64,000 nt of DNA from NCBI GenBank assembly GCA_029194535.1, contig JARFXR010000001.1, positions 2,426,721 through 2,490,720 on the forward strand. The letters are read 5' to 3'. Below are positions 1 to 64,000 of this stretch, piece after piece (within the stretch, counting starts at the first letter, position 1; every line of letters starts with the position of its first letter). The notes beneath the pieces are model-generated. The model did no database searches. It had not been told where the DNA came from and worked only from the letters and a program-made list of their open reading frames with translations. This DNA is from Nitrospira sp. (GTDB lineage Bacteria; Nitrospirota; Nitrospiria; Nitrospirales; Nitrospiraceae). The position numbers and the translations under genes are program-made.

Positions 1-2
1 GC

Positions 3-2039
3 CTCATGGCGGTCGAGGACGTCGTCTACGTCGTCATCCGCGGGGCGGATCATATGATCCTGGCCCAGCAAAACAAGCTGGTGAAAGAATCATCCGGCAG
101 TCTCACCTTTTCGCAGGAGCGCCGGTTGTACCCGGACGAGCAGCTCGCGCTGGAGGTCGCACAAACACCCATCACGGTTCCCCGTATGACTCCCGTGTCG
201 TTGTCCAAGGAGCACATGACCCTCCTCCCCTCTTCAGCCGAGGAGGAACGGTCCTGGCTCCTTTCCCCCTTCGAGCAGCATCTCTACGACTTCGCCCTGC
301 CGGTGTTCCGCCGGCCGGTCTCCGATCCGTCCTTGTCGCCTCTGCCGCACCAATTCGAGGAGACTCAGTCCCGCGGCAAAGACCGGGCCAAACCCGCCTA
401 TCTCGGCATGGTGCAGATCGGCGTGAGCGACGCCCAAGTTCGGACCGCCGTAGCCGGCATGGTCAGGAACGTCCTGCTCCTGACCGCGGCATTGATCGGA
501 GGCGGCATTCTTGGGGCTCACCTCCTGGCCCGGCGCGTGACGACTCCGCTGAGAAGTCTGGCCGGAGTCGCCCGCCAGCTCACGGAGGGTCGCTCCCCCT
601 CGACGCTCGTCCCCTCGACCAACGACGAGGTCGGTCAATTGACACAGACGTTCAACTTGATGACGCGGGCGCTCTACGAACGCAATCTCGCGATCACCGC
701 GAACATGGACACGATTCGGCGTCAGATCAGCCAGCTGACGACCGTGCACCAGACCAGCGCGGCGATCGCCAGCACGCTGGAGATGCACGCGTTACTGGAT
801 ACCGTGCTGCAGCTGCTCATCTCGAACCTCAAGTTCTCCAGAATGGTCCTGATGCTCCGGCACGAAGACCGCGACACGGCCTATGTTGCGCAGGTAGCCG
901 GCGTGACGGACGAAATCGCCGAAGCGGCCAGATACCTCACGGTGCCGATCAGGGAAGACGGGACGTTGATGGCCGAGCTGATGCTGCATGCCAAACCGGT
1001 GCTCGTCCACGATATCGCGACGGTGCGCGAGCGCATGCATCCGTCGATCCTGGAACTCGCCAACCGGGTCGATGTCACCTCCTTCGCCCTCGTGCCGCTC
1101 CAGAGCCACAACCAGACGCTCGGATTTCTCGGCGGAGACCGCGGCTCTCAACCCTGCTCCCAGGAAGACCTCGAGATCCTCCTGACGATCGCCGGCCATG
1201 TGGCCTCCGCCATCGACAACGCGAGAACCTATGCGCACCTGGCGCAGCTGACTCAGCATCTGGAATACCGGATCGAAGCCCGCACGAAAGAACTCTCCGC
1301 CGCCAACCGGCTCCTCCAGGAGCACGACCATCGCCGGTCGGTGTTCTTCTCGGTCGCCTCGCACGAATTGCGGACTCCCATGACGGCCATCCGCAGTTTC
1401 GCCGACAACATGCTCGACGGCGTCACGGGTCCCCTGACGGATCGACAAACGACCTACTTGAACCGCATCGGCCACAATCTCGACCGGTTGACCCGCATCA
1501 TCAATCAGTTGCTGAACTGGTCGCGACTCGACCTGAACCGGGAAGTGCTGAACATGGAGCCTCTCTGCGTGCGAGAGATCGCCGATCTGGTGGTCGAGAG
1601 TCTCCGGACCGTCGCAGCGGAAAAGGCGATTACGATGGGCCTGACGTTCACCGAGAACTTGCCGAAGGTGCAGGGGGACCGGGACAAGGTCGAACAGATC
1701 TTCTGGAATCTGATCGGGAACGCAATCAAATTCACGCCGCGCGACGGGACGGTGACCGTGAGCATCACGCAGGCGGATCGCGGAGACGTTCGGATCTGTG
1801 TCGCCGACACCGGTTGCGGCATCGAGCCGGAGCATCTCCAACGGGTATTCGAGGAATTTTCACGCGTGCCGTCGTCCATCCCCTCCTCCCAGGGAGCGCA
1901 ATTGGGGCTGTTCATCACCAAGAATCTCGTGGCGATGCACGGCGGCACCATCTGGGTGGAAAGCACACCGGGCCTCGGCACGCGCTTTTACATCGCCTTG
2001 CCGGCCATGGCTCCTGAACCGCAGCCTCCTGAGGCGTAG
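3..2039 (+). CDS. Sensor histidine kinase (HAMP-GAF-HisKA-HATPase), 5' partial
   Basis: The reading frame is open to the window edge, and the first usable ATG (position 6) lies inside a periplasmic sensor region with no N-terminal membrane segment, so the gene begins upstream. Counting from that ATG: extracytoplasmic segment about 1-150, transmembrane helix about 153-176, HAMP 175-230, GAF-like domain about 255-405, HisKA with the H-box SHELRTP (phospho-acceptor His453), then HATPase_c with N-box NLIGNAIKFTP near 568, G1 DTGCGIE near 601 and a G2-like LGLFITK near 633. It should autophosphorylate in response to an envelope or cytoplasmic cue and pass phosphate to the regulator encoded 80 bp downstream. 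The sensed signal is unknown. Confidence 0.93.
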   Translation, partial: LMAVEDVVYVVIRGADHMILAQQNKLVKESSGSLTFSQERRLYPDEQLALEVAQTPITVPRMTPVSLSKEHMTLLPSSAEEERSWLLSPFEQHLYDFALPVFRRPVSDPSLSPLPHQFEETQSRGKDRAKPAYLGMVQIGVSDAQVRTAVAGMVRNVLLLTAALIGGGILGAHLLARRVTTPLRSLAGVARQLTEGRSPSTLVPSTNDEVGQLTQTFNLMTRALYERNLAITANMDTIRRQISQLTTVHQTSAAIASTLEMHALLDTVLQLLISNLKFSRMVLMLRHEDRDTAYVAQVAGVTDEIAEAARYLTVPIREDGTLMAELMLHAKPVLVHDIATVRERMHPSILELANRVDVTSFALVPLQSHNQTLGFLGGDRGSQPCSQEDLEILLTIAGHVASAIDNARTYAHLAQLTQHLEYRIEARTKELSAANRLLQEHDHRRSVFFSVASHELRTPMTAIRSFADNMLDGVTGPLTDRQTTYLNRIGHNLDRLTRIINQLLNWSRLDLNREVLNMEPLCVREIADLVVESLRTVAAEKAITMGLTFTENLPKVQGDRDKVEQIFWNLIGNAIKFTPRDGTVTVSITQADRGDVRICVADTGCGIEPEHLQRVFEEFSRVPSSIPSSQGAQLGLFITKNLVAMHGGTIWVESTPGLGTRFYIALPAMAPEPQPPEA

Positions 2040-2120
2040 GTTCCTAATTACGGGTCGAACGGCGAAAAGGATGGCGACAAGTGAACCGTCTCACGCAGCA
2101 CTCTATTCAGAGAGGTAATC

Positions 2121-3554
2121 ATGCGCGCACGCATTCTCGTCGTGGATGACGATCAGGATATTCTTCTCGGCCTGGAGAATCGTCTCACCTGGATGGGGCA
2201 CGAGCCGCTGACCGCCGACAAGGGCGACGAAGGCCTGCGCGTGATTCAGCGCGACGAGCCGGATCTGGTCCTGCTCGACATCCAGCTGCCGGGACTCTCA
2301 GGATTCGACATCCTCCAGCAGTTGCGGGAGAAGACGGACAAGGACCGGGCGGGCATTGATCCTGCGACGGTCGGAATGGGGCCGACCGACCCCCCCATCA
2401 TCATGCTCACCGCGTTCGGAACGATCGAGCTGGCTGTGCAGGCCATGCAACTGGGTGCCGTCGACTTCGTGACGAAACCCTTCACGGGTGAGCATCTGAC
2501 CGTGGTGATCAACAAGGCCTTGGCCGCCATCTCACTGCGGCGGCAGCTCCGCCAGCTCAAGCGGGAAGTGGAGGACACGCACGGCTCGCTCGTCGGGGAG
2601 AACAGCGCGCTGCAGGCTCAACTGAAGGTAGCCAAGCAGGCGGCTCCCTCCAATGTGACCATCTTGGTCCTGGGAGAGACGGGGACGGGGAAGGAAGTGG
2701 TGGCCCGCGCCATTCACGCCTGGAGTCCGCGCAAGGACAAGCCCTTCATTGCCGTCAACTGCGCGGCCATTCCAAAAGATCTGCTGGAGAACGAGCTGTT
2801 CGGTCACGAAAAGGGCGCGTTTACCGGGGCGGTGAAGCGCGAGCCCGGCAAGATCGAGGTGGCGGAAGGCGGGACCCTCTTCCTCGACGAGATCGGCGAC
2901 ATGTCGTTGTCCATGCAGAGTCATCTGCTGCGCGTCCTGCAGGACCAGACGTTCTACCGGGTCGGCGGCACCCAGTCGGTCAAGACCGACGTCCGGTTCC
3001 TCGCCGCGACGAACAAGGACCTCAGGCAGGCGATCAAGCAGGGCACGTTCCGCGAAGATCTCTTCTACCGGCTCGAAGTGATCAGCGTGAGCCTGCCGCC
3101 GCTGCGCGAACGCATGGACGACCTGCCGGCCCTGGCGCGCTATTTTCTCGCCCGTGCCTCCGGACGGCTCGGCATCCAGAAACGCGCCTCGTTGAGCGAC
3201 GCGGCGCTCCGCCTCTTGAGCGAATACCGCTGGCCGGGCAACATCCGGGAGTTGGAGAATGTGCTGACGCGGGCCTATATTCTCTCGCCGGGAGAACGGA
3301 TTGAGCCCGAGCATCTGCACCTGTCGACCCCGGAACCTTCCACCTCGCCGGAAGGCGCGCCGATGCCGACCTCTCGCCATTATCACGATATGACCGAAGC
3401 CTACAGCCGGCGGGTGATCGAGGAAGCGCTGAAACGGAACGACTGGAACCAGACAAGGGCCTCGGCGGAGTTGGGCCTGCAGCGCACCTACTTTACGAAA
3501 CTGCTCCGTCAGAAACAGATCCACGGCAGACCGCCGAAGCAAGAATCGAATTGA
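2121..3554 (+). CDS. NtrC-family sigma-54-dependent response regulator
   Basis: A 477-residue regulator with receiver, AAA+ and Fis-type DNA-binding domains. The phospho-acceptor is Asp53 in LLDIQLPG. Walker A is GETGTGKE, the sigma-54 contact loop GAFTGA is intact, and Walker B is LFLDEIGD. The C-terminal helix-turn-helix is around [20 protein letters not shown]. The receiver carries an insertion of about 17 residues between LREKTD and PPIIMLTA that typical NtrC receivers lack. An AGAGAGGTAATC ribosome site precedes the ATG. It lies 80 bp after the kinase gene and is almost certainly its partner. With GAFTGA intact it should activate sigma-54 promoters; its targets are not evident from sequence. 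Confidence 0.95.
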
Positions 3555-3594
3555 CCGATGTCGGCGCGCTGCACCGGACCCGAGCCCTGCGCTC

Positions 3595-4020
3595 CTACCG
3601 CATCGGCATCATCTCCGTGTGGTATTCCATGCCGTCCGTGCCCACCCCTTCGGCCTTGAGCATCCGTTTTCCGTCTGCCTCGAAGAGCCCGGCGTTGATC
3701 GTGCCGCGCTCCGAGCGGAACGTCAGTTTCCCGTCCTTCAGCGTGAAGGCGCCTTCTCCGCTCAAGATTCCGATCGTCCGGACGCTGGTAAAGCGGAATC
3801 GCCCGTCCGGTTCGATGATGAGGGCCACCAAGTCGTTGCGCTTGTTCTGCGGCACCCGACGGAGTATGCCCTCCCATTTCCCGGCCACGCCGGACATATC
3901 CGTGATTTGCACCGGCATCCACGCCGTCGGTTGAGCGGGTTGCGGCGTCTCACATCCCAACGACAGTGAGAGCCAGAGAAGCACCGGCATCGCGAGCGGC
4001 CACCGGACGAATCGCTGCAT
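3595..4020 (-). CDS. Small lipoprotein, VGEWEG-type paralogue family (copy 1)
   Basis: The start at MQRFV follows an AAGGAGA ribosome site by 5 nt; an upstream in-frame ATG lacks one. The signal peptide ends in a lipobox-like LSLGC, so a lipid-anchored periplasmic protein of about 141 residues is expected. The mature part has the pattern WMPVQI..M..VAGKWEGIL followed by a short beta-rich domain with IEPDGRFRF and LKDGKLTFRSERGT. Two other genes here (22208 and 29719, minus strand) encode the same architecture. It is the last gene of a minus-strand run with the helical periplasmic protein (61 bp upstream) and the formylglycine enzyme. No function is recognised. Confidence 0.8.
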   Translation of the reverse strand: MQRFVRWPLAMPVLLWLSLSLGCETPQPAQPTAWMPVQITDMSGVAGKWEGILRRVPQNKRNDLVALIIEPDGRFRFTSVRTIGILSGEGAFTLKDGKLTFRSERGTINAGLFEADGKRMLKAEGVGTDGMEYHTEMMPMR

Positions 4021-4080
4021 GAATGTCTCCTTGTCCGTCATTGCACCTTCTCTGCTTGTGTGGATCGTCTGCGACCACTC

Positions 4081-4584
4081 CTACTCCTTGATCGCGGGAA
4101 GCGCTTTCGCGAGTTGCGCATCGACATACAGTTGCAGGCGGCGTTCCAGTTGCAGCCACCGCACGACCGTCTTCGCCGGCATCGATTTCTCCAGCGTGCT
4201 GAAGCATTTCCTGCGGAGATCGAGGGTTTCCTGATCGACACGGAAGACGTTCTCGGCCAATTGTTTGGCCTGTTCATCGGTCATCGTCTCATGGTGGCTC
4301 ATATAGTCTTTCAAGAGCGCGATCTTCTTGTCGAGGATCCCCGCCAGCTCGACCTCGTACTGGCGATAGGCCGGCCAGAAGACTGCCGCTTCCTTGTCCG
4401 TGAACTTGATCTGTTCGGCGATGAGGCTCGCCTTCTTGGTTCGGATGTCCGAGCGCAGCAGTTCATAATCGGACGGCGACATATTCGGGTCCTCGGCTCG
4501 CCCATGCACAGGCGCGACCATTTGACCGGCGACCGCCGTGGTGACTACCAGGGTGATGATCGCTGCGCGGCCTACTCGTCTCAT
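4081..4584 (-). CDS. Exported helical protein (FWPxYxxY family, copy 1)
   Basis: A 167-residue protein with a signal peptide (RRVGRAAIITLVVTTAVAGQ) followed by an all-helical, charged domain. The region KFTDKEAAVFWPAYRQYEVEL matches, in pattern, the protein encoded at 23615-24091 (ELSDAEAKQFWPIYEAYQKDL), so the two are paralogues. Overall shape recalls small periplasmic Spy/CpxP-like helical chaperones or sensors, but no LTxxQ motif is evident, so the name is left open. Its ATG overlaps the stop of the formylglycine enzyme gene (ATGA) with a strong AAGGAGGAG site inside that gene, so translation is probably coupled. Confidence 0.82.
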   Translation of the reverse strand: MRRVGRAAIITLVVTTAVAGQMVAPVHGRAEDPNMSPSDYELLRSDIRTKKASLIAEQIKFTDKEAAVFWPAYRQYEVELAGILDKKIALLKDYMSHHETMTDEQAKQLAENVFRVDQETLDLRRKCFSTLEKSMPAKTVVRWLQLERRLQLYVDAQLAKALPAIKE

Positions 4585-5648
4585 GTACTCCTCCTTGGTG
4601 TAGTTGGGTCGAACGCGTCCTTGACCAGGCGAAACCCCAGATGCGACGTACCGGTGTCCGGCTCGCCCTTCCCACGGCCCCCGGGCCTGTACCGCGCACA
4701 GTACTGATCGGTGCAGAGATAGGAGCCGCCTTTGTGGACCTTTTTCTGCACGCCCGGCTCGCTGGGATCGAAACTGTTCCGAGGACCTTGAGGGTTGCGC
4801 GGCACCCCGCCGGCCTCGGCAAGCGTATGAAAGTAGTCATGGCGGTACCAATCGCTCGTCCATTCCCAGACGTTGCCGGCCATGTCGTAGAGGCCGAAGC
4901 CGTTCGGCGGGAAGGAGCCGACGGGCGCCGTGGTGATGAAGCCGTCATGCGCGCTGTTATGATCCGGGAAGTGCCCTTGGAACGAGTTCGCCATCATCTT
5001 CCCGTCCGGCTCGAACTCATCGCCCCACGTGTAGGATTTCTTGACCAGACCGCCGCGCGCGGCATACTCCCATTCCGCTTCGGTCGGTAGACGCTTCCCG
5101 GCCCAGGCGGCAAACGCCGTCGCATCCTCGTAGGCCACGTGCACGACCGGATGATTCATCTTGTCGGCGATGGTGCTCTCCTTCCCCTGAGGATGGCGCC
5201 AGCTTGCGCCGGTGACATAACTCCACCATCTGAAATAATTGTCCAGCGGGACCGGACCGGGCGGGGCGGTAAAGACCACGGACCCCGCCACCAGATTCTC
5301 CGGCGGTGCGCCCGGATAGTCGTCCGCGCTCGGCACCCGCTCGGCCAGGGTCACATATCCGGTGGCCTTCACAAATCGCTCGAACGCTTCGTTGGTGACC
5401 TCCGTCCGATCCATGAAGAATCCATCCACCTCGACCTGATGCACCGGGCGGGCGTCTCGAAACATCGGCTCGTCGCTCCCCATCCAGAAGGTACCGCCGG
5501 GAATCCACACCATGCCGTCCGGAGCGGTAGCGGGCGGCCGTCCTTCCAACCAGACATACCCCGCCCCTATTGCCGCCCCCGCCAAAGCGACTGCGGCCAA
5601 GGCTGGCCACAGGAATGATCTTCGCCTCTGCTTCGCTCTCCCAGTCAT
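4581..5648 (-). CDS. Formylglycine-generating enzyme (SUMF1/FGE), membrane-anchored
   Basis: A SUMF1-type enzyme of 355 residues. The start at MTGRAKQRRR follows GGAGAG; the longer frame upstream has no comparable site and reads as non-coding. Residues about 11-30 form a hydrophobic signal-anchor, then the FGE fold begins at GMVWIPGGTFWMGSDE. Conserved blocks include LPTEAEWEYAARGG, NGFGLYDMAGNVWEWTSDWY and HKGGSYLCTDQYCARYR. The pair Cys312/Cys317 (C-x4-C) aligns with the two catalytic cysteines of authentic aerobic FGE, and PDTGTSHLGFR follows as in the family. Many bacterial SUMF1-domain proteins lack these cysteines. It would oxidise the active-site Cys of sulfatases to formylglycine; three sulfatases with that Cys lie in this window. 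Confidence 0.92.
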   Translation of the reverse strand: MTGRAKQRRRSFLWPALAAVALAGAAIGAGYVWLEGRPPATAPDGMVWIPGGTFWMGSDEPMFRDARPVHQVEVDGFFMDRTEVTNEAFERFVKATGYVTLAERVPSADDYPGAPPENLVAGSVVFTAPPGPVPLDNYFRWWSYVTGASWRHPQGKESTIADKMNHPVVHVAYEDATAFAAWAGKRLPTEAEWEYAARGGLVKKSYTWGDEFEPDGKMMANSFQGHFPDHNSAHDGFITTAPVGSFPPNGFGLYDMAGNVWEWTSDWYRHDYFHTLAEAGGVPRNPQGPRNSFDPSEPGVQKKVHKGGSYLCTDQYCARYRPGGRGKGEPDTGTSHLGFRLVKDAFDPTTPRRST

Positions 5649-5771
5649 GCGCTCTCCGTCCTCAGCCCGACACCACAGGGTCTGAAGCCTATCATGCCGC
5701 CTCCTTGAGCGGCTACCTGCACCACCTCGATCACCGCGCTGCTTAGGGATCGGCTCCGTCGTCCACGACGG

Positions 5772-5835
5772 TGCCTGTCCCGGTGCGGACGCCGATTCGG
5801 ACGGGCAACGCTCGGTTCGGACGAGGACAGACCGC
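5772..5835. repeat. GC-rich inverted repeat, class shared with 37888-37920
   Basis: The segment TGCCTGTCCCGGTGCGGACG (5772-5791) and GGTTCGGACGAGGACAGACC (5814-5833) form imperfect inverted arms. A copy in opposite orientation occurs at 37888-37920. It fills the 252-bp gap between the formylglycine enzyme and the barrel gene, where no gene is seen. Confidence 0.5.
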
Positions 5836-5900
5836 ACCCGCCCGTCTGTCGAAGCCATGCGGCGGGCAGGCAGACGCGGGGGAGGCTGTCAGTCCCCGGT

Positions 5901-6920
5901 TCAAAACTGCGCGGCGATGCCGATCCCCACATTGGTATTCTTGATCGATTCCGGCTCGAAACTCTGTTTGCGATTCGACCGCTGAAAGCCCGCCATGGCC
6001 CGCAACGACTCGGTGACTTGATGGATGAGCATGACTTCTCCCTGAATGACGTCTTCATGGGCGCCGTTTCGGATGTCTCCGACGATCCCGCTCGTCCAAT
6101 CGTTCCGCTCATAGTGAAACGCCGCAGAGAGCGTAAGCCGCTTGATCAGCTCGACGTCCACGTCGGCGCTGACGTAGTTGTTGATGTAGGACACGTCATC
6201 CCGCAGCTGCGGCTCGTTCCTCCCCTGGGCCAGACCTCGCTCATAGTGATAACTGAGCCCCAGCTTCACCCGTTCGGACACCCGCCACTCCACATGCGGG
6301 CCGATCGTCCAGAAGTTCGTGTCTCGCTGCGCGAACGAATCGTTGTAGCGCCGGATCCCGACTCTGGTCAACAGCCGCACTTCGACATCCTTCGTCAGAC
6401 GCTGCTCGATCCTCGCGCTGCCGATTTGACTGGTCACCACCTCGTCCACAAGCCCCACGCCGCCGGGCCGGCGATCTTCGTTTTCACCGAGGAAGAGGTT
6501 CGGGGCGTAGTAGTATCTGAGAAGCAGGCGCGTGTCGGACGAGAAGGCCTGAACGGCGTCAATCTTTAGCGTGCCGTGATTGTATCGTGGGTTATCCGCA
6601 TAGATGAATCCCTGTCCCCGGATGCTCAAGTGGGTGGTTCCCCATCGGCTGTCCATGGACGTCCGAGCGATCCCATCCGGCTCGAAGACGACATCCGATC
6701 CTTGGTTGGTCAAGATGGAATCGAGCGCGGGCTGGGTCGGATCTTCATCCCTGGTCAGGCGGCGCGTCGCCGAGAAAATCCCGACGTCGTCGGTATAAAA
6801 GAGCAAGGCCCGCCCTTCAACGTGGGTTTCGGCCAGTACCGCAGTCGCCTGCGCCGACAGGGAAACCGCCACCCCCACCCATCGCACACCGGTCAAGCGC
6901 CCCCTGCTCCTCCTCGACAT
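5901..6920 (-). CDS. Outer-membrane beta-barrel protein
   Basis: A 339-residue protein with an N-terminal signal (VRWVGVAVSLSAQATAVLAE) and an alternating aromatic/hydrophobic strand pattern throughout. The C-terminal residues GIGIAAQF end in Phe, the usual signal for outer-membrane barrel insertion. Roughly 12-14 strands are plausible from the amphipathic runs. It follows the HAD phosphatase gene by 18 bp and is probably cotranscribed. No porin family is recognised and no substrate can be assigned. Confidence 0.8.
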   Translation of the reverse strand: MSRRSRGRLTGVRWVGVAVSLSAQATAVLAETHVEGRALLFYTDDVGIFSATRRLTRDEDPTQPALDSILTNQGSDVVFEPDGIARTSMDSRWGTTHLSIRGQGFIYADNPRYNHGTLKIDAVQAFSSDTRLLLRYYYAPNLFLGENEDRRPGGVGLVDEVVTSQIGSARIEQRLTKDVEVRLLTRVGIRRYNDSFAQRDTNFWTIGPHVEWRVSERVKLGLSYHYERGLAQGRNEPQLRDDVSYINNYVSADVDVELIKRLTLSAAFHYERNDWTSGIVGDIRNGAHEDVIQGEVMLIHQVTESLRAMAGFQRSNRKQSFEPESIKNTNVGIGIAAQF

Positions 6921-6938
6921 GGTTGCGGCGGCTCCGGC

Positions 6939-7922
6939 TCATTTGCCGAACGGAAACACCTGTTTCCAGTCGCGCGTCATATCGACGACCGACCAGCCCT
7001 TCGCCGTCGCTTCGTCGAGCGCTTTGTCCAGCTTGCCGATATGGGTCCCACGGTCGTAGGCCCATTCACGCTCGGCATCCGTGTGGTGGACCAGGCCCAT
7101 GAATCGCGCGCCGGAACCGGCTGCCGTCCACTGCAACATCTGGAGATCGCCGTCGGAATTGCCGAACGCCAATATGGGCCGCCGGCCGATGAATTTCTGA
7201 ATGCCGACCGGCTTGCCCTCCTTGTCGTCGACGAAGTCCACGGCCGGCAACTTCAACAACACCGGCTTGCCGTTCCGAAATTCAAACTTCTCCTTCCCCA
7301 CGCTTCCGACGACCTGTTCAGGAGGAATCCCGTAGACTTTCTCGACCCAAGCCCGCATGAATTCGACGCCGCCGCCGGACACGATGAACGTCTTGAATCC
7401 GTTTGCGCGGAGGTAGCCGAGCAGTTCGATCATCGGCTGGTAGACCACTTCGTGGTACGGCCGCTGGAACCGCGGGTGCTTGGCCGACGCCAGCCATTCC
7501 TTGACCGTCGCTTCGAATTCGTCCGTCGTCATCCCCGCATGCGACACGGCCATGACATCCAAGATCGCCCGCTCTCCTCCGGCGGCGAAGGTCTTCTTGT
7601 CGCCTTCCAGCAATCCCTTGAACGGCTGTTTGTCCTTCCACTCCGGGTGCGTGGGCGCAAGGGCCTTGACTCGGTCCAAGGCAAACTGGACTTGGAAATA
7701 GATGGGCTGCTCGGCCCAGAGGGTGCCGTCGTTGTCGAACACCGCAATGCGCTCGGCCGGCGCCACAAATTCCGGACTTCCTTCTGTCGTGACCCGTGTG
7801 ACAAAGTCGATCAGCGCCTTCTTTACCGGACCCTCATTCCATGACGCCAGCCGGTCCGTCTCGGCCGCGGCCGATCCGGCCGCAACGAACAGGGTCAAGA
7901 TGATCATCGTCGCTCGAACCAT
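6939..7922 (-). CDS. Exported HAD-superfamily phosphatase (copy 1)
   Basis: A 327-residue protein. The signal peptide MIILTLFVAAGSAAAE is followed by a complete HAD core: motif I FDNDGTLWAEQPIYFQ (nucleophile Asp and acid/base Asp), motif II FIVSGGG, and motif IV AFGNSDGDLQML. It should act as a periplasmic Mg-dependent phosphomonoesterase; the substrate is unknown. The start follows CGGAGG by 9 nt. It lies 20 bp after the BON gene. A paralogue that is nearly identical along its whole length is at 11095-12096. Confidence 0.9.
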   Translation of the reverse strand: MVRATMIILTLFVAAGSAAAETDRLASWNEGPVKKALIDFVTRVTTEGSPEFVAPAERIAVFDNDGTLWAEQPIYFQVQFALDRVKALAPTHPEWKDKQPFKGLLEGDKKTFAAGGERAILDVMAVSHAGMTTDEFEATVKEWLASAKHPRFQRPYHEVVYQPMIELLGYLRANGFKTFIVSGGGVEFMRAWVEKVYGIPPEQVVGSVGKEKFEFRNGKPVLLKLPAVDFVDDKEGKPVGIQKFIGRRPILAFGNSDGDLQMLQWTAAGSGARFMGLVHHTDAEREWAYDRGTHIGKLDKALDEATAKGWSVVDMTRDWKQVFPFGK

Positions 7923-7942
7923 CGTCGGGCCTCCGCCTGTCT

Positions 7943-8563
7943 CTACCGCATTTTCTTCCGGATCGACATGTACTGTTCCTCGGGAAGCAGCAACCAGTTC
8001 GTCACGGCCTTGACCCCATCGACCCCCGCTGCGGCCTTTTCGGCATGACGGCGTTCCGGCTCTCCCGAGACGACTCCTAGGAGGACGACCCGCCCGTCCA
8101 AGACCTCGACATGCACCCGACTCTTCACGACGCCCGGTTCCAGCGCGATGGCCGACACGACCTGGGCCTTCAGCGAGACATCCGAGGCCTTGTCCGACAC
8201 GGTGTTGCCCTCGGCGCTCGGCGCCGTCACCGGCAAGTAGCCCTCCACAGATCGCAGACCTTGAACATGCCGGGCCGTCTTCAATACCGCTGCAGCTTGC
8301 TCCGGACTGTCCACATGACCGACCAGATAGCCTCGCTCCATGAAGACAAAGATCGACAAAGTCAGGCCGGACAGTCCCTGCTCCGCCACCAGCGCCTCAT
8401 GGATGTGGAGCTTATGCGCATCGTCATGCGCGATCGTCCTAGGACTCAGCTCGCTCTGCGCCGCTTCGAGCATGGCCTTGTACTTGCCGCCGCCGCAGCC
8501 AGGCAGGGAGACAACAGCCACGACCAGGCCGAACGAGCAGAGCCACTGCACGTCACATTTCAT
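7943..8563 (-). CDS. BON-domain lipoprotein (OsmY-like)
   Basis: A 206-residue protein with a signal peptide ending in the lipobox SLPGC. Two BON repeats follow: one around HIHEALVAEQGLSGLTLSIFVFMERGYLVGHV..., and one around LKAQVVSAIALEPGVVKSRVHVEVLDGRVVLLGVV with the closing pattern GVKAVTNWL. BON domains bind phospholipid surfaces, so a periplasmic envelope-maintenance role is likely. It is first in a tight run with the HAD phosphatase and the barrel. Confidence 0.88.
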   Translation of the reverse strand: MKCDVQWLCSFGLVVAVVSLPGCGGGKYKAMLEAAQSELSPRTIAHDDAHKLHIHEALVAEQGLSGLTLSIFVFMERGYLVGHVDSPEQAAAVLKTARHVQGLRSVEGYLPVTAPSAEGNTVSDKASDVSLKAQVVSAIALEPGVVKSRVHVEVLDGRVVLLGVVSGEPERRHAEKAAAGVDGVKAVTNWLLLPEEQYMSIRKKMR

Positions 8564-8736
8564 CCATCACCGCATGGTTGTCCTCTGTCCCGTTCGGGTC
8601 GCATGAGGATCAACAGCCTGCCGCCGAACAGGATGTTCCGCAAGTGGGGCACGCGTTTGGTCATGGCGTCACGGACAAGCATCGGCATCTCCAGGCTTCG
8701 ACAGGCTGAACCGTCACGTTCCTCTCGGGCCGCATG

Positions 8737-9354
8737 TCAATTCAGGTCGCTATCCTTCCAATATTTTGTCCCGTACAGCATCGCCTGCCCCATCACCCCG
8801 TTCTTGGTCATTTGGTACACTTCCACTCCCTGGAACAATTGGACATTCTCTTCTCCGGCCGTTGCGAGCTTCTCCTCGTGACGCATCGCCATCCCCTGGT
8901 CTCCCGATTGGGCCTCCGCGCCGGCCTTTCCGGTGAACTCGATCCCCGTATCGACGAACTTTTGAAAGGCGTCCTTGTCATGGAAGATCATCACGGCCCT
9001 GAAGTCCGAGACTCCCAATCCGACACCACCCCCTACTTCGAGCATCTTCATAAAGATTTCCTTCTTGGTGGCGTTGTCCACCGCCACGCCGTATCCGTTA
9101 CCGCTGCCGACCATGAAGATCTTGACATTCATGTTGCTGAAGACTGCGTAGCCGGCCGCCTTTTCCAGCCTAGCCTGGACGCCCGGTTTCTCCTTGTACA
9201 GATCCGCAAGCGTCTGGCGCTGCATGTCGCGGATGTTCGCCCGTTTCTCTTCCGCGCTATCCCCCTTCGCGCCGAAAAATCCTGTGAGCGCGACGAAAGA
9301 GGTAACGGCGCAAACCGATACTATCGCGGCCCTGGCCCATTGTGGCATCATCAT
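8737..9354 (-). CDS. SYLF (YSC84) lipid-binding domain protein (copy 1)
   Basis: The start is set at the first Met of the MMM triplet because GGGGAGGG lies 4 nt upstream. A signal peptide (RAAIVSVCAVTSFVALTG) is followed by a SYLF/YSC84 domain: LYKEKPGVQARLEKAAGYAVF, GSGNGYGVAVDNATKKEIFMKM, GVGLGVSDFRAVMIFHDK. SYLF domains bind phosphoinositides in eukaryotes; in bacteria the exported forms are of uncertain role but are linked to the envelope. Two more SYLF genes (13646 and 48115) and a truncated relic of this one (10976-11062) are in the window. Confidence 0.88.
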   Translation of the reverse strand: MMMPQWARAAIVSVCAVTSFVALTGFFGAKGDSAEEKRANIRDMQRQTLADLYKEKPGVQARLEKAAGYAVFSNMNVKIFMVGSGNGYGVAVDNATKKEIFMKMLEVGGGVGLGVSDFRAVMIFHDKDAFQKFVDTGIEFTGKAGAEAQSGDQGMAMRHEEKLATAGEENVQLFQGVEVYQMTKNGVMGQAMLYGTKYWKDSDLN

Positions 9355-9564
9355 ATTGCCCTCCCCTTTTCGATCGACCGTCCGCAACGCTGCTCGGTCG
9401 GAAAGACTTGTTTCCTATCACTTTGCATATCCACTCCGGTCACCTGCTCCTCCAGTCGGCGTCGAATGGAGCGCATGGTGAGAATTGTAAACTTCTGCTT
9501 AAGATTTCTCATCCTGACCAGAGACGGGCGGGAGGTCAGCTTGCCATCAGCAGCACTGCCGTTG

Positions 9565-9656
9565 GTCATTCCCGCGGAAGCGGGAATCCAGCCACGGACT
9601 TCTCCCCAGCATATTGTCTGGATCGAGGACTGGATGCCCACTTTCGCGGACATGAA
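9565..9656. repeat. REP-like inverted pair
   Basis: Left arm 9565-9591 begins GTCATTCCCGCGGAAGCGGG and ends GAATCCAG; right arm 9630-9656 reads CTGGATGCCCACTTTCGCGG then ACATGAA. The arms are near-complementary and each is itself palindromic. A cleaner copy is nested in the element at 46934-47089. Confidence 0.75.
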
Positions 9657-9711
9657 GCAACGGGTAGTTGACCCTCTGCTCAAATTTGTGAAACTTCTCT
9701 CGAATAGATTC

Positions 9712-9731
9712 CCCCGCCTTTACAGGCGGGG
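9712..9731. repeat. IS200/IS605 end hairpin (distal to tnpA start)
   Basis: A perfect 8-bp stem CCCCGCCT/AGGCGGGG with a 4-nt TTAC loop, 6 nt beyond the transposase stop codon. It is identical to the hairpin at 10206-10225. Confidence 0.8.
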
Positions 9732-9736
9732 TTCTC

Positions 9737-10165
9737 TCAGAATTCAAGCTGCGCTTGTCCCGCGTCTTCCTTCCCTTGGCGGGCGACATACCGCCTGATA
9801 ATCTCTTCTGTAATCCCGACCGTGGACACAAAGTACCCGGTTGACCAGATGCCGCCGCGATCCCAATACACCTTATCCAAAAACCGAAATTTCTCTCGCA
9901 GCCTCCGGCTTGTGTTCTTCTTGATCGTCTCCACGGCAAAACTCACGCTGTACCTCGGTGGGATCACCATGTGCACATGCATATGATCCTTGTCGATTCC
10001 TATCTCCGTGAAGTGCCAGTCAGGATAATACTTCTGGACTTCCCGTAGCTTCATCCGCAAATACGCCGCCACGCCCTCGACAAGGATCTTGCGGCGGTAT
10101 CTGGTCACCCACACAATGTGGTACTGCGTTTTGTAGACCGTGTGCGCCGCTGTGTGCAGTTTCAC
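9737..10165 (-). CDS. tnpA: IS200/IS605 transposase TnpA (Y1 HUH type)
   Basis: A 142-residue single-domain transposase. It opens with the family pattern YKTQYHIVWVTRYRRKIL. The metal-binding HUH motif lies in HMHVHM (His63/His65) and the catalytic tyrosine is Tyr111 in WSTGYFVSTVG. Length and motifs are complete, so it may be active on single-stranded DNA during replication. Its Shine-Dalgarno lies near or within the upstream end hairpin, a common way these elements limit expression. Confidence 0.93.
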   Translation of the reverse strand: MKLHTAAHTVYKTQYHIVWVTRYRRKILVEGVAAYLRMKLREVQKYYPDWHFTEIGIDKDHMHVHMVIPPRYSVSFAVETIKKNTSRRLREKFRFLDKVYWDRGGIWSTGYFVSTVGITEEIIRRYVARQGKEDAGQAQLEF

Positions 10166-10205
10166 GCATCCCAGTCTACCGGAAGACGCGGGACCCTGCT
10201 CACAC

Positions 10206-10225
10206 CCCCGCCTTTACAGGCGGGG
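10206..10225. repeat. IS200/IS605 end hairpin (upstream of tnpA)
   Basis: The second copy of the stem CCCCGCCT/AGGCGGGG with TTAC loop, about 40 bp upstream of the transposase start. Confidence 0.8.
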
Positions 10226-10238
10226 ACCTCCCGCTGGA

Positions 10239-10904
10239 TTAGAACTTAAACCCAATGTCGAGCTTGAACGTCGTAAAGCCTGGAATTCCTGTATTGGATA
10301 TATCGATCCACTGTTGCCTCACCCCACCGCGGATCAAGAGATACCTATTGATGTCCCAACGCAACCCACCCCCCAGACCATAGGTCATAAAGGTACCGGA
10401 TTTTGTAGGTTGCGCGGTGCCGCAAATATAGCCGAACCACGGATCCCAGTAGCATCCGGAGACCGGCGGACCATCGGCGATATCCGTGTTGATGTATGTG
10501 CCGGCCAGACTCCCTTCGACGTAGGGAGTCAGGGGACGGGCGAGCAGGTTGTAGGTAAGGACGGCGCCGAAAGTGTTCATCTGCAGGCTGCCGCTGATGT
10601 TACGAGCGGGGCCGGAATTCCCGGGAGCCGGTTGCACGACCGCCTGATAGTCCGGCTGGGTCCAGGAAAAGTAGCCGGCCAGGTTGAGGTGTTCGGTGAA
10701 GTTATAGCCGATCTGCAATCCAAATCCCCACGTATCGTTGACCTTCGCGGTAGTGCCTCCGTCGAACCCCAGATTCTTGGCCAATGTGTATTGTGGGGAG
10801 AGGAGGACCTCCCACCGTCCTTTACGGATCGGCTCGTCTCGCACAAGCTCGCCGGCAAACGTGAAAGGAAGCGGGCAGATCACGCCCATGGACGCGAGGA
10901 CCAC
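10239..10904 (-). CDS. Outer-membrane beta-barrel protein, start uncertain
   Basis: About 221 residues from a GTG at 10904. The body has a barrel pattern (GYNFTEHLNLAGYFSW, YVEGSLAGTYINT, TYGLGGGLRWDINRYLLIRGGV) and ends FKLDIGFKF, an outer-membrane insertion signal. From the GTG the signal peptide lacks basic residues; the frame stays open upstream and reads TRSIRPIAGLVV before a TGA at 10965-10967, which would complete a normal signal peptide, but no ATG, GTG or TTG is present there. The true start may therefore be non-canonical, or the 5' end was disturbed by the rearrangement that left the SYLF relic just upstream. Resembles small OmpW/opacity-type barrels. Confidence 0.72.
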   Translation of the reverse strand: MVLASMGVICPLPFTFAGELVRDEPIRKGRWEVLLSPQYTLAKNLGFDGGTTAKVNDTWGFGLQIGYNFTEHLNLAGYFSWTQPDYQAVVQPAPGNSGPARNISGSLQMNTFGAVLTYNLLARPLTPYVEGSLAGTYINTDIADGPPVSGCYWDPWFGYICGTAQPTKSGTFMTYGLGGGLRWDINRYLLIRGGVRQQWIDISNTGIPGFTTFKLDIGFKF

Positions 10905-10975
10905 AAGCCCGGCGATGGGACGAATGCTTCTCGTAGCCTTTACTCCAGGTTGTCCGATAATCCTTCAGCTTGCCC

Positions 10976-11062
10976 CTATTCGACTACTCGATTTCTGAGC
11001 GCAACCACACAGGCACCGGCGCACACTGATACGATCACGGCCCTGGCCCATCGTGGCATCAT
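10976..11062 (-). pseudogene. Truncated SYLF gene relic (signal peptide only)
   Basis: Reading from the ATGATG at 11062, the first 22 codons give MMPRWARAVIVSVCAGACVVAL, which closely copies the signal peptide of the SYLF gene at 9354 (MMPQWARAAIVSVCAVTSFVAL). The ribosome site (GGGGGA) is also kept. Similarity then stops and the frame ends at a TAG after 28 codons. It lies between HAD copy 2 and the barrel gene. Confidence 0.75.
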
Positions 11063-11094
11063 CAGATTGTCCCCCTCTCGTTTTGTCGTTGCTG

Positions 11095-12096
11095 TCACTG
11101 GTCGAACGGGAAGATGCGCTTCCAATCCTTTTTCATATCCACGACCGTCCAGCCCTTCGCATTCGCCTCGTCCAGGGCCTTGTCCAGTTTGCCGACATGG
11201 GACGCGCGGTCATAGGCCCACTCGCGCTCCGCATTCGTATGATGGACCAGTCCCATGAATCGGGCGCTGGACCCGGCGGCCGTCCACTGCAACATCTGAT
11301 GATCCCCGTCTGAATTGCCGAACGCGAACACCGGTCGCCGGCCGATGAATTTCTGAATGCCGACCGGCTTCCCCTCCTTGTCGTCGATAAAATCCACGGC
11401 AGGCAGCTTCAACAGCACCGGCTTGCCGTTGCGCATCTCGAACTTCTGCTTTCCTGTACTGCCCACGACCTGCTCAGGGGCGATACCATACACCCTTTCA
11501 ACCCAGGCACGCATGAATTCCACGCCGCCGCCGGACGCGATGAAGGTCTTGAATCCGTTCCCTCGCAGGTAGCTCAGCAGCTCGATCATCGGCTGGTACA
11601 CAACCTCTGTGTAGGGCCGCTTGAATCGCGAATGCTTCGCTGTGGCAAGCCAGTCCTTGACGGTCGCTTCGAATTCGTCCGTCGTCATCCCTGCATGGGA
11701 CACGGCCATCACGTCTAAGATCGCCTTCTCCCCTCCCGCGGCGAAGGCCTTCCTGTCGCCTTCGAGCAAGGCCTTGAAGGGCTGCTTTTGTTTCCACTCC
11801 GGATGTTTCGGCGCCAGGGCCTTGACGCGGTCGAGCGCGAATTGCAACTGAAAATAGATCGGCTGCTCGGCCCAGAGCGTGCCATCGTTATCGAAGACCG
11901 CGATACGTTCCGCTGGAGGGATGAAATCAGGGCCGCCGTCCTTCGTCACGCGAGCCACAAATTCCGTGATCGTCTTTTTGACCTGACCGTCGTTCCAGGA
12001 GGGGAGAGGATCGTCCGCTGCCTTCGCCACCACGCTCGCCAGCGCAATCGTAAGAGTCGCCAGGATCAGAGTCAGGAGCGCTCTCGATGCTTTCAT
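11095..12096 (-). CDS. Exported HAD-superfamily phosphatase (copy 2)
   Basis: A 333-residue paralogue of the protein at 6939-7922, with the same motifs: FDNDGTLWAEQPIYFQ, FIASGGG (a Val-to-Ala change in motif II) and AFGNSDGDHQML. The signal peptide (LLTLILATLTIALASVVAKA) is unlike copy 1, while the mature domains are almost the same. The start follows GGAGG by 6 nt. Role as for copy 1: a periplasmic phosphomonoesterase of unknown substrate. The pair points to a fairly recent duplication. Confidence 0.9.
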   Translation of the reverse strand: MKASRALLTLILATLTIALASVVAKAADDPLPSWNDGQVKKTITEFVARVTKDGGPDFIPPAERIAVFDNDGTLWAEQPIYFQLQFALDRVKALAPKHPEWKQKQPFKALLEGDRKAFAAGGEKAILDVMAVSHAGMTTDEFEATVKDWLATAKHSRFKRPYTEVVYQPMIELLSYLRGNGFKTFIASGGGVEFMRAWVERVYGIAPEQVVGSTGKQKFEMRNGKPVLLKLPAVDFIDDKEGKPVGIQKFIGRRPVFAFGNSDGDHQMLQWTAAGSSARFMGLVHHTNAEREWAYDRASHVGKLDKALDEANAKGWTVVDMKKDWKRIFPFDQ

Positions 12097-12164
12097 TGTT
12101 CCTCCATTCCTTTTGCATATCCTCTTTTCATCTCTTCTATGCGTCTCTTACCGGCCAAATCTGC

Positions 12165-12193
12165 TTGACCTATGACGCGGCACGTAATAGACT
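12165..12193 (+). promoter_or_regulatory. Predicted sigma-70 promoter of higBA
   Basis: -35 TTGACC (12165-12170), 17-bp spacer, -10 TAGACT (12188-12193), then 8 nt to the higB ATG. A start site 6-8 nt after the -10 leaves at most two untranslated bases. Confidence 0.5.
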
Positions 12194-12201
12194 GATCGAG
12201 A

Positions 12202-12480
12202 ATGATCTGCTCCTTTCGATCTCAGGAGACCGAAGCCCTGTTCGCCGACGTGGAAGTCCCTCGGTTTCGGAGTATTGAGCGAATTGCGCGTAGGAAGCTG
12301 CTGTACCTGCATCGCGCGCGGTCGCTGCAGGACCTGCAGGTTCCTCCGGGAAACCGTCTTGAGGCGCTGAAAGGAGACCGCAAGGGGCAACACAGTATCC
12401 GCATCAATGACAAGTGGCGACTTTGCTTTATCTGGAGGCAAGGGGATGCCCACGAGGTCGAGATTGTCGATTACCATTGA
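12202..12480 (+). CDS. higB: HigB-type toxin (RelE/ParE superfamily mRNA interferase)
   Basis: A 92-residue toxin with the full family pattern: ICSFRSQETEALF, RRKLLYLHRARSLQDLQVP, PGNRLEALKGDRKGQHSIRI and the C-terminal WRLCFIW...EVEIVDYH. HigB cleaves mRNA on the ribosome. As in other higBA loci, the toxin comes first and the antitoxin starts 9 nt after its stop. No good ribosome site precedes the ATG. Confidence 0.93.
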   Translation: MICSFRSQETEALFADVEVPRFRSIERIARRKLLYLHRARSLQDLQVPPGNRLEALKGDRKGQHSIRINDKWRLCFIWRQGDAHEVEIVDYH

Positions 12481-12489
12481 GGTGTGACG

Positions 12490-12792
12490 ATGGCGCGCAC
12501 AAGATTGCTCGATCCTATTCATCCTGGTGAGATTCTGCTGGAAGAATTCATGAAACCCCTGGGGGTTAGTATCAATCGGCTCGCTCGTGAGATCGCTGTC
12601 CCGCCAGGCCGCATCAGCGCGATCGTCAATGGAAAACGCGCCATTACTGCCGACACGGCGCTTCGGTTGTCCAAGTATTTTGGCGTTTCTTCCGATCTTT
12701 GGCTTGGACTCCAGACCGAGTTTGATCTCAGAATCGCGAAACGGACGGTTGGACCTGAGATCGACAAGCGAGTCCACCGCCATGTGGCTTGA
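12490..12792 (+). CDS. higA: HigA-type antitoxin (XRE family)
   Basis: A 100-residue antitoxin. The start is the ATG at 12490 because GAGGTG lies 5 nt before it; a GTG six bases earlier has no such site. The helix-turn-helix is in LGVSINRLAREIAVPPGRISAIVNGKRAITADTALRL, preceded by the HigA lead DPIHPGEILLEEFM and followed by the typical FWLGLQ-like SDLWLGLQTEFDLR. It should neutralise HigB and repress the operon. Confidence 0.93.
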   Translation: MARTRLLDPIHPGEILLEEFMKPLGVSINRLAREIAVPPGRISAIVNGKRAITADTALRLSKYFGVSSDLWLGLQTEFDLRIAKRTVGPEIDKRVHRHVA

Positions 12793-12916
12793 TCGCATCA
12801 TTTTCAAACAACAGGGCGCTATTCCTCGTATTATCCTCTCCCCGTGAGGGAAAGGGATGGGCGAGAAACCAGTCCACCAGTAGCACAAGCGCGGTGCGGA
12901 GGGAAGGGCGGGCAAC

Positions 12917-12945
12917 TTGACATCATGATGCTCTTGGGTCAGCAT
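12917..12945 (+). promoter_or_regulatory. Predicted promoter of vapB1, leaderless geometry
   Basis: -35 TTGACA (12917-12922), 17-bp spacer, weak -10 CAGCAT (12940-12945), then exactly 6 nt to the ATG. The -10 matches only three consensus bases, but the spacing equals that of the three other antitoxin promoters. Confidence 0.45.
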
Positions 12946-12951
12946 CAACGT

Positions 12952-13200
12952 ATGCGTACGACCATGACGCTCGATGACGATGTCGCCGCCAAGCTCAAGG
13001 CCGAGGCTCGTCGTTCCGGTCGCTCCTTCCGAGAGACTGTGAATGAGATGCTACGGCGCGGCCTTTCGATAAGGCACAGCCGGTTCTCCAAGGAGCCGTT
13101 CAGGGTGGTGACCCGCGACCTGGGAACGCTCTTGCCCGGACTCACCATAGACAATGTCGCCGATGTGCTGGAGCAGGTGGAAGGCCCACTCTATCGATGA
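12952..13200 (+). CDS. vapB: VapB-type antitoxin (ribbon-helix-helix)
   Basis: The start is placed at MRTTMTLDDDVAAKLK; a longer frame upstream to 12844 has no coding look and overlaps the promoter. The N-terminus is a ribbon-helix-helix DNA-binding unit (TMTLDDDVAAKLKAEARRSGRSFRETVNEMLRR), and the C-terminal tail (GLTIDNVADVLEQVEG) would wrap the toxin. 82 residues. Its TGA overlaps the toxin ATG (ATGA). Confidence 0.85.
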   Translation: MRTTMTLDDDVAAKLKAEARRSGRSFRETVNEMLRRGLSIRHSRFSKEPFRVVTRDLGTLLPGLTIDNVADVLEQVEGPLYR

Positions 13201-13631
13201 TCCCCGTTGATGCCAACCTTCGCCTCCATGCCTACCAGCCACGGTCCGACCAGTATGAAGCGAGCAAAGCCTGGCTGGAGAGCACTCTCTCGGGGGCCGA
13301 GCTTGTGCGATTTGCTTGGCTCACGCTCTGGGCTTTCCTCAGAATTTCGACGAACCCTCGCGCCTTCGAACGTCCTCTCACCACCTCCGAGGCGGAAGCC
13401 GCGGTGGCTGCTTGGCTCTCTCAACCACAGGCAGGAATTCTGGAACCAGGTGACCGTCACTGGGACATTCTCCAAGGACTGATGCGCAAGGGGCAAACTG
13501 TCGGGCCGCTCATCATGGATGCTGTGCTCGCATCAATCGCCATCGAGCACGGCGCGACCCTCCACACGACCGATCGCGATTTCTCGCGATTTCCAGGTCT
13601 TAAATGGATGAACCCACTGACTCCGAGATAA
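13197..13631 (+). CDS. vapC: VapC-type PIN-domain ribonuclease toxin
   Basis: A 144-residue PIN toxin. The first catalytic acid is Asp5 in IPVDANLRLHAY; the later acids lie in LIMDAVLASIAIEHGATLHTTDRDFSRF. The end FPGLKWMNPL is typical of this VapC subgroup. PIN toxins cleave tRNA or rRNA with Mg or Mn. The ATG overlaps the antitoxin stop (ATGA), so translation is coupled. Confidence 0.9.
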   Translation: MIPVDANLRLHAYQPRSDQYEASKAWLESTLSGAELVRFAWLTLWAFLRISTNPRAFERPLTTSEAEAAVAAWLSQPQAGILEPGDRHWDILQGLMRKGQTVGPLIMDAVLASIAIEHGATLHTTDRDFSRFPGLKWMNPLTPR

Positions 13632-13645
13632 CGCCGGTGCGGGTT

Positions 13646-14233
13646 TTACTCGATTGAATAGGGTTGCGCCCGCAAGGCGGCAACCGTCGCGGTCGCCGAC
13701 ACGCCCGCGTCGGTCAACACATAGGATGTATATCCCTTCTTCAAGAGATCAGCCGTGCCTCCGCTCCCGGCAGCACCCACGTCGCCCGCCTTGGCCGCCG
13801 CTTCAGCCGATGCGCCCGCGTACCACTTGCCGTCCGCAATATCGCGCAGTTTGTCGATGTCCTGGAAGATCATGACGATCTTTTCCACCCGTCCGCCCCA
13901 GCCCATACCGAACTGGATCTCGGGAATCCTCAGATAGGACCGCTTGCCCGTCGCTTTGTCCAGCACGACACCGGCCCCGGTCGCCCATCCGATGGTCGGA
14001 ATCTTCACCACGTCCTGCTCTGCCACCAAATAGCCGACTGACTCTTCCAATTCTTGCTTGGCCTTCGGTTGTTCCTTCACCAGCCGCGCCAACGTCTCTT
14101 GCTCGAGCTTGTCGAAGTAGGCGTGCGTCCTCTCCTTACCTCCCACCAAACCGCCCGCGCAGGCGCCAAGCACTCCTATCAACATAATGACCAACGCCGG
14201 TTTACCGAGTGCCATTCCTCTTGAAGCGCTCAT
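13646..14233 (-). CDS. SYLF (YSC84) domain lipoprotein (copy 2)
   Basis: A 195-residue protein with a lipobox-ending signal peptide (VIMLIGVLGAC). The SYLF domain includes LVKEQPKAKQELEESVGYLVAEQ, TGAGVVLDKATGKRSYLRI and IQFGMGWGGRVEKIVMIFQD. It differs from copy 1 in having a lipid anchor and an Ala/Gly-rich insert near AGASAEAAAKAGDVGAAGSGG. It is transcribed against the two flanking toxin-antitoxin modules. A diverged copy of the CTGTCA-N4-TGACAG palindrome lies 69 bp upstream. Confidence 0.85.
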   Translation of the reverse strand: MSASRGMALGKPALVIMLIGVLGACAGGLVGGKERTHAYFDKLEQETLARLVKEQPKAKQELEESVGYLVAEQDVVKIPTIGWATGAGVVLDKATGKRSYLRIPEIQFGMGWGGRVEKIVMIFQDIDKLRDIADGKWYAGASAEAAAKAGDVGAAGSGGTADLLKKGYTSYVLTDAGVSATATVAALRAQPYSIE

Positions 14234-14301
14234 GCTCTGCTCCCTTCTTCATTGTCGGTGGAGGATCGAGGGGTAGGTAGCACATCTGGGAGCCGGCGGA
14301 A

Positions 14302-14317
14302 CTGGAAAAACTGACAG
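14302..14317. promoter_or_regulatory. Diverged copy of the CTGTCA-N4-TGACAG palindrome
   Basis: CTGGAA-AAAC-TGACAG differs from the consensus at two bases of the left arm. It sits 69 bp upstream of SYLF copy 2, and the A-rich spacer is kept. Confidence 0.4.
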
Positions 14318-14444
14318 GTTCTGGCGGCCTTTTCAGTATCACCCGATTCACCTTCCCGATTCGCCGGCAGCGAGACCTTGTTGAATCAGGGCACCAGCGG
14401 ATCGTAGAGGGGCGGCATGACGTTCCAGCCCTGAAACAATACCA

Positions 14445-14473
14445 TTGACATGTTGAGCACATGCAGCTAGGCT
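14445..14473 (+). promoter_or_regulatory. Predicted promoter of vapB2, leaderless geometry
   Basis: -35 TTGACA (14445-14450), 17-bp spacer, -10 TAGGCT (14468-14473), then exactly 6 nt to the ATG. There is no ribosome site, so the predicted start site coincides with the start codon. Confidence 0.6.
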
Positions 14474-14479
14474 GCACCC

Positions 14480-14710
14480 ATGTCCAAGATGATTCAGCTT
14501 CGCCACGTACCGGACGACTTGCATCGGAAACTCAAGTCTCGAGCCGCCCTTGCGGGCCTCGCGCTGTCTGACTACCTCATTCAAGAGGTCCGGCGCGTGG
14601 CGGAGCGGCCCACGATCACTGAATTGAAAAATCGTCTCGCCCGCCGCCCTTCCGTCGCACTCACAATTTCTCCAGCCAAGGCCGTCCGAGCGGAACGAGA
14701 AGGCCGTTGA
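14480..14710 (+). CDS. vapB: VapB-type antitoxin (FitA-like ribbon-helix-helix)
   Basis: A 76-residue antitoxin. The N-terminal DNA-binding unit is IQLRHVPDDLHRKLKSRAALAGLALSDYLIQEV, typical of FitA/VapB, and the remaining tail (RPTITELKNRLARRPSV) would contact the toxin. Its TGA overlaps a TTG that starts the toxin. Confidence 0.9.
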   Translation: MSKMIQLRHVPDDLHRKLKSRAALAGLALSDYLIQEVRRVAERPTITELKNRLARRPSVALTISPAKAVRAEREGR

Positions 14711-15099
14711 TCGTCGTCGATGCTTCGGTCGTGATCGAGGTATTGTTGAATACCTCTCCTGGAATCCACATTGCCGAACGATTATTCGATCCCGGCGAAA
14801 CCCTTCACGCACCCCATCTGCTCGATATCGAGGTCGCGCAGGTCCTTCGCCGGTATGAGCGGGCCCGGGAGCTTGACGCCTCCCGTGGACTTCATGCACT
14901 GGAAGATCTTGTCGATTTTCCAGTGACTCGATATCCACATGACCTCTTTTTACTCAGGATATGGGAATTGCGTCACAACGTCACCGCCTATGATGCCGCC
15001 TATATTGCACTTGCTGAGGCACTTGGAGCACCGCTGTTGACCCGTGATGCGGCGCTGGCCTCGGCTCCTGGACACCATGCGCAAATTGTAATTATTTAA
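14707..15099 (+). CDS. vapC: VapC-type PIN-domain toxin, TTG start
   Basis: A 130-residue PIN toxin with the first acid Asp5 in IVVDASVVIEVLL, the central HLLDIEVAQVLRRYER, and the C-terminal acids in YDAAYIALAEALGAPLLTRDAALA. Every motif is complete. The start is a TTG overlapping the antitoxin stop (TTGA); no ATG is available before the first catalytic Asp, so the weak start appears real. Confidence 0.92.
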   Translation: MIVVDASVVIEVLLNTSPGIHIAERLFDPGETLHAPHLLDIEVAQVLRRYERARELDASRGLHALEDLVDFPVTRYPHDLFLLRIWELRHNVTAYDAAYIALAEALGAPLLTRDAALASAPGHHAQIVII

Positions 15100-15190
15100 C
15101 CCGCATTATTCATGACCGCTTCTGCTGCAATCGCGAATTCGCCGCTGCGACGACCTCCGTGGGTTAGCATCCTGTCGATCGGATCGCTCC

Positions 15191-16894
15191 CTACTCCTTC
15201 TCCACGCCCTTCTCGCCCTCCTGCCGGAGCATGGGGAACGCTTTCTCAAGTTTCTGCTTGGCTTTGATCTCACGCAGCGTCTCTTCCATGATGTTCGCCG
15301 GGTTGAAGCTCGGCGGGTAGGAACGTGGTGGGAACTCCTTAAACGATGCAACGAACTTCGGTACTGCTTCCATCCCCTGGTAGACCTGGGGGACGTGGTT
15401 CATGATCCAGTCCCAGTAGGTGTTGGAGGTGATGTCCGCCCGTTCGAAGGGATCCTGCATGAGGTTATAGATCTTCGTCAGGCGCAGCGTGGTGAACGGT
15501 TCACCCCAGACCGCCATCGTGCCTGGCATGCGCTGCTCGGCAAAGCCCAGCTTGTAGTCACCGACGCGCATGGCTACGAGTAGGCCGTCATCATTCGTGT
15601 AGAAGAACTTATCTCTGGCACTCTTCACGCCGTTATTGTTCGCCACCGTACCGCTTACATTGCGAAGGAACACGGACTGGTCGTGCCCGTCGAGGTGCAC
15701 CTTGTAGGTCATCCCGTTGGCGGTGTAACCGTCCAAAAGCTTATTGATCAGACCGGGCTCCCCTGCGATCGAGGCGAGTGTCGGCATCCAGTCGTTGTGG
15801 CTCATGAGCTCGTTGGTCACCGTGCCCGGCTTGATCACGGCCGGCCAACGAACCAGGCAGGGCACCCGAAAAGCGCCTTCCCAATTGGTGTTTTTCTCAG
15901 AACGAAAGTGCGTCATCGCTCCGTCCGGCCACGTGTTCATGTGGGGGCCGTTGTCGCTGGTGTAGACGACGATCGTATCCTTCGCGATGCCCATGCTGTC
16001 CAACGCCTTGAGCAGCGAGCCGATTGTCTCGTCGTGCTCGATCATCCCGTCGATGTACTCGCTATCACCGTGCTGGTACCGGCCTCGATGTTCGGCGCGG
16101 ACATGCGTGCGCAGATGCATGCGCGTTGAGTTGAACCACACGAAGAACGGTTTGCCTGCGGCGTGCTGCCGCTTCATGTAGTCGATGGCTGCGGCCGATG
16201 TTTCGTCGTCGATCGTCTCCATCCGTTTCTTGGTCAACGGGCCGGTATCTTCGATGGTCTGCTTACCGACCTTTCCGAAGCGGGGATCGACGGTCGAGTC
16301 ATCTTTGTCGGAAGCCTTGAGCTTCAGCACTCCGCGAGGCCCCCACTTGGCTCTGAAGGCAGGGTCTTTCGGATAATCGAGAAGTTCCGGCTCCTCTTCC
16401 GCGTTGAGGTGGTAGAGATTGCCGAAGAACTCGTCAAATCCGTTGACCGTCGGCAGGGTCTCGTTGCGGTCGCCGACGTGATTCTTGCCGAACTGGCCGG
16501 TGGCGTAGCCCAGATGCTTCATGATCTCGCCGATGGAGGGATCGAGCTGACTCATCCCCATCGGCGCGCCTGGAAAGCCCACCTTGGTGAGGCCCGTGCG
16601 GATACCGTGCTGACCCGTGAGGAAGGCCGCGCGGCCGGCAGTGCACGACTGCTCGCCGTAGTAATGAAGGAGCCGGATGCCCTCTCTGGCGATGCGGTCG
16701 ATGTTAGGCGTTTCGTAGCCCATCAGCCCACCGCTGTAGGCGCTGATGTTGCTGATTCCGACGTCGTCGCCGAAGATGACGAGGATGTTCGGTTTCGTCT
16801 CCGCTGCGGCGACGCCGACGAGAGCGAGCGACCAGGCCAAGACGACGCCGTACCCTACCCGCAACAACCCGCGTAACGTGTCAGACGTACTCAC
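15191..16894 (-). CDS. Exported arylsulfatase-type sulfatase (copy 1)
   Basis: The start is a GTG preceded by GAGGAGGGG; another GTG nine codons upstream is possible. A Sec signal peptide (VGYGVVLAWSLALVGVAAAE) leads to NILVIFGDDVG, whose Asp pair (Asp43/Asp44) binds Ca. The sulfatase signature is QSCTAGRAAFLTGQ: Cys84 in C-T-A-G-R is the residue converted to formylglycine. GQFGKNHVGD and YTSDNGPH supply further active-site residues. 567 residues, full length. It should hydrolyse sulfate esters in the periplasm; the substrate is unknown. It closely resembles the sulfatase at 18457. Confidence 0.93.
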   Translation of the reverse strand: MSTSDTLRGLLRVGYGVVLAWSLALVGVAAAETKPNILVIFGDDVGISNISAYSGGLMGYETPNIDRIAREGIRLLHYYGEQSCTAGRAAFLTGQHGIRTGLTKVGFPGAPMGMSQLDPSIGEIMKHLGYATGQFGKNHVGDRNETLPTVNGFDEFFGNLYHLNAEEEPELLDYPKDPAFRAKWGPRGVLKLKASDKDDSTVDPRFGKVGKQTIEDTGPLTKKRMETIDDETSAAAIDYMKRQHAAGKPFFVWFNSTRMHLRTHVRAEHRGRYQHGDSEYIDGMIEHDETIGSLLKALDSMGIAKDTIVVYTSDNGPHMNTWPDGAMTHFRSEKNTNWEGAFRVPCLVRWPAVIKPGTVTNELMSHNDWMPTLASIAGEPGLINKLLDGYTANGMTYKVHLDGHDQSVFLRNVSGTVANNNGVKSARDKFFYTNDDGLLVAMRVGDYKLGFAEQRMPGTMAVWGEPFTTLRLTKIYNLMQDPFERADITSNTYWDWIMNHVPQVYQGMEAVPKFVASFKEFPPRSYPPSFNPANIMEETLREIKAKQKLEKAFPMLRQEGEKGVEKE

Positions 16895-17005
16895 GATCCC
16901 CTCCTCGTAGTTGGAGTTCACTTCACAGATTCAATGCTGTTGACCTTTCTTGCGCTTTCGTCTACGCCCAACTCGGGCCAGAACATATCACCGTACAGTG
17001 ATGCC

Positions 17006-17033
17006 TTGACATCAACCACGGTGAAGCTATGAT
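17006..17033 (+). promoter_or_regulatory. Predicted promoter of the orphan vapB, leaderless geometry
   Basis: -35 TTGACA (17006-17011), 16-bp spacer, near-consensus -10 TATGAT (17028-17033), then exactly 6 nt to the ATG at 17040. This is the best promoter match in the island. Confidence 0.7.
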
Positions 17034-17039
17034 GCCTCC

Positions 17040-17315
17040 ATGCGCACTACCATCCGCACCGACGACGAACTACTCCGAAAGCTCAAGGACCAGGCGCGCA
17101 AGGAAGACACCTCGTTGAACCGCCTCCTTGATCGGACGCTTCGCGCGGGCATGCGGGCATCGCTCAAACCATCCTCGCCGAAACATCGCCACCGGGAGCG
17201 GACCCACACGATGGGTTCGCCCAGGATCAAACTCGATAAAGCTCTTACCATAGCCGCGGTACTGGAAAACGAAGAGATCGTCAGGAACGTGCTCGGCCGC
17301 AAGCGACACCGATAG
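17040..17315 (+). CDS. Orphan VapB-type antitoxin (ribbon-helix-helix)
   Basis: A 91-residue protein with an N-terminal ribbon-helix-helix (MRTTIRTDDELLRKLKDQAR...LNRLLDRTLRAGM) much like the vapB at 12952. The tail is basic and ends VLENEEIVRNVLGRKRHR. No toxin gene follows: only 136 bp separate it from the next antitoxin, and they hold no PIN frame. It is either a solitary regulator or the survivor of a broken module. Confidence 0.75.
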   Translation: MRTTIRTDDELLRKLKDQARKEDTSLNRLLDRTLRAGMRASLKPSSPKHRHRERTHTMGSPRIKLDKALTIAAVLENEEIVRNVLGRKRHR

Positions 17316-17416
17316 TCGTGATGACACGTCATTGTTATGTCAGTTGACCAGATCCGCCTCACTCTCCATGGTGGGCTTCGCCATCGTTGGGATGCGTCGC
17401 AGTTCACAATCCTCCA

Positions 17417-17445
17417 TTGACAATGTGACCACCGGTGACTACGAT
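17417..17445 (+). promoter_or_regulatory. Predicted promoter of the Phd-type antitoxin, leaderless geometry
   Basis: -35 TTGACA (17417-17422), 17-bp spacer, -10 TACGAT (17440-17445), then exactly 6 nt to the ATG at 17452. Confidence 0.65.
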
Positions 17446-17451
17446 AGATCT

Positions 17452-17754
17452 ATGAAGGTCGTTGGGATCAAACAGCTCAAGGCGAAGCTCTCCGAGTACG
17501 TCCGCCTGGTCAAGGGTGGGGAAACGGTGTTGGTGACGGAGCGAGACGAGGTCGTGGCAGAACTCCATCCTGCACGACGGCAGACACCTGCTGCCGGACC
17601 CCTGGAGGACGTGTTGGAGGCGCTGGCCGCCTCCGGTGAACTCAGCAGGGCAGCGCAAGCGAAAGGCGACTGGGCGTGGCACAGCCGAGGCCTCGGGCTG
17701 ACCACGGGTACGGCACAGGCGTTGCTGGATGATCTTCGACAGGATCGGCGTTGA
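17452..17754 (+). CDS. Phd/YefM-type antitoxin
   Basis: The start is taken at MKVVGIKQLKAKL, not at the frame's upstream limit, because the family begins with this strand (MkxVgikeLKakLSeYv) and a promoter ends 6 nt before it. Typical features follow: LSEYVRLVKGGETVLVTERDEVVAEL. 100 residues. The tail (DWAWHSRGLGLTTGTAQALLDDLRQDRR) is the likely toxin-binding part. Its TGA overlaps a TTG of the toxin. Confidence 0.88.
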   Translation: MKVVGIKQLKAKLSEYVRLVKGGETVLVTERDEVVAELHPARRQTPAAGPLEDVLEALAASGELSRAAQAKGDWAWHSRGLGLTTGTAQALLDDLRQDRR

Positions 17755-18179
17755 CCGGCCCCATGGAGCCTGGCACATCCCTCTACCTGGACACGTCCGT
17801 CGCCTTGCGTGCCACGCTTGAGCGCGGCACGACACCGGAGATTGAAGCCTGTATCGCTGCTGCTCCCTTGCTTGTGACATCCCGCTTGTCTCTCGTCGAA
17901 TCGGCCCGCGCCCTGCACAGGCTTCGACAGCAAGGCACTGTCACCGAAGGCCGCCTCGCCGATGCACGGCGCGAACTCGACGCGCTGTGGACTCGCTGCG
18001 AGCTGTGGGAACTCACCTCCACGGTCTGTGATCTGGCCTGCCATGTAGCACAGAACAGGGCCCTTCGTACGCTCGACGCGCTTCATCTGGCAACGTTTCT
18101 CATGGCACGCCGGCGCATAGAAGGTCTCGAGTTGTTCACTGCCGATGCGCGTCTTGAGGACGCCGCAAGTTCGTTGTAA
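17751..18179 (+). CDS. PIN-domain toxin paired with Phd-type antitoxin
   Basis: A 142-residue PIN protein. First acid in LYLDTSVALRA, central acid in SRLSLVESARALHR, and third in TLDALHLATFLMARR with LELFTADARLEDAA. The start is either the TTG at 17751, overlapping the antitoxin stop, or the ATG at 17763; neither has a clear ribosome site. Should act as a ribonuclease toxin. Confidence 0.88.
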   Translation: MTGPMEPGTSLYLDTSVALRATLERGTTPEIEACIAAAPLLVTSRLSLVESARALHRLRQQGTVTEGRLADARRELDALWTRCELWELTSTVCDLACHVAQNRALRTLDALHLATFLMARRRIEGLELFTADARLEDAASSL

Positions 18180-18276
18180 CCAGTCCTCTCCATGAACGCT
18201 TCAACTGCAACGGGCGTGCGACCCGTCGCGACTGTTGGGGACTGTCCCGCTTCCAAGGGGACAGCAGCCCCCACGC

Positions 18277-18341
18277 GGGGACTGTCGCCCTTCTTGTCCG
18301 CTGGGGGCTGGCGACTGTCCCCGTTCCAGAGGGACAGTCCC
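18277..18341. repeat. Dispersed GGGGACTGTC repeat, copy A
   Basis: The 17-mer GGGGACTGTCGCCCTTC (18277-18293) and the nearby GCGACTGTCCCCGTT recur, inverted, at 56879-56916. Further GGGACTGTCCC and GGGGACAG arms lie just upstream (18236-18262). The element sits in the gap left before the vapC relic. Confidence 0.65.
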
Positions 18342-18350
18342 TGGGCTCTC

Positions 18351-18407
18351 GTCTCCTGCGATCATGACTTCGCCCGGTTCAAGCGGCTACGTTGGGAAAA
18401 CCCAATA
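18351..18407 (+). pseudogene. vapC C-terminal relic
   Basis: The plus-strand frame reads VSCDHDFARFKRLRWENPI, which matches the end of the VapC at 13197 (TTDRDFSRFPGLKWMNPL) in order and spacing. No upstream PIN sequence is present; GC-rich repeats occupy that place. It is read as the tail of a destroyed toxin gene. Confidence 0.7.
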
Positions 18408-18456
18408 AGCCGCAGGCCGCCTCGGAAGTCGGGAGTTCACCTCTGAGGTGGAGGCG

Positions 18457-20025
18457 TCAATTGCCGCTCCCCTGCGGCTTGCTCACCGCCTCCATGACCC
18501 GGTCGAGATTGAAGCTGCCGGGTTTCTGTCGGGGCGGAAATTCACGAAAGCTCTGAAGCCACTGCCCGACGTACGCCCCCGCCGGAGCCATCACGAACAT
18601 GCGATCCAGATACCAGCGTTGATACCCCATCGCGTTCTCGTGCTCGGCGCGCTCGAACGGATCCATCCGCAAGTTGGTGAGCAGCGGCGCGCGGACAGGG
18701 GTGAAGGGCTCCTGCCAGACCTTGAGTCCTTCAGCGTCCTGGCGCAGGAACGTGATCTTCCAATTCTCATAGCGCAGGGCCGCGACGCTGCCATCATCAG
18801 TCCAATAGATAAATTCCTTCCGCGGCCAGGCGACTTGGCCCTTCAGCGCCGGCGCGAGGTCGTACCCGTCGAGGTGCACCTTGTAGGTCCGATCACCGAT
18901 CTTGCGGCCTTTGAGCAGGTCCTCTTTGGCTGTGGTATCGCCTGCTGCGGCCACGAGCGTCGTCAGCATGTCCTCATGCGCGCAGATCTCGTTGATGACC
19001 GTCCCGGGCTTGATGACGCCGGGCCAACGGATCACCGTCGGCACGCGGAAGCCGCCCTCCCATTGCGTGTTTTTCTCGCCGCGAAACATCGTGGTGCCCC
19101 CGTCCGGCCAGGTGAACGTTTCCGCTCCGTTGTCCGTGGAATACATGACGATGGTGTGCTCTTCGAGGCCCAGTTCCTTGAGCTTGTCCAGCAATAGGCC
19201 GACATGGCCGTCGTGTTCCACCATGCCGTCCGCATAGATGCCGAGCCCCGTCTTGCCGTCGGATTCCTTTTTCAGATGCGTAAAGATGTGCATGCGGGTG
19301 GAATTCCACCAGAGGAAGAACGGTTTGTTGGCCTTCTTCGCCCGTTCCATAAAATCGAGGGCCTTGGCGTTCACTTCCTCGTCGATCGTCTCCATACGCT
19401 TCCTGGTGAGCGGTCCCGTGTCGGTGACGCGGCCATCAGCGAAGCTGTGGATCACGCCGCGTGGGCCGAACCTTTTTTTGAATTCCGGGTTCTTCGGATA
19501 GTCGGAGTTTTCCGGTTCCTCCTCCGCGTTCAGGTGATAGAGGTTTCCGAAAAACTCGTCGAACCCGTGCATGGTCGGCAGCATGTCGTCGCGGTCACCG
19601 AGATGATTCTTGCCGAACTGACCCGTCATGTAGCCCTGCGCCCGGAGAAGCGTCGCGATCGTGGGATCCTCCTTCTTCATGCCCTCGGGCGCGCCCGGAA
19701 GACCGACCTTGGTGAGACCCGTGCGAATGGGCGACTGCCCGGTGATGAAGGCCGCGCGCCCCGCCGTGCAGGACTGCTGGCCGTACCAGTCGGTGAACAG
19801 CGCCCCTTCCCTGGCGAGACGGTCGATATTGGTCGTCCTGTAGCCCATCATCCCGCGGTTATAGGCGCTGACGTTGAACTGGCCGATGTCATCGCCCCAG
19901 ATCACGAGGATGTTCGGTTTGGCTTGCGGCTGAGCGCTGGCGATGTCCGACATAGCAAGCGACCAGACCAGGACGAAGGCGAACCCTACTCGCAGCACGA
20001 AATAAGACACGGTCGATGTGGTCAT
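18457..20025 (-). CDS. Exported arylsulfatase-type sulfatase (copy 2)
   Basis: The start is at MTTSTVSYFV, which follows GGAGGG; the frame runs on for 56 codons upstream without coding character. The signal peptide (LRVGFAFVLVWSLAMSDIASA) precedes NILVIWGDDIG. The modified residue is Cys86 in QSCTAGRAAFITGQ. Other blocks are GQFGKNHLGDRDDMLPTMHG, YSTDNGAE and NTQWEGGFRVP. 522 residues. It shares most motifs with copy 1 at 15191 and likely arose by duplication. Periplasmic sulfate-ester hydrolase; substrate unknown. Confidence 0.93.
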   Translation of the reverse strand: MTTSTVSYFVLRVGFAFVLVWSLAMSDIASAQPQAKPNILVIWGDDIGQFNVSAYNRGMMGYRTTNIDRLAREGALFTDWYGQQSCTAGRAAFITGQSPIRTGLTKVGLPGAPEGMKKEDPTIATLLRAQGYMTGQFGKNHLGDRDDMLPTMHGFDEFFGNLYHLNAEEEPENSDYPKNPEFKKRFGPRGVIHSFADGRVTDTGPLTRKRMETIDEEVNAKALDFMERAKKANKPFFLWWNSTRMHIFTHLKKESDGKTGLGIYADGMVEHDGHVGLLLDKLKELGLEEHTIVMYSTDNGAETFTWPDGGTTMFRGEKNTQWEGGFRVPTVIRWPGVIKPGTVINEICAHEDMLTTLVAAAGDTTAKEDLLKGRKIGDRTYKVHLDGYDLAPALKGQVAWPRKEFIYWTDDGSVAALRYENWKITFLRQDAEGLKVWQEPFTPVRAPLLTNLRMDPFERAEHENAMGYQRWYLDRMFVMAPAGAYVGQWLQSFREFPPRQKPGSFNLDRVMEAVSKPQGSGN

Positions 20026-20105
20026 GATCCCTCCATATCGGTGGACTCCGCTTACACCGGTATACCGAGATTCGTCTATTCGTCGCTCATCGTTCGTGTC
20101 ACAGT

Positions 20106-21194
20106 TCACTTCGTCGGCTCTGCTTCTGGAAACACCCAGGCGCCGTTCAATATTTCCGGATGAGGACGATAGAGACGCACGATGTAGTTCCATCCCTTCA
20201 TGATCGGAAGACAGTTGGCGATTTTGCCGTTACATCCACCGAACTGCACCGCAACTGAACCGTCGAGCCTCTTCTTCGCCGTGATGCTGTTCAACGAGTA
20301 GGCCTCGTACTTGTTCGCTTCCATGTACCCCTTCGCGTTGTACACCGCGATCGACCAAAAGCCATCGACCGGCACTTCCCTGACGGTCAATCTGTACACG
20401 GCGGTGCCGTCGTTGCGGGTGGGCGTTACGTTGATGTAGGCGGCTTCGGTCTCCGGATTCCCTCCCCATGCGACCGCCGATCCGATCAGATGTCGGAGCG
20501 GCGTCACCTGTTCCTTCGTGCCGAACATATGCTTGGAATCGGGAACCGTCGCGCCGAGCACAATCAAGGCATCGCGGATCTTCTTCTGACCGACAGGATC
20601 CCATCGCGGGACGTCGAACTTCCCGGCGCCGGCCTGCTCGACCTTGATCGCGTCCTGGAGGGCATGAACCTCCTCCAGATCCGCCGTGTCGGATGGGTCG
20701 ACCAAGATACGGACCATCGCCAAGACATAGCGCGTGCCCATCTCCTCCCGCGTCAAGGTATAGTTGCCCGGTTTGTAGACGACAAGCGGAGAGAGATGAT
20801 CTTCCGTGATGACCTGCATCGACATGAAGCGCGTTCCGGCTTCGGGGAGCACGATCGTCACCGGTCCTGCATCAAGATCGAACACCGCGGCCGAATACAG
20901 CGTGTCCCGATTCGACCGCACGACCAGTTGCTTGCCGATCGGCGTGAGCTGGCGATTATGCGTGAACCTGCCGAAGCCCTTGTCTTTGACGATGTTGCTA
21001 AAATACAAATCCGTCTCGGCGCGAATAAAAGTATCGACGGTCACCGGCACCATCTTTGCTGGAGCGGGCGAAGCGGACTTGGCCCAGGCACCCGACGCCG
21101 TCAACAAAACAACGGCCATGGCCAAGCCCACATGCTTCATGGCATTCCGACCGAATCGGATACGGCAGGATTCGACTGAATCTCTCGATGTCAT
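20106..21194 (-). CDS. Exported DUF1254/DUF1214 protein
   Basis: The start at MTSRDSVES has AAGGAG 9 nt upstream. After a signal peptide ending near LTASGAWAKS comes a DUF1254-type N-terminal half (FIRAETDLYFSNIV, NRDTLYSAAVFDLDAGPVTIVLP) and a DUF1214-type C-terminal half (YRLTVREVPVDGFWSIAVYNAKGYM, WNYIVRLYRPHPEILNGAW). 362 residues. Function is unknown; the family is frequent near sulfatases and envelope genes. It lies 80 bp upstream of sulfatase copy 2. Two CTGTCA-N4-TGACAG palindromes lie in the 330 bp in front of it. Confidence 0.85.
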   Translation of the reverse strand: MTSRDSVESCRIRFGRNAMKHVGLAMAVVLLTASGAWAKSASPAPAKMVPVTVDTFIRAETDLYFSNIVKDKGFGRFTHNRQLTPIGKQLVVRSNRDTLYSAAVFDLDAGPVTIVLPEAGTRFMSMQVITEDHLSPLVVYKPGNYTLTREEMGTRYVLAMVRILVDPSDTADLEEVHALQDAIKVEQAGAGKFDVPRWDPVGQKKIRDALIVLGATVPDSKHMFGTKEQVTPLRHLIGSAVAWGGNPETEAAYINVTPTRNDGTAVYRLTVREVPVDGFWSIAVYNAKGYMEANKYEAYSLNSITAKKRLDGSVAVQFGGCNGKIANCLPIMKGWNYIVRLYRPHPEILNGAWVFPEAEPTK

Positions 21195-21300
21195 AGAGTT
21201 CGCTCCTTTGGTTGTTCCTCGTGGCAATACGGCTCAACACCTGTAGGTAGAGGTAACGGCCCGGTTCTCTGGGGTAGCATGTCCTCCCATCCCTTTGGAA

Positions 21301-21316
21301 CTGTCAAAAGTGACAG
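21301..21316. promoter_or_regulatory. Palindromic operator CTGTCA-AAAG-TGACAG
   Basis: A perfect 6-4-6 inverted repeat, 107 bp upstream of the DUF1254 start. Confidence 0.65.
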
Positions 21317-21434
21317 CAGCCGCCGAGAGGTCTACCGGACATATTGTCCATCACAATGTACGTCGATCTGTGGTCGTGGTCACCCCTCAGGACCATCAAA
21401 TCGCCCAGGCCGACGACTACCCGCCATCGATGCT

Positions 21435-21450
21435 CTGTCACAATCGACAG
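21435..21450. promoter_or_regulatory. Palindromic operator CTGTCA-CAAT-CGACAG (one mismatch)
   Basis: Same 6-4-6 spacing as the site at 21301 with one arm mismatch. It lies 75 bp upstream of the small gene at 21525. Confidence 0.5.
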
Positions 21451-21524
21451 TAGGCGGCATGCCGGCTCTTATGGTAAATACCGAGCCGATGTGAAACAAC
21501 CGGAATGTTTGGCTGTACCATTCT

Positions 21525-21731
21525 GTGCCCGACATGGACCGGATTCTTGATCAGAGCAAGGCGTTGGGCGGGTTCAAGAATGTGGGAAGTATGGAAGAGG
21601 CGCACGCGGTGATGTCGAAACTTGGGATGAGTGCAGAACAGACGTCCAAGATGCCGGAAGCTCTCGCCGAATTCATGGGATCCAAGGGAGGTCCCGGCGT
21701 TGCAGACCTTCTCAAGAATATCTGGAAGTAA
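21525..21731 (+). CDS. Small protein, possibly DUF2780-like
   Basis: A 68-residue protein from GTG at 21525, or 65 from the ATG three codons later. The sequence MDRILDQSKALGGFKNVGSMEEAHAVMSKLGMSAEQTSKM... ends LADLLKNIWK-like (GVADLLKNIWK). It is helical, with a repeated Met/Gly-rich pattern reminiscent of DUF2780 proteins. No signal peptide. The ribosome site is poor. It is kept because its composition is protein-like and the antisense frame is not; function unknown. Confidence 0.5.
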   Translation: MPDMDRILDQSKALGGFKNVGSMEEAHAVMSKLGMSAEQTSKMPEALAEFMGSKGGPGVADLLKNIWK

Positions 21732-21764
21732 CAGGGAGAGACGGCAACGGTCGGCGCCCGCAGC

Positions 21765-22208
21765 CTATGGGGCCGGCTTCGCCGTTGCCCCTTCCGCTCT
21801 CCGAAATTCTCCCCGGTACCGCTCGCCCGTCTCATGATTCGTCGCATCGACGACGAGCACCTCTTGCCCCTTGTGGTCGTACAACGTCAGGGTCAGCGCG
21901 CGGCGATCGGTATCACCGATCAATCGGCCGTCTCGTACTTCAAGCGGTCCGCTGCCGACCGCGGCTCTGGTCGACGTTTGACCCGCAAACAGGTAGGTGT
22001 TGTTGCCACGGATCATGAGACGTCCTCCTCCCTCCAAGAGCGCGCCGTGCTCCTTTTTGACCGTTCCTTCCCATTCACCGACGACCATCTGCACCTCGGT
22101 AATCGGTATCGGTTTCCAGGAGGGGCCTTGGTGCTCGGGGCCGCCCACACAGCCGACCAGCAGCGCCAAAGAAAGAATCCACCAACCTGCTGTTGGTCGA
22201 TTCGGCAT
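21765..22208 (-). CDS. Small lipoprotein, VGEWEG-type paralogue family (copy 2)
   Basis: The start at MPNRPTAGWW follows GAAGGAGG by 8 nt. The signal peptide ends in LALLVGC, a lipobox. The mature part, PSWKPIPITEVQMVVGEWEG followed by MIRGNNTYLFAGQTSTRAAVGSG and LEVRDGRLIGDT, matches the lipoproteins at 3595 and especially 29282. About 147 residues. No enzymatic motif is visible; a small beta-sandwich or lipocalin-like fold is possible. Confidence 0.82.
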   Translation of the reverse strand: MPNRPTAGWWILSLALLVGCVGGPEHQGPSWKPIPITEVQMVVGEWEGTVKKEHGALLEGGGRLMIRGNNTYLFAGQTSTRAAVGSGPLEVRDGRLIGDTDRRALTLTLYDHKGQEVLVVDATNHETGERYRGEFRRAEGATAKPAP

Positions 22209-22359
22209 GACGTCGGCCTCCTTCTCCATCGGCACAACCCCGGAAGGCTCGCCTGCCACGATCGCCGCCCGCTATCCGGGTGAGTCGGTCAGGCTTCAGT
22301 CGGCCGGTGGCGCCGGGCTCTCCGGTTGTTGTAACCGGTTCACGATGCCCGCTCCGGCG

Positions 22360-23232
22360 TCACATCACCGATGAAATGAACCCGCCGGCAGGGATCGCCA
22401 GGAGCGGACAGGGCGTTCGCCGGAGGATCCGTTCGCTGTGACTCCCGCGCAAGGCGTCCAGAAAACCGTTGCGTCCATCGGTGGTCATGACGATGAGGTC
22501 GGCCTTGATCTCCTCCGCCGTCCCGACGATCACGTCGATCACGTCGCCCTGTTTGGTCAGCACGTTCGACGTCCACCCAGGCAACTCGGGAAGGTTCACG
22601 GCCGGCATGCTGGTCTTGTCTCCGACATGCAGGAGATTGAATGTGCCGCTCGGAACGTTCAGTCGGCGTGCCAGGCGCGCGGCGGCCTGGATGGCCGGCT
22701 GCGGGGGCGGAACAGTCGCGACGGGTATGAGGATGCTGCTCAGCGAGATGGAGCCGTCCGCCAGCGAGATGAATCCCTTCAGACCCTTCGGGATAAACAA
22801 GGTCATCAGGCGCGACTTGCGCGCGATCGGTTCGGCGACCGACTTGCTCAGCCACTGAATTTGTTCTTTGCTCTGATCCGTAGCCAGGACGATCAAGTCC
22901 GCATTGTGGCTCTTCAAATAGGCCGTCACGGATTCCACGGGGTCGTCATGCCGCGCCTGAATCTTCTTGACGCCGATGCCGAGCTTGGCGACGTCGGACG
23001 TCGAGCTGTTGTTCGGGAGGAGCCCCCACCGTTCCAACGTCGCCCGCACACCGGGGAATTCCGTCCAGTCCGACTTCTCCTTCGTGGAGACGTGCAGGAT
23101 GGTGAGATCGGCCTGGGCGACGAGCGCGGCCTTCAATGCATGCGCAAAGGCCGTTTCGCTGGCGGGAGTAAAATCAGATGGATGAAACACCTGTTGCAGA
23201 ATCGCTACGTCGTTGGAATCCGCTGCCGGCAT
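22360..23232 (-). CDS. Tandem universal stress protein (UspA)
   Basis: The start is at MPAADSNDVA, after AAGGAGGAAGC; the longer frame upstream is not supported. Two Usp domains follow: VAILQQVFHPSDFTPASETAFAHAL...ADLTILHVS with ADLIVLATDQ, then SILIPVATVPPPQPAIQAAARLARRL with ADLIVMTTDGRNGFLDALRGSHSERILR. The second ends in the ATP-binding type pattern G-x2-G-x9-GS-like and PLLAIP. 290 residues. A cytoplasmic stress protein; the trigger is not evident. Confidence 0.9.
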   Translation of the reverse strand: MPAADSNDVAILQQVFHPSDFTPASETAFAHALKAALVAQADLTILHVSTKEKSDWTEFPGVRATLERWGLLPNNSSTSDVAKLGIGVKKIQARHDDPVESVTAYLKSHNADLIVLATDQSKEQIQWLSKSVAEPIARKSRLMTLFIPKGLKGFISLADGSISLSSILIPVATVPPPQPAIQAAARLARRLNVPSGTFNLLHVGDKTSMPAVNLPELPGWTSNVLTKQGDVIDVIVGTAEEIKADLIVMTTDGRNGFLDALRGSHSERILRRTPCPLLAIPAGGFISSVM

Positions 23233-23348
23233 GCTTCCTCCTTGTTTCAAGGCCGTCAATGAGCCTACCCCAGTGAACCGACCGTACGATCCAGCTTCGG
23301 TCCTAGTCGTTTTGTCGATCGTCCGCCCTGCGCCACAACGGTAAGACA

Positions 23349-23382
23349 GTGCCCCCTTCCCCACTAGGAGGCAAGGGGGCAC
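23349..23382. repeat. Inverted repeat GTGCCCCCTT...AAGGGGGCAC
   Basis: A perfect 10-bp stem with a 14-nt loop, lying just outside MITE copy A. No T-run follows on either strand, so a simple terminator is not claimed. Confidence 0.6.
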
Positions 23383-23394
23383 TCTCGGTCACGC

Positions 23395-23526
23395 CTAGTG
23401 TTGAGTCCCAGAAGTTCGTTCGTGGCGAGCCTGTCGAACCATGAACGGAACTTCTTGAAAGTGGGCGCCCTTCGACCGGCTCAGGGCGAACGGACTATTA
23501 CCGGAGCTTACGGGACACCACGCTGG
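23395..23526. mobile_element. 132-bp MITE, copy A
   Basis: Begins CTAGTGTTGAGTCCCAGAAG and ends GGGACACCACGCTGG. It aligns without gaps to a second copy of equal length at 48888-49019, with about 16 mismatches by hand count. Internal inverted arms contain GTTCGTGGCGAGCCTGTCGA and CTTCGACCGGCTCAGGGCGA. There is no coding capacity. Confidence 0.8.
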
Positions 23527-23614
23527 CGGGATGATGAACAAGTCCGCCGGCTGTGTTCTCGCGGCCGCACCGGACGGCGTTTCTAACCATCCCGCGGCCT
23601 CTCCGGATGCCTGC

Positions 23615-24091
23615 TCAGTACACCAGCGGAATCTGTTGGGCCATCTCGAACTTGATCAGGGAGCGGATCTTGGTCTCCATCTGGATATACCGGGCGACCT
23701 TTGTGGTCGGAAGGACCTTCTCCAGCTTTTCCGCATAGGTGCGCTTCAACTTGGTTTCCTGCTCTTCGACCGACAGCGCCTCGCCGAGCAGCTTCTTGGC
23801 GGTATCGTTCGAGATCGACCCCTTGTTGAAGGCCTCGGCATACTCCATGACGGTCTTGCCAAGCTGCTGGTTTACGCCCTCCAAATCTTTCTGGTACGCC
23901 TCATAGATGGGCCAAAACTGCTTGGCTTCCGCGTCCGACAGTTCCATGTTGCTGGCAACCAGCAGTTTCTTGTCCGCCTTGAGCTTCTGCTTCAAGATCT
24001 CCATGTTCGTATCCGATTGCCCCTCTGCTGCAAACACCGGAACGGCCGTCAACATGGCCCCAGCCAACACAACCGACATCACCTTGTACAT
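23615..24091 (-). CDS. Exported helical protein (FWPxYxxY family, copy 2)
   Basis: A 158-residue protein with a signal peptide ending TAVPVFAAE, then an all-helical charged domain. ELSDAEAKQFWPIYEAYQKDL corresponds to the FWPAYRQY block of the protein at 4081. The ribosome site is AAAGGATT. No membrane segment after the signal, so a periplasmic location is expected. Function unknown. A perfect CTGTCA-N4-TGACAG palindrome lies 145 bp upstream. Confidence 0.85.
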   Translation of the reverse strand: MYKVMSVVLAGAMLTAVPVFAAEGQSDTNMEILKQKLKADKKLLVASNMELSDAEAKQFWPIYEAYQKDLEGVNQQLGKTVMEYAEAFNKGSISNDTAKKLLGEALSVEEQETKLKRTYAEKLEKVLPTTKVARYIQMETKIRSLIKFEMAQQIPLVY

Positions 24092-24235
24092 GAGCGAATC
24101 CTTTCTGAAATGGGAGTTAAGGAACGATGGGCCGGAACGAGCGACACATCAGTGTCAGACCGTCATCGGACCGACATTACAGTAAACGAGCCATTTACTT
24201 ATCACACTCTTATCACTTTGACCAAGCCCCAGAAA

Positions 24236-24251
24236 CTGTCAAAAATGACAG
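24236..24251. promoter_or_regulatory. Palindromic operator CTGTCA-AAAA-TGACAG
   Basis: A perfect 6-4-6 inverted repeat between the AsmA-like gene's stop and the helical exported protein gene, 145 bp upstream of the latter. Confidence 0.65.
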
Positions 24252-24260
24252 GGGGCGGGG

Positions 24261-27200
24261 CTAAGACGGCTCGCGGCATCCCATAACCAGATTCTTCATT
24301 TTTCCCGCGAAATCGGCGATTGTGCCCTTCGCCTGGTCCCAGGGAGAGGGATCGACCCGATAGGTCGGCGCCTTCGCAGTGCCGCCGATGCGTACCGCGA
24401 ACGGCAGAGCCGCAAAGCCGTCAGGCAACAGCAGCACGGCGGACATGCAGGGGATCTTGAGGTTCTGCCTGAACGTGGGGCCGATCTTGACAAAGACGAT
24501 TCCATCGAGCGTTCCGTCCGACCCGATTTTCCCGCTTCCCTCAAGTGAGGAGACAGACCCGGTCGCGCCGATCCGATTCACGTGAATGTCGCCCGCCTCC
24601 CCACGTACCTCTCCCCGGAATTCGGAGAATCCCATTCGGTTGAATTCTTCGATATGGGTTTCCCTTGCGAGAAAATTCGCAAGCGGCATGCGAGTGAATT
24701 GTCCCCCCGTAATGGTGAAGTCGAGCGATCCCTTCATCTGTTCCTCAGGCCGCGTTCCACCCGGAACCATATTGCCGGAGGTTCGAAAGGATCCGACCCC
24801 GGTCATGCGCGCCGTCTCGCCCGGTTCGATCGTGTTCAGAATCGTTTCGATGTTCAAGCCCTCGCCCTTGCCCGTCCATTCGAGACGACCCCTCCCCTGC
24901 CGGCCGGTCAACGCCATCGTCCCCTCGACCTGTCCGTCGGCCAGACCGGTCGGATCAACCGCCAGATGGATCCGCTCTTCCGTTCCCCGTACCGTCAGCC
25001 GGCCGGGACCGATCATGAGACGTCCGTAGGAGACAGTGCCGATCGAGAGCGCGCCGTCGAGGTGCTTGAATAAGATCGGCGCAACGGACTGTGTACCGGG
25101 AGGCTGCTTCGAGAGCAGCGCGGCATACCAGGCCGCATCCAAGGAAGCCACCTTTCCTTCGAATTCGGCTGCCGATTGTTTCCCAAAGCTGAAGCGACCG
25201 CTCACTGCCGCGTGATCAGTCGTGCCGTGGGGTCGATCGGCCGTCAGCGTCAGCTTGGAGAGGGCCAGCGTCGCCTCGTGCCAGCTCACGTCCTGCTCGA
25301 GCCGAACGGTGGCTTCACCAGGGCCTCCGTCTTTTCGAGAGACGCGTACCGGCCCGATGGTTTCCTCTCCGCTCACGGTCACGTTCCCATTCCGCATATC
25401 CAGCGCGGCTCTCAAATCGGCGTTCAGCGCGACGGGACCGGCATGACGCCCCGGCAGCGCTCCGTACAGGTCGAGGCCTGGCCCACAGTCCAGATTCTTG
25501 ACGACGATGCGGGCCGTCGCTTCGGCCTCAGATGCCACAATCGGCCAGTGCCCCCACACCGTCATCGTGCCCGCCGCCTTCGTCGCATGCGTGAATGTGA
25601 AGGCCAGCGGATCCAGCTTGACGGCCGTCCTGGGTCCGTTCACCTCCACCGTACCCCGCACGTCGACGTCGTACGTCATGACGTGCGGGGGAAGCGGTTT
25701 GAGCCGAAGTTTGCGGGACCGAATACCGATCCGTAAAGAGATAGGGGAACCGCCCCCCTGACTCGATGCCCGCACCTCGGCCGTGAGGATACCGCCGGCT
25801 ATCACTGTGCGTTTCGATGTGTCGAGCCGGCCCATCCGGACGAGGAACGCCGTGAGATCCCCCGAGCGGAACCGCGTGCGGAGATCCATCGCCCCCTCGG
25901 CCAAGTCGGCCGTGCCGCTGACACGCGCCTCGGCCAGCGCAGCCGCGCCGTCCAGCGCGCGTATATTCAACATATTCAGCTCAATGAGAGACGGGTTCTT
26001 CACAACAGCCTCGATTCGGGTACGCAACGTCAGGGGCTTGCTGATCCGCGCAACATCGGCATCGACGGTCACACGTTCGAGATCAAGATTTCCACCGATG
26101 GCCAGAGGCTCCGTGTCTCCCCACCAGCGGATCGTCAGCTGCGCATCGACGAATCCGCTCGTGATCCGATCCAGGACCGCGAGCTTCAGGAATTCGAGAC
26201 GCGCTCTGAGCTGCTCGATGTCCAATTGATGGATGTCGATCCCCAGAGTGGCCAATGGGCCGTCCTCCCGCGCGGCTGCGCGGCTTCGCTCCGTTCGACC
26301 CAAGGCCAGATGCATCGGATGATCCAAGACCGCCGTCAGGATCGGACGAGATTGTTGAACCGCTTGCAGCACGGCCCTCTCGACCTTGAGCACGCGGGCC
26401 GTTCGATCGACCAGCCCCGCTTGCCTGAGCACTAGCTCCACCGGAAGAGTCGGGCGAGGTTTCTTCGGGAGGTTGAAACTGATCTGACGACCCCGAAGAT
26501 CGATTTCCCAGTTGAGCGACGCACCGGTCATCGAAGCCTGTGCGGTTCCGTTGAAATGGCCATGGTGGAAACCGGCCTTTGTCCACCGAGTCAGCAGGGG
26601 GTTGAGCGCGCTCGCGTGCAGATCGTTCAGCACGAGCGAGCCGTGCAGGTCGAGATCCGCGGCCGGAGCGGCCAGATTGATCGTCCCGGCACATTCCAAC
26701 GTCCCCTTGGAGCGTTCGCCGGAGACCGACGCCGTCGTCACGAACGAAGAAATTCTGAGTCGGGTGAAATTCGTCAACGTCCCGCTGGCGACATGCTCGA
26801 ACGTCACCGGCGGTCCCGGCTCGGATCCTTCGACGTCCATGACGAGATCCGAGACTCTCAACCGGACGGACAGATCCACCGCGTTCCCGCTGCTCCGCCC
26901 GGACACCGTCATGACCCCTCCCACTCGTCCCGCTTGCAGATCGTCCAATCCGTTCCAACGGAACGCATCGAACCAACGGCGTAGGTCGGCGACACTCAGA
27001 TCGTTGACTGTGATCGCCCAATCGGCCTGAGCGGGTTTCAGCGGTTCCGGATCTTCCCGTTCGGCAGGGCCGGCGCCGAGTTTAAACGCCAGCGTCCGCT
27101 TCAGTTCTCCCGTCAGCCAGAGCTTGCGCTGGTCCGCCACGTGCATATCGAATATCTCCAACGTCAGATCGCGGGAATCACTGTCGAACGTCGCGGTCTG

Positions 27201-28295
27201 GGCAAGGTCGATATCCAACGGAGGCGTGACGGTCCGGTCGACCAGAACCTGCAATTGCTCTCCGGCGAGGACCGAGCGAACCGCATAGCGTGATCCAACG
27301 GCATGGACATCGATATATCCGCCGACGTGCGAGGCGCGAAGGCGAAAGGCCTGTTGCTCGTCCATCAGCAGATTGAGAGCCTGCTCCGTCACCTCGTGAA
27401 TCCTCACTCCAAGATCCGTTTCCGTTCCTTCCGGCGATCCGATCCTCCGCAGCGTCACGGCCGCATCAAGCAGGCGACGCTCTCCCAGGCGGGCGGTGAC
27501 GACCGCCTCGGCCTGCAGGGCCGCGGCCACGAGGTCGTAGTTGCCGGTGATTCGCTGATCGAACGAGAGGATGCCCGACAGCATTCCGTTCGCGTTCAGG
27601 GGCGACTCTCGAACAATCACTTCATTCGCCGTGTCCCATTCGATTCGCCTCCCGCTCTGGTCCTGTCCAACTGAACCGGTCACGGCCATTCGCCCTGCCC
27701 AGCGATTCCCGCTCGCCTGTTGCCGAACCATGATGTCTCCTTGCCCATCGACGGCGCCGCTTCGCCCCAATCCGATGTCCTCCACCGTCATCTGCACCTC
27801 CGTGACGGCGACATCCGTCTGGTCCGTCTTGACGAAGAGAGCGCCCTCGTCCATGTGACCGCGGCGAACGGCCCAGGGCAACGGAATCTTCGCGGTGGAG
27901 ACGTCTGCGACTGTTCCGCTTTCATTCGGGGAAACGACGATGCCGATTTCCGCATGCTCGATCCTGACGTCGTCGATGAACAGCAGTCGCTCGCGGAGCG
28001 ACCGCACGGCGGACAAACTGAGACGAAGCCGGCCGACGGTGACAGTCAGGCCTCTGTCAGGCCGCCGGTACGAAAGACCCGTGATGTCGACCGCAACGGG
28101 AAGCGTCAACGATCCGTTCTCCGCGCGAAGTTCGCCTGGGAGCAGGCTGTCCGCGAGAGGGACGATCACGTGCCTGAAGGCATGCGCTGTCTGAAGGTAC
28201 AGCACGAAGAGGATCAGACCCAGGCCCGATCCTAACAGGACATAGCCGATGGTGCGGAGGCGCGGATAGCGCCGGGTGGAACGGGCCCCTGTCAT
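24261..28295 (-). CDS. Very large AsmA/TamB-like envelope protein
   Basis: A protein of about 1344 residues with one N-terminal membrane helix (IGYVLLGSGLGLILFVLYLQ), then a long periplasmic beta-rich body. The opening ADSLLPGELRAENGSLTLPVAVDITGLSYRRP and the C-terminal block FRGEVRGEAGDIHVNRIGATGS...LDGIVFVKIGP follow the AsmA-like pattern seen in YhdP/TamB/YdbH proteins, which form hydrophobic grooves carrying phospholipids between inner and outer membranes. The start is the ATG at 28295; a GTG four codons upstream is also possible and neither has a good ribosome site. It is probably transcribed alone. Confidence 0.82.
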   Translation of the reverse strand: MTGARSTRRYPRLRTIGYVLLGSGLGLILFVLYLQTAHAFRHVIVPLADSLLPGELRAENGSLTLPVAVDITGLSYRRPDRGLTVTVGRLRLSLSAVRSLRERLLFIDDVRIEHAEIGIVVSPNESGTVADVSTAKIPLPWAVRRGHMDEGALFVKTDQTDVAVTEVQMTVEDIGLGRSGAVDGQGDIMVRQQASGNRWAGRMAVTGSVGQDQSGRRIEWDTANEVIVRESPLNANGMLSGILSFDQRITGNYDLVAAALQAEAVVTARLGERRLLDAAVTLRRIGSPEGTETDLGVRIHEVTEQALNLLMDEQQAFRLRASHVGGYIDVHAVGSRYAVRSVLAGEQLQVLVDRTVTPPLDIDLAQTATFDSDSRDLTLEIFDMHVADQRKLWLTGELKRTLAFKLGAGPAEREDPEPLKPAQADWAITVNDLSVADLRRWFDAFRWNGLDDLQAGRVGGVMTVSGRSSGNAVDLSVRLRVSDLVMDVEGSEPGPPVTFEHVASGTLTNFTRLRISSFVTTASVSGERSKGTLECAGTINLAAPAADLDLHGSLVLNDLHASALNPLLTRWTKAGFHHGHFNGTAQASMTGASLNWEIDLRGRQISFNLPKKPRPTLPVELVLRQAGLVDRTARVLKVERAVLQAVQQSRPILTAVLDHPMHLALGRTERSRAAAREDGPLATLGIDIHQLDIEQLRARLEFLKLAVLDRITSGFVDAQLTIRWWGDTEPLAIGGNLDLERVTVDADVARISKPLTLRTRIEAVVKNPSLIELNMLNIRALDGAAALAEARVSGTADLAEGAMDLRTRFRSGDLTAFLVRMGRLDTSKRTVIAGGILTAEVRASSQGGGSPISLRIGIRSRKLRLKPLPPHVMTYDVDVRGTVEVNGPRTAVKLDPLAFTFTHATKAAGTMTVWGHWPIVASEAEATARIVVKNLDCGPGLDLYGALPGRHAGPVALNADLRAALDMRNGNVTVSGEETIGPVRVSRKDGGPGEATVRLEQDVSWHEATLALSKLTLTADRPHGTTDHAAVSGRFSFGKQSAAEFEGKVASLDAAWYAALLSKQPPGTQSVAPILFKHLDGALSIGTVSYGRLMIGPGRLTVRGTEERIHLAVDPTGLADGQVEGTMALTGRQGRGRLEWTGKGEGLNIETILNTIEPGETARMTGVGSFRTSGNMVPGGTRPEEQMKGSLDFTITGGQFTRMPLANFLARETHIEEFNRMGFSEFRGEVRGEAGDIHVNRIGATGSVSSLEGSGKIGSDGTLDGIVFVKIGPTFRQNLKIPCMSAVLLLPDGFAALPFAVRIGGTAKAPTYRVDPSPWDQAKGTIADFAGKMKNLVMGCREPS

Positions 28296-28347
28296 AGCAG
28301 TCGGCACTCTACGGCACAGGATGCCGGAGGAGCAACAATAGAGAGGG

Positions 28348-29181
28348 CTAATAGTGGAAGGACAGTCCGCCCACGATGTGGTTGATGCTGTAGGTGCCTT
28401 GAAAGCCGGTCAGCGCCCCGGTATCGGCGACGAAATCAAAGGTCGCCCGGTTGTATTTGTATTCGGCAAAGAGGCCGATCCGGTCGGTTACGTAGTAGCG
28501 CAATCCGCCGAGGACGTTGAGGCCGGGCACAAAATTATCGCGAGCCGTAAAGCTGCTATTGGAGATATAGGTCCAATTGATACCGAGTCCGATCCCGGCG
28601 TACGGCTGCAACCGGCAAAATTCCCGCTCGTACCGCATCTCCACTCGACGAGTCACCTGTTCCGTGTGATCGAGCGTCGTGGTGCATGAGAACTGCGCCC
28701 GGACGATCGCATTGACGGCCAAGGTCGTGACGCGCATGTAGCTTCCCGGCGCGGCTCCCTGCTGCTCAATATTGGGCGTCGTATTGAAGGCTTCGATTTC
28801 CACCCCGAACCAACTCAATTGATCGGAGAAGAATCCTCCGGCCTTGGCGCCATAGACCCCGGAGTCTGCAAGATTGCGGTTGCCGAAACTGTCACCGGCC
28901 AGGTTGCCGATGCCGTCGGTACTGAATGTTCCACCGAACGTATAGCCCCCGAACCCGGCGATATACCCTTCCGTCGGACGCACACGAATGACTTCAGAGT
29001 GTTTTTCCGGCTCAGGCGCGACCGCCTGAGCCGACTGCCTCATCCGCCCTTGGTCCGCGGAGGCCGGCGGCGAGGACTGGGCCGAGACGGCCGGCGGCAG
29101 CGCCGCCGACCATGCCCATCCGACCATGATCAACATTCCGCACCAAGCTGCACGTCTCGCTCGCAATCGGCGCTCCATCAT
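28348..29181 (-). CDS. Outer-membrane beta-barrel (opacity/OmpA-like)
   Basis: A 277-residue protein. The signal peptide (WCGMLIMVGWAWSAALPPAVSAQ) is followed by a short linker and an eight-strand type barrel: GYIAGFGGYTFGGTFS, GVYGAKAGGFFSDQLSWFGVEIEAF, LQPYAGIGLGINWTYIS, GLNVLGGLRYYVTDRIGLFAEYKYNRA, ending INHIVGGLSFHY. Two or three Cys lie in an outside loop region. The start follows AAGGAGA by 5 nt. Confidence 0.88.
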   Translation of the reverse strand: MMERRLRARRAAWCGMLIMVGWAWSAALPPAVSAQSSPPASADQGRMRQSAQAVAPEPEKHSEVIRVRPTEGYIAGFGGYTFGGTFSTDGIGNLAGDSFGNRNLADSGVYGAKAGGFFSDQLSWFGVEIEAFNTTPNIEQQGAAPGSYMRVTTLAVNAIVRAQFSCTTTLDHTEQVTRRVEMRYEREFCRLQPYAGIGLGINWTYISNSSFTARDNFVPGLNVLGGLRYYVTDRIGLFAEYKYNRATFDFVADTGALTGFQGTYSINHIVGGLSFHY

Positions 29182-29281
29182 CGTCGTCTCCTTGAAATTC
29201 CGTCTGGCTCTTCTGCTGACTCTTCTGCGACTTCATGAGTCCTGCACCGCCCGCTCAACGGCACTCACACCATCTGGGCGA

Positions 29282-29719
29282 TCATTCGGTTCTCATCAAT
29301 TCCCCGTGAAAGCGGTCTCCTGTCTGTCGGTTGACCGCCTGGATAAAGAGGAGCGGCTTTCCCTTCTTGTCGTGGAGAGTGCCGGAGAGGGTTCGGAGAT
29401 CGGAGCCTCCCTCCAAACGACCATCCCGAACTCCGATATGCCCGCTACCGAGAACCGTATCGGAGGCAGTCTGACCGACGAAGTAATACGTGCCGTTGTC
29501 GCGAATCGTCAGCGTGACCTCTCCTGCAGGCAGGATCCGGCGTTCCTTCATGAGAACACCTCGCCACTCGCCGACAACGGCGTTGAGATCCTGGATCGGC
29601 ACCGTCGCCCAGCTCGACTCGTAGTGAACCGGTTCATGCGAGCATCCGCTCAACGCAACCAGGAGCAGGAGGCCGGACAGAAACCGCCATGTCTGCGGTA
29701 TATCACGATAGTGGTTCAT
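29282..29719 (-). CDS. Small lipoprotein, VGEWEG-type paralogue family (copy 3)
   Basis: A 145-residue lipoprotein with lipobox LVALSGC. The mature domain SSWATVPIQDLNAVVGEWRG, then IRDNGTYYFVGQTASDTVLGSG and IGVRDGRLEGGSDLRTLSGTL, closely parallels copy 2 at 21765. Its ATG overlaps the stop of the large sulfatase gene (ATGA), so the two are translationally coupled. This placement hints at a link with the sulfatase, but copies 1 and 2 stand elsewhere. Confidence 0.85.
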   Translation of the reverse strand: MNHYRDIPQTWRFLSGLLLLVALSGCSHEPVHYESSWATVPIQDLNAVVGEWRGVLMKERRILPAGEVTLTIRDNGTYYFVGQTASDTVLGSGHIGVRDGRLEGGSDLRTLSGTLHDKKGKPLLFIQAVNRQTGDRFHGELMRTE

Positions 29720-32088
29720 TTCGGTTCCGGCAGTTCGATGATGACGCGCTGAACCTTGCCCGTGAACCGTGAAGCTGCCTCGGCCCCGACCACCTCGACC
29801 ACCGGTGTCGCGAGATCCATGCCGACGTCGGCAGTCTCATCGGCCGAGAAGATCATGGGTTGAGTCCGTCCAATGCGCCCTTCTCCCACCTTGCGGTCGT
29901 TGATATACAGGGTGCCGGTGCCGCCTTTGCCCAATCCCCCGCCGTCGTAGGCAAATTCAAAACGGATCGTAGACTTGCCTGGTTTCAACGTCTCCGCTGA
30001 TGCGACGGTAAAGCGCTCCAGGCCCAGGAAGTTGTAATCATAGGCCGGCGCGCCGTCCTTCACGTACAAGGCCCAGCCGCCGAAGCGGCCGCCCTGCGCA
30101 ATGACGATGCCCTGCGCCTTGGCGCCCTCTGAGACGTCCACTTCGGCCGTGATCGTTTTCGACCGGTTCTTGATGTTGAGAAACGTGTTTTCCGTCATGC
30201 CCGTCATGCCGTCGGCCAGCGTCAGGGAGGTACGACCCGCCATCAGATCCGGCCGGCTGACCGTGGCCGGGATGAACCGCTCGAATACCCGGTCGTCGAT
30301 CGGCAGGACATGGTTTTTCTCGGCCTCGCGCATGAAGAGCGCCTTCAGGTCGGCCAGTTTCTTGGGATACTTCGCCGAGAGATCGTGGACCAGACTGAAG
30401 TCGCGCGTGGTGTCATACAGTTCCCAGATGTCCTCGGCCAGCGGCCGGCGAGGCTCCCGCTCCCAGGGCGCCCGATGGATGGTCCTGGCGAGCCAACCGT
30501 CCCGATACATGGCGCGGTTGCCGAACATTTCAAAGTACTGGGTCGTATGCCGATCCTTCGCCTGAGGACGATCAAAGGAATACAGCATGCTCACCCCGTC
30601 CATCGGACGTTGGATGGTGCCGTTCACGACCTTCGGTTCCGGAAGACCTGCGGCCTGGAGAATGGTCGGCGCGACGTCGATCACATGGGTGAACTGCGTG
30701 CGCAGCTCCCCTTTGGACGTGATCCCCTTGGGCCAGCGGACGGCCATGCCGACCTTCGTCCCGCCGAAATCGGATCCCATCTGTTTGGTCCATTGATAGG
30801 GAGTGTCCATCGCCACGGCCCAGCCGGCCGCCATGTGCGGGTAGGTGTGGGGTCCGCCCCACTGGTCGAGGTGTTTGAGCATGTCCGCCACTTGCTCTTG
30901 AACCCCGTTGAAGTAGGTCATCTCGCTGTACATGCCGTTCGAGCCGCCCTCGGCGCTGGTCCCATTGTCGCCGTAAATCAGAAAGACGAGCGTGTTGTCG
31001 AGCTGCCCGGTCTCGCCGATGGCCTCGACGACTCGACCGATTTCATGGTCGGTCATTTCGATGAAGGCGGCGAACACTTCAAACTGACGCGTGAACAGTG
31101 TTCTTTCGTCATCGCTCAGGCTCTTCCAGTCGCGGATGGCCTCCGGCTTCGGTGCCAGCGCGGTCCCGTTGGGCACGACGCCCCGTTCGATCTGACGCGC
31201 GAGGATCTCCTCGCGCAGCTGGTCCCACCCCTCGTCGAATTTGCCCTTCCAGCGCGCGATCCACTCCTTAGGCACATGATGCGGCGCATGCGTGGCGCCC
31301 GGCGCAAAATAGGCAAAGAAGGGCTTTTCAGGCGTGAGGGCTTTTTGGTATTTGATCCAGGCCACCGCCTGGTCGGTCATGTCGGTCAGAAAGTGATAAT
31401 CGGGGTCCGCCGGCAGTTCGACCGGATGGACACCGTCGTAGATGAACGGCGCCCATTGATTCGTCTCACCGCCGAGAAAGCCGTAGAACTTGTCGAAGCC
31501 TTGGCGGGTCGGCCAGCGGTCGAACGGTCCCGACACGTTCGCTTCCCAGGCGGCGAGTTCATGCCACTTGCCGAACGCGCCCGTGCTGTAGCCGTTCAAG
31601 CGCAACATCTCGGCCAGCGGCGCGACATTGTTGGGGATCTGTCCCGTGTTCCCAGGGAACGCCGTGCCGGTTTCGATGATCGAGCCCATGTTGTTGACGT
31701 GATGATTGCGCCCGCTCTTGAGCGCGGCGCGGGTCGGAGAACAGACGGCCGTCGTATGAAAATTGTTGTAATACAATCCCTCTCTGGCAATGCGATCGAA
31801 GGCCGGCGTTTCGACCGGCCCTCCGAACGTACTGGTACCGGCGAAGCCGAGATCGTCGACGAGCACGACGAGCACATTCGGCGCACCGGCCGGCGCCGTG
31901 ACCTCGAAGTGAGGCGGCGCCTTCGCCTTGCGCACGTCCAGCTCATTGTACAGAGGCCGCTTGGGCTGTTGAATCGGCAAGACCGTCCGATCCAACTGGT
32001 CCGCAGCATCGACATTCGTCGCCATCATCATGATCGACAGGGCCAGCGACGGCATGAGACTGAAGCGGTTCATCATCCATACCTTCAT
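29716..32088 (-). CDS. Large exported arylsulfatase (copy 3)
   Basis: The start at MKVWMMNRFS has GGAAGGGGG upstream; an ATG six codons earlier is possible. A signal peptide ending NVDAAD precedes NVLVVLVDDLGF. The modified residue is Cys116 in CSPTRAALKSGR. GAFGKWHEL and YGDNGTSAEGG supply further active-site positions. 790 residues, much longer than the two others; the C-terminal 200 residues (FLNIKNRSKTITAEVDV onward) form an added beta-sandwich-like region. It belongs to the large atsA-type class, diverged from copies 1 and 2. Periplasmic hydrolysis of sulfate esters is expected. Confidence 0.93.
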   Translation of the reverse strand: MKVWMMNRFSLMPSLALSIMMMATNVDAADQLDRTVLPIQQPKRPLYNELDVRKAKAPPHFEVTAPAGAPNVLVVLVDDLGFAGTSTFGGPVETPAFDRIAREGLYYNNFHTTAVCSPTRAALKSGRNHHVNNMGSIIETGTAFPGNTGQIPNNVAPLAEMLRLNGYSTGAFGKWHELAAWEANVSGPFDRWPTRQGFDKFYGFLGGETNQWAPFIYDGVHPVELPADPDYHFLTDMTDQAVAWIKYQKALTPEKPFFAYFAPGATHAPHHVPKEWIARWKGKFDEGWDQLREEILARQIERGVVPNGTALAPKPEAIRDWKSLSDDERTLFTRQFEVFAAFIEMTDHEIGRVVEAIGETGQLDNTLVFLIYGDNGTSAEGGSNGMYSEMTYFNGVQEQVADMLKHLDQWGGPHTYPHMAAGWAVAMDTPYQWTKQMGSDFGGTKVGMAVRWPKGITSKGELRTQFTHVIDVAPTILQAAGLPEPKVVNGTIQRPMDGVSMLYSFDRPQAKDRHTTQYFEMFGNRAMYRDGWLARTIHRAPWEREPRRPLAEDIWELYDTTRDFSLVHDLSAKYPKKLADLKALFMREAEKNHVLPIDDRVFERFIPATVSRPDLMAGRTSLTLADGMTGMTENTFLNIKNRSKTITAEVDVSEGAKAQGIVIAQGGRFGGWALYVKDGAPAYDYNFLGLERFTVASAETLKPGKSTIRFEFAYDGGGLGKGGTGTLYINDRKVGEGRIGRTQPMIFSADETADVGMDLATPVVEVVGAEAASRFTGKVQRVIIELPEPK

Positions 32089-32130
32089 CGCGGTTCCCCC
32101 TTCCATTCACTTTCTATGCTCTCCGGCGCG

Positions 32131-32907
32131 TCACTTCATGCCGGCCAAGACATCCAGCAGCGCTTGATCCGCGAAATCGACTTTGATCAACCCGTAGCGC
32201 GGATAGTCCAGATCGACGATGAGAAAGATGGTCACGGTCATCACCAGCGCAAACACCAGCAGATGCAGCCGGACATGGCGTGCCTGGGTGCCGGACAGCA
32301 CATACCCGGCCAAGAGCGAGCAGGACAAGCTCAGCAGCAACAGCATGGTCATAATGAGCTTCGGCGTATGCGTCTGTGCCGCGATGCTGCGCCTGGTCGC
32401 GACGTCGATCATTGCATTCACCGGGGATAGCACGAGGTCCGTCAGTTCGCGATCCATCTCGCCAAGAGCGGCGACTGTTCCCGACCAGATCTCGCGTTGA
32501 ACGCCGGTCGCAATCGCCGCCTGCTTACCGGAAGCCTCCAGGTCAGGTAGAGCCTGAATGACACCGATCCGCGCTTCCAAATATCGGCGATATTGGTCGC
32601 GCAATGCCGGTTGCCTGGCGGCGGGCAACAGGTCCAAACGCAGGTAAGAGGTGCCGATGGTATTGGCTTCCTCCACGACCAACTGTCGCCGCAATTCAAA
32701 ACGGTCCGCCGCGCCGGAAAAGGTGAACGCAATCATCAGGCCCATCAAGCCGAAGATGGCGGCTTCCACCGCGGTCAGCCTCGTGATCGTCGAGTCGCTG
32801 TTCTGCGCCCGGTCCCTGCGCCCCAGCCGTTGCCCGATGAGCAGGCACAGAACCATGCCGACGAACAGGCCGAGGAGCAGCAGCTCCGCACTCGTGTTAT
32901 AGCTCAT
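32131..32907 (-). CDS. Membrane protein, DUF4239 (bestrophin-like)
   Basis: A 258-residue protein with four membrane segments: LLLLGLFVGMVLCLLIG near 10-25, AAIFGLMGLMIAFTFSGA near 50-66, and a C-terminal pair (LIMTMLLLLSLSCSLLAGYVL and LLVFALVMTVTIFLIVDLDYP). The middle part is a soluble helical domain. Topology and the closing DLDYPRYGLIKVD match DUF4239. Function is not established. It is 42 bp upstream of the sulfatase. Confidence 0.82.
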   Translation of the reverse strand: MSYNTSAELLLLGLFVGMVLCLLIGQRLGRRDRAQNSDSTITRLTAVEAAIFGLMGLMIAFTFSGAADRFELRRQLVVEEANTIGTSYLRLDLLPAARQPALRDQYRRYLEARIGVIQALPDLEASGKQAAIATGVQREIWSGTVAALGEMDRELTDLVLSPVNAMIDVATRRSIAAQTHTPKLIMTMLLLLSLSCSLLAGYVLSGTQARHVRLHLLVFALVMTVTIFLIVDLDYPRYGLIKVDFADQALLDVLAGMK

Positions 32908-32985
32908 GCATCTGCCTGTTCATTCGTCGCAATTTCTTCCAACCGGTCAACTGGGCCCATTCGCCGGCAACTGGTCAGGAGCCGG

Positions 32986-34293
32986 TCAGGCTTGCCCGGC
33001 CCCCTTGCCCCAAATGAAGCTCACCTGAAAGAAATTAATATAGGTTCCGGGAAATTGTCCGACCACCGCGCCGGTCAGGGGACCTCGATTCTGGTTCACC
33101 GGCAGGTCGCCGCCGTAGGCCAGTTCATAACTGAACGCCACGTTGAGCTTGGGACTGGCCTGCCATTCGGCGCCCAGCCCGAACCGGAACTGTTGGCCGA
33201 TCGGAAGCGTGACCGTGCGGTCCTGGTCCTTGAGCATGGAGCTGTCCCAGGCGAACCCGCTGTTGATGAGCCAGGCCTCCGTGACCCGATAGCGATTTCC
33301 CAAGGCCACGTGAAAGGTGTCCTGATAATTGATGTTGGTGGTCAGACTCGGATCTGCATTGCCTCCGGTGACGCCGACATCCACCTTGCCGAACTGGCTC
33401 CAGTCCTGCCAGCCGAAGTCCAGCATCATGGCCCAGTGGTCGGTAAACTCGTGGTAGGAACTGACCATGACCGACTGCGGCACGGTCATGCCCAGATCGA
33501 GTTCTCTGTTCAACAATCCGCGGTTCTGGAGCGCCGTTCCCAGGGGACCGGTCAGGTTGGTGAAAGTGGGGGTGGCTCCGAAGTCGAGCTTGATCTGCGA
33601 ATAGTAGGTGGCACCGAACCTGGTGCCCTTGCGAGGTTCGAAAAGCAGCCCGACATTGCCGCCGGCCCCGACCGTCGTGTCCGTCATCTGCATGTTTCCG
33701 TCCGGCACGTTGAGGAGCGCGCGATTGTTGACGGCGGCGCTGTAGTTCAGATAACCGATCATGACGTTCGCCGCGGCGCCGATGGACAGCTTCTCGTTGA
33801 TGCGATAGCTCAGCCCCGGCATCATGCTGACTCCGATCAGCGTATTTTCGAGCGCATAGTAGCGGCCGACCCATCCCGAGTCGTAGCTCATGCCGAGGCC
33901 AAAGTTCGAAAAGACGCCCAGCCCCACCTTCACGTCCTGGCCCAGGCCGTGAACGTAGAACAGGCTCATGCTCGGCAGCACGCCGACCGGATTGCCGCCG
34001 CTGTTCCCCTCCACGGTGGTACCGGTCGTGGGACTGAACCCGATGCCGGCCTGCAGCAGTTGCGCACCGGCCTGAAACTGATTACCCGTGAGCCGGCTCA
34101 TGCCGGCGGGATTCTTCAGCAACGTGGCCGGATCCTGGGCGCGAGAGGCCCAACCGGCGCTGGCAAGGCCCACGTCCGCGGTGGCGATCTCATAGAGGGA
34201 CAGGCCTCCGGCCCACGCCGGCGGCTCGAACAATAGGGCCAGAGCACAGACGACAAACCCGGCGTAGAACGCCGCAGATCCTAGTTTGCCCAT
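32986..34293 (-). CDS. FadL-family outer-membrane transporter
   Basis: A 435-residue protein. The signal (AFYAGFVVCALALLFEPPAWA) is followed by the FadL hatch pattern: GGLSLYEIATADVGLASAGWASRAQDPATLLKNPAGM. Barrel strands follow, such as KVGLGVFSNFGLGMSYDSGWVGRYY and LSIGAAANVMIGYLNYSAAV. FadL/TodX barrels take up long-chain fatty acids or other hydrophobic compounds. The last strand, VSFIWGKGAGQA, does not end in an aromatic residue. Start follows GGGAGGTG by 5 nt. Confidence 0.92.
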   Translation of the reverse strand: MGKLGSAAFYAGFVVCALALLFEPPAWAGGLSLYEIATADVGLASAGWASRAQDPATLLKNPAGMSRLTGNQFQAGAQLLQAGIGFSPTTGTTVEGNSGGNPVGVLPSMSLFYVHGLGQDVKVGLGVFSNFGLGMSYDSGWVGRYYALENTLIGVSMMPGLSYRINEKLSIGAAANVMIGYLNYSAAVNNRALLNVPDGNMQMTDTTVGAGGNVGLLFEPRKGTRFGATYYSQIKLDFGATPTFTNLTGPLGTALQNRGLLNRELDLGMTVPQSVMVSSYHEFTDHWAMMLDFGWQDWSQFGKVDVGVTGGNADPSLTTNINYQDTFHVALGNRYRVTEAWLINSGFAWDSSMLKDQDRTVTLPIGQQFRFGLGAEWQASPKLNVAFSYELAYGGDLPVNQNRGPLTGAVVGQFPGTYINFFQVSFIWGKGAGQA

Positions 34294-34367
34294 TGCGACA
34301 CCTCCCTTTCGGCCTCTCTCTTCCGAAAGTCGGACGAAATTCGACGAATCTACGTGGCCACGGCCGG

Positions 34368-35822
34368 CTATTGCGGCCGAACGTCCGCATCGACCGATGG
34401 TGATTCAGCTGCCCGCTCCGATGCGACAGGCGCCGGCGCTTCGACGTCCTTCATCAACCGCTGAAACTCCTTGTCGTTTCGGATCAGCTTGGCGGCCGCC
34501 GTGACCAACCGATCGATCTGCTCGTCCTTGAGATACAGGGTCGTCGGAATCTTCATCAACGAAATGCGCTCGTCCGGATCCTCGATCTCATTTAAACTGG
34601 CGTTGATGAAATAGATGTCGGCGTCTTCGGCGAAAGGACTCCCTGGAGGGCGCGGTTTGAACTGGAGTTCCGTCCGCCACTTTTCCACACCCATCTTGAT
34701 GAGCGTGGTGGTATCGAACGAATATCGATTGATCGGAATGTCGACCAATGAGCTCATGGCCTTGGAAATGACCGGAACATGATCGCTGCGGAACTCCATC
34801 ACATCAGGAGACGTCTCAGCATTCACGGTCAGAATGACGAATTTTTTGATATTCTTCACACCCGCGGCAAGCAATAACTTTTCAAACCCTCCCTGCAAGC
34901 CGCTGTTTTCGATGAGTCCCCGCAGCGCAAGATTGTCCGACAGACCGCCATCGAGCAAGTGGATGTAGGGACGTTTCTTGACGTCCGTATAAGAGAGCAA
35001 CTCGTTAGCCCGCTGCCCTCCGATTTTGCCTCGCCTCTTCGCCTCCTCCAACCATGCCGGCACCTCATACTTGCAATCATTCGCGTAGTTCTTCAAGGAG
35101 ATCGGACTCAGAACGAGGGGAAGCGCGGCCGAGGCGGCGGAAGCATCGGCGATAGGCAGCTGGCTGAGATCGGAACAGATAATATCGAACTGGAATTGCG
35201 TGAATTCAAACCGCGCCAGGGTGGCCATATCGGACGCATGGATGATCAGCATCGGCCGCTGATGCAGCGCGGCCAGATCGGCATAGGTCTTGTGATCAAA
35301 AAGGGCTTCGTCCAGAAGTTCGGACATCAGGTGCGCGCGGCCGAAATACGGGGACCACAGCCGGAACCAATTGCTTGGCGATTTGAAGACGCGCTCCTTC
35401 AGCTCGCCCTCCCAATTTTTCCGAAGGAACCGGTATTCGAAGTCATGGAAGATTCGATCCCGGTAGAGCGCATAGTAGCCGCCTGTAAAGGTGCCGCCGG
35501 ACAGGGCGTGAATAAGATCGAGTTCGTCGAGGAGACGCTTCCTCTTGCCTTCCCAAACAATCTCCTGGTGAGCCAATTCACGCAACGCGCCGAATGCCAA
35601 CGTCGACGCGCGCGTGCCGCCACCGGAAAATGCGGCCACGAATAAGAAACTGTCGGTATTATCGGAACCGGGCGGCCCGACGTTGGTGAACCGGTACCCG
35701 CCGGTCGGATCCCACTTTTCCAACGGCCGGTTCAATGTCGGGCGGACGTATTCGCATCCGGCGAATAGCATGAGAAACACCACCGCGAACCATGAAACGC
35801 GTCCGATCCTGAGCTGTTTCAT
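34368..35822 (-). CDS. Patatin-like phospholipase lipoprotein
   Basis: The start at MKQLRIGR follows AGAGG. The lipobox is MLFAGC (Cys23), so a 484-residue lipid-anchored enzyme is expected. Oxyanion hole: FSGGGTRA (67-72). Nucleophile: Ser108 in ALSGGT, where the first Gly of GxSxG is replaced by Ala. Catalytic Asp: in LLDGGLSDN near 290. It should hydrolyse acyl esters of lipids, in the periplasm or at a membrane. A perfect CTGTCA-N4-TGACAG palindrome is 58 bp upstream. Confidence 0.9.
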   Translation of the reverse strand: MKQLRIGRVSWFAVVFLMLFAGCEYVRPTLNRPLEKWDPTGGYRFTNVGPPGSDNTDSFLFVAAFSGGGTRASTLAFGALRELAHQEIVWEGKRKRLLDELDLIHALSGGTFTGGYYALYRDRIFHDFEYRFLRKNWEGELKERVFKSPSNWFRLWSPYFGRAHLMSELLDEALFDHKTYADLAALHQRPMLIIHASDMATLARFEFTQFQFDIICSDLSQLPIADASAASAALPLVLSPISLKNYANDCKYEVPAWLEEAKRRGKIGGQRANELLSYTDVKKRPYIHLLDGGLSDNLALRGLIENSGLQGGFEKLLLAAGVKNIKKFVILTVNAETSPDVMEFRSDHVPVISKAMSSLVDIPINRYSFDTTTLIKMGVEKWRTELQFKPRPPGSPFAEDADIYFINASLNEIEDPDERISLMKIPTTLYLKDEQIDRLVTAAAKLIRNDKEFQRLMKDVEAPAPVASERAAESPSVDADVRPQ

Positions 35823-35879
35823 TCCGTCCTCTTTCGGTGACATTCACGATCTTTTGCCATGAATCCCCGCTCGTCGAAA

Positions 35880-35895
35880 CTGTCAAAACTGACAG
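35880..35895. promoter_or_regulatory. Palindromic operator CTGTCA-AAAC-TGACAG
   Basis: A perfect 6-4-6 inverted repeat, 58 bp upstream of the patatin lipoprotein start and inside the short gap after the MscS stop. Confidence 0.65.
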
Positions 35896-35933
35896 GTCCT
35901 GCCTGAGACCGCTGCCGCCCGTCCACACCGTTG

Positions 35934-37745
35934 TCAGACCCTTGCCGGTGTATACTGCGGCGACCCTTCCGGCGGATACTCCAATGAGTTCTTCAGCGCG
36001 GCGATCTTGTCCGGCGGGAAGCCCGGCAGATACAGTTCCCGCTTCGATCTCCATTCCTTCACTGCAGCGCCGACGGCCTTCGCCCGATTCTCATCGAACG
36101 GCTTCCCCGGCAACGAGTATTGCACCTCGGCCGGGACGGCAAAATCCGACCCGGCCGCCTCGATGATGTCCATGATGCGGAGATTCAAGTCCTCCGCAAT
36201 CTCCAAGGATTCTTGGTAGTCGGTCACTCCGATGTAGGCAAACACGTCGACGTCCAAGGAATAGACTCCAAACCCCTTAAATCGGACATGCAGCGGCTCC
36301 GAAAGAATCTTGGGATGCCCATAGAGCATCTTGCGGATCTCCACCAGGACATACCGGATCTGATCCGGCGTCGTTTCGTATCGGAGTTGAAGGGTCGGGT
36401 GATACCAGAAGCGATCTCGCTCCGAATAATTGTCCAGGTGCATATTGGCGAACTCGGCATTGGCGACGGTGATGACCGTTCGCTCCAAGGTCCTGACGCG
36501 GGTTGCGCGGAGCCCGATCTCCTCGATGGTCCCGACCCGATCGCCGAACCGGCAGAAATCCCCGACCTTCACGGGACGAGAGGCAAACAACGTCAGCGCG
36601 CCGAAGATGTTCTCCAGACTTTTCTGGGATGCCAACGCCACCGCTACGCCGCTGATGCTGAGCCCGGCAAGCAGCGTCGTGACCTTGTAGCCCGCATTGT
36701 CCAGCCAGAGCAGCACCGCGCCCGCCAGGGCGAGGATCTTGACCAATCTGGCCACTGGCGTGAGCAGGACCCGGGAGCCGCTGAGCCCCTGTTGATCGAG
36801 GTTGACGCCGATGCGATGCCCGACGAAGTCGATCAGCCGCACGAGAAACCACGCCAAGGCGATCACTTGGACGGTACGAGCCTGCCCGAGCGCTCGAACC
36901 GCCACGGACGGCCCGATCATGCCGATGACTTCACGCCCGATGACCGTCCAGACCAACAGCGCGAACGGCCCTCTGAAATATTGCGTGAACTGCTGCGCCA
37001 GGTCGGCCCGCACGGCCCCCAGCAGGGCGGCGAGCAGCCAGGCCGCCAGCCGTGCAACCGGGATCAACAGGATGCCGAGGACCACCGCCACCGCCCAGAC
37101 CACGAGATGCACACCCAGGATGGAGACGTCGAACAACCAAGAGGGAAGCACATGCTCGAGCGGCCCATATCCGAACTGTTGATACAGCTCGGGAATGTCG
37201 GCCACCGTCAGGCTCGAAAATTTCCAGATATAGACCCCGTCCCCGCGCGGCACCCGCTGCATGAGCAGATCGTAGCTTTTCTCCTGTGCCGAGAGATGTC
37301 CGATCCGCTCGCGCACCACGGGCAGATTGTCGTTCGACTCTCCATCCGGGTTGGCGCTGAGCGTTTCGATGTCGATCCAGAGAGCCCGGTCCAGCACGAT
37401 TTTCAGTTGGCGCGCCAGCTCGGGCCCTTGGCTTTCGGTCAGGCCGGGCGGCAGATTCCGGAGGTCCAAGAACTCTGCGGCCCGCGCGTAGTTACGCTCC
37501 GTAGCCGCCTGCAGATAACCCTGGACGCTCGACCGCGGCGTGCCTCGACCCAGCGAATCGTCCGGGATCCCGGCAGCCGCGCCTTCCGGCGCGGAATTCG
37601 TCTTGGTCTTTCGCTCCATGAGTTCTTTGAACGTCGGCTGCACGGTTTCCGAATCGGCCCTCACGGGCGCCATCGTAACCGTGGCGACCATAACGACTAT
37701 GCTTCCGATCACCATCAGAGGCCTACTGCCTTTCAGGCGGTTCAT
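35934..37745 (-). CDS. MscS-family mechanosensitive channel with periplasmic N-domain
   Basis: A 603-residue protein. A signal peptide (MVIGSIVVMVATVTMAPVRA) leads a periplasmic region of about 180 residues, then several membrane helices from about 210. The pore-lining TM3 equivalent is LLAGLSISGVAVALASQKSLENIFG, followed by the beta domain GDFCRFGDRVGTIEEIGLRATRVRTLERTVITVANAEF, which is diagnostic. It should act as an osmotic safety valve in the inner membrane. The start follows AAGGAGGATCGT. Confidence 0.93.
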   Translation of the reverse strand: MNRLKGSRPLMVIGSIVVMVATVTMAPVRADSETVQPTFKELMERKTKTNSAPEGAAAGIPDDSLGRGTPRSSVQGYLQAATERNYARAAEFLDLRNLPPGLTESQGPELARQLKIVLDRALWIDIETLSANPDGESNDNLPVVRERIGHLSAQEKSYDLLMQRVPRGDGVYIWKFSSLTVADIPELYQQFGYGPLEHVLPSWLFDVSILGVHLVVWAVAVVLGILLIPVARLAAWLLAALLGAVRADLAQQFTQYFRGPFALLVWTVIGREVIGMIGPSVAVRALGQARTVQVIALAWFLVRLIDFVGHRIGVNLDQQGLSGSRVLLTPVARLVKILALAGAVLLWLDNAGYKVTTLLAGLSISGVAVALASQKSLENIFGALTLFASRPVKVGDFCRFGDRVGTIEEIGLRATRVRTLERTVITVANAEFANMHLDNYSERDRFWYHPTLQLRYETTPDQIRYVLVEIRKMLYGHPKILSEPLHVRFKGFGVYSLDVDVFAYIGVTDYQESLEIAEDLNLRIMDIIEAAGSDFAVPAEVQYSLPGKPFDENRAKAVGAAVKEWRSKRELYLPGFPPDKIAALKNSLEYPPEGSPQYTPARV

Positions 37746-38089
37746 ACGATCCTCCTTCCGCCGGTCGCATCACGAGATTGCCGGATCTGCATAAGTTGTC
37801 TCCGGTCCGACTCCCCTGGAAACCGGAGATCGATGCCTGACACCCTTCCCGGCGTCTGCCCGCCCGTCGCCCTGCAGGCGGCCGCGCGCGGTCTGTCCCC
37901 GTCCGAACCGGGACAGGCATCCGCCTCCGCCAGGCTACGGCGGGAGCCAGTCCCCAACTCATCGACCGAATAGTCCCGGCCCGGAATCGCATGAGAAAAG
38001 AAACGGCGCAAGGAAGAGGAACAGGGCGGGAATCAGCGGATGGGTGTCCTGCGGGACACTGATTCATCAGCGGTCAAGCAATGCTCTGG
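37746..38089. other. 344-bp gene-free region
   Basis: Upstream of the MscS gene. It is GC-rich and contains the repeat at 37888-37920; no gene is supported. Confidence 0.55.
37888..37920. repeat. GC-rich inverted repeat, copy of the element at 5772-5835
   Basis: GCGGTCTGTCCCCGTCCGAA followed by CCGGGACAGGCAT is, in reverse complement, the two arms of the 5.8-kb element with the middle shortened. Confidence 0.5.
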
Positions 38090-39049
38090 CTAGAAGAGAT
38101 AGATGGTGGCGTATACATAGGCCAAGTTATAGCTGAAATTGGCGGTAAAGCCTTTGTCACCGTCCCCCCTCAGGCCGGCCTGCAGTCGGTCGTACGCGGC
38201 GCCCATCGCGAAATGCTTGAGGAGCCGATACTCAAGCCCGGCGTAGAATTCGAACATCGCTCCTGAGTAATCATTGATGGTGAGATAGAAGAAGTCGTAG
38301 CGGTTTTGGAATTGCAATTTTGGCGTGATGTTGTAATTCAGAACGAACCCGACGGACGGGAGAGGCAACGTCACCTGCTCGTTCACGAGAGCGGTGCTGC
38401 TCGCCTTGCCGTTAATGGTCCCCTGTGCGGCAAAATTGAAGTTGGTCTTCATGATGTACAGACCAGGAGAAAAGGCCAGTTCAACTTTGTCGCTCCGATA
38501 GAAGGAATAGCTGTAGAGCAACCGATAGGTGTTGAAGCTCAGCCCGGTCTGCGTCGCCGCGCCGGCCGACACGATGTTGTCGCCGACTTGAATTTCCTGG
38601 TTGATGGCCTTGTTCCCGCTCAATCCGACGCGATACCAGGACAGGCCGACAGCATGCCGCTCGTTGAACCGATAGAGCCCATCGATCCTGAACGCATCGG
38701 TGCTGCTGTTCCCTCCGAGCGTGTTGGTGAAGTCCACGGCGGCCCCGAGTCCCAACACCGGTCCGGCGACCGACACATTGGCCGTCGCCCCAAAAACATA
38801 GGCCCATCCACCGCGGATCATGAGCTTGTCGGAGAACGGAGCCTCTGAGGAGGGTTCTTCGGCTAGAACAGGTAAGACGTACCCTGCCAGGACAATCACC
38901 ACCGCAAGGACAGAGGCCGCGGTCCGGAAGCACCGATACACGAACGTCGTCCAAGAGGCCGAGGAGCGCATGCGTGTGATGGCCGGCTTCACCACCTGCG
39001 TCTGTACCGGCGAAGAGACGCCGTCAACAGGGGAATCGCATGGAATCAT
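38090..39049 (-). CDS. Outer-membrane beta-barrel protein
   Basis: Up to 319 residues; the ATG at 39049 overlaps the upstream lipoprotein stop (ATGA), while an internal ATG at 38971 would give a shorter leader. The membrane-like signal TAASVLAVVIVLAGYVLPVLA is followed by barrel strands: KLMIRGGWAYVFGATANV, AFRIDGLYRFNERHAVGLSWYRVG, YRLLYSYSFYRSDKVELAFSPGLYIMK. It ends NLAYVYATIYLF with a terminal Phe. No substrate can be named. Confidence 0.82.
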   Translation of the reverse strand: MIPCDSPVDGVSSPVQTQVVKPAITRMRSSASWTTFVYRCFRTAASVLAVVIVLAGYVLPVLAEEPSSEAPFSDKLMIRGGWAYVFGATANVSVAGPVLGLGAAVDFTNTLGGNSSTDAFRIDGLYRFNERHAVGLSWYRVGLSGNKAINQEIQVGDNIVSAGAATQTGLSFNTYRLLYSYSFYRSDKVELAFSPGLYIMKTNFNFAAQGTINGKASSTALVNEQVTLPLPSVGFVLNYNITPKLQFQNRYDFFYLTINDYSGAMFEFYAGLEYRLLKHFAMGAAYDRLQAGLRGDGDKGFTANFSYNLAYVYATIYLF

Positions 39050-39351
39050 TTGGCGGCCGGCTGGGCTTCGACAGACGGCATGGGAGCCGTGGCTTTCATC
39101 GACGGTGCCTTCATGGCGGCTTCATATTCATCCGACGTGATCTCCTTGACCTCGGACGATTGCAAGGTCACCATGCTTCCCGATTTTGCGTCCTTGATCT
39201 TCACGGCGCCGCCTTTGCCGGCCTCCTTGACCTCTGTCGTGTAGTAGCTCTTCCCGGAAGAGGGATCGGTCACGCGGTAGTAATTCGTACAACCGGCGAC
39301 CATCGAGATCAGTCCGCAGAGCATCAGGCCCGTGGTGAAACATTTCCGCAT
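39046..39351 (-). CDS. Small lipoprotein
   Basis: The start at MRKCFTTG follows AGGAGGACAGC. Lipobox MVAGC gives a lipid-anchored protein of about 101 residues. The mature part, TNYYRVTDPSSGKSYYTTEV followed by VKIKDAKSGSMVTLQSSEVKEI, is a short all-beta domain; the C-terminus is Ala/Pro/Met-rich. It recalls small YgdI/YgdR-like lipoproteins only in size and anchor. Coupled by overlap to the barrel gene that follows. Confidence 0.8.
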   Translation of the reverse strand: MRKCFTTGLMLCGLISMVAGCTNYYRVTDPSSGKSYYTTEVKEAGKGGAVKIKDAKSGSMVTLQSSEVKEITSDEYEAAMKAPSMKATAPMPSVEAQPAAK

Positions 39352-39436
39352 GCTGTCCTCCTGTGTTCGACTATGACATGGGGGCATCCTTGACTCGACC
39401 TCCACCGGCCTCCCCCTCGGGCGTTGGAGTGTACCG

Positions 39437-39476
39437 AAAAAGAGGGGCGCTGTCTATTCGGATCTGCAGGCGCTCC
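39437..39476 (-). terminator. Possible rho-independent terminator after the glucosidase gene
   Basis: On the minus strand, GGAGCGC and GCGCCCC form an imperfect stem with a long loop, followed by TCTTTTT. It lies 43 bp beyond the stop of the GH63-like gene. The long loop makes it moderate at best. Confidence 0.4.
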
Positions 39477-39518
39477 GCCGTTGCCGGACATGGCTCCGTG
39501 ATCCAATCTCTCCCTCCC

Positions 39519-42254
39519 CTATTTGGCCGTTTTGCCTGAAGCGAAGGCGCCACGCTTCCCCTCCTGGAGGAAAGTCTGAGGATCAAGCCTCCCATAGAGC
39601 TCGATCATCTTCGCCACCAGTCCGGTCCATCCTGTTTGATGACTGGCGCCCAGTCCCGCGCCATTGTCCCCGTGGAAATATTCGTAGAACAGAATGTGGT
39701 CCCGCCAGTGAGGATCGTCTTGAAATGTCTTGCTGCCTCCGTACACCGGACGTTTGCCCTGCGTATCGCGCAGAAATATGCGGGTCAGACGGTCGGCGAT
39801 GTCTTTGCTGACCTCGAACAGGTTCATCATCCGTCCGGACCCGGTCGGGCACTCGATCTTAAAGTTATCGCCGTAATAGAGATGGTAGGCCAACAGGGCT
39901 CGGATGATCATGGCATTCACCGGCATCCAGACCGGCCCGCGCCAGTTGGAGTTGCCCCCGAACATGCCGGTGTTCGACTCAGCCGGCAGATAGTCCACCC
40001 GGTACTCCTGCCCCGCGACGTGGAACACATAGGGATGCTGCTGGTGAAATTTTGAGAGCGACCGGATGCCGTAGGGACTCAGGAATTCATTCTCATCCAG
40101 CATCTTCGTGAGAATCCGGCGCAGGCGTTCCTGATTGACCAGCGCGAAGATCCCGCGATGGTTCACCCCCTGGTGGCCGGGACCGGTGAGGTGAATAGAG
40201 CGGAGAAGCTCCGGCATCTGCAGGATGCGCTCTTGAAATTGCGCCGCCGCCTCCGGAACCCTTGCGCGCTGCCATTCTTCGATCACCGACGTCGCGCAAA
40301 GCGGCAACAGCCCCACCATGGAACGCACCTTGAGTCTCGTGGCGCTCCCGTCCGGCAACCGCAACAGATCGTAATAAAACCCGTCTTCCTCGTCCCACAT
40401 GCCGTCTGATCCCGGCTTGTTCATCGCTGCAGCGATATAGAGAAAGTGCTCGACGAACTTGGGGACCATGTCGAGATACGTGCGATCGTGCGGGGCGATC
40501 TCGACGGCCAACTCCAGCATGTTCTGACTGAAGAGCGCCATCCAGGCCGTGCCGTCCGCTTGTTCCAGATGGCCGCCGGTGGGCAACGGAGCGCTCCGGT
40601 CGAACACGCCGATGTTGTCGAGCCCGAGAAATCCGCCCTCAAACACGTTCTTCCCGAAACGGTCCTTGCGATTCATCCACCAGGTGAAGTTCAGCAATAG
40701 CTTGTTGAACGCCGATTTGAGGAAATCGATATCATCTTCGCCTCGAAGCGCCAACTCCGCGCGGTGAAGGAACAGCGTCGCCCAGGCATGCACAGGAGGA
40801 TTGACGTCGCTGAAGTTCCATTCGTAGGCCGGGATTTGCCCGCTGGGGTGCTGATAGACACCCTTTAACATCAGTTCCATCTGCCGCTTGGCAAAGTCGG
40901 GGTCCACGATCGAGAGCGGCAACGTATGGAAGGCCAGATCCCATGCGGCATACCAGGGATACTCCCACTTGTCCGGCATCGAAATGATGTCGCGGTTGAT
41001 CATGTGAAACCATTCCCGATTGCGGAAGTCGCGACTCCCGCGATGCAGGGGATGCGCGCGATGCTCACCCAGCCATTGATCGGCGTCGAGAAAATAGTAC
41101 TGCTTGCTCCACAGCATGCCGGCAAGGGCTTGGCGCATCACGTTGGCTGCGTCCGGAGAAACGGAAGGAGGAGTCACCGCCTTATAGAACTCGTCGGCTT
41201 CCTTGACACGCTCGCTGAGAATGCCGTCGAACATCGCGCCGAACGGCGCGGGATCCTCCTTGGAACCGCCTTGTTTGACCAGTCGCAACTTCACGGTCGC
41301 CGACCGGTCGGGACCGATCGTGAACCGGTAATGAGGCGAGACTTTTGTGCCGATCCGGTCGGGATTGATGGCGTTCTGCTGACCATGCAGCACGTAATTG
41401 TTGATGCCGTCCTTCACATAAGGGCTCGCGTTCGGATACTCGGGAAAGAGCCGGTTGTTGTTCGTTTCGTTCTCCGTAAAGAGCAGCGGCACCTCGCCGT
41501 CGCAGTAGAGGATGTACTCCCCAAGCGCCGGATGCGAGGCCACCAGGGCGCTGGTGCCTTTCGGGCTCTTGACCTGCTTGAGCGCCGGCTTCTCGGCCGG
41601 CCTGGCCAGCCATTGAGCCCAGTCGTTGCGGAACCACAGGGTCGGCAAGAGGTGTAACTCGGCAGCCTCCGGTCCTCGGTTGACCGCCGTAACCTGGATC
41701 AGGATATCATCCGGGTCGGCCTTGGCATATTCGACGAACACGTCGAAGTAGCGGTTCTGGTCGAACACACCCGTATCCAGCAACTCATACTCCATCTCCT
41801 CACGGCTGCGCCGCTGATTCGTCGTCACAAGATCGGCATAGGGATAGGCCGCGTGGGGATACTTGTAGAGCAATTTCATATAGGAGTGCGTCGGCGTGCT
41901 GTCGAGATAGAAGTAGTACTCCTTGACGTCTTCGCCGTGGTTGGCCTCGCTGTTGGTCAAACCGAAGAGCCGTTCCTTGAGAATAGGATCCTTCCCGTTC
42001 CACAGGGCTAGGGCAAAACAGAGTCGCTGGCGCTCGTCGGACAGCCCGGCCAGCCCGTCCTCCCCCCAACGGTACGCGCGGGAGCGGGCATGATCGTGCG
42101 TGAAATAGTTCCAGGCGTCGCCGCCCTCGCTGTAGTCCTCCCGCACCGTTCCCCACTGGCGTTCGCTGAGGTACGGCCCCCAGCGCTTCCATGCGGAACC
42201 ATCCGCGCGCAATCGCTCATGCTCGGCGGTGACCTTCTTGTCTTCACCTTTCAT
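39519..42254 (-). CDS. MGH1-like / GH63-type glucosidase (copy 1)
   Basis: The start is MKGEDKKVTA after AGGAGAGG; the longer frame upstream is not supported. A 911-residue cytoplasmic protein (no signal peptide). It has the (alpha/alpha)6 glycosidase pattern of MGH1-like/GH63 enzymes: WKRWGPYLSERQWGTVREDYSEGG at the start, FHMINRDIISMPDKWEYPWYAAWDLAFH, and PVWMPVNAMIIRALLAYHLYYGD near the end. Such enzymes hydrolyse alpha-glucosides or mannosyl/glucosylglycerate-type solutes. Third in a run after phosphoketolase and PPK2. A paralogue is at 52638. Confidence 0.9.
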   Translation of the reverse strand: MKGEDKKVTAEHERLRADGSAWKRWGPYLSERQWGTVREDYSEGGDAWNYFTHDHARSRAYRWGEDGLAGLSDERQRLCFALALWNGKDPILKERLFGLTNSEANHGEDVKEYYFYLDSTPTHSYMKLLYKYPHAAYPYADLVTTNQRRSREEMEYELLDTGVFDQNRYFDVFVEYAKADPDDILIQVTAVNRGPEAAELHLLPTLWFRNDWAQWLARPAEKPALKQVKSPKGTSALVASHPALGEYILYCDGEVPLLFTENETNNNRLFPEYPNASPYVKDGINNYVLHGQQNAINPDRIGTKVSPHYRFTIGPDRSATVKLRLVKQGGSKEDPAPFGAMFDGILSERVKEADEFYKAVTPPSVSPDAANVMRQALAGMLWSKQYYFLDADQWLGEHRAHPLHRGSRDFRNREWFHMINRDIISMPDKWEYPWYAAWDLAFHTLPLSIVDPDFAKRQMELMLKGVYQHPSGQIPAYEWNFSDVNPPVHAWATLFLHRAELALRGEDDIDFLKSAFNKLLLNFTWWMNRKDRFGKNVFEGGFLGLDNIGVFDRSAPLPTGGHLEQADGTAWMALFSQNMLELAVEIAPHDRTYLDMVPKFVEHFLYIAAAMNKPGSDGMWDEEDGFYYDLLRLPDGSATRLKVRSMVGLLPLCATSVIEEWQRARVPEAAAQFQERILQMPELLRSIHLTGPGHQGVNHRGIFALVNQERLRRILTKMLDENEFLSPYGIRSLSKFHQQHPYVFHVAGQEYRVDYLPAESNTGMFGGNSNWRGPVWMPVNAMIIRALLAYHLYYGDNFKIECPTGSGRMMNLFEVSKDIADRLTRIFLRDTQGKRPVYGGSKTFQDDPHWRDHILFYEYFHGDNGAGLGASHQTGWTGLVAKMIELYGRLDPQTFLQEGKRGAFASGKTAK

Positions 42255-42283
42255 GGTCCTCTCCTGAGGCTGGTTCGGTGCGT

Positions 42284-43093
42284 TCAGTATTTTTGCGGTA
42301 TGAATCGCCGACCTTCCAATGACGCCTGATCGTCGTATTTGTGCTTTTTCAAGCGGCCCGGCAACCGGATCCTTTCTCGCGGCAGTTTCTTGTAGGGAAT
42401 CAGGCTCAGCAGGTGGCTGATGCAGTTGAGGCGGGCCCGCCGCTTGTCGTCCGATCGTACGATATACCACGGCGCATGCCTGGTGTCGGTTTTTTCCAGC
42501 ATCAGGTCGCGGGCGCGCGAATATTCGTACCACTTCTCACGAGAGGGGAGATCCATGGGACTCAGCTTCCACTGGCGCAACGGATCCTCGATGCGGGCCT
42601 CGAATCGCCGCTCTTGTTCATCGTTACTGACTTCCAGCCAGTACTTGACGAGCAGGATGCCTCCGTCCACGATATATCGTTCGACGATCGGACAGAGGTC
42701 GAGAAACCGGCGATGATCATCTTTGTTGCAAAATCCCATGACATACTCGACCCCGGCGCGATTGTACCAACTGCGGTCGAAAATGACGATCTCGCCCACG
42801 GCGGGGAAGTGTTGAATATAGCGCTGGAGGTACATCTGGCTTTTTTCCCGATCCGATGGGGCGGGCAGCGCGACGACCCGAAAGACCCGAGGGCTGACCC
42901 GCTCCGTCATGGCCCGGATCGTCCCTCCCTTGCCTGCTCCATCGCGTCCCTCAAACACGACGATGACGCGCAGGCCTTTGTGTTTGACCCAGGCCTGGAG
43001 ATGACAGAGCTCGGCCTGCAGCTTCCGCAGTTCCTCCTCATATTCCTTGCGTTTCAGCTTCGACCCTCCATCGTTGTGCTTCCGTTGCGCCAT
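42284..43093 (-). CDS. ppk2: Polyphosphate kinase 2
   Basis: A 269-residue, one-domain class. Walker A is EGRDGAGKGG (48-57), the catalytic loop FDRSWYNRAGVE (105-116), and the lid region has QERRFEARIEDPLRQWKLSPMD. A basic tail follows (LPRERIRLPGRLKKHKYDD). PPK2 moves phosphate between polyphosphate and nucleotides, usually to form ATP or GTP from the diphosphates. It sits 58 bp after phosphoketolase and 29 bp before the glucosidase, so it is probably cotranscribed with them. Confidence 0.95.
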   Translation of the reverse strand: MAQRKHNDGGSKLKRKEYEEELRKLQAELCHLQAWVKHKGLRVIVVFEGRDGAGKGGTIRAMTERVSPRVFRVVALPAPSDREKSQMYLQRYIQHFPAVGEIVIFDRSWYNRAGVEYVMGFCNKDDHRRFLDLCPIVERYIVDGGILLVKYWLEVSNDEQERRFEARIEDPLRQWKLSPMDLPSREKWYEYSRARDLMLEKTDTRHAPWYIVRSDDKRRARLNCISHLLSLIPYKKLPRERIRLPGRLKKHKYDDQASLEGRRFIPQKY

Positions 43094-43151
43094 TCACAGT
43101 CTCCCTTGTGCGTTCACGTGGACAGAGGCCGCCGTCCGGCGGAATCGAGGC

Positions 43152-45560
43152 TCACACGTTGTCCGCCTCCGTTGAACCGCCGCGCCGTTTCGACGGAGCG
43201 CCATGCCCCCATCGCCACCCCGTAATCTCGGGCATGTCTTCACCGTATTTCGCGATGTATTGCTTGTGCTCGATCAACTTGTCGCGAACCGCCTGCTTGG
43301 CATAGGCGGCCCTCGACCCCAACTGCGGCAAACGGTCGATCACGTCGGCGAAGAGATGAAACCGATCCAGATCATTCATCACCACCATGTCGAACGGGGT
43401 GCTCGTCGTCCCTTCTTCCTTGTAGCCTCGGACATGCAGGTTGTCATGATTGGTCCGCCGGTACGTGAGGCGGTGGATCAGCCACGGGTAGCCGTGGAAC
43501 GCGAAAATGATCGGCTTGTCCTTTGTAAACAGCGCGTCGAAATCCCGGTCGGACAGACCGTGGGGGTGCTCGCTGGGCGGTTGCAGCTTCATTAAATCGA
43601 CGATGTTGATGACACGGATTTTCAGCGCGGGCAGATGCCGGCGCAGCAGATCCACGGCGGCCAATGTTTCCAGCGTCGGCACATCGCCGCAGCAGGCCAT
43701 CACGACGTCCGGCTCCGTCCCGTTGTCGCTGCTGGCCCATTCCCAGATGCCGATCCCGGCCGTGCAATGTTTGATGGCCTCGTCCATCGACAGCCACTGA
43801 GGCGCCGGCTGCTTGCCGGCCACGACGACATTCACATAGTTGCGGCTGCGCAGGCAGTGATTCGTGACCGACAGCAGCGTGTTGGCGTCGGGAGGCAGAT
43901 AGACCCGCACGACTTCCGCTTTCTTGTTCACGACATGGTCGATGAATCCCGGGTCCTGGTGGCTGAAGCCGTTGTGATCCTGCCTCCAGACATGGGAGCT
44001 GAGCAGATAATTGAGCGAGGCGATGGGACGCCTCCAGGGAATGTGGTTGCAGACTTTCAGCCACTTGGCGTGTTGATTGAACATGGAATCGACGATGTGA
44101 ATGAACGCCTCGTAGCATGAGAAGAAGCCGTGGCGTCCTGTCAGCAGATACCCTTCCAGCCACCCCTGGCACTGGTGCTCGCTGAGCATCTCCATCACCC
44201 GACCGTCCGGCGCCAGATGGTCGTCGAAGGGGAAGCGCTCCGCCACCCAGGCGCGGTTGGTGACCTCCAGCACATCCTGCCAACGATTCGAATTGTTCTC
44301 GTCCGGGCTGAAGAGACGGAAATTTCCGGTCTCCCGGTTCAGGCTCATGGTGTCGCGGAGAAACTGTCCCATCACGCGGGTCGATTCAGCGGTGATGGCT
44401 CCGGGGGTTTTCACGGGAATCGCATAGTCACGGAAATCGGGCAGACGCAGCTCCCGGAGCAGGAGTCCTCCGTTGGCGTGCGGATTGGCGCTCATCCGAC
44501 GCTCGCCTTTCGGAGCCAGTTCGGCCAGATCCGGATTGAGCCTGCCGTGCTTATCGAACAACTGCTCCGGGTGATAGGACTTCATCCAAGTTTCGAGGAT
44601 CTTCACGTGCCCGGGCTTGTCATGCATTTCACCCATCGGCACCTGATGCGAGCGCCAGTAGTCCTCGGTTCGCTTCCCGTCGATCGATTTCGGGCAGGTC
44701 CATCCCTTGGGCGAACGCAGTATGATCATCGGCCAGCGCGGCCGTTCCTTCACGCCACTCTTCCGCGCCCGGATCTGGATCCGACGAATGTCGTCAAGGC
44801 ACCGGTCTACCGCGGCAGCCATGAGCCGGTGCATGTCGGCAGGTTTATGGCCCTCGACGAAGTACGGCGTATATCCGTAGCCTCGGAACAGCTGGTCCAG
44901 TTCTTCGTGACTGATGCGGGCCAGCACGCAGGGATTGGCGATCTTGTAGCCGTTCAGATGAAGGATCGGCAACACGGCTCCGTCGGAGGCAGGGTTGAGG
45001 AATTTATTGGAATGCCAAGACGTCGCCATCGGTCCCGTTTCCGCTTCTCCGTCACCGACGACACAGGCCACGATCAGATCCGGATTGTCAAAGGCGGCTC
45101 CGTACGCGTGCGACACCGCGTAGCCCAACTCCCCGCCTTCATGGATCGACCCGGGCGTCTCCGGCGCCACATGGCTTGGGATGCCTCCTGGAAACGAAAA
45201 TTGCTTGAACAGCCGCTTCAGACCCTCCTCATCACGTGAAATGCCGGGATAGACCTCGCTGTAGGTTCCTTCGAGATAGGCGTTGGCCACGAGCCCGGGG
45301 CCGCCGTGCCCCGGCCCCGTGACATAGATCATGCTCAGATCTCGTTGTCTGATGACTCGATTCAAATGGACATAGATAAAATTCAGACCGGGCGTCGTGC
45401 CCCAATGTCCCAACAAACGAGGCTTGATATGCTCTTTCTTCAAGGGCTTCTTGAGCAGGGGATTGTCATAGAGATAGATTTGCCCAACCGAAAGGTAATT
45501 CGCGGCGCGCCAATAGGCGTCCATCACTTTGAGTTCCTTCTCAGACAACGATTTCTGCAT
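43152..45560 (-). CDS. xfp: Xylulose-5-phosphate/fructose-6-phosphate phosphoketolase
   Basis: The start is at [10 protein letters not shown], 6 nt after AAGGAG; the 85 codons open upstream are not coding. 802 residues, the normal family length. ThDP-site features include [29 protein letters not shown] and [20 protein letters not shown]; the C-terminal part has [18 protein letters not shown]. It cleaves xylulose-5-P or fructose-6-P with phosphate to acetyl-P plus glyceraldehyde-3-P or erythrose-4-P. First of a run with ppk2 and the glucosidase. Confidence 0.97.
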
Positions 45561-46030
45561 GAATGACTCCTTCTGGCTTTGTCGGGGTCGGTAGAACAAG
45601 GTTGCGTCTGCGTTCCGAGTCAGCAGCGTCGTCGGCCGGCACCCGAGTCGCGCACTCACCACTGATGTCGCCGTGAGTCTACTCCGCATCCAATCCGCTT
45701 GAGAATTGAGGCCGCCTCGTCCACTTCGATCTCGGCAACGAACCCGCTCTCGCAGTGTTCCTGTATTGTCCATAATCCCAGGGACGAAGACAACCGCAAG
45801 ACCGCCACCCGTCATTCCTCTACTGAGGGGAACGAAGCTAATTCTGCACGACAGTGCGTTGTAGAGATTTCCGCCCTAGCGGAGGCCGCAAGAGTCCCAT
45901 CTTGCCTCAATGCATGTTCCTGCCTCTGCAGCCTAAACCCCCTCGCCTTGATGCGTCCTGATTCTCGGTGCTAAAGTCGCACTTCTCATCGGTGACAAGC
46001 GGGCGTTGTCATATTTGATGAGGGAGGAGC
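45561..46030. other. 470-bp divergent intergenic region
   Basis: It separates phosphoketolase (minus) from the lone atpG (plus). No gene is seen. A TGACAA...TTGTCA inverted repeat lies just before atpG (45993-46011). Confidence 0.55.
45993..46011. promoter_or_regulatory. Inverted repeat TGACAA-N7-TTGTCA before atpG
   Basis: A perfect 6-bp inverted repeat with a 7-nt spacer, 20 bp upstream of the atpG ATG. It could be an operator. Its arms and spacing differ from the CTGTCA-N4-TGACAG family. Confidence 0.35.
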
Positions 46031-46927
46031 ATGCCCAGTCTTCAATCGGTCCGGCGGAAAATCGATTCCGTCAAGAAAACCCAGAAGATTACGAAAGCCA
46101 TGAAAATGGTCGCGGCGGCGAAACTCAAGCGCACGCAGGACCGTATTCTCGCTGCCAGGCCGTACGCGCTCACGATGCGGGATGCAATTCGCGCGCTCAG
46201 CCGGCGCGTGAATCGGGACGCGCATCCTTTGCTCAAGAAGCGGGAAGGTCACCGGATCGAGGTGGCCGTCGTCACGAGCGACCGGGGGTTGTGCGGCGCG
46301 TTTAACGCGAACATCTTGCGAACGGCCGCTACCGCCTTGAAGGAATTCGAGTCCGCCGGCGCCAAGGTCCAGGTCGTCGTCATCGGCAGGAAGGGACGCG
46401 ATTTTTTCAGGAGACGCGGTTGGACGGTGCGTCGAGAGATCGTGGACATCTTCGACAAGCTCTCGTTCGAGCACGGGATGTTGTTGGGCAACGAACTCCA
46501 GGCCCTTGAGAATTACGCGATGGACCGCGTCGACGCGGTCTATGCGATTTACAACGAGTTCAAGTCGGCCATCCAACAGCGCGTCGTCGTGGAGCGGCTG
46601 CTTCCGCTCGACTGGGTCGTGGAGATCTCGAACCTCAAGGAAGCGGACTCCGGTACCGACGGACTCCCCGGAGGCTACTTGTATGAACCGAGCGAAGATG
46701 AGCTGCTGGAACAGCTGCTGCACCGGAATTTTCACGTCCAGGCCTACCGCATCCTCTTGGAGTCGTCGGCCGCCGAACAAGGAGCCCGCATGACGGCCAT
46801 GGACGGCGCCACAAGGAACGCCGGAGAACTGATCAAGAAATTGACGATCTACTACAACAAGACCAGGCAGGCGGCCATCACCAAAGAACTGATGGACATC
46901 GTCGGCGGCGCCGAAGCCTTGAAATAA
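46031..46927 (+). CDS. atpG: ATP synthase F1 gamma subunit, solitary gene
   Basis: A full-length 298-residue gamma subunit. The N-terminal helix SVRRKIDSVKKTQKITKAMKMVAAAKL and the C-terminal helix MTAMDGATRNAGELIKKLTIYYNKTRQAAITKEL, which make the rotor shaft, are both intact, as is VVTSDRGLCGAFNANI. The ribosome site GGGAGGAGC is strong. No other ATP synthase gene is nearby: upstream are 470 bp of non-coding DNA, downstream a MITE. It is either the genome's only gamma gene placed apart, or a second copy. Confidence 0.95.
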   Translation: MPSLQSVRRKIDSVKKTQKITKAMKMVAAAKLKRTQDRILAARPYALTMRDAIRALSRRVNRDAHPLLKKREGHRIEVAVVTSDRGLCGAFNANILRTAATALKEFESAGAKVQVVVIGRKGRDFFRRRGWTVRREIVDIFDKLSFEHGMLLGNELQALENYAMDRVDAVYAIYNEFKSAIQQRVVVERLLPLDWVVEISNLKEADSGTDGLPGGYLYEPSEDELLEQLLHRNFHVQAYRILLESSAAEQGARMTAMDGATRNAGELIKKLTIYYNKTRQAAITKELMDIVGGAEALK

Positions 46928-46933
46928 TAATGA

Positions 46934-47089
46934 CTAGAACCTGTCTCACATTTCATTCATGATGGGATGGAATCTGTGGTCGTCATTCCCGCGCAGGCGG
47001 GAATCCAGTCTTTTCAGGTCATTCTGGATGCCCGCTTTCGCGGGCATGACCAGTTCTGACCGGAACACCCATTGTGAGATAGGTTCTAG
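46934..47089. mobile_element. 156-bp MITE with nested REP pair
   Basis: Terminal inverted repeats CTAGAACCTGTCTCACA (46934-46950) and TGTGAGATAGGTTCTAG (47073-47089) match at 16 of 17 positions. Inside are inverted arms GTCATTCCCGCGCAGGCGGG (46982-) and CCCGCTTTCGCGGGCATGAC (-47050). No coding capacity. The right end overlaps the stop codon of the adjacent barrel gene. Confidence 0.82.
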
Positions 47090-48069
47090 AACGTTTTGAA
47101 CATGTACCGGATTCCCACCTCGATGTTCCAGACATAGGCGCCGGGTAAATCACGGCCCCAGATTCCGACGCCCGGCCGCACGTAGGCCCCCAGTGTCCCG
47201 ACTAAATTCCTGCCGCCCTCGAATTCCATCGTCATGCTGCTCTTCGCGTTCTGCACAAAATTGACTTGCACCACGGCATTGACAACGGTCCACCACTTCC
47301 TTGCCCAGAATGAATTCACCTGGACGGTGGTGCTGAAGAGCGACACGTCGCTTCGCGATGGGTCTCCGCCGACCGCGGCCTGATATTGCACTAAGCCGAT
47401 CAGAAACGAGTCCCATTGTGGAACAAACCGGGCCGTGGCAAGGGCCGGACCGACCGTATATTTTCCCAGGCCCAATCCCGGCTCTGCGGCAGTCGGTAAC
47501 GTCGTCAGCACGCCGACGAGTACGGCATATTCAGGCGTATTGTAGGCCCGCCAGGCTGCCGTGACGCTGAGATCGCTCAGGCCTCGCAGATTGGTGGCTC
47601 CGGGACGATTGGGATCGACCGTCTTGAGAAACGGCATATCGAACCGGAGCAGGTAGTTCCCTCGAAACGGGAGATCGACGCGTGCGACCGTCGCGGTGGC
47701 ATTCGCGCTTTGAGGCAGATCGAGATATTGACTGGATAGCTGGACCCGGCCGACGATGGCGGTGGGGTCGGTTCCGTACTTGGCGCCCAGTCTCCGGAGT
47801 CGTTCGGCCTCGGCCTCCTGTTCAGTCGTCAATCCTTGCGGGCCGAGACGCTTGAGGATGCGACGTTTTCGTTTCGGAGCCTCGCCCGGGGGAGATGTGC
47901 CGGTCTCCGGCTCCATCTCCGTCTCGACCTCTTCCTCCACTTCGGTCGAGGGCGCCGGCTCGCTCTCGGCGACAGCTTCGGCAGCCGCGACCTCACCCAT
48001 TGCAGGATAGCCGCTCGCAAGCGCAACCAACAGGAGCGCTAGAGCCGCAGCGGTTCCTCTTTGCTCCAC
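47086..48069 (-). CDS. Outer-membrane barrel with acidic linker (MetA/phenol-type)
   Basis: A 327-residue protein from a GTG. The signal (ALALLLVALASGYPAMG) is followed by a strongly acidic stretch (VEEEVETEMEPETG), a basic patch (KRKRRILKRL) and a short helical segment, then a barrel of about 230 residues: VGRVQLSSQYLDLPQS, LRFDMPFLKTV, YAVLVGVLTTLPTAAEPGLGLGKYTVGPALA. It ends VGIRYMFKTF. The pattern resembles the Phenol_MetA_deg barrel family. The TAG stop lies inside a MITE terminal repeat. Confidence 0.8.
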   Translation of the reverse strand: MEQRGTAAALALLLVALASGYPAMGEVAAAEAVAESEPAPSTEVEEEVETEMEPETGTSPPGEAPKRKRRILKRLGPQGLTTEQEAEAERLRRLGAKYGTDPTAIVGRVQLSSQYLDLPQSANATATVARVDLPFRGNYLLRFDMPFLKTVDPNRPGATNLRGLSDLSVTAAWRAYNTPEYAVLVGVLTTLPTAAEPGLGLGKYTVGPALATARFVPQWDSFLIGLVQYQAAVGGDPSRSDVSLFSTTVQVNSFWARKWWTVVNAVVQVNFVQNAKSSMTMEFEGGRNLVGTLGAYVRPGVGIWGRDLPGAYVWNIEVGIRYMFKTF

Positions 48070-48114
48070 GTTGCCCGCGCTCGTCTAGCCTGCCTCCCGG
48101 CGCATTCGCTGGCG

Positions 48115-48831
48115 CTAATCCACCAATTTGTCGGCGGCATGCCGCAGTTTCAACGCTTTGGGATTTCCGACCTCCTTCTTCACGACGATATCCGTGGGCC
48201 GGACTTCTCTCCCGTAATACGCCTTGTTCGAATCGTTCGAGACCGTGATGCCCGATCCGTCCACGGCGAGTCCGCCGAAGACGCCCTTCTTTTTCGCATA
48301 GGCCACAATGTCTGCAGAAATACCTTTCGCCGAGACTCCCGCGCCGACCGGGCCGGCGGCGATTCCGGCATTCGCACCCAGCTTGAAATCGTTCGTATAG
48401 AATTCTTCCAGCCCTTTTTGGGTCCTCACCACGAGAACCATTTCAGAAACGTCGGCGCCGATCTGCAGTCCGAAGCTGGCGGAGCCGATGTTATAGAAGA
48501 CGGGATCGCCGAACTTTCCGGTCTTGTCATCTTTCACCAAGAGCACCCCGCTCCCCCCTGCCCCGCCGAAAATGAAGGCGCCCCGCATGAATTGCGGCAC
48601 GATGAACAGCGCCTTGGCCTCCTTCCCCAACTCTTTCAGCGCTCCCTTCATGCCGTCGTCCGCCGCAAAGGACTCCACCGTCAGGAGCGCCTTGTCCACC
48701 AGCATTTGCTGCTCCGGTGCGTCGGCGGCCACGGCCGCGGTCGCGCCATATGCGCACAGCATCCCGAACAACGCGGCACCGGCCGCGACCGATCTGAACC
48801 GCACGGCGAGCCGTCGTGAACCTGTCGTCAT
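48115..48831 (-). CDS. SYLF (YSC84) domain exported protein (copy 3)
   Basis: The start at MTTGSRRLAV follows AGGAGGTGATTGCC; fourteen upstream codons are not needed. The signal peptide (VAAGAALFGMLCAYGATAAVAAD) precedes a canonical SYLF domain: LGKEAKALFIVPQFMRGAFIFGGAGGSGVLLVKD, YNIGSASFGLQIGADVSEMVLVVRT, FKLGANAGIAAGPVGAGVSAKG, then GVFGGLAVDGSGITV. 238 residues. This is the most typical SYLF protein of the three here. Confidence 0.9.
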   Translation of the reverse strand: MTTGSRRLAVRFRSVAAGAALFGMLCAYGATAAVAADAPEQQMLVDKALLTVESFAADDGMKGALKELGKEAKALFIVPQFMRGAFIFGGAGGSGVLLVKDDKTGKFGDPVFYNIGSASFGLQIGADVSEMVLVVRTQKGLEEFYTNDFKLGANAGIAAGPVGAGVSAKGISADIVAYAKKKGVFGGLAVDGSGITVSNDSNKAYYGREVRPTDIVVKKEVGNPKALKLRHAADKLVD

Positions 48832-48887
48832 GGCAATCACCTCCTGTTGGTTAATCATCCTGATTCCATCCATCGATCTCCGGACGT

Positions 48888-49019
48888 CTAGCGTTGTGTC
48901 CCAGAAGTTCGTTCGTGGTGAGCCTGTCGAACCATGAACGGAACTCTTTGAAAGTGGGCGCCCTTCGACAGGCTCAGGGCGAACGGATTAGTACCGGAAC
49001 TTCTGGGACGCAACACCAG
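48888..49019. mobile_element. 132-bp MITE, copy B
   Basis: Terminal inverted repeats CTAGCGTTGTGTCCCAGAAG and CTTCTGGGACGCAACACCAG pair over about 23 bp with three mismatches. Same length as copy A at 23395-23526. Internal inverted arms contain GTTCGTGGTGAGCCTGTCGA and CTTCGACAGGCTCAGGGCGA. CGGAC occurs close to both ends, which may be a target duplication. Confidence 0.85.
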
Positions 49020-49103
49020 CGGACAAGACCGCTCATCGCACAATACACAAAAAGCAAGGTCAGTTCAAACGGACGACCGTCGAGCGCGCTCAGTCCGTGA
49101 TCC

Positions 49104-49889
49104 CTATTGCCCCGCCGGCGGCGCGGAAGCGGCGGACTCGTCGGCGTGCGATTCTTCCTCGATATCCGGCCCGATCAGCGAATCCACAAGATTGTTCGTC
49201 GGAGAGTACCGGGAGGCCGTTCTGTCGCGCGCGAAATCCGAGATGATGCTGCCCCATGTGATTCTGCCCGCTTCCCTCAAATAGACCGGATCCTCCGAGA
49301 GCGCTTCCTCCTGAAACGAGCCCTCCGCGGTTGACGCCCATACGAGATCGCCTGTCTCTGTATCCCATATCTGCAAACTGAGCCTCAGAATGCTCGAACG
49401 AATCCGTATGACGTTGATTTCCAAGGCCGGGACCTTCCACCGATCGTACAGGGTCTGCGTGAAGGCGGCCAGACGAGGCTGGAGAATGTAGCGGACTCCC
49501 AGCACTTGTCCGATCTTCTTGAGAGGGTCACGGTCAAGTATATTGCTTTGTTCGTAGTCCATCCTCATGCGGGTATACTCGCCCGCTAGGCCGTGCCGAT
49601 TGATGCGGGAGGCCACCTCAATGGGAGATACCAGATTCATGGTCGGAGCCACTCGCTCAACCACGCGCTTGAGAGAAAGGGCAAGACCGACCTCATTGCC
49701 GTGGAGTCCCGGTGACGTGAGCGCTTCGAAGATGCCGAGCGGTTCACGCCTCAACACCGCGACCGAAAACTCGGGAGGCTTCCTCGTCGACTCGGTTCTC
49801 ACTTCCCATAGATAGACCGATCCAGGACAGCCGGTGAGACAGAGGAGAACGATCGCCAGGGCACCATGCCATGCAAGCTGTTTCATCAT
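49104..49889 (-). CDS. Lipoprotein of unknown function
   Basis: A 261-residue lipoprotein with lipobox LCLTGC. The mature domain has an alpha/beta look: FSVAVLRREPLGIFEALTSPGLHGNEVGLALSLKRVV, LVSPIEVASRINRHGLAGEYTRM, IGQVLGVRYILQPRLAAF, LRLSLQIWDTETGDLVWASTAEG. This order resembles CsgG/GNA1162-type periplasmic lipoproteins, without a transmembrane hairpin. The tail is acidic and Ala-rich. It closes the minus-strand run that starts with the sugar genes. Confidence 0.78.
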   Translation of the reverse strand: MMKQLAWHGALAIVLLCLTGCPGSVYLWEVRTESTRKPPEFSVAVLRREPLGIFEALTSPGLHGNEVGLALSLKRVVERVAPTMNLVSPIEVASRINRHGLAGEYTRMRMDYEQSNILDRDPLKKIGQVLGVRYILQPRLAAFTQTLYDRWKVPALEINVIRIRSSILRLSLQIWDTETGDLVWASTAEGSFQEEALSEDPVYLREAGRITWGSIISDFARDRTASRYSPTNNLVDSLIGPDIEEESHADESAASAPPAGQ

Positions 49890-49907
49890 TGGTCTCTCAC
49901 TTCGCTC

Positions 49908-51107
49908 CTAAAGCACCAACTTCATCAACAGGGAGAAGACCTCTCCCATCGGGATCTGGGTCACGGCCACGGGCAGGACCGGGAGCAACGCCATCACGAT
50001 CAGCTTGAGCACGTCGTCCTTCTGCAGTGGAAGGATCGACATGTTGCGGACCGCGGTCACCGACTGCCCCAGGTGGGTGACGGCACGGAAGTCCGGCATG
50101 CTCGATTCGAGGTCCTCCCGCATTGGAGCCGCCTGAACCCATTTGCCTTCGACGATGTGGATCAGGCGCGACGCCAGGGCCCCGTATCGCAGCATGGCTT
50201 CTTCCTTGGCCTTGTACAACGGGCGCATGAACGTCAACAACGGCCCCACAATCAGGATGAGCATGGCGACGACGAATCCGATGACGTGCCACTGGTATTG
50301 CAGCGGGGTATCCCCCTCGTACATGACGAAATCCGCCACCGTTCCCGCGATGATCGCTCCCTCGGCGAACACGAAGGGGGCGAACGCCTGGAAGGAATCA
50401 CTCAAGAAGCCCAGTCCTCCGGCTCCATCTCGATGGCTTGGCGTAATCTGCAAGTCGAGTTTCGACACTTGACGCAAGAACCACCACCACAAACCGATAC
50501 GCAACAGCCATCGCCAGAGGAGAAAGGCGTAGAGGGGAAAGGCCACCAGAAGGTACCAGTACCCGGCCAGCGAGATCGCGATATGCCCGTCGATCATGGG
50601 CGCGCGCCAGGTCGGGTGATGGAGACCATACAGATGCACGATGAGGGCGGTCAGGCCGTGCAGATAGGCCACCCCCACCAGGAGGCTGTCCGTACGGCCT
50701 GAGCGGCTCACGCGCACGGTGCGTTGCACGATCTCGTCGAATTGCCTCCGCGCCTCGTCCTTCACCAGGCGCGCATCAATAAACTGGCCCACGACGCTGC
50801 GGAGTTGCCCTTCGCAAATGGTTTCTCCGAGGAGCAACACCGGCACGGTAATCAGAAACCGCACGTTGATGATGAAGTCCATCAGAAAGGATTCCAGACG
50901 CGTCGGTCCGATCGCCAACCCCTGTGCCGCAGCCAACAACAGCATCGGCAGCCATGCCACGAGCAGGGCGAACGACACACGACGTCCTGTCTGCCTGCGG
51001 CCGCCTCGGAACAGGCCGAGCTTCTCTTCAACACGATGGGCGGGTCCATCGTCGAACAACGTATAGGGAGTGCAGCGATCGGACACGGCAGGCTGAGCGT
51101 CGGACAT
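49908..51107 (-). CDS. Polytopic membrane protein of unknown function
   Basis: A 399-residue protein with about six membrane segments: VSFALLVAWLPMLLLAAAQGL, FLITVPVLLLGETI, LVGVAYLHGLTALIVHLYGL, ISLAGYWYLLVAFPLYAFLLW, FVVAMLILIVGPLLTFM, LIVMALLPVLPVAV. A Trp/Arg-rich motif (WRWLLRIGLWWWFLRQ) follows the fourth. The loop SKLDLQITPSHRDGAGGLGFL may be conserved. Starts 15 bp after the GH13 gene and ends 18 bp before the lipoprotein; GAGGAG is upstream. No family is recognised. Confidence 0.85.
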   Translation of the reverse strand: MSDAQPAVSDRCTPYTLFDDGPAHRVEEKLGLFRGGRRQTGRRVSFALLVAWLPMLLLAAAQGLAIGPTRLESFLMDFIINVRFLITVPVLLLGETICEGQLRSVVGQFIDARLVKDEARRQFDEIVQRTVRVSRSGRTDSLLVGVAYLHGLTALIVHLYGLHHPTWRAPMIDGHIAISLAGYWYLLVAFPLYAFLLWRWLLRIGLWWWFLRQVSKLDLQITPSHRDGAGGLGFLSDSFQAFAPFVFAEGAIIAGTVADFVMYEGDTPLQYQWHVIGFVVAMLILIVGPLLTFMRPLYKAKEEAMLRYGALASRLIHIVEGKWVQAAPMREDLESSMPDFRAVTHLGQSVTAVRNMSILPLQKDDVLKLIVMALLPVLPVAVTQIPMGEVFSLLMKLVL

Positions 51108-51122
51108 CAGGGGGCGATCTCC

Positions 51123-52595
51123 TCAGAACGTCAGCACGTGGAACTTCCACGCGTTCAGATCGACATAGAGCCCGCTTTTGCTCAGCTGGTCGCCGTGACG
51201 GTCGAACACGTCGCCGCTGACGACATCTTTGAGCTTCCACGAACGACCCGCGAGATCGTTCCACGGCAGCAAGACATCTCCCTGCGCGGCTGCGGGAGAG
51301 AGATTCACCACGATCAAATGCCGCAGGTCGCCTTTGCGCCAGCACCAGGCCAGAAGGTTCATGAAGCTCTGGTTGTCCGGCCACCCTCGGCGCTCGCACA
51401 AGGACCACTCCCCGTTTCTCAGATCGTCCGCGCGCAGCAACCGTACGAGCGCCTGATAGAAGCGCTGCAGCCGCTGGTCGGTCGGTTCATCCGGCCTGCG
51501 GCGGAGAAATACCGGAAGTCTCACCCTGCGCCCCTCGAACTGCCCTTCGTGAAACAGCCTGGCTCCCGGCAAGCAGGCCGCCGTCAGGGCAGCGGCCTCC
51601 ACCTTGCCCGTCTCGAACGCCGCCGAAGCCCGCGGTTCGTCATGGTTTTCGACGAAGCGGACGAGTCGCTCCTGATAGGCCGGATCGGCGCAGAGATGCA
51701 ACCGCACCGTCTCGGCCGCGTTGTGTTCCAGCCGATCGTAGAGTCGCTTGTCGTAGCAGTAATCGAACCCCTGCTGTTGCAGGTCCCACTCCAGATCCCA
51801 GTAGGCCTCGGCGATGAACAACACCTGGGGATGACGCTTTCGGACCGCCGCGATCAGCTCCGGCCAATACTCGGTTGCCGGCCTGGCGCCGGCCCGCGCC
51901 CCCCACGTCCGCTCGAAGATGGGATTCATCAGGAGCATGGCCATGTCGCAGCGCATGCCGTCGCATTGATCGGCAATCGAGTTGACCGTATCGACCGCCG
52001 CCTTGCGCAATCCGGCATCAAAGGCGTTCAACTGCAGCACGTCGGACCAAGCGGGAAAATAGGGATCGCGTCCGCAGGCCAGGACCTTGCCCTCCAGCCG
52101 CACGAACGCATCCGGCTGCCTGGCCGCGTCGTCGTCGGTTCCTTGAATGAAGTACTCGGGATGCTCGTTCACCCATGGATGATCCGGCGCCACATGATTC
52201 GGCACGAAATCCAAGATCAGCCGAAGCCCGCGGGCGGCCAGTTTCTTTCTCGCGGCGGCCAATCCTTCCGGGCCTCCCAGTTGGGCGTCCACGACGTAGC
52301 GGCGCACGCAATAGGGCGATCCCACGTTGTCCTCGGGAGAAAAATCAGGCAGGGCCCTGCGAAAATCCGCCAACTGCCCGGCGTTCTTCATGGAGATCGC
52401 GATACCGCCCGGGCTGCGTTCCCACACGCCCATGAACCAGACCGCATCGAACCCGTAGGCGCCGAGGCCGTCCCATTCCGCGTCAGGGACGGTGGCAAGC
52501 GTGACGGGCTTGCCGTGCTTTCGACTCAGCTCGTAGAGCCACACCCAGGTGTTGATCTCATAGATCACCGGTCGTCTCGGCCAGCCTGTCTTCAT
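51123..52595 (-). CDS. GH13 alpha-amylase-family enzyme
   Basis: A 490-residue TIM-barrel glycosidase with the four GH13 regions: I DFVPNHV (129-135), II GMRCDMAML with nucleophile Asp217, III IAEAYWD with acid/base Glu263, IV FVENHDEPR with Asp319. A C-terminal beta domain follows (HLIVVNLSPAAAQGDVLLPW). No signal peptide, so cytoplasmic. The exact substrate (glycogen, trehalose-type or other alpha-glucan) cannot be read from sequence. It starts 42 bp after GH63-type copy 2, and AAAGGAGACGACG precedes its ATG. Confidence 0.93.
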   Translation of the reverse strand: MKTGWPRRPVIYEINTWVWLYELSRKHGKPVTLATVPDAEWDGLGAYGFDAVWFMGVWERSPGGIAISMKNAGQLADFRRALPDFSPEDNVGSPYCVRRYVVDAQLGGPEGLAAARKKLAARGLRLILDFVPNHVAPDHPWVNEHPEYFIQGTDDDAARQPDAFVRLEGKVLACGRDPYFPAWSDVLQLNAFDAGLRKAAVDTVNSIADQCDGMRCDMAMLLMNPIFERTWGARAGARPATEYWPELIAAVRKRHPQVLFIAEAYWDLEWDLQQQGFDYCYDKRLYDRLEHNAAETVRLHLCADPAYQERLVRFVENHDEPRASAAFETGKVEAAALTAACLPGARLFHEGQFEGRRVRLPVFLRRRPDEPTDQRLQRFYQALVRLLRADDLRNGEWSLCERRGWPDNQSFMNLLAWCWRKGDLRHLIVVNLSPAAAQGDVLLPWNDLAGRSWKLKDVVSGDVFDRHGDQLSKSGLYVDLNAWKFHVLTF

Positions 52596-52637
52596 CGTCG
52601 TCTCCTTTCGTTCACAGGATGCGATCCACGGTCCCGG

Positions 52638-55472
52638 TCATGTCTTCGGACCGGTCTTTTTTCGACCTTGGGCCAACCCGGCGACGCGGCTCGAGGTGCC
52701 GAGCTTACCTTGTTCGAGGACGTCCTCGGCCTTGACCTCTCCGTAGATTTGGAGCAGACGTCCGATGAGGCCGGTCCAGCCGGTTTGATGGCTCGCCCCG
52801 AGGCCTGCGCCGTTGTCTCCGTGAAAGTATTCGTAAAAGAGGAGGCAATCCCGCCAGTGCGGGTCGTTCTGAAATTTCTCGACCCCGCCGAACACGGCCC
52901 TGCGCCCTTCCTTGTCTCGGACGAAGATCCGGCTCAACCGCCTGGTAATCTCTTGCGCCACTTCGAAGAGCGTCATCCGACGGCCCGATCCGGCGGGACA
53001 CTCCACGGTGAACTCATTACCGTAGTACCCGTAGAGGTTCAGCAGGGCTCTGATGATCAACACGTTGACGGGCATCCAGACGGGCCCGCGCCAATTGGAG
53101 TTGCCGCCGAACATGCCGCTGTCCGATTCGGCGGGCAAATAGTTCACCCGATACTCTTCACCGTGCACCGTGAACACATACGGATGATCGCGGTGGTATT
53201 GCGAGAGAGAGCGGATCCCGAACGGGCTCAGAAATTCATTCTCGTCGAGCATCTTCTCCAGCACGCGCCGCAGCTTCGGTTCGTCCAGAATCGAGAGAAT
53301 CCGGCGATTCTTGACGCCGGGCTTGTTCGGCGGAGCGATGGTGGCCATCAGCTCGGGATGCCGCCGGAGAAATTGTCTCGCCCGTTCGAGGAGGTCCGGA
53401 AACTTTGCTTCCACGTCCATGTCGAAGACGGTCGACGCGCAGAGCGGCAGCAACCCGACCATCGACCGGACTTTCAGCCTGGTCGCCCGGCCGTCGGGAA
53501 GCCTGAGCAAGTCGTAGAAAAACCCGTCTTCTTCATCCCACATTTCATCGCGATGCTCGCCGATGCGATCCATCGCGGCGGCGATCCACAGAAAATGCTG
53601 CAGGAACTTGAGCGCCATTTCCTCATAGATCGGATCGTGCGCCGCCAGCTCGAGCGCGATGTCCAGCATGTTTTGGGAGAACAGCGCCATCCAGGCCGTG
53701 CCGTCCGCCTGCTCGAGCGAGCCGCCCGTGGGCAGCGGCGCGCTCCGATCGAAGACACCGATGTTGTCCAACCCCAGAAAGCCTCCTTCGAACACGTTCC
53801 GCCCGCCGGGATCCTTCCGGTTCACCCACCAGGTGAAGTTCAGAACCAGCTTCTGAAACCCGTTCTTCAAGAACTGCAGATCTCCCTGTCCGCTGATCTG
53901 CTTGTCGGCCTGGTAGACGAACCAGGTGGCCCAGGCATGCACCGGAGGATTGACGTCTCCGAAGTTCCACTCGTAGGCGGGAACCTGTCCGTTGGGGTGG
54001 ATGTACAGGTCGTGGAGCATCAAGTCCAGTTGCTGCTTGGCGAAATCGGCGTCCACGGCCGTCAGGGCCACGCAGTGGAACGCCAGATCCCAGGCCGCGT
54101 ACCAAGGATATTCCCATTTGTCCGGCATGGAGATGACATCGTCGTTGAGCATGTGAAACCATTGCCGATTACGCAGATTCGGCGCCTTCGCCGGCATCAA
54201 CGGATCCACCCCGTGTTCTTCCAACCACTTGTCCAGATCGAAGTAGTAATACTGTTTGGTCCACAACAAACCCGCCAGGGATTGCCGCATCACCAGGGCC
54301 TCTTCCCGGCTCAGTTTTCCCGGAGTAATGGCGGCATAGAACTGATCCGCCTCAGTGAGACGCTCGCTCACGACCTTGTCGAAGCGGACCAGGAAGGACT
54401 TGGCGGCGGCGGCATTGTCCTGCGGCGCCGCGTGCGAAAGCCGCAAGCGAATCACCGTCGTCTCTCCGCCGGGAACGTCGATCCGGTAGGCGGCGGCGAC
54501 CTTGGTGCCGGTCCGATAGGGATTGACGGCCGCCTGCTGGCCGCCCACGAGATAGTCGTTGATGCCGTCTTTCACATAGGGACCGGCGTTCGACTTGTTG
54601 AACAGCCGCTGCATGTTCGTTTCGTTTTCCGTGAACAGCAGCGGGACGTCGCCCTCGCAGGTGAGATAGCGTTTGCCCAATTCTTCGTGCGCGGCCATGG
54701 CAATGGTCAGGCCTTTGGAGCCGGTCAGCTGCTCGATGCTCGGTTTCGCGGCGCCCTTCGACCAGGACCAGGTGTTGCGGAACCACAATGTCGGCAGTAC
54801 GTGCAGCGGCGCCGCCTCCGGGCCCCGGTTGCTGACGCTGATCTTGATCAGGATGTCGTCGGGGGTTTCCTTGGCGTATTCGACGAACACGTCGAAGTAC
54901 CGGTCTTCGTCGAACACGCCGGTATCGATCAGCTCGTATTCCATCTCCTGCCGTCCTCGCCGGCGGTTGGTGTCGACCAGCGCGTCGTACGGATAGGCGG
55001 CCTGCGGGTATTTGTAGAGATATTTCATGTAGGAATGCGTCGGTGTGCTGTCCAGATAGAAATAGTACTCCTTCACATCCTCGCCGTGGTTGCCTTCGCT
55101 GTTGGTCAGGCCGAACAGACGCTCCTTCAGGATCGGATCACGGCCGTTCCAGAGCGCCAAGGCGAAACAGAGCCGTTGCTTGTCGTCGGAGATTCCGGCC
55201 AGCCCGTCCTCTCCCCAACGGTAGGCGCGCGACCGTGACTGGTCGTGCGTAAAATAGTCCCAGGCGTTGCCGGATTCGCTGTAATCCTCCCGCACCGTGC
55301 CCCACTGCCGCTCGCTCAGGTAGGGCCCCCACTTTTTCCAGGCCAGCTTATGCGTCCGCGCCGCTTCGAGCCGCTCATGCTCGTGTGTCAGGGCGCCTCG
55401 ATCCGCCGTCTGCGAGACGGTCTTTTTCTCGACGGTTTTCTTCTCACTTCCCCGCGATTTGCTCCCGCTCAT
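52638..55472 (-). CDS. MGH1-like / GH63-type glucosidase (copy 2)
   Basis: A 944-residue paralogue of the enzyme at 39519 with the same blocks: WKKWGPYLSERQWGTVREDYSESG, FHMLNDDVISMPDKWEYPWYAAWDLAFH, NWRGPVWMPVNVLIIRALLNLYG. The N-terminus adds a Lys/Ser-rich stretch. The start is MSGSKSRGSE; an ATG pair a few codons upstream is possible. No signal peptide, cytoplasmic. It likely shares the alpha-glucoside substrate type of copy 1. Part of a minus-strand run with GH13 downstream and the dehydrogenase relic upstream. Confidence 0.9.
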   Translation of the reverse strand: MSGSKSRGSEKKTVEKKTVSQTADRGALTHEHERLEAARTHKLAWKKWGPYLSERQWGTVREDYSESGNAWDYFTHDQSRSRAYRWGEDGLAGISDDKQRLCFALALWNGRDPILKERLFGLTNSEGNHGEDVKEYYFYLDSTPTHSYMKYLYKYPQAAYPYDALVDTNRRRGRQEMEYELIDTGVFDEDRYFDVFVEYAKETPDDILIKISVSNRGPEAAPLHVLPTLWFRNTWSWSKGAAKPSIEQLTGSKGLTIAMAAHEELGKRYLTCEGDVPLLFTENETNMQRLFNKSNAGPYVKDGINDYLVGGQQAAVNPYRTGTKVAAAYRIDVPGGETTVIRLRLSHAAPQDNAAAAKSFLVRFDKVVSERLTEADQFYAAITPGKLSREEALVMRQSLAGLLWTKQYYYFDLDKWLEEHGVDPLMPAKAPNLRNRQWFHMLNDDVISMPDKWEYPWYAAWDLAFHCVALTAVDADFAKQQLDLMLHDLYIHPNGQVPAYEWNFGDVNPPVHAWATWFVYQADKQISGQGDLQFLKNGFQKLVLNFTWWVNRKDPGGRNVFEGGFLGLDNIGVFDRSAPLPTGGSLEQADGTAWMALFSQNMLDIALELAAHDPIYEEMALKFLQHFLWIAAAMDRIGEHRDEMWDEEDGFFYDLLRLPDGRATRLKVRSMVGLLPLCASTVFDMDVEAKFPDLLERARQFLRRHPELMATIAPPNKPGVKNRRILSILDEPKLRRVLEKMLDENEFLSPFGIRSLSQYHRDHPYVFTVHGEEYRVNYLPAESDSGMFGGNSNWRGPVWMPVNVLIIRALLNLYGYYGNEFTVECPAGSGRRMTLFEVAQEITRRLSRIFVRDKEGRRAVFGGVEKFQNDPHWRDCLLFYEYFHGDNGAGLGASHQTGWTGLIGRLLQIYGEVKAEDVLEQGKLGTSSRVAGLAQGRKKTGPKT

Positions 55473-55563
55473 GCTCCGATTCTCCTCCCTCATCATCGGT
55501 CGCCGTCTCCCGCTCCTCCGACGCATTCTGCGTCGATTCAAGCCGACGACCGGAATTCACGCG

Positions 55564-55734
55564 TTAGAGAACTGCACCACGACCGAAGTTCCCCTGGACG
55601 ATCTCCAAATCCGTGCCGCACAGACCGACCGCAATGGCTTCCACCAGCACCGAACCGAGACGCTCGTCCGGCTCCCGCACGTCACGCAGCCGGGCGGAAT
55701 CCGGCTTTGAGGGTTCGACCGTGATGGCCTTCAT
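55564..55734 (-). pseudogene. Truncated glucose/alcohol dehydrogenase (N-terminal relic)
   Basis: The frame MKAITVEPSKPDSARLRDVR...GSVLVEAIAVGLCGTDLEIVQGNFG is the start of a zinc-dependent glucose 1-dehydrogenase, with the first zinc-ligand Cys in GLCGTD. It stops after 56 residues, whereas the family has about 350. The rest is absent from the 90 bp before the next gene. No clear ribosome site. It follows the SMP-30 lactonase, the natural partner of a glucose dehydrogenase. Confidence 0.8.
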
Positions 55735-55793
55735 CGCCAATACCACTCACTCACTTGCTTGATGGAGGTCCCGCCGGCCGGCGGTTTCGTTTG

Positions 55794-56741
55794 TCACTTC
55801 GCACCGTTCGCGCCGCTGACGCGCAGCTTGATACCGTACAGCCCCTTGCCGGCTGTGATGAACAACATGCGCCGGTCCCGTCCGCAGAAGCTGACATTGG
55901 CCGTCCAGGCTTCTTCCGGCACGACGATCTGCTCGACCTGCCGCCCGTCGCGGTCCACCACCCGTACCCCGTCGCCGGTCAAGTAGAGATGACCCTCTTC
56001 GTCCAACGTCATGCCGTCGGAGCCGTACTCGGCGATCAATCTTTTCCCGCGCAATCGCCCGTCCTGCTCCATGTCGTATCGATAGGTCTTGCCGGCGCCG
56101 ATATCCGCCACATAGAGTGTTGTTCCGTCCGGCGTCCCGATGAGGCCGTTGGGCTGCTGCAGATCGTCCGTCACCCGCACCAGTTGCCGGCGATCGGCCG
56201 AAAGAAAGTAGACGTGCTGACCGTCCTGCGGCATCTTGTCGTGTTTCCACCAGCGCCGACGATAGAACGGATCGGTAAAATAGATCGCCCCGTCGGCACG
56301 GACCCAGACATCGTTGGGGCCATTGAGGGATTTTCCGCGATACTCGCTGAGCACGACCGTGACCTGACCGTCCGGGGCGATGGACCAGAGCGCATTTCTC
56401 TCGTCGGCGCACGCGATAAGGTTCCCCTTGAAATCGAAATACATGCCGTTGGCGCGGCCGGCCGGCTGAAGAAACGTCGAGAGGCCGCCTTCCGCATTCC
56501 ACCGCATGATTCGATCGTTGGGTTGATCGGTGAAAAAGACGTTGCCCTCGGCATCGCACGTCGGCCCTTCCGTGAATTCAAAGTCGCCGGCCAGTTTCCG
56601 CAGAACTGCCCCAGGCGCCACGACGCTGTCCTCAGCCCATGCCACGGCCATACCGGCCACGAGCGTCACTACGCAGCTCATCACGGCCGCGCCGCCGGCG
56701 CGATGCGGCCGTTCCGTCCGCTTCTCTCTATTTGGGCGCAT
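55794..56741 (-). CDS. SMP-30/gluconolactonase-family exported protein
   Basis: The start is taken at MRPNREKRTERP; the open frame upstream is a shadow of pgi and repeats. 315 residues. A signal peptide (MSCVVTLVAGMAVAWAED) is followed by a six-bladed propeller: FEFTEGPTCDAEGNVFFTDQPNDRI, LNGPNDVWVRADGAIYFTDPFY (the metal-binding Asn/Asp turn), PNGLIGTPDGTTLYVADIGAGKTYRYD, SDGMTLDEEGHLYLTGDGV. The family hydrolyses sugar lactones; a periplasmic gluconolactonase fits the genes around it. Other SMP-30 substrates are possible. Confidence 0.87.
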   Translation of the reverse strand: MRPNREKRTERPHRAGGAAVMSCVVTLVAGMAVAWAEDSVVAPGAVLRKLAGDFEFTEGPTCDAEGNVFFTDQPNDRIMRWNAEGGLSTFLQPAGRANGMYFDFKGNLIACADERNALWSIAPDGQVTVVLSEYRGKSLNGPNDVWVRADGAIYFTDPFYRRRWWKHDKMPQDGQHVYFLSADRRQLVRVTDDLQQPNGLIGTPDGTTLYVADIGAGKTYRYDMEQDGRLRGKRLIAEYGSDGMTLDEEGHLYLTGDGVRVVDRDGRQVEQIVVPEEAWTANVSFCGRDRRMLFITAGKGLYGIKLRVSGANGAK

Positions 56742-56867
56742 CACGAACGTTACGTTTCCGGCTATCAGGATGTTGAAACAATCCTCCAGCTGAGATCTCG
56801 CGTCGATCGGAAGCCCGCGGGGGACTGGCTCTCGCCGTAGCCCGGCGAAGCCGGGCGTCTGTCCCGG

Positions 56868-56916
56868 TCTCCAAGGGCAACGGGGACAGTCGTCGATCCG
56901 AAGGGCGACAGTCCCC
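56868..56916. repeat. Dispersed GGGGACTGTC repeat, copy B (inverted)
   Basis: GAAGGGCGACAGTCCCC (56900-56916) is the exact reverse complement of the 17-mer at 18277-18293, and AACGGGGACAGTCG (56879-56892) matches the second arm. Lies in the 200-bp gap between pgi and the SMP-30 gene. Confidence 0.65.
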
Positions 56917-56941
56917 TCGCAAACAGTTTGTCTTCCCCCGG

Positions 56942-58585
56942 CTACGGCGATGTCTTCGCGGCCCGATACCGGCGGATGAGATGATTGGTCGAGCTGTCGT
57001 GGGCGGGCGCCGGGGCCTCCGCGCGTTCCAACTCCGGGGCGATGCGCTGCGCCAAAGCCTTGCCGAGTTCGACACCCCACTGATCGAAGCAGTTGATCCC
57101 CCACAGGGCTCCTTGAGTGAACACGGAGTGCTCGTACAGGGCCACGAGTTTACCCAAGGCCTCCGGTGTCAGTCGCTCCAACAGAATCGTATTGGAGGGC
57201 CGGTTTCCCTCGAATACTCGATGGGGCACGAGGCGGTCGGCCGCGCCTTCCGCCCGGACCTCCTCCGCCGTCTTGCCGAACGCCAGAGCCTCGCTTTGCG
57301 CAAACACGTTCGCAATCAGCAGATCATGGTGCCGCCCCAGCGGATTGAGCGGCTTCATGCAGGCGATGAAGTCGCAGGGGATCAGCTTCGTCCCCTGATG
57401 GATCAACTGGTAGAAGGAGTGTTGCCCGTTGGTGCCCGGCTCGCCCCAGTAAACCGCGCCGGTTTGGTACGTCGTCTTGATCCCCTCCAATGTCACATGC
57501 TTGCCGTTGCTTTCCATCGTCAACTGCTGAAGATACGCCGGAAACCGCTTCAGATACTGATCGTACGGCAACACCGCGACCGTTTCCGCGCCGAAGAAAT
57601 TGCCGTTCCAGACCGCCAGCAGGCCCATCAAGACCGGAAGATTCTGCCGGAACGGCGCAGTGCGGAAATGTTCGTCCATCTGGTGAAACCCGGAGAGCAT
57701 CGCGTGGAACCGTTCGGGTCCGACTGCCAGCATCGTCGACAGGCCGATCGCCGAGTCCATCGAGTACCGCCCTCCGACCCAATCCCAGAACTCGAACATG
57801 TTGGCCGGATCGATACCGAACTTGGCCACCTCCGCCGCATTGGTCGACACGGCCACGCAATGCTTGGCGACGGCCTTGGCGTCGCCGCCCAGACCGGCCA
57901 ACAGCCAGGCGCGGGCGCTGTGCGCGTTCGTCATCGTTTCCAATGTCGTAAACGTCTTGGAAGAGATGATAAAGAGGGTCTCCGCCGGATCGAGATCGCG
58001 TACCGCTTCGACGAAGTCCGTGCCGTCGATATTGGAGACGAACCGAACGGTCATGTCCCGGTCGCTGTACTGCCGCAGCGCCTCGTAGGCCATCACCGGG
58101 CCCAGGTCTGAGCCGCCGATGCCGATGTTGACGATCGCGCGGATGCGTTTCCCCGTGTGCCCCTTCCAAGCGCCGTTCCGAACGCCGGTACAAAATCCCG
58201 CCATCCGGTCCAGCACGGCATGGACCTGGGCCACGACGTTCACTCCGTCAACTACGACGGACGAGCCCTTCGGCATGCGAAGCGCCGTGTGCAACACCGC
58301 GCGCTGTTCGGTTTCATTGATTCGCTCGCCGCGGAACATGGCATCGATCCGCCGGCGCAAGCCGCATTCGTCCGCCAGCGCACAGAGCAGCTCAAGCGTG
58401 TCGTCGGTGATGCGATTCTTGGAGTAGTCGAGAAACACGCCGGCCGCTTCGGCCGTCAGACGCTCGCCTCGGCCGGGATCGTTCGCAAACAACGTCCGGA
58501 GATGCATGTCCCGCATGGTCCGATGATGCGCCTCAAGAGCTTTCCATGCCGGGCGCGAAGCGACGGATGGGATCGTAGTCGCCAT
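56942..58585 (-). CDS. pgi: Glucose-6-phosphate isomerase
   Basis: The start is [15 protein letters not shown] lies 10 nt upstream. 547 residues, normal for the long bacterial class. Signature blocks: [29 protein letters not shown] (as [12 protein letters not shown]), [32 protein letters not shown], and the C-terminal [15 protein letters not shown]. It interconverts glucose-6-P and fructose-6-P in the cytoplasm. Follows pgm by 68 bp. Confidence 0.97.
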
Positions 58586-58653
58586 GACACCTGTTCTCCC
58601 TCTCTGTTGCACTGCGATTCAGTTCGGATCCGCCCCGTCGTTCGGCCTGCGGA

Positions 58654-60309
58654 TCAGGCCGTGATCGGAGCCGCCAACGCCTTGTCCACGATCTGCTGGG
58701 CTTCGGTCACGATTGCGGCGAGATGGCGGTCGTCGCGAAAACTTTCGGCGTAGATCTTATAGATATTCTCCGTCCCGGACGGGCGCGCGGCGAACCATCC
58801 GTTGTCGGTGACGACCTTGAGGCCGCCGATCGGCGCGTCGTTGCCAGGGGCCTTGGTCAGTTTCGCCGTGATCGGCTCGCCGGCCAGCACCGTCGCCGTC
58901 ACGGCCTCCGACGAAAGCTTGCCGAGCCTGGCCTTCTGCTCGGGCGTGGCAGGGGCGTCGATCCGCGTGTAGCTCGGGGCCCCGCACTCCTTCGTCAAGT
59001 CCCGGTACAGCTCTCCCGGATCCCTGCCCGTGCAGGCCGTCATCTCGACCGCAAGCAAGTCCATGATCAAGCCGTCCTTGTCCGTGGTCCACACGGTTCC
59101 GTCCTTCCTCAGGAAGCTCGCCCCGGCGCTCTCTTCTCCGCCGAAGCAACAGGATCCGTCGAACAGCCCGGCGACGAACCATTTGAACCCGACCGGGGTT
59201 TCGTAGAGACGCCGGCCCAACCGTTTGGTCACCCTGTCGATCAGGCTGCTGCTGACCAGCGTCTTCCCCACGCCGGCCTGCGCGTTCCACAGCGGGCGAT
59301 GGGTCAGCAGATAGTGAATCGCCACGGCCAGGTAATGATTGGGGTTCAGCAAGCCGGCCGCGGGCGTCACGATTCCGTGACGGTCCGCGTCCGGATCGTT
59401 GGCGAACGCGATCCGATATCGATCTTTCAGCCCGACCAACCCCGCCATCGCATAGGGGCTCGAGCAGTCCATTCTGATCTTGCCGTCATGATCGACGCGC
59501 ATGAATCCGAAGGTCGGATCGATCGTCGGATTCACCACGCAGAGATCCAACTTGTAGAGCGCGGCGATCGGCTCCCAATACGGAGCGCCGGCGCCGCCGA
59601 GGGGATCCACACCGATCCGGATGCCCGCTGCGCGGATCGCCTCCATGTCCAGCACATGGCTCAAGTCCCGCACATACGGCAGGATGAAATCCTCCTGATG
59701 CGTGGTCGGCGCCTTGATCGCCCGCTCGAACGGCATTCGCTTCACGTCCGCGTTGCCGGCTCGAAGCAGGGCATTGGCCCGATCCTGGATCCACGCGGTG
59801 ACGTCCGTGTCCGCCGGCCCGCCGGTGGGAGGGTTGTACTTGAATCCGCCGTCCTCCGGCGGATTGTGCGACGGTGTGACGACGATGCCGTCGGCCAGAT
59901 GGGCCGAGCGGTTCCGATTGTAAGAGAGAATCGCGCGCGACACGACCGGAGTCGGCGTCACTCCGTCCTGGGGCTGGATCACCGTGTCGATCCGATTGGC
60001 CGCCAGGACTTCCAGGGCGGTGCGTTGGGCGGGACTCGACACGGCATGCGTATCCTTGCCCATGAAAAGGGGCCCGTCCGTTCCCTGCCGCAGGCGAAAT
60101 TCGCAGATGGCTTGGGTGACGGCCAGAATGTGGGCTTCGGTGAACGAACCGCGCAACGGCGAGCCGCGGTGCCCGCTGGTCCCGAAACTCACCAGCTGGT
60201 TGCCGTCGTCGACGTCGGGCCGGCGCGCCTCATACTGCCGTTCGAGCTCGGCCACGTCGATCAACATGTCGCCGGGAGCCGGCTTGCCTGCCAATGGAGA
60301 GAGTGCCAT
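58654..60309 (-). CDS. pgm: Phosphoglucomutase (alpha-D-glucose-specific)
   Basis: 551 residues. Active-site phosphoserine in [11 protein letters not shown], Mg site DPDADRHGI, sugar-ring loop [11 protein letters not shown], phosphate loop [16 protein letters not shown]. Start block [18 protein letters not shown]. It interconverts glucose-1-P and glucose-6-P, joining glycogen or alpha-glucan breakdown to Pgi. Ribosome site weak. It begins 9 bp after the SemiSWEET stop. Confidence 0.97.
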
Positions 60310-60318
60310 GTGCCACCG

Positions 60319-60717
60319 TCACCCTTCGACTTGGGCCCGTTCGCCCCGGAGAAAATAGTAATAGGCTCCGACCATGATGAAATTGATCACGACCGCGACG
60401 ATGTTCCAGATGATGACCGGTCTGGAGGCGATCAGGAACCCATAGTAGACCCAGACGAATTGAAACGTGCCCATGATGGCCGCCATCGTCGGATTCATTC
60501 CCACGGTGGACCGCCGCTTGAGCATGACGATGAGGTCCGGTACCGCCGCAAAGGTGGTCCCGAACCCCGCGATGAAGCCGACCACTTCCTTCATCGTGAT
60601 CGCGGAGGAGGCCAAGGCCTCGACGTCCGACTCTATATCCTGACCGGCCAGTCCGGTGCCGGCCGAAAAGGCGTAGGTCGTCGCCAACAAGACGGCGGAC
60701 AGGTTGAAGCGGATCAC
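60319..60717 (-). CDS. SemiSWEET sugar transporter with N-terminal extension
   Basis: The start is a GTG 8 nt after AAAGGAG. 132 residues; most SemiSWEETs have about 85-95. The first 25 residues (IRFNLSAVLLATTYAFSAGTGLAGQD) look like a signal peptide or extra helix. Then comes one MtN3 unit with three helices: VVGFIAGFGTTFAAVPDLIVML, PTMAAIMGTFQFVWVYYGFLI, VIIWNIVAVVINFIMVGAYYYF. The PQ loop is P-D here. SemiSWEETs dimerise to move sugars by facilitated diffusion. Lies 9 bp before pgm and 58 bp after the DUF4403 gene. Confidence 0.85.
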   Translation of the reverse strand: MIRFNLSAVLLATTYAFSAGTGLAGQDIESDVEALASSAITMKEVVGFIAGFGTTFAAVPDLIVMLKRRSTVGMNPTMAAIMGTFQFVWVYYGFLIASRPVIIWNIVAVVINFIMVGAYYYFLRGERAQVEG

Positions 60718-60775
60718 GAAGGAGACTCCTTTGTGAGGAGGAAGAGTACCAGACCCGCTGAACCGCGACAACGCC

Positions 60776-62281
60776 TCATCGCGCCGGCGGCAGCAAGAGC
60801 TCGATCGTTCCGTCCGCGACGACCTGCGCTTCCACTCCTCCCTCGATCGGATAGATACCCCTCGGCTCGACCTTGGTCACAATCCCGTTGAGCCAACCTC
60901 CGGGCAGCACTTCACGATGCAGGGCCTTGTCCAACGCGCGGCGCATCGAGGCCATCTGGTCGGAGAGGTCCACCCTGGTCTGCGGCTCGATGGTCTCCAG
61001 GATTTCGTCCCGTAGCAGCCAATTGGCCGTGCGGACGAGAATGTTCCGCGTATCCATGGTGAAGTCGAATCCGTCGAACCTGAGAACGTGCGTGGTCGGG
61101 TCGATCACCGGTTTCCCTGCGGCGTAGAGCGTCCCCTTCACGCTTCCCGTCACGCCCAGAGCCAGAATCAGGTTCGCTCCGCTGCCGTACAGCCGCGCGG
61201 AGGTGATGGAGACCGGGTCGCCGATCCTCACCGGGATCGTCTGTCCCACGAGCTGCCTCCGGACCCTGACATTGAGCCAGTCATAGTCCACCATCATCGG
61301 CATCGCGAGGTGGAACCCGTCGGCCGCGCCGGTCGCCAATTGGAGCGGGGGCAAGGGCCGCTCCCCGACGGACGGCATCGCCCCGCTCGTGACGATCGGC
61401 TCCAGCCGCAGATTGAGCGAGGCCACGACCTGCTGATCCTCGTTTCCCATAATGGGTCCGGCCGCGATTTGTCCCGGCCGCAGATTCAGCCACAGCTCCG
61501 GGGCCAGTTCGGTCGGCGCCAGCAGCGTTCGCCAGGCCTTTTCTACTCCGCGGCGCTGCCGGCTGCCCTCCTGAATCCTGTCGTCGATCTTCTTGCTCAG
61601 TACGGGAAGCCTCGCCTGCACCGTCGTCTTCACAATCGTGCTGACGTCGGCGCCCGCGGCGGTCGAGACACAGGGATCGGGAAACACCGGCTCTTCGAAC
61701 TTGGTAGCCGAACGTACCGTCCAGTCGTCGGCCCATTGCAGGTGCGACCGGCCTTTCATGCTCATGTGTCGCGGCTCATCCGGCTTGTATCCGCAGATGG
61801 AATCCTCGATCTCCCCGCTCGGCTTGGTGCGTCGCACGGCGATTCGATATCGGATGTCGGGGAACAGCATCTCCAATTCGTTGTTCTCGACCTGCACCTG
61901 AACCGGGCCTCGATGGAGCCGATACTGCCACTGGAAGGGAGGCTGGCCTTCGACCGACGGCCCCTCGTGCCATTCCCCCTCGTTCTCGATGACTTCGGGA
62001 AAGGAATCCGCCGCGATGACGAGCAAGTCCTGAAGCGAGACCTTGGCAGGGATCGAAAGGACGGACGCCCCGACCTGCGGCGGAGGAGGCGGCGGCGCAA
62101 GTTTGTCGGTCGGCTTCGGAATGTCGAGATAGTCGTCGGCCTTGGCCGGCGGCCCCCCCAGGATGACGAGAGATGCGGCCGCCACCAGCATGCGGCGCAG
62201 GCTCAACGGCCATGCCGAGATTTGCCCTCGCGATCTCCGACAGCGGTGCACGATGTCGAAAAGGTTTCCCTGTGGTTTCAC
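60776..62281 (-). CDS. Exported DUF4403 protein
   Basis: The start is a GTG 7 nt after GGGAGG; an ATG five codons upstream is possible. The hydrophobic signal RRMLVAAASLVILGGPPAKADD is followed by about 460 residues in the DUF4403 pattern: SVLSIPAKVSLQDLLVIAADSFPEVI, LPVLSKKIDDRIQ, LELWLNLRPGQIAAGPI-like (PELWLNLRPGQIAAGPI), LLRDEILETIEPQTRVDLSDQMASMRRAL. DUF4403 is distantly like lipid-binding TULIP domains; function unknown. First in the sugar cluster. A palindromic operator lies 93 bp upstream. Confidence 0.85.
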   Translation of the reverse strand: MKPQGNLFDIVHRCRRSRGQISAWPLSLRRMLVAAASLVILGGPPAKADDYLDIPKPTDKLAPPPPPPQVGASVLSIPAKVSLQDLLVIAADSFPEVIENEGEWHEGPSVEGQPPFQWQYRLHRGPVQVQVENNELEMLFPDIRYRIAVRRTKPSGEIEDSICGYKPDEPRHMSMKGRSHLQWADDWTVRSATKFEEPVFPDPCVSTAAGADVSTIVKTTVQARLPVLSKKIDDRIQEGSRQRRGVEKAWRTLLAPTELAPELWLNLRPGQIAAGPIMGNEDQQVVASLNLRLEPIVTSGAMPSVGERPLPPLQLATGAADGFHLAMPMMVDYDWLNVRVRRQLVGQTIPVRIGDPVSITSARLYGSGANLILALGVTGSVKGTLYAAGKPVIDPTTHVLRFDGFDFTMDTRNILVRTANWLLRDEILETIEPQTRVDLSDQMASMRRALDKALHREVLPGGWLNGIVTKVEPRGIYPIEGGVEAQVVADGTIELLLPPAR

Positions 62282-62373
62282 GTTCCGCCCTCCCATAGTC
62301 TGTGTAGATCCTCCGAGAGCCGAATTTACAACATTATTTGACTACTTATACAGGGGCGGCCTGCGACGGAATA

Positions 62374-62389
62374 CTGTCAAATCTGACAG
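62374..62389. promoter_or_regulatory. Palindromic operator CTGTCA-AATC-TGACAG
   Basis: A perfect 6-4-6 inverted repeat in the 250-bp gap between the divergent DUF4403 gene (93 bp) and the PAS kinase gene (143 bp). Confidence 0.65.
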
Positions 62390-62531
62390 TAGGAGGAAGA
62401 AGCTTCCCGACAGAGAAATAATTCCTACGGGTTCTCTATTGACTGCCCGGCATGACTTGGTCATGCTTGGCTTCATAGTGCCCTGACACACCGGCGTTTC
62501 CTCATTCCTCGTGAGGCGCCGCGCGAGTCCA

Positions 62532-64000
62532 ATGACTGATCAACGGGGTCGATGGATGGGCATGACTGCATCTCGCCGGAAAGCGCCGGAGCTCGCGGCA
62601 AGTCGCTCGGCATGTTTTCCCTCAACGGAGCCCGGTCCCCGGCCGGAGACTGCTCGCGAAATGGACGACGGCTCCGCGCGTCGCGCCGGCGAAGGGTGGG
62701 CCTCGACGATCCTCGCCAGCCTCGGACAGCGTCTGGCCGTGCTCGACGAGCAGGGGACCATTGTCGCAGTCAACGAGGCCTGGCGGGAGTTCACCCGCTC
62801 CAATGAGGGCTGCCCTCACACCGCTGTCGAAACCGGCGTGAACTGCCTTGATCGGTGGCATGAATCCGCCCGGACCGGATCACACCAGGATGCCCAGGTC
62901 CGGGCCGGGGTTCGGAACGTCCTCACAGGAACCTCGCCCTCGTTCGAATTCGAATACATGTGGTCGTCATCGTCGGGGCCGCAGTGGTTCCTCGTGACCG
63001 CCGTGCCGCTCCGGCGAAAGGAAGGGGGAGCGGTCCTCACCCATCTCGACATCACCACGCGCAAGCTGGAGGACATGCGCTACGGATCCTTGATCGAATC
63101 TCTCGAAGCGATCGTCTGGAAAGCCGAGCCGGCCTCGCTTCGGTTCACGTTCGTCAGCAAGCAGGCTGAAGCCATCCTTGGGTATTCCCGCGAGCAATGG
63201 TATCGGCAGGACTTCTGGGCGACTCATCTTCATCCCGACGATCAATTGAAGATCTTGGCCTCCTGCCGTCGCTCGGTCGAGGAAAAGCGGCACCAGACTC
63301 TGGACTACCGAATGGTCACGGCCGAAGGGACCACCGTGTGGCTGCGCAATGCGATTCACGTGATTGCCGAGGGCGCACAGACGAAGGAATTGATCGGCGT
63401 CATGGTCGATATCACCGATTACAAGCGCACCGAAACGTCGCTCAAGGAAGTGACCGGTCGTCTCCTCGGCGTGCAGGAGGAAGAGCGCCGCAGAATCGCC
63501 AGGGAGTTGCATGATAATTTGAACCAGCGGCTGGCGCTGCTGGCCATCGGTCTGCAGCGTCTGAACCTGTCCCCGAATGCCGAACCGGCGGCGCAGGTCG
63601 AAGGCCTGCACAAGTTGACCCAGGAAATCGCGTCGGATGTCCATCGGTTGTCGCACCGGCTCCATCCGGCCAAGCTCGAGCACCTGGGTCTGGTGGCGGC
63701 CATCAACGGACTCTGTCGCGAGTTGTCGGAACAGCATCGGGTGCGCATCGACTGTCTGCACCGGGACGTGCCCCGCGCGATCCCCAAGGAGGCCGCGCTC
63801 TGTCTCTTCCGCGTCGCGCAGGAGGCGCTCAGCAATCTCGTGAAACACAGCGGCGTCCGGAACGGGAAGCTCGAGTTGATCGGGAACCGAGGCGCGCTGC
63901 ATCTGTGCGTGTCGGACGCAGGAGCGGGATTCGATCCGCACGCGGCGTCGGCCAAGGGACGGCTGGGGCTGATCAGCATGCAGGAACGCGTGCGGACGGC
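62532..64000 (+). CDS. PAS-domain histidine kinase of the NarX/DesK type, 3' partial
   Basis: Open from ATG 62532 to the window end, 489 codons. A first PAS-like region begins near residue 65 (SLGQRLAVLDEQGTIVAVNEAW), a second near 180 (LIESLEAIVWKAEP...FTFVSKQAEAILGYSREQW) with its PAC tail (VWLRNAIHVIAEG...GVMVDITDYKRTE). Then HisKA_3 with the H-box EEERRRIARELHDNLNQRL, and the start of HATPase (FRVAQEALSNLVKHSGV, VSDAGAGFD). No membrane segment is seen, so it is cytoplasmic. The partner regulator, likely LuxR/NarL-type, would lie beyond the edge. Weak ribosome site; ATG at 62556 or 62562 are alternatives. Confidence 0.9.
   Translation, partial: MTDQRGRWMGMTASRRKAPELAASRSACFPSTEPGPRPETAREMDDGSARRAGEGWASTILASLGQRLAVLDEQGTIVAVNEAWREFTRSNEGCPHTAVETGVNCLDRWHESARTGSHQDAQVRAGVRNVLTGTSPSFEFEYMWSSSSGPQWFLVTAVPLRRKEGGAVLTHLDITTRKLEDMRYGSLIESLEAIVWKAEPASLRFTFVSKQAEAILGYSREQWYRQDFWATHLHPDDQLKILASCRRSVEEKRHQTLDYRMVTAEGTTVWLRNAIHVIAEGAQTKELIGVMVDITDYKRTETSLKEVTGRLLGVQEEERRRIARELHDNLNQRLALLAIGLQRLNLSPNAEPAAQVEGLHKLTQEIASDVHRLSHRLHPAKLEHLGLVAAINGLCRELSEQHRVRIDCLHRDVPRAIPKEAALCLFRVAQEALSNLVKHSGVRNGKLELIGNRGALHLCVSDAGAGFDPHAASAKGRLGLISMQERVRT

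Follow-up and report, generated by a model that had tools for sequence, protein, structure and literature searches.

A second F1 gamma-subunit gene outside the ATP synthase cluster of Nitrospira, probably a working replacement for the operon gene

The window, by which we mean the whole 64,000-nucleotide stretch of Nitrospira DNA analysed here, is part of contig C1 of genome G000 (99.9% complete, 5 contigs), and it carries at 46031-46927 on the forward strand a gene, atpG2, whose 298-aa product is referred to below as gamma2. An earlier note on this DNA had described a complete F1 gamma-subunit gene with both rotor helices intact and a ribosome site in front of it, and all three points are borne out. 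In profile searches, gamma2 matches TIGR01146 (ATPsyn_F1gamma, NCBIfam) at 319.3 bits, where the curated cut-off is 194.45, and covers the full PF00231 model (Pfam) at 325.7 bits, where the cut-off is 39.9. In the AlphaFold2 model (mean pLDDT 84.9), long helices span residues 4-59 and 222-297, with the N- and C-terminal helices packed antiparallel around a Rossmann-like body, and a putative ribosome-binding site, GGGAGGAG, can be read at 46022-46029 (+), one base 5' of the atpG2 ATG. A structure search found that the solved gamma chain 3oaa_G resembles the model (TM 0.81/0.85) and that the ten best solved chains have TM scores of 0.81-0.86 to the gamma2 query. In an alignment of 38 rows, the near-invariant N- and C-terminal rotor segments are retained in gamma2, and a 2-residue insertion near residues 156-158 is unique to the gamma2 clade. 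Residues 196-215 form a poorly predicted loop (pLDDT <50); the gamma2 loop is a few residues longer than that of the operon gammas, and its length overlaps that of some of them (G014, G131).

Two special kinds of gamma subunit were considered for this protein and rejected. A photosynthetic gamma with a redox-type regulatory insert does not fit, as Cys88 is the single cysteine of gamma2 and there is no cysteine pair, and the gamma of the N-type (alternate) F-ATPase, TIGR03323, is matched at 110.7 bits, where the cut-off is 282.35; ATPase genes adjoining the gamma gene, as in an N-type operon, are not found here. The suggestion in the earlier note that a second gamma could alter coupling or regulation is therefore without direct support, given that the redox cysteine pair is lacking and the longer loop is not unique.

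The gene stands alone between a spacer of about 470 bp and a MITE-like element, as the earlier note had it, and no alpha, beta or other ATPase gene was found among the neighbours read in the window (NCBIfam and Pfam searches). Upstream and on the opposite strand lies a phosphoketolase gene (xfp, 43152-45560, with XFP_N, XFP and XFP_C domains and an NCBIfam match), whose listed open reading frame extends to 45815; the NCBIfam match starts only at residue 80 of this long frame, which places the start of xfp near 45560 and gives the spacer its length. The divergence of the two genes had also been pointed out, and it is an arrangement kept in most gamma2 genomes. The polyphosphate kinase 2 gene (PPK2, 42284-43093 (-), TIGR03707, 357.7 bits) is indeed close by in the window, as claimed, with a link to gamma2 that is conserved in only some of the gamma2 genomes. 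No acetate kinase gene (ackA) was seen beside the xfp and PPK2 genes of the window. Downstream, the MITE-like element (46934-47089, no strand assigned) has 17-nt inverted ends that are 94% complementary and a terminator-like hairpin inside at 46985-47004; its palindromic core, TCATTCCCGCG..GGGAATCCAG, occurs at 9566-9591 of the window as well as at 46983-47049. It is followed by a gene at 47086-48069 (-), whose product has no family match in NCBIfam or Pfam and has homologues near atpG2 in G001, G106, G107 and G108 (66-71% identity) and, at 35%, a weak homologue close to the gamma gene in G151. The region is flanked by two homologous glycoside-hydrolase-like proteins (MGH1-like/GH63) at 39519-42383 (-) and 52638-55541 (-), which together with an alpha-amylase-like gene at 51123-52595 and xfp make up a carbohydrate region. 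An Rfam search of 45400-47100 gave no match at gathering scores.

Within the spacer, a promoter-like element, TTGATG-N15-TGN-TAAAGT, is located at 45948-45977 (+), its end lying 54 bases before the atpG2 ATG. The form TTGAY-N16-TGNTANNNT has one match in the 64-kb window, where 0.04 are expected, and a pattern search with TTGAY-N-N14/15-TGN-TANNNT found the element upstream of 10/10 gamma2 genes. In a control with the gamma2 genes set apart, it was found at 0/260 other ORF starts, with 7 gamma2 matches; in an earlier control, which counted the gamma2 genes in, 5/133 ORF starts matched. The pattern was drawn from the alignment of gamma2 upstream regions, after that alignment had been inspected, so its exclusiveness may reflect shared descent as opposed to function. 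A sigma-70 scan with a strict consensus found no promoter, and we treat the element as a putative one.

A search of the complete genome for further atpG genes and for the atp operon, proposed in the earlier note, found both on contig C2, where the F1 cluster is intact (delta-alpha-gamma-beta-epsilon) and contains an operon gamma gene at C2:1073540-1074406, whose product is 62% identical to gamma2. The earlier note had left two options, a split F1 operon or a second gamma subunit, and for G000 it is the second that stands; the split operon is rejected here because the cluster on C2 is complete. Misassembly of the atpG2 locus, named there as a way in which the observation could fail, is unlikely and was rejected, as counterparts with 94% and 77% identity are present in the one-contig genomes G001 and G003 of the same genus. 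The sole other alpha/beta-like pair in G000 is part of a V/A-type ATPase that has I, C and D subunits of its own (the alpha/beta search also returned a fifth, weak match of 100 bits), which leaves gamma2 the single F-type alpha/beta pair to work with. This V/A-type ATPase is encoded on C1 (L019:4576-12775, with subunits I, C, A, B and D matched) and is a minority trait, given as 4.8% of Nitrospirales genomes in the excerpted text of a recent comparison (PMC12342949).

Among 175 genomes of the family, matches to gamma2 at E <=1e-128 were found in nine, of which that in G014 (70%) is a normal operon gamma. The remaining eight comprise G000, G001, G003 and G004 (genus g1), G106, G107 and G108 (g15) and G148 (g17), with 77-94% identity to the window gene among the seven relatives. 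To these we add G005, where the contig ends within gamma2 (85% identity over 183 aa), and G151, which carries a mosaic gamma described below, giving the ten gamma2 genomes referred to throughout. In a gamma tree built from 68 of 121 distinct gammas, the eight gamma2 sequences form a single clade (support 100/100), whose long stem, 0.67 changes per site, branches off close to the family's base; for this reason, gamma2 looks like an old second gamma and not a recent duplicate of the local operon gene. A 44-aa gamma2-like scrap with the signature KIDSVKK is found in G083 (L310:7641-7772), inside an otherwise non-gamma 169-aa ORF, and gamma2 may once have been present, and then lost, in this lineage too. 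The AmoA family PF02461 has no match in any of the seven genomes of genus g1, which are thus probably nitrite oxidisers, and is matched in G106, G107, G108 and G148, which are thus probably comammox.

The F1 clusters of the relatives were followed by searching alpha and beta genes in 33 genomes and reading through 14 clusters, seven of which (G006, G072, G106, G107, G108, G148 and G151) lack a gamma gene between atpA and atpD; the 14 were picked for suspected loss or as comparisons, so that 7/14 is not a rate. For these seven, then, the split operon of the earlier note holds. The gap between atpA and atpD is 113-227 bp in the gamma-less clusters, as opposed to 926-1213 bp in six intact ones, and in several cases it still holds scraps of the old gene, which are C-terminal in G006 (score 150), G072 (121) and G106 (115) and N-terminal in G148 (79). 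None of 500 single-base shuffles did as well for any of these four clear scraps (shuffle maximum 41-43). A fifth, in G151, is doubtful (score 43, equalled by 2/500 shuffles), and no gamma scrap was found in the atpA-atpD gap of G107 or G108. The three C-terminal scraps all start at the same codon and may therefore stem from one deletion, spread by descent or exchange; the N-terminal scrap of G148 needs a separate deletion, which makes at least two losses likely. In five of these genomes (G106, G107, G108, G148 and G151), the island gamma, whether gamma2 or mosaic, is the sole complete F-type gamma found, a statement that is weaker for G108, which is 78% complete; G107 has in addition a distant gamma at C14 (98 bits to PF00231). 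No gamma2 was found in G006 (85% complete) or in G072, where the island contig stops within ackA before reaching the position expected for gamma2.

A different kind of damage is seen in G118, an AmoA genome and the source of the remaining one of the 14 clusters, where the operon gamma (L219:4976-5855) has two frame breaks and is altered in the most conserved N-terminal residues, and where neither another complete F-type gamma nor gamma2 was found in the assembly. This genome fits displacement only if its assembly misses gamma2; otherwise the broken gamma is unexplained. G060 was likewise considered as a case of a decaying operon gamma and was dropped, as the break is a run of N.

The mosaic gamma of G151 lies in an island that is nearly the same as that of G148 (xfp 96%, aldolase region 95%, ackA pieces 83%), and the two island gammas are only 61% identical. 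Its first 30 codons are gamma2-like, its middle resembles the gammas of genus g5 and its last 60 codons lean towards gamma2. At 97 informative sites, the ratio of gamma2-like to g5-like residues is 16:4 in the ends and 26:39 in the middle, the rest being neither (Fisher p 0.002, with segment borders chosen after the profile had been inspected), and the signal of the ends comes mostly from the first 30 codons (11:1, as opposed to 5:3 in the last 60). In quick trees built from 60 of the 68 gammas, G151 groups with the eight gamma2 sequences when the ends are used (SH-aLRT 97) and with g5 when the middle is used (SH-aLRT 99), a conflict suggesting that the island gamma of G151 probably recombined while keeping at least its gamma2-like start. 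A fully independent second transplant, as a whole-length tree would read, was dropped on the same grounds.

Both gammas show signs of constraint. For pairs with finite dS, dN/dS is 0.03-0.10 among gamma2 genes and 0.03-0.07 among operon gammas, values indicating that both are constrained and that neither is relaxed overall, although synonymous sites are near-saturated in many pairs; judged by these ratios, gamma2 is under purifying selection. Between G000 and G001, gamma2 is 93.6% identical (dN 0.036, dN/dS 0.044) and the operon gamma 89.7% identical (dN 0.064, dN/dS 0.073), with a nearly equal synonymous difference for the two genes. A conserved-site test, for which 40 of the 121 distinct gammas were used (operon gammas from the Nitrospira-like crown), ranked G000 and G001 first and second of the 40 for departures at otherwise invariant sites (9/215 and 6/214), where alpha and beta depart at 3/400 and 2/411 sites in G000 and at 0/400 and 0/410 in G001. 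Set against alpha and beta together, the excess in gamma gives Fisher p values of 5e-4 for G000 and 8e-5 for G001, with 0.04 as the next of the 40; these two related genomes have three changes in common and are not independent. In the gamma2 carriers G003 and G004, the excess is weak and falls short of significance (p 0.11 for each). From this pattern of substitutions, the operon copy in G000 seems to be losing constraint.

The setting of gamma2 has been kept across most of its carriers, where the gene is divergent to an xfp/ackA block in nine of the ten genomes, at a distance of 0.2-1.85 kb; the exception is G003, in which gamma2 adjoins PPK2 without xfp. The surrounding island contains a varying selection of genes for glycogen phosphorylase, debranching enzyme, phosphoglucose isomerase, class-I aldolase, phosphoketolase and acetate kinase. 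An aldolase gene lies between gamma2 and ackA in G005, G148 and G151, and in G001 an ORF between gamma2 and xfp resembles, by eye, the phosphofructokinase of G013. The island acetate kinase of G148 (L069:2713-3932) consists of two overlapping pieces in different frames, which read as either a frame break or an assembly error. The link between gamma2 and phosphoketolase is kept in most gamma2 genomes, and phosphoketolase itself is far commoner (137/175 genomes); no gamma gene was found within the 15 and 17 kb read near the islands of G013 and G131. Gamma2 thus joined an island able to exist without it. Fermentation has been proposed for a comammox Nitrospira in the portion available of one study (PMC7078480), and a link between the site of gamma2 and glycogen fermentation is possible.

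Taken as a whole, the comparison makes it quite probable that gamma2 is a working rotor gene that replaces the operon gamma and is encoded outside the F1 cluster beside the island. Under this explanation, gamma2 would be expressed from its own promoter as the rotor subunit of the one F-type ATP synthase in the cell and would be able to substitute for the operon gamma in alpha3-beta3; we infer that it assembles into F1Fo. Rotation within alpha3-beta3 and coupling to the c-ring would have indirect support from the five genomes where gamma2, or its mosaic, is the sole complete F-type gamma found. G000 would represent a stage in which both gammas are present and the operon copy, losing constraint, is presumably on its way out, and several relatives would represent one with the operon gene deleted and no gamma found besides gamma2. 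Against this explanation, G000 retains a complete operon gamma, the dN/dS values of the operon gammas show no overall relaxation, and gamma2 was not found in G006, G072 or G118. A possible, if doubtful, alternative is that gamma2 is a redundant passenger on a mobile sugar-metabolism island, that the operon losses were neutral accidents and that the site near xfp is meaningless; this departs from the best explanation solely in denying meaning to the site. The patchy occurrence over three genera, the evidence of recombination at the locus in the G151 mosaic and the transposon-like element adjoining gamma2 would all suit a passenger, whereas the promoter-like element and divergent arrangement kept across genera, and a gamma2 at least as constrained as the operon gamma between G000 and G001, would not. 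The idea of an isoform switch, where cells under anoxia or starvation would produce gamma2 along with the glycogen-fermentation island, altering coupling or inhibition, for example towards ATP-driven proton pumping, draws on the same divergent placement beside xfp/ackA, on the enzymes that the island encodes, on the long stem and clade-specific insertion of gamma2, and on the second gamma with a separate role reported in the available part of a study of Arabidopsis (PMC5522872). We consider it unlikely, as ordinary respiration must also depend on gamma2 where gamma2 is the sole gamma, and neither the loop length nor the cysteine content sets gamma2 apart. Similarly unlikely is an exchangeable shaft, in which an island-encoded gamma would be swapped in when the nitrifier gives up respiration for fermentation, so that the synthase would run as an ATP-driven proton pump; this isoform would later have become the sole gamma in some comammox lineages.

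That gamma2 serves another complex, such as a V/A-type ATPase or some other partner, is highly improbable even though such an ATPase is present in G000: a separate D subunit is encoded in the V/A cluster, a PF00006 search showed no V/A A and B genes in G001 and G004, which both carry gamma2, the rotor ends of gamma2 are almost unchanged, and five genomes have the gamma2 or mosaic gene as their sole complete F-type gamma found. An assembly artefact is scarcely credible; several of the relatives are fragmented assemblies, some at least of them MAGs, but gamma2 recurs in the one-contig G001 and G003, and gamma-less clusters occur in seven assemblies, four of them with clear gamma scraps.

The gamma gene is part of one of the most conserved bacterial operons, and cyanobacteria have a separate gamma gene, atpC. 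Split ATP synthase clusters have been described in Rhodospirillum rubrum, with separate F1 and Fo gene clusters (PMC5709465), and in N. moscoviensis, where F1 and Fo are likewise in separate clusters (PMC6606698), as far as the excerpts of both papers go. Like the cyanobacterial case, these resemble the present one in that the genes are spread over more than one locus; the difference is that gamma alone has left F1 here, replaced by a divergent second copy, with scraps of the old gene staying behind. In Arabidopsis, the paralogous gammas ATPC1 and ATPC2 likewise serve a single kind of F1, and the second is not used in photosynthesis, but that system is eukaryotic and redox-regulated, and the accessible extract does not mention that the first gene was ever lost (PMC5522872). 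As a protein, gamma2 agrees with the F1 gamma AtpG family in its above-cut-off, full-length match, its fold and its near-invariant rotor ends, and differs in lying outside atpA-atpD as a second copy with two clade-specific residues. Some Nitrospiraceae have extra, more distant gammas, such as that of G107 on C14 and that of G052 (26% identity to gamma2), which we infer to be N-type, probably so for G107; gamma2 differs from the N-type gamma in its score below the cut-off and in having no adjoining alpha or beta gene. A Nitrospirales comparison from 2025 covers F-, N- and V/A-type ATPases, and its excerpted text does not mention a displaced gamma (PMC12342949); no report of one in Nitrospira was found in the literature searched, which consisted of open-licence papers without their supplements.

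If gamma2 has indeed taken the place of the operon gamma, the stages of such a displacement would be visible within one family, from both copies, through a loosening operon copy, to scraps only and to complete erasure. The family would also offer a natural test of how gamma parts fit a foreign alpha3-beta3, helped by the G151 mosaic with its gamma2-like start and different middle. Annotation by operon position would label such genomes as gamma-less, and a fermentation island would be linked to the make-up of the ATP synthase in bacteria that are probably nitrite oxidisers or comammox.
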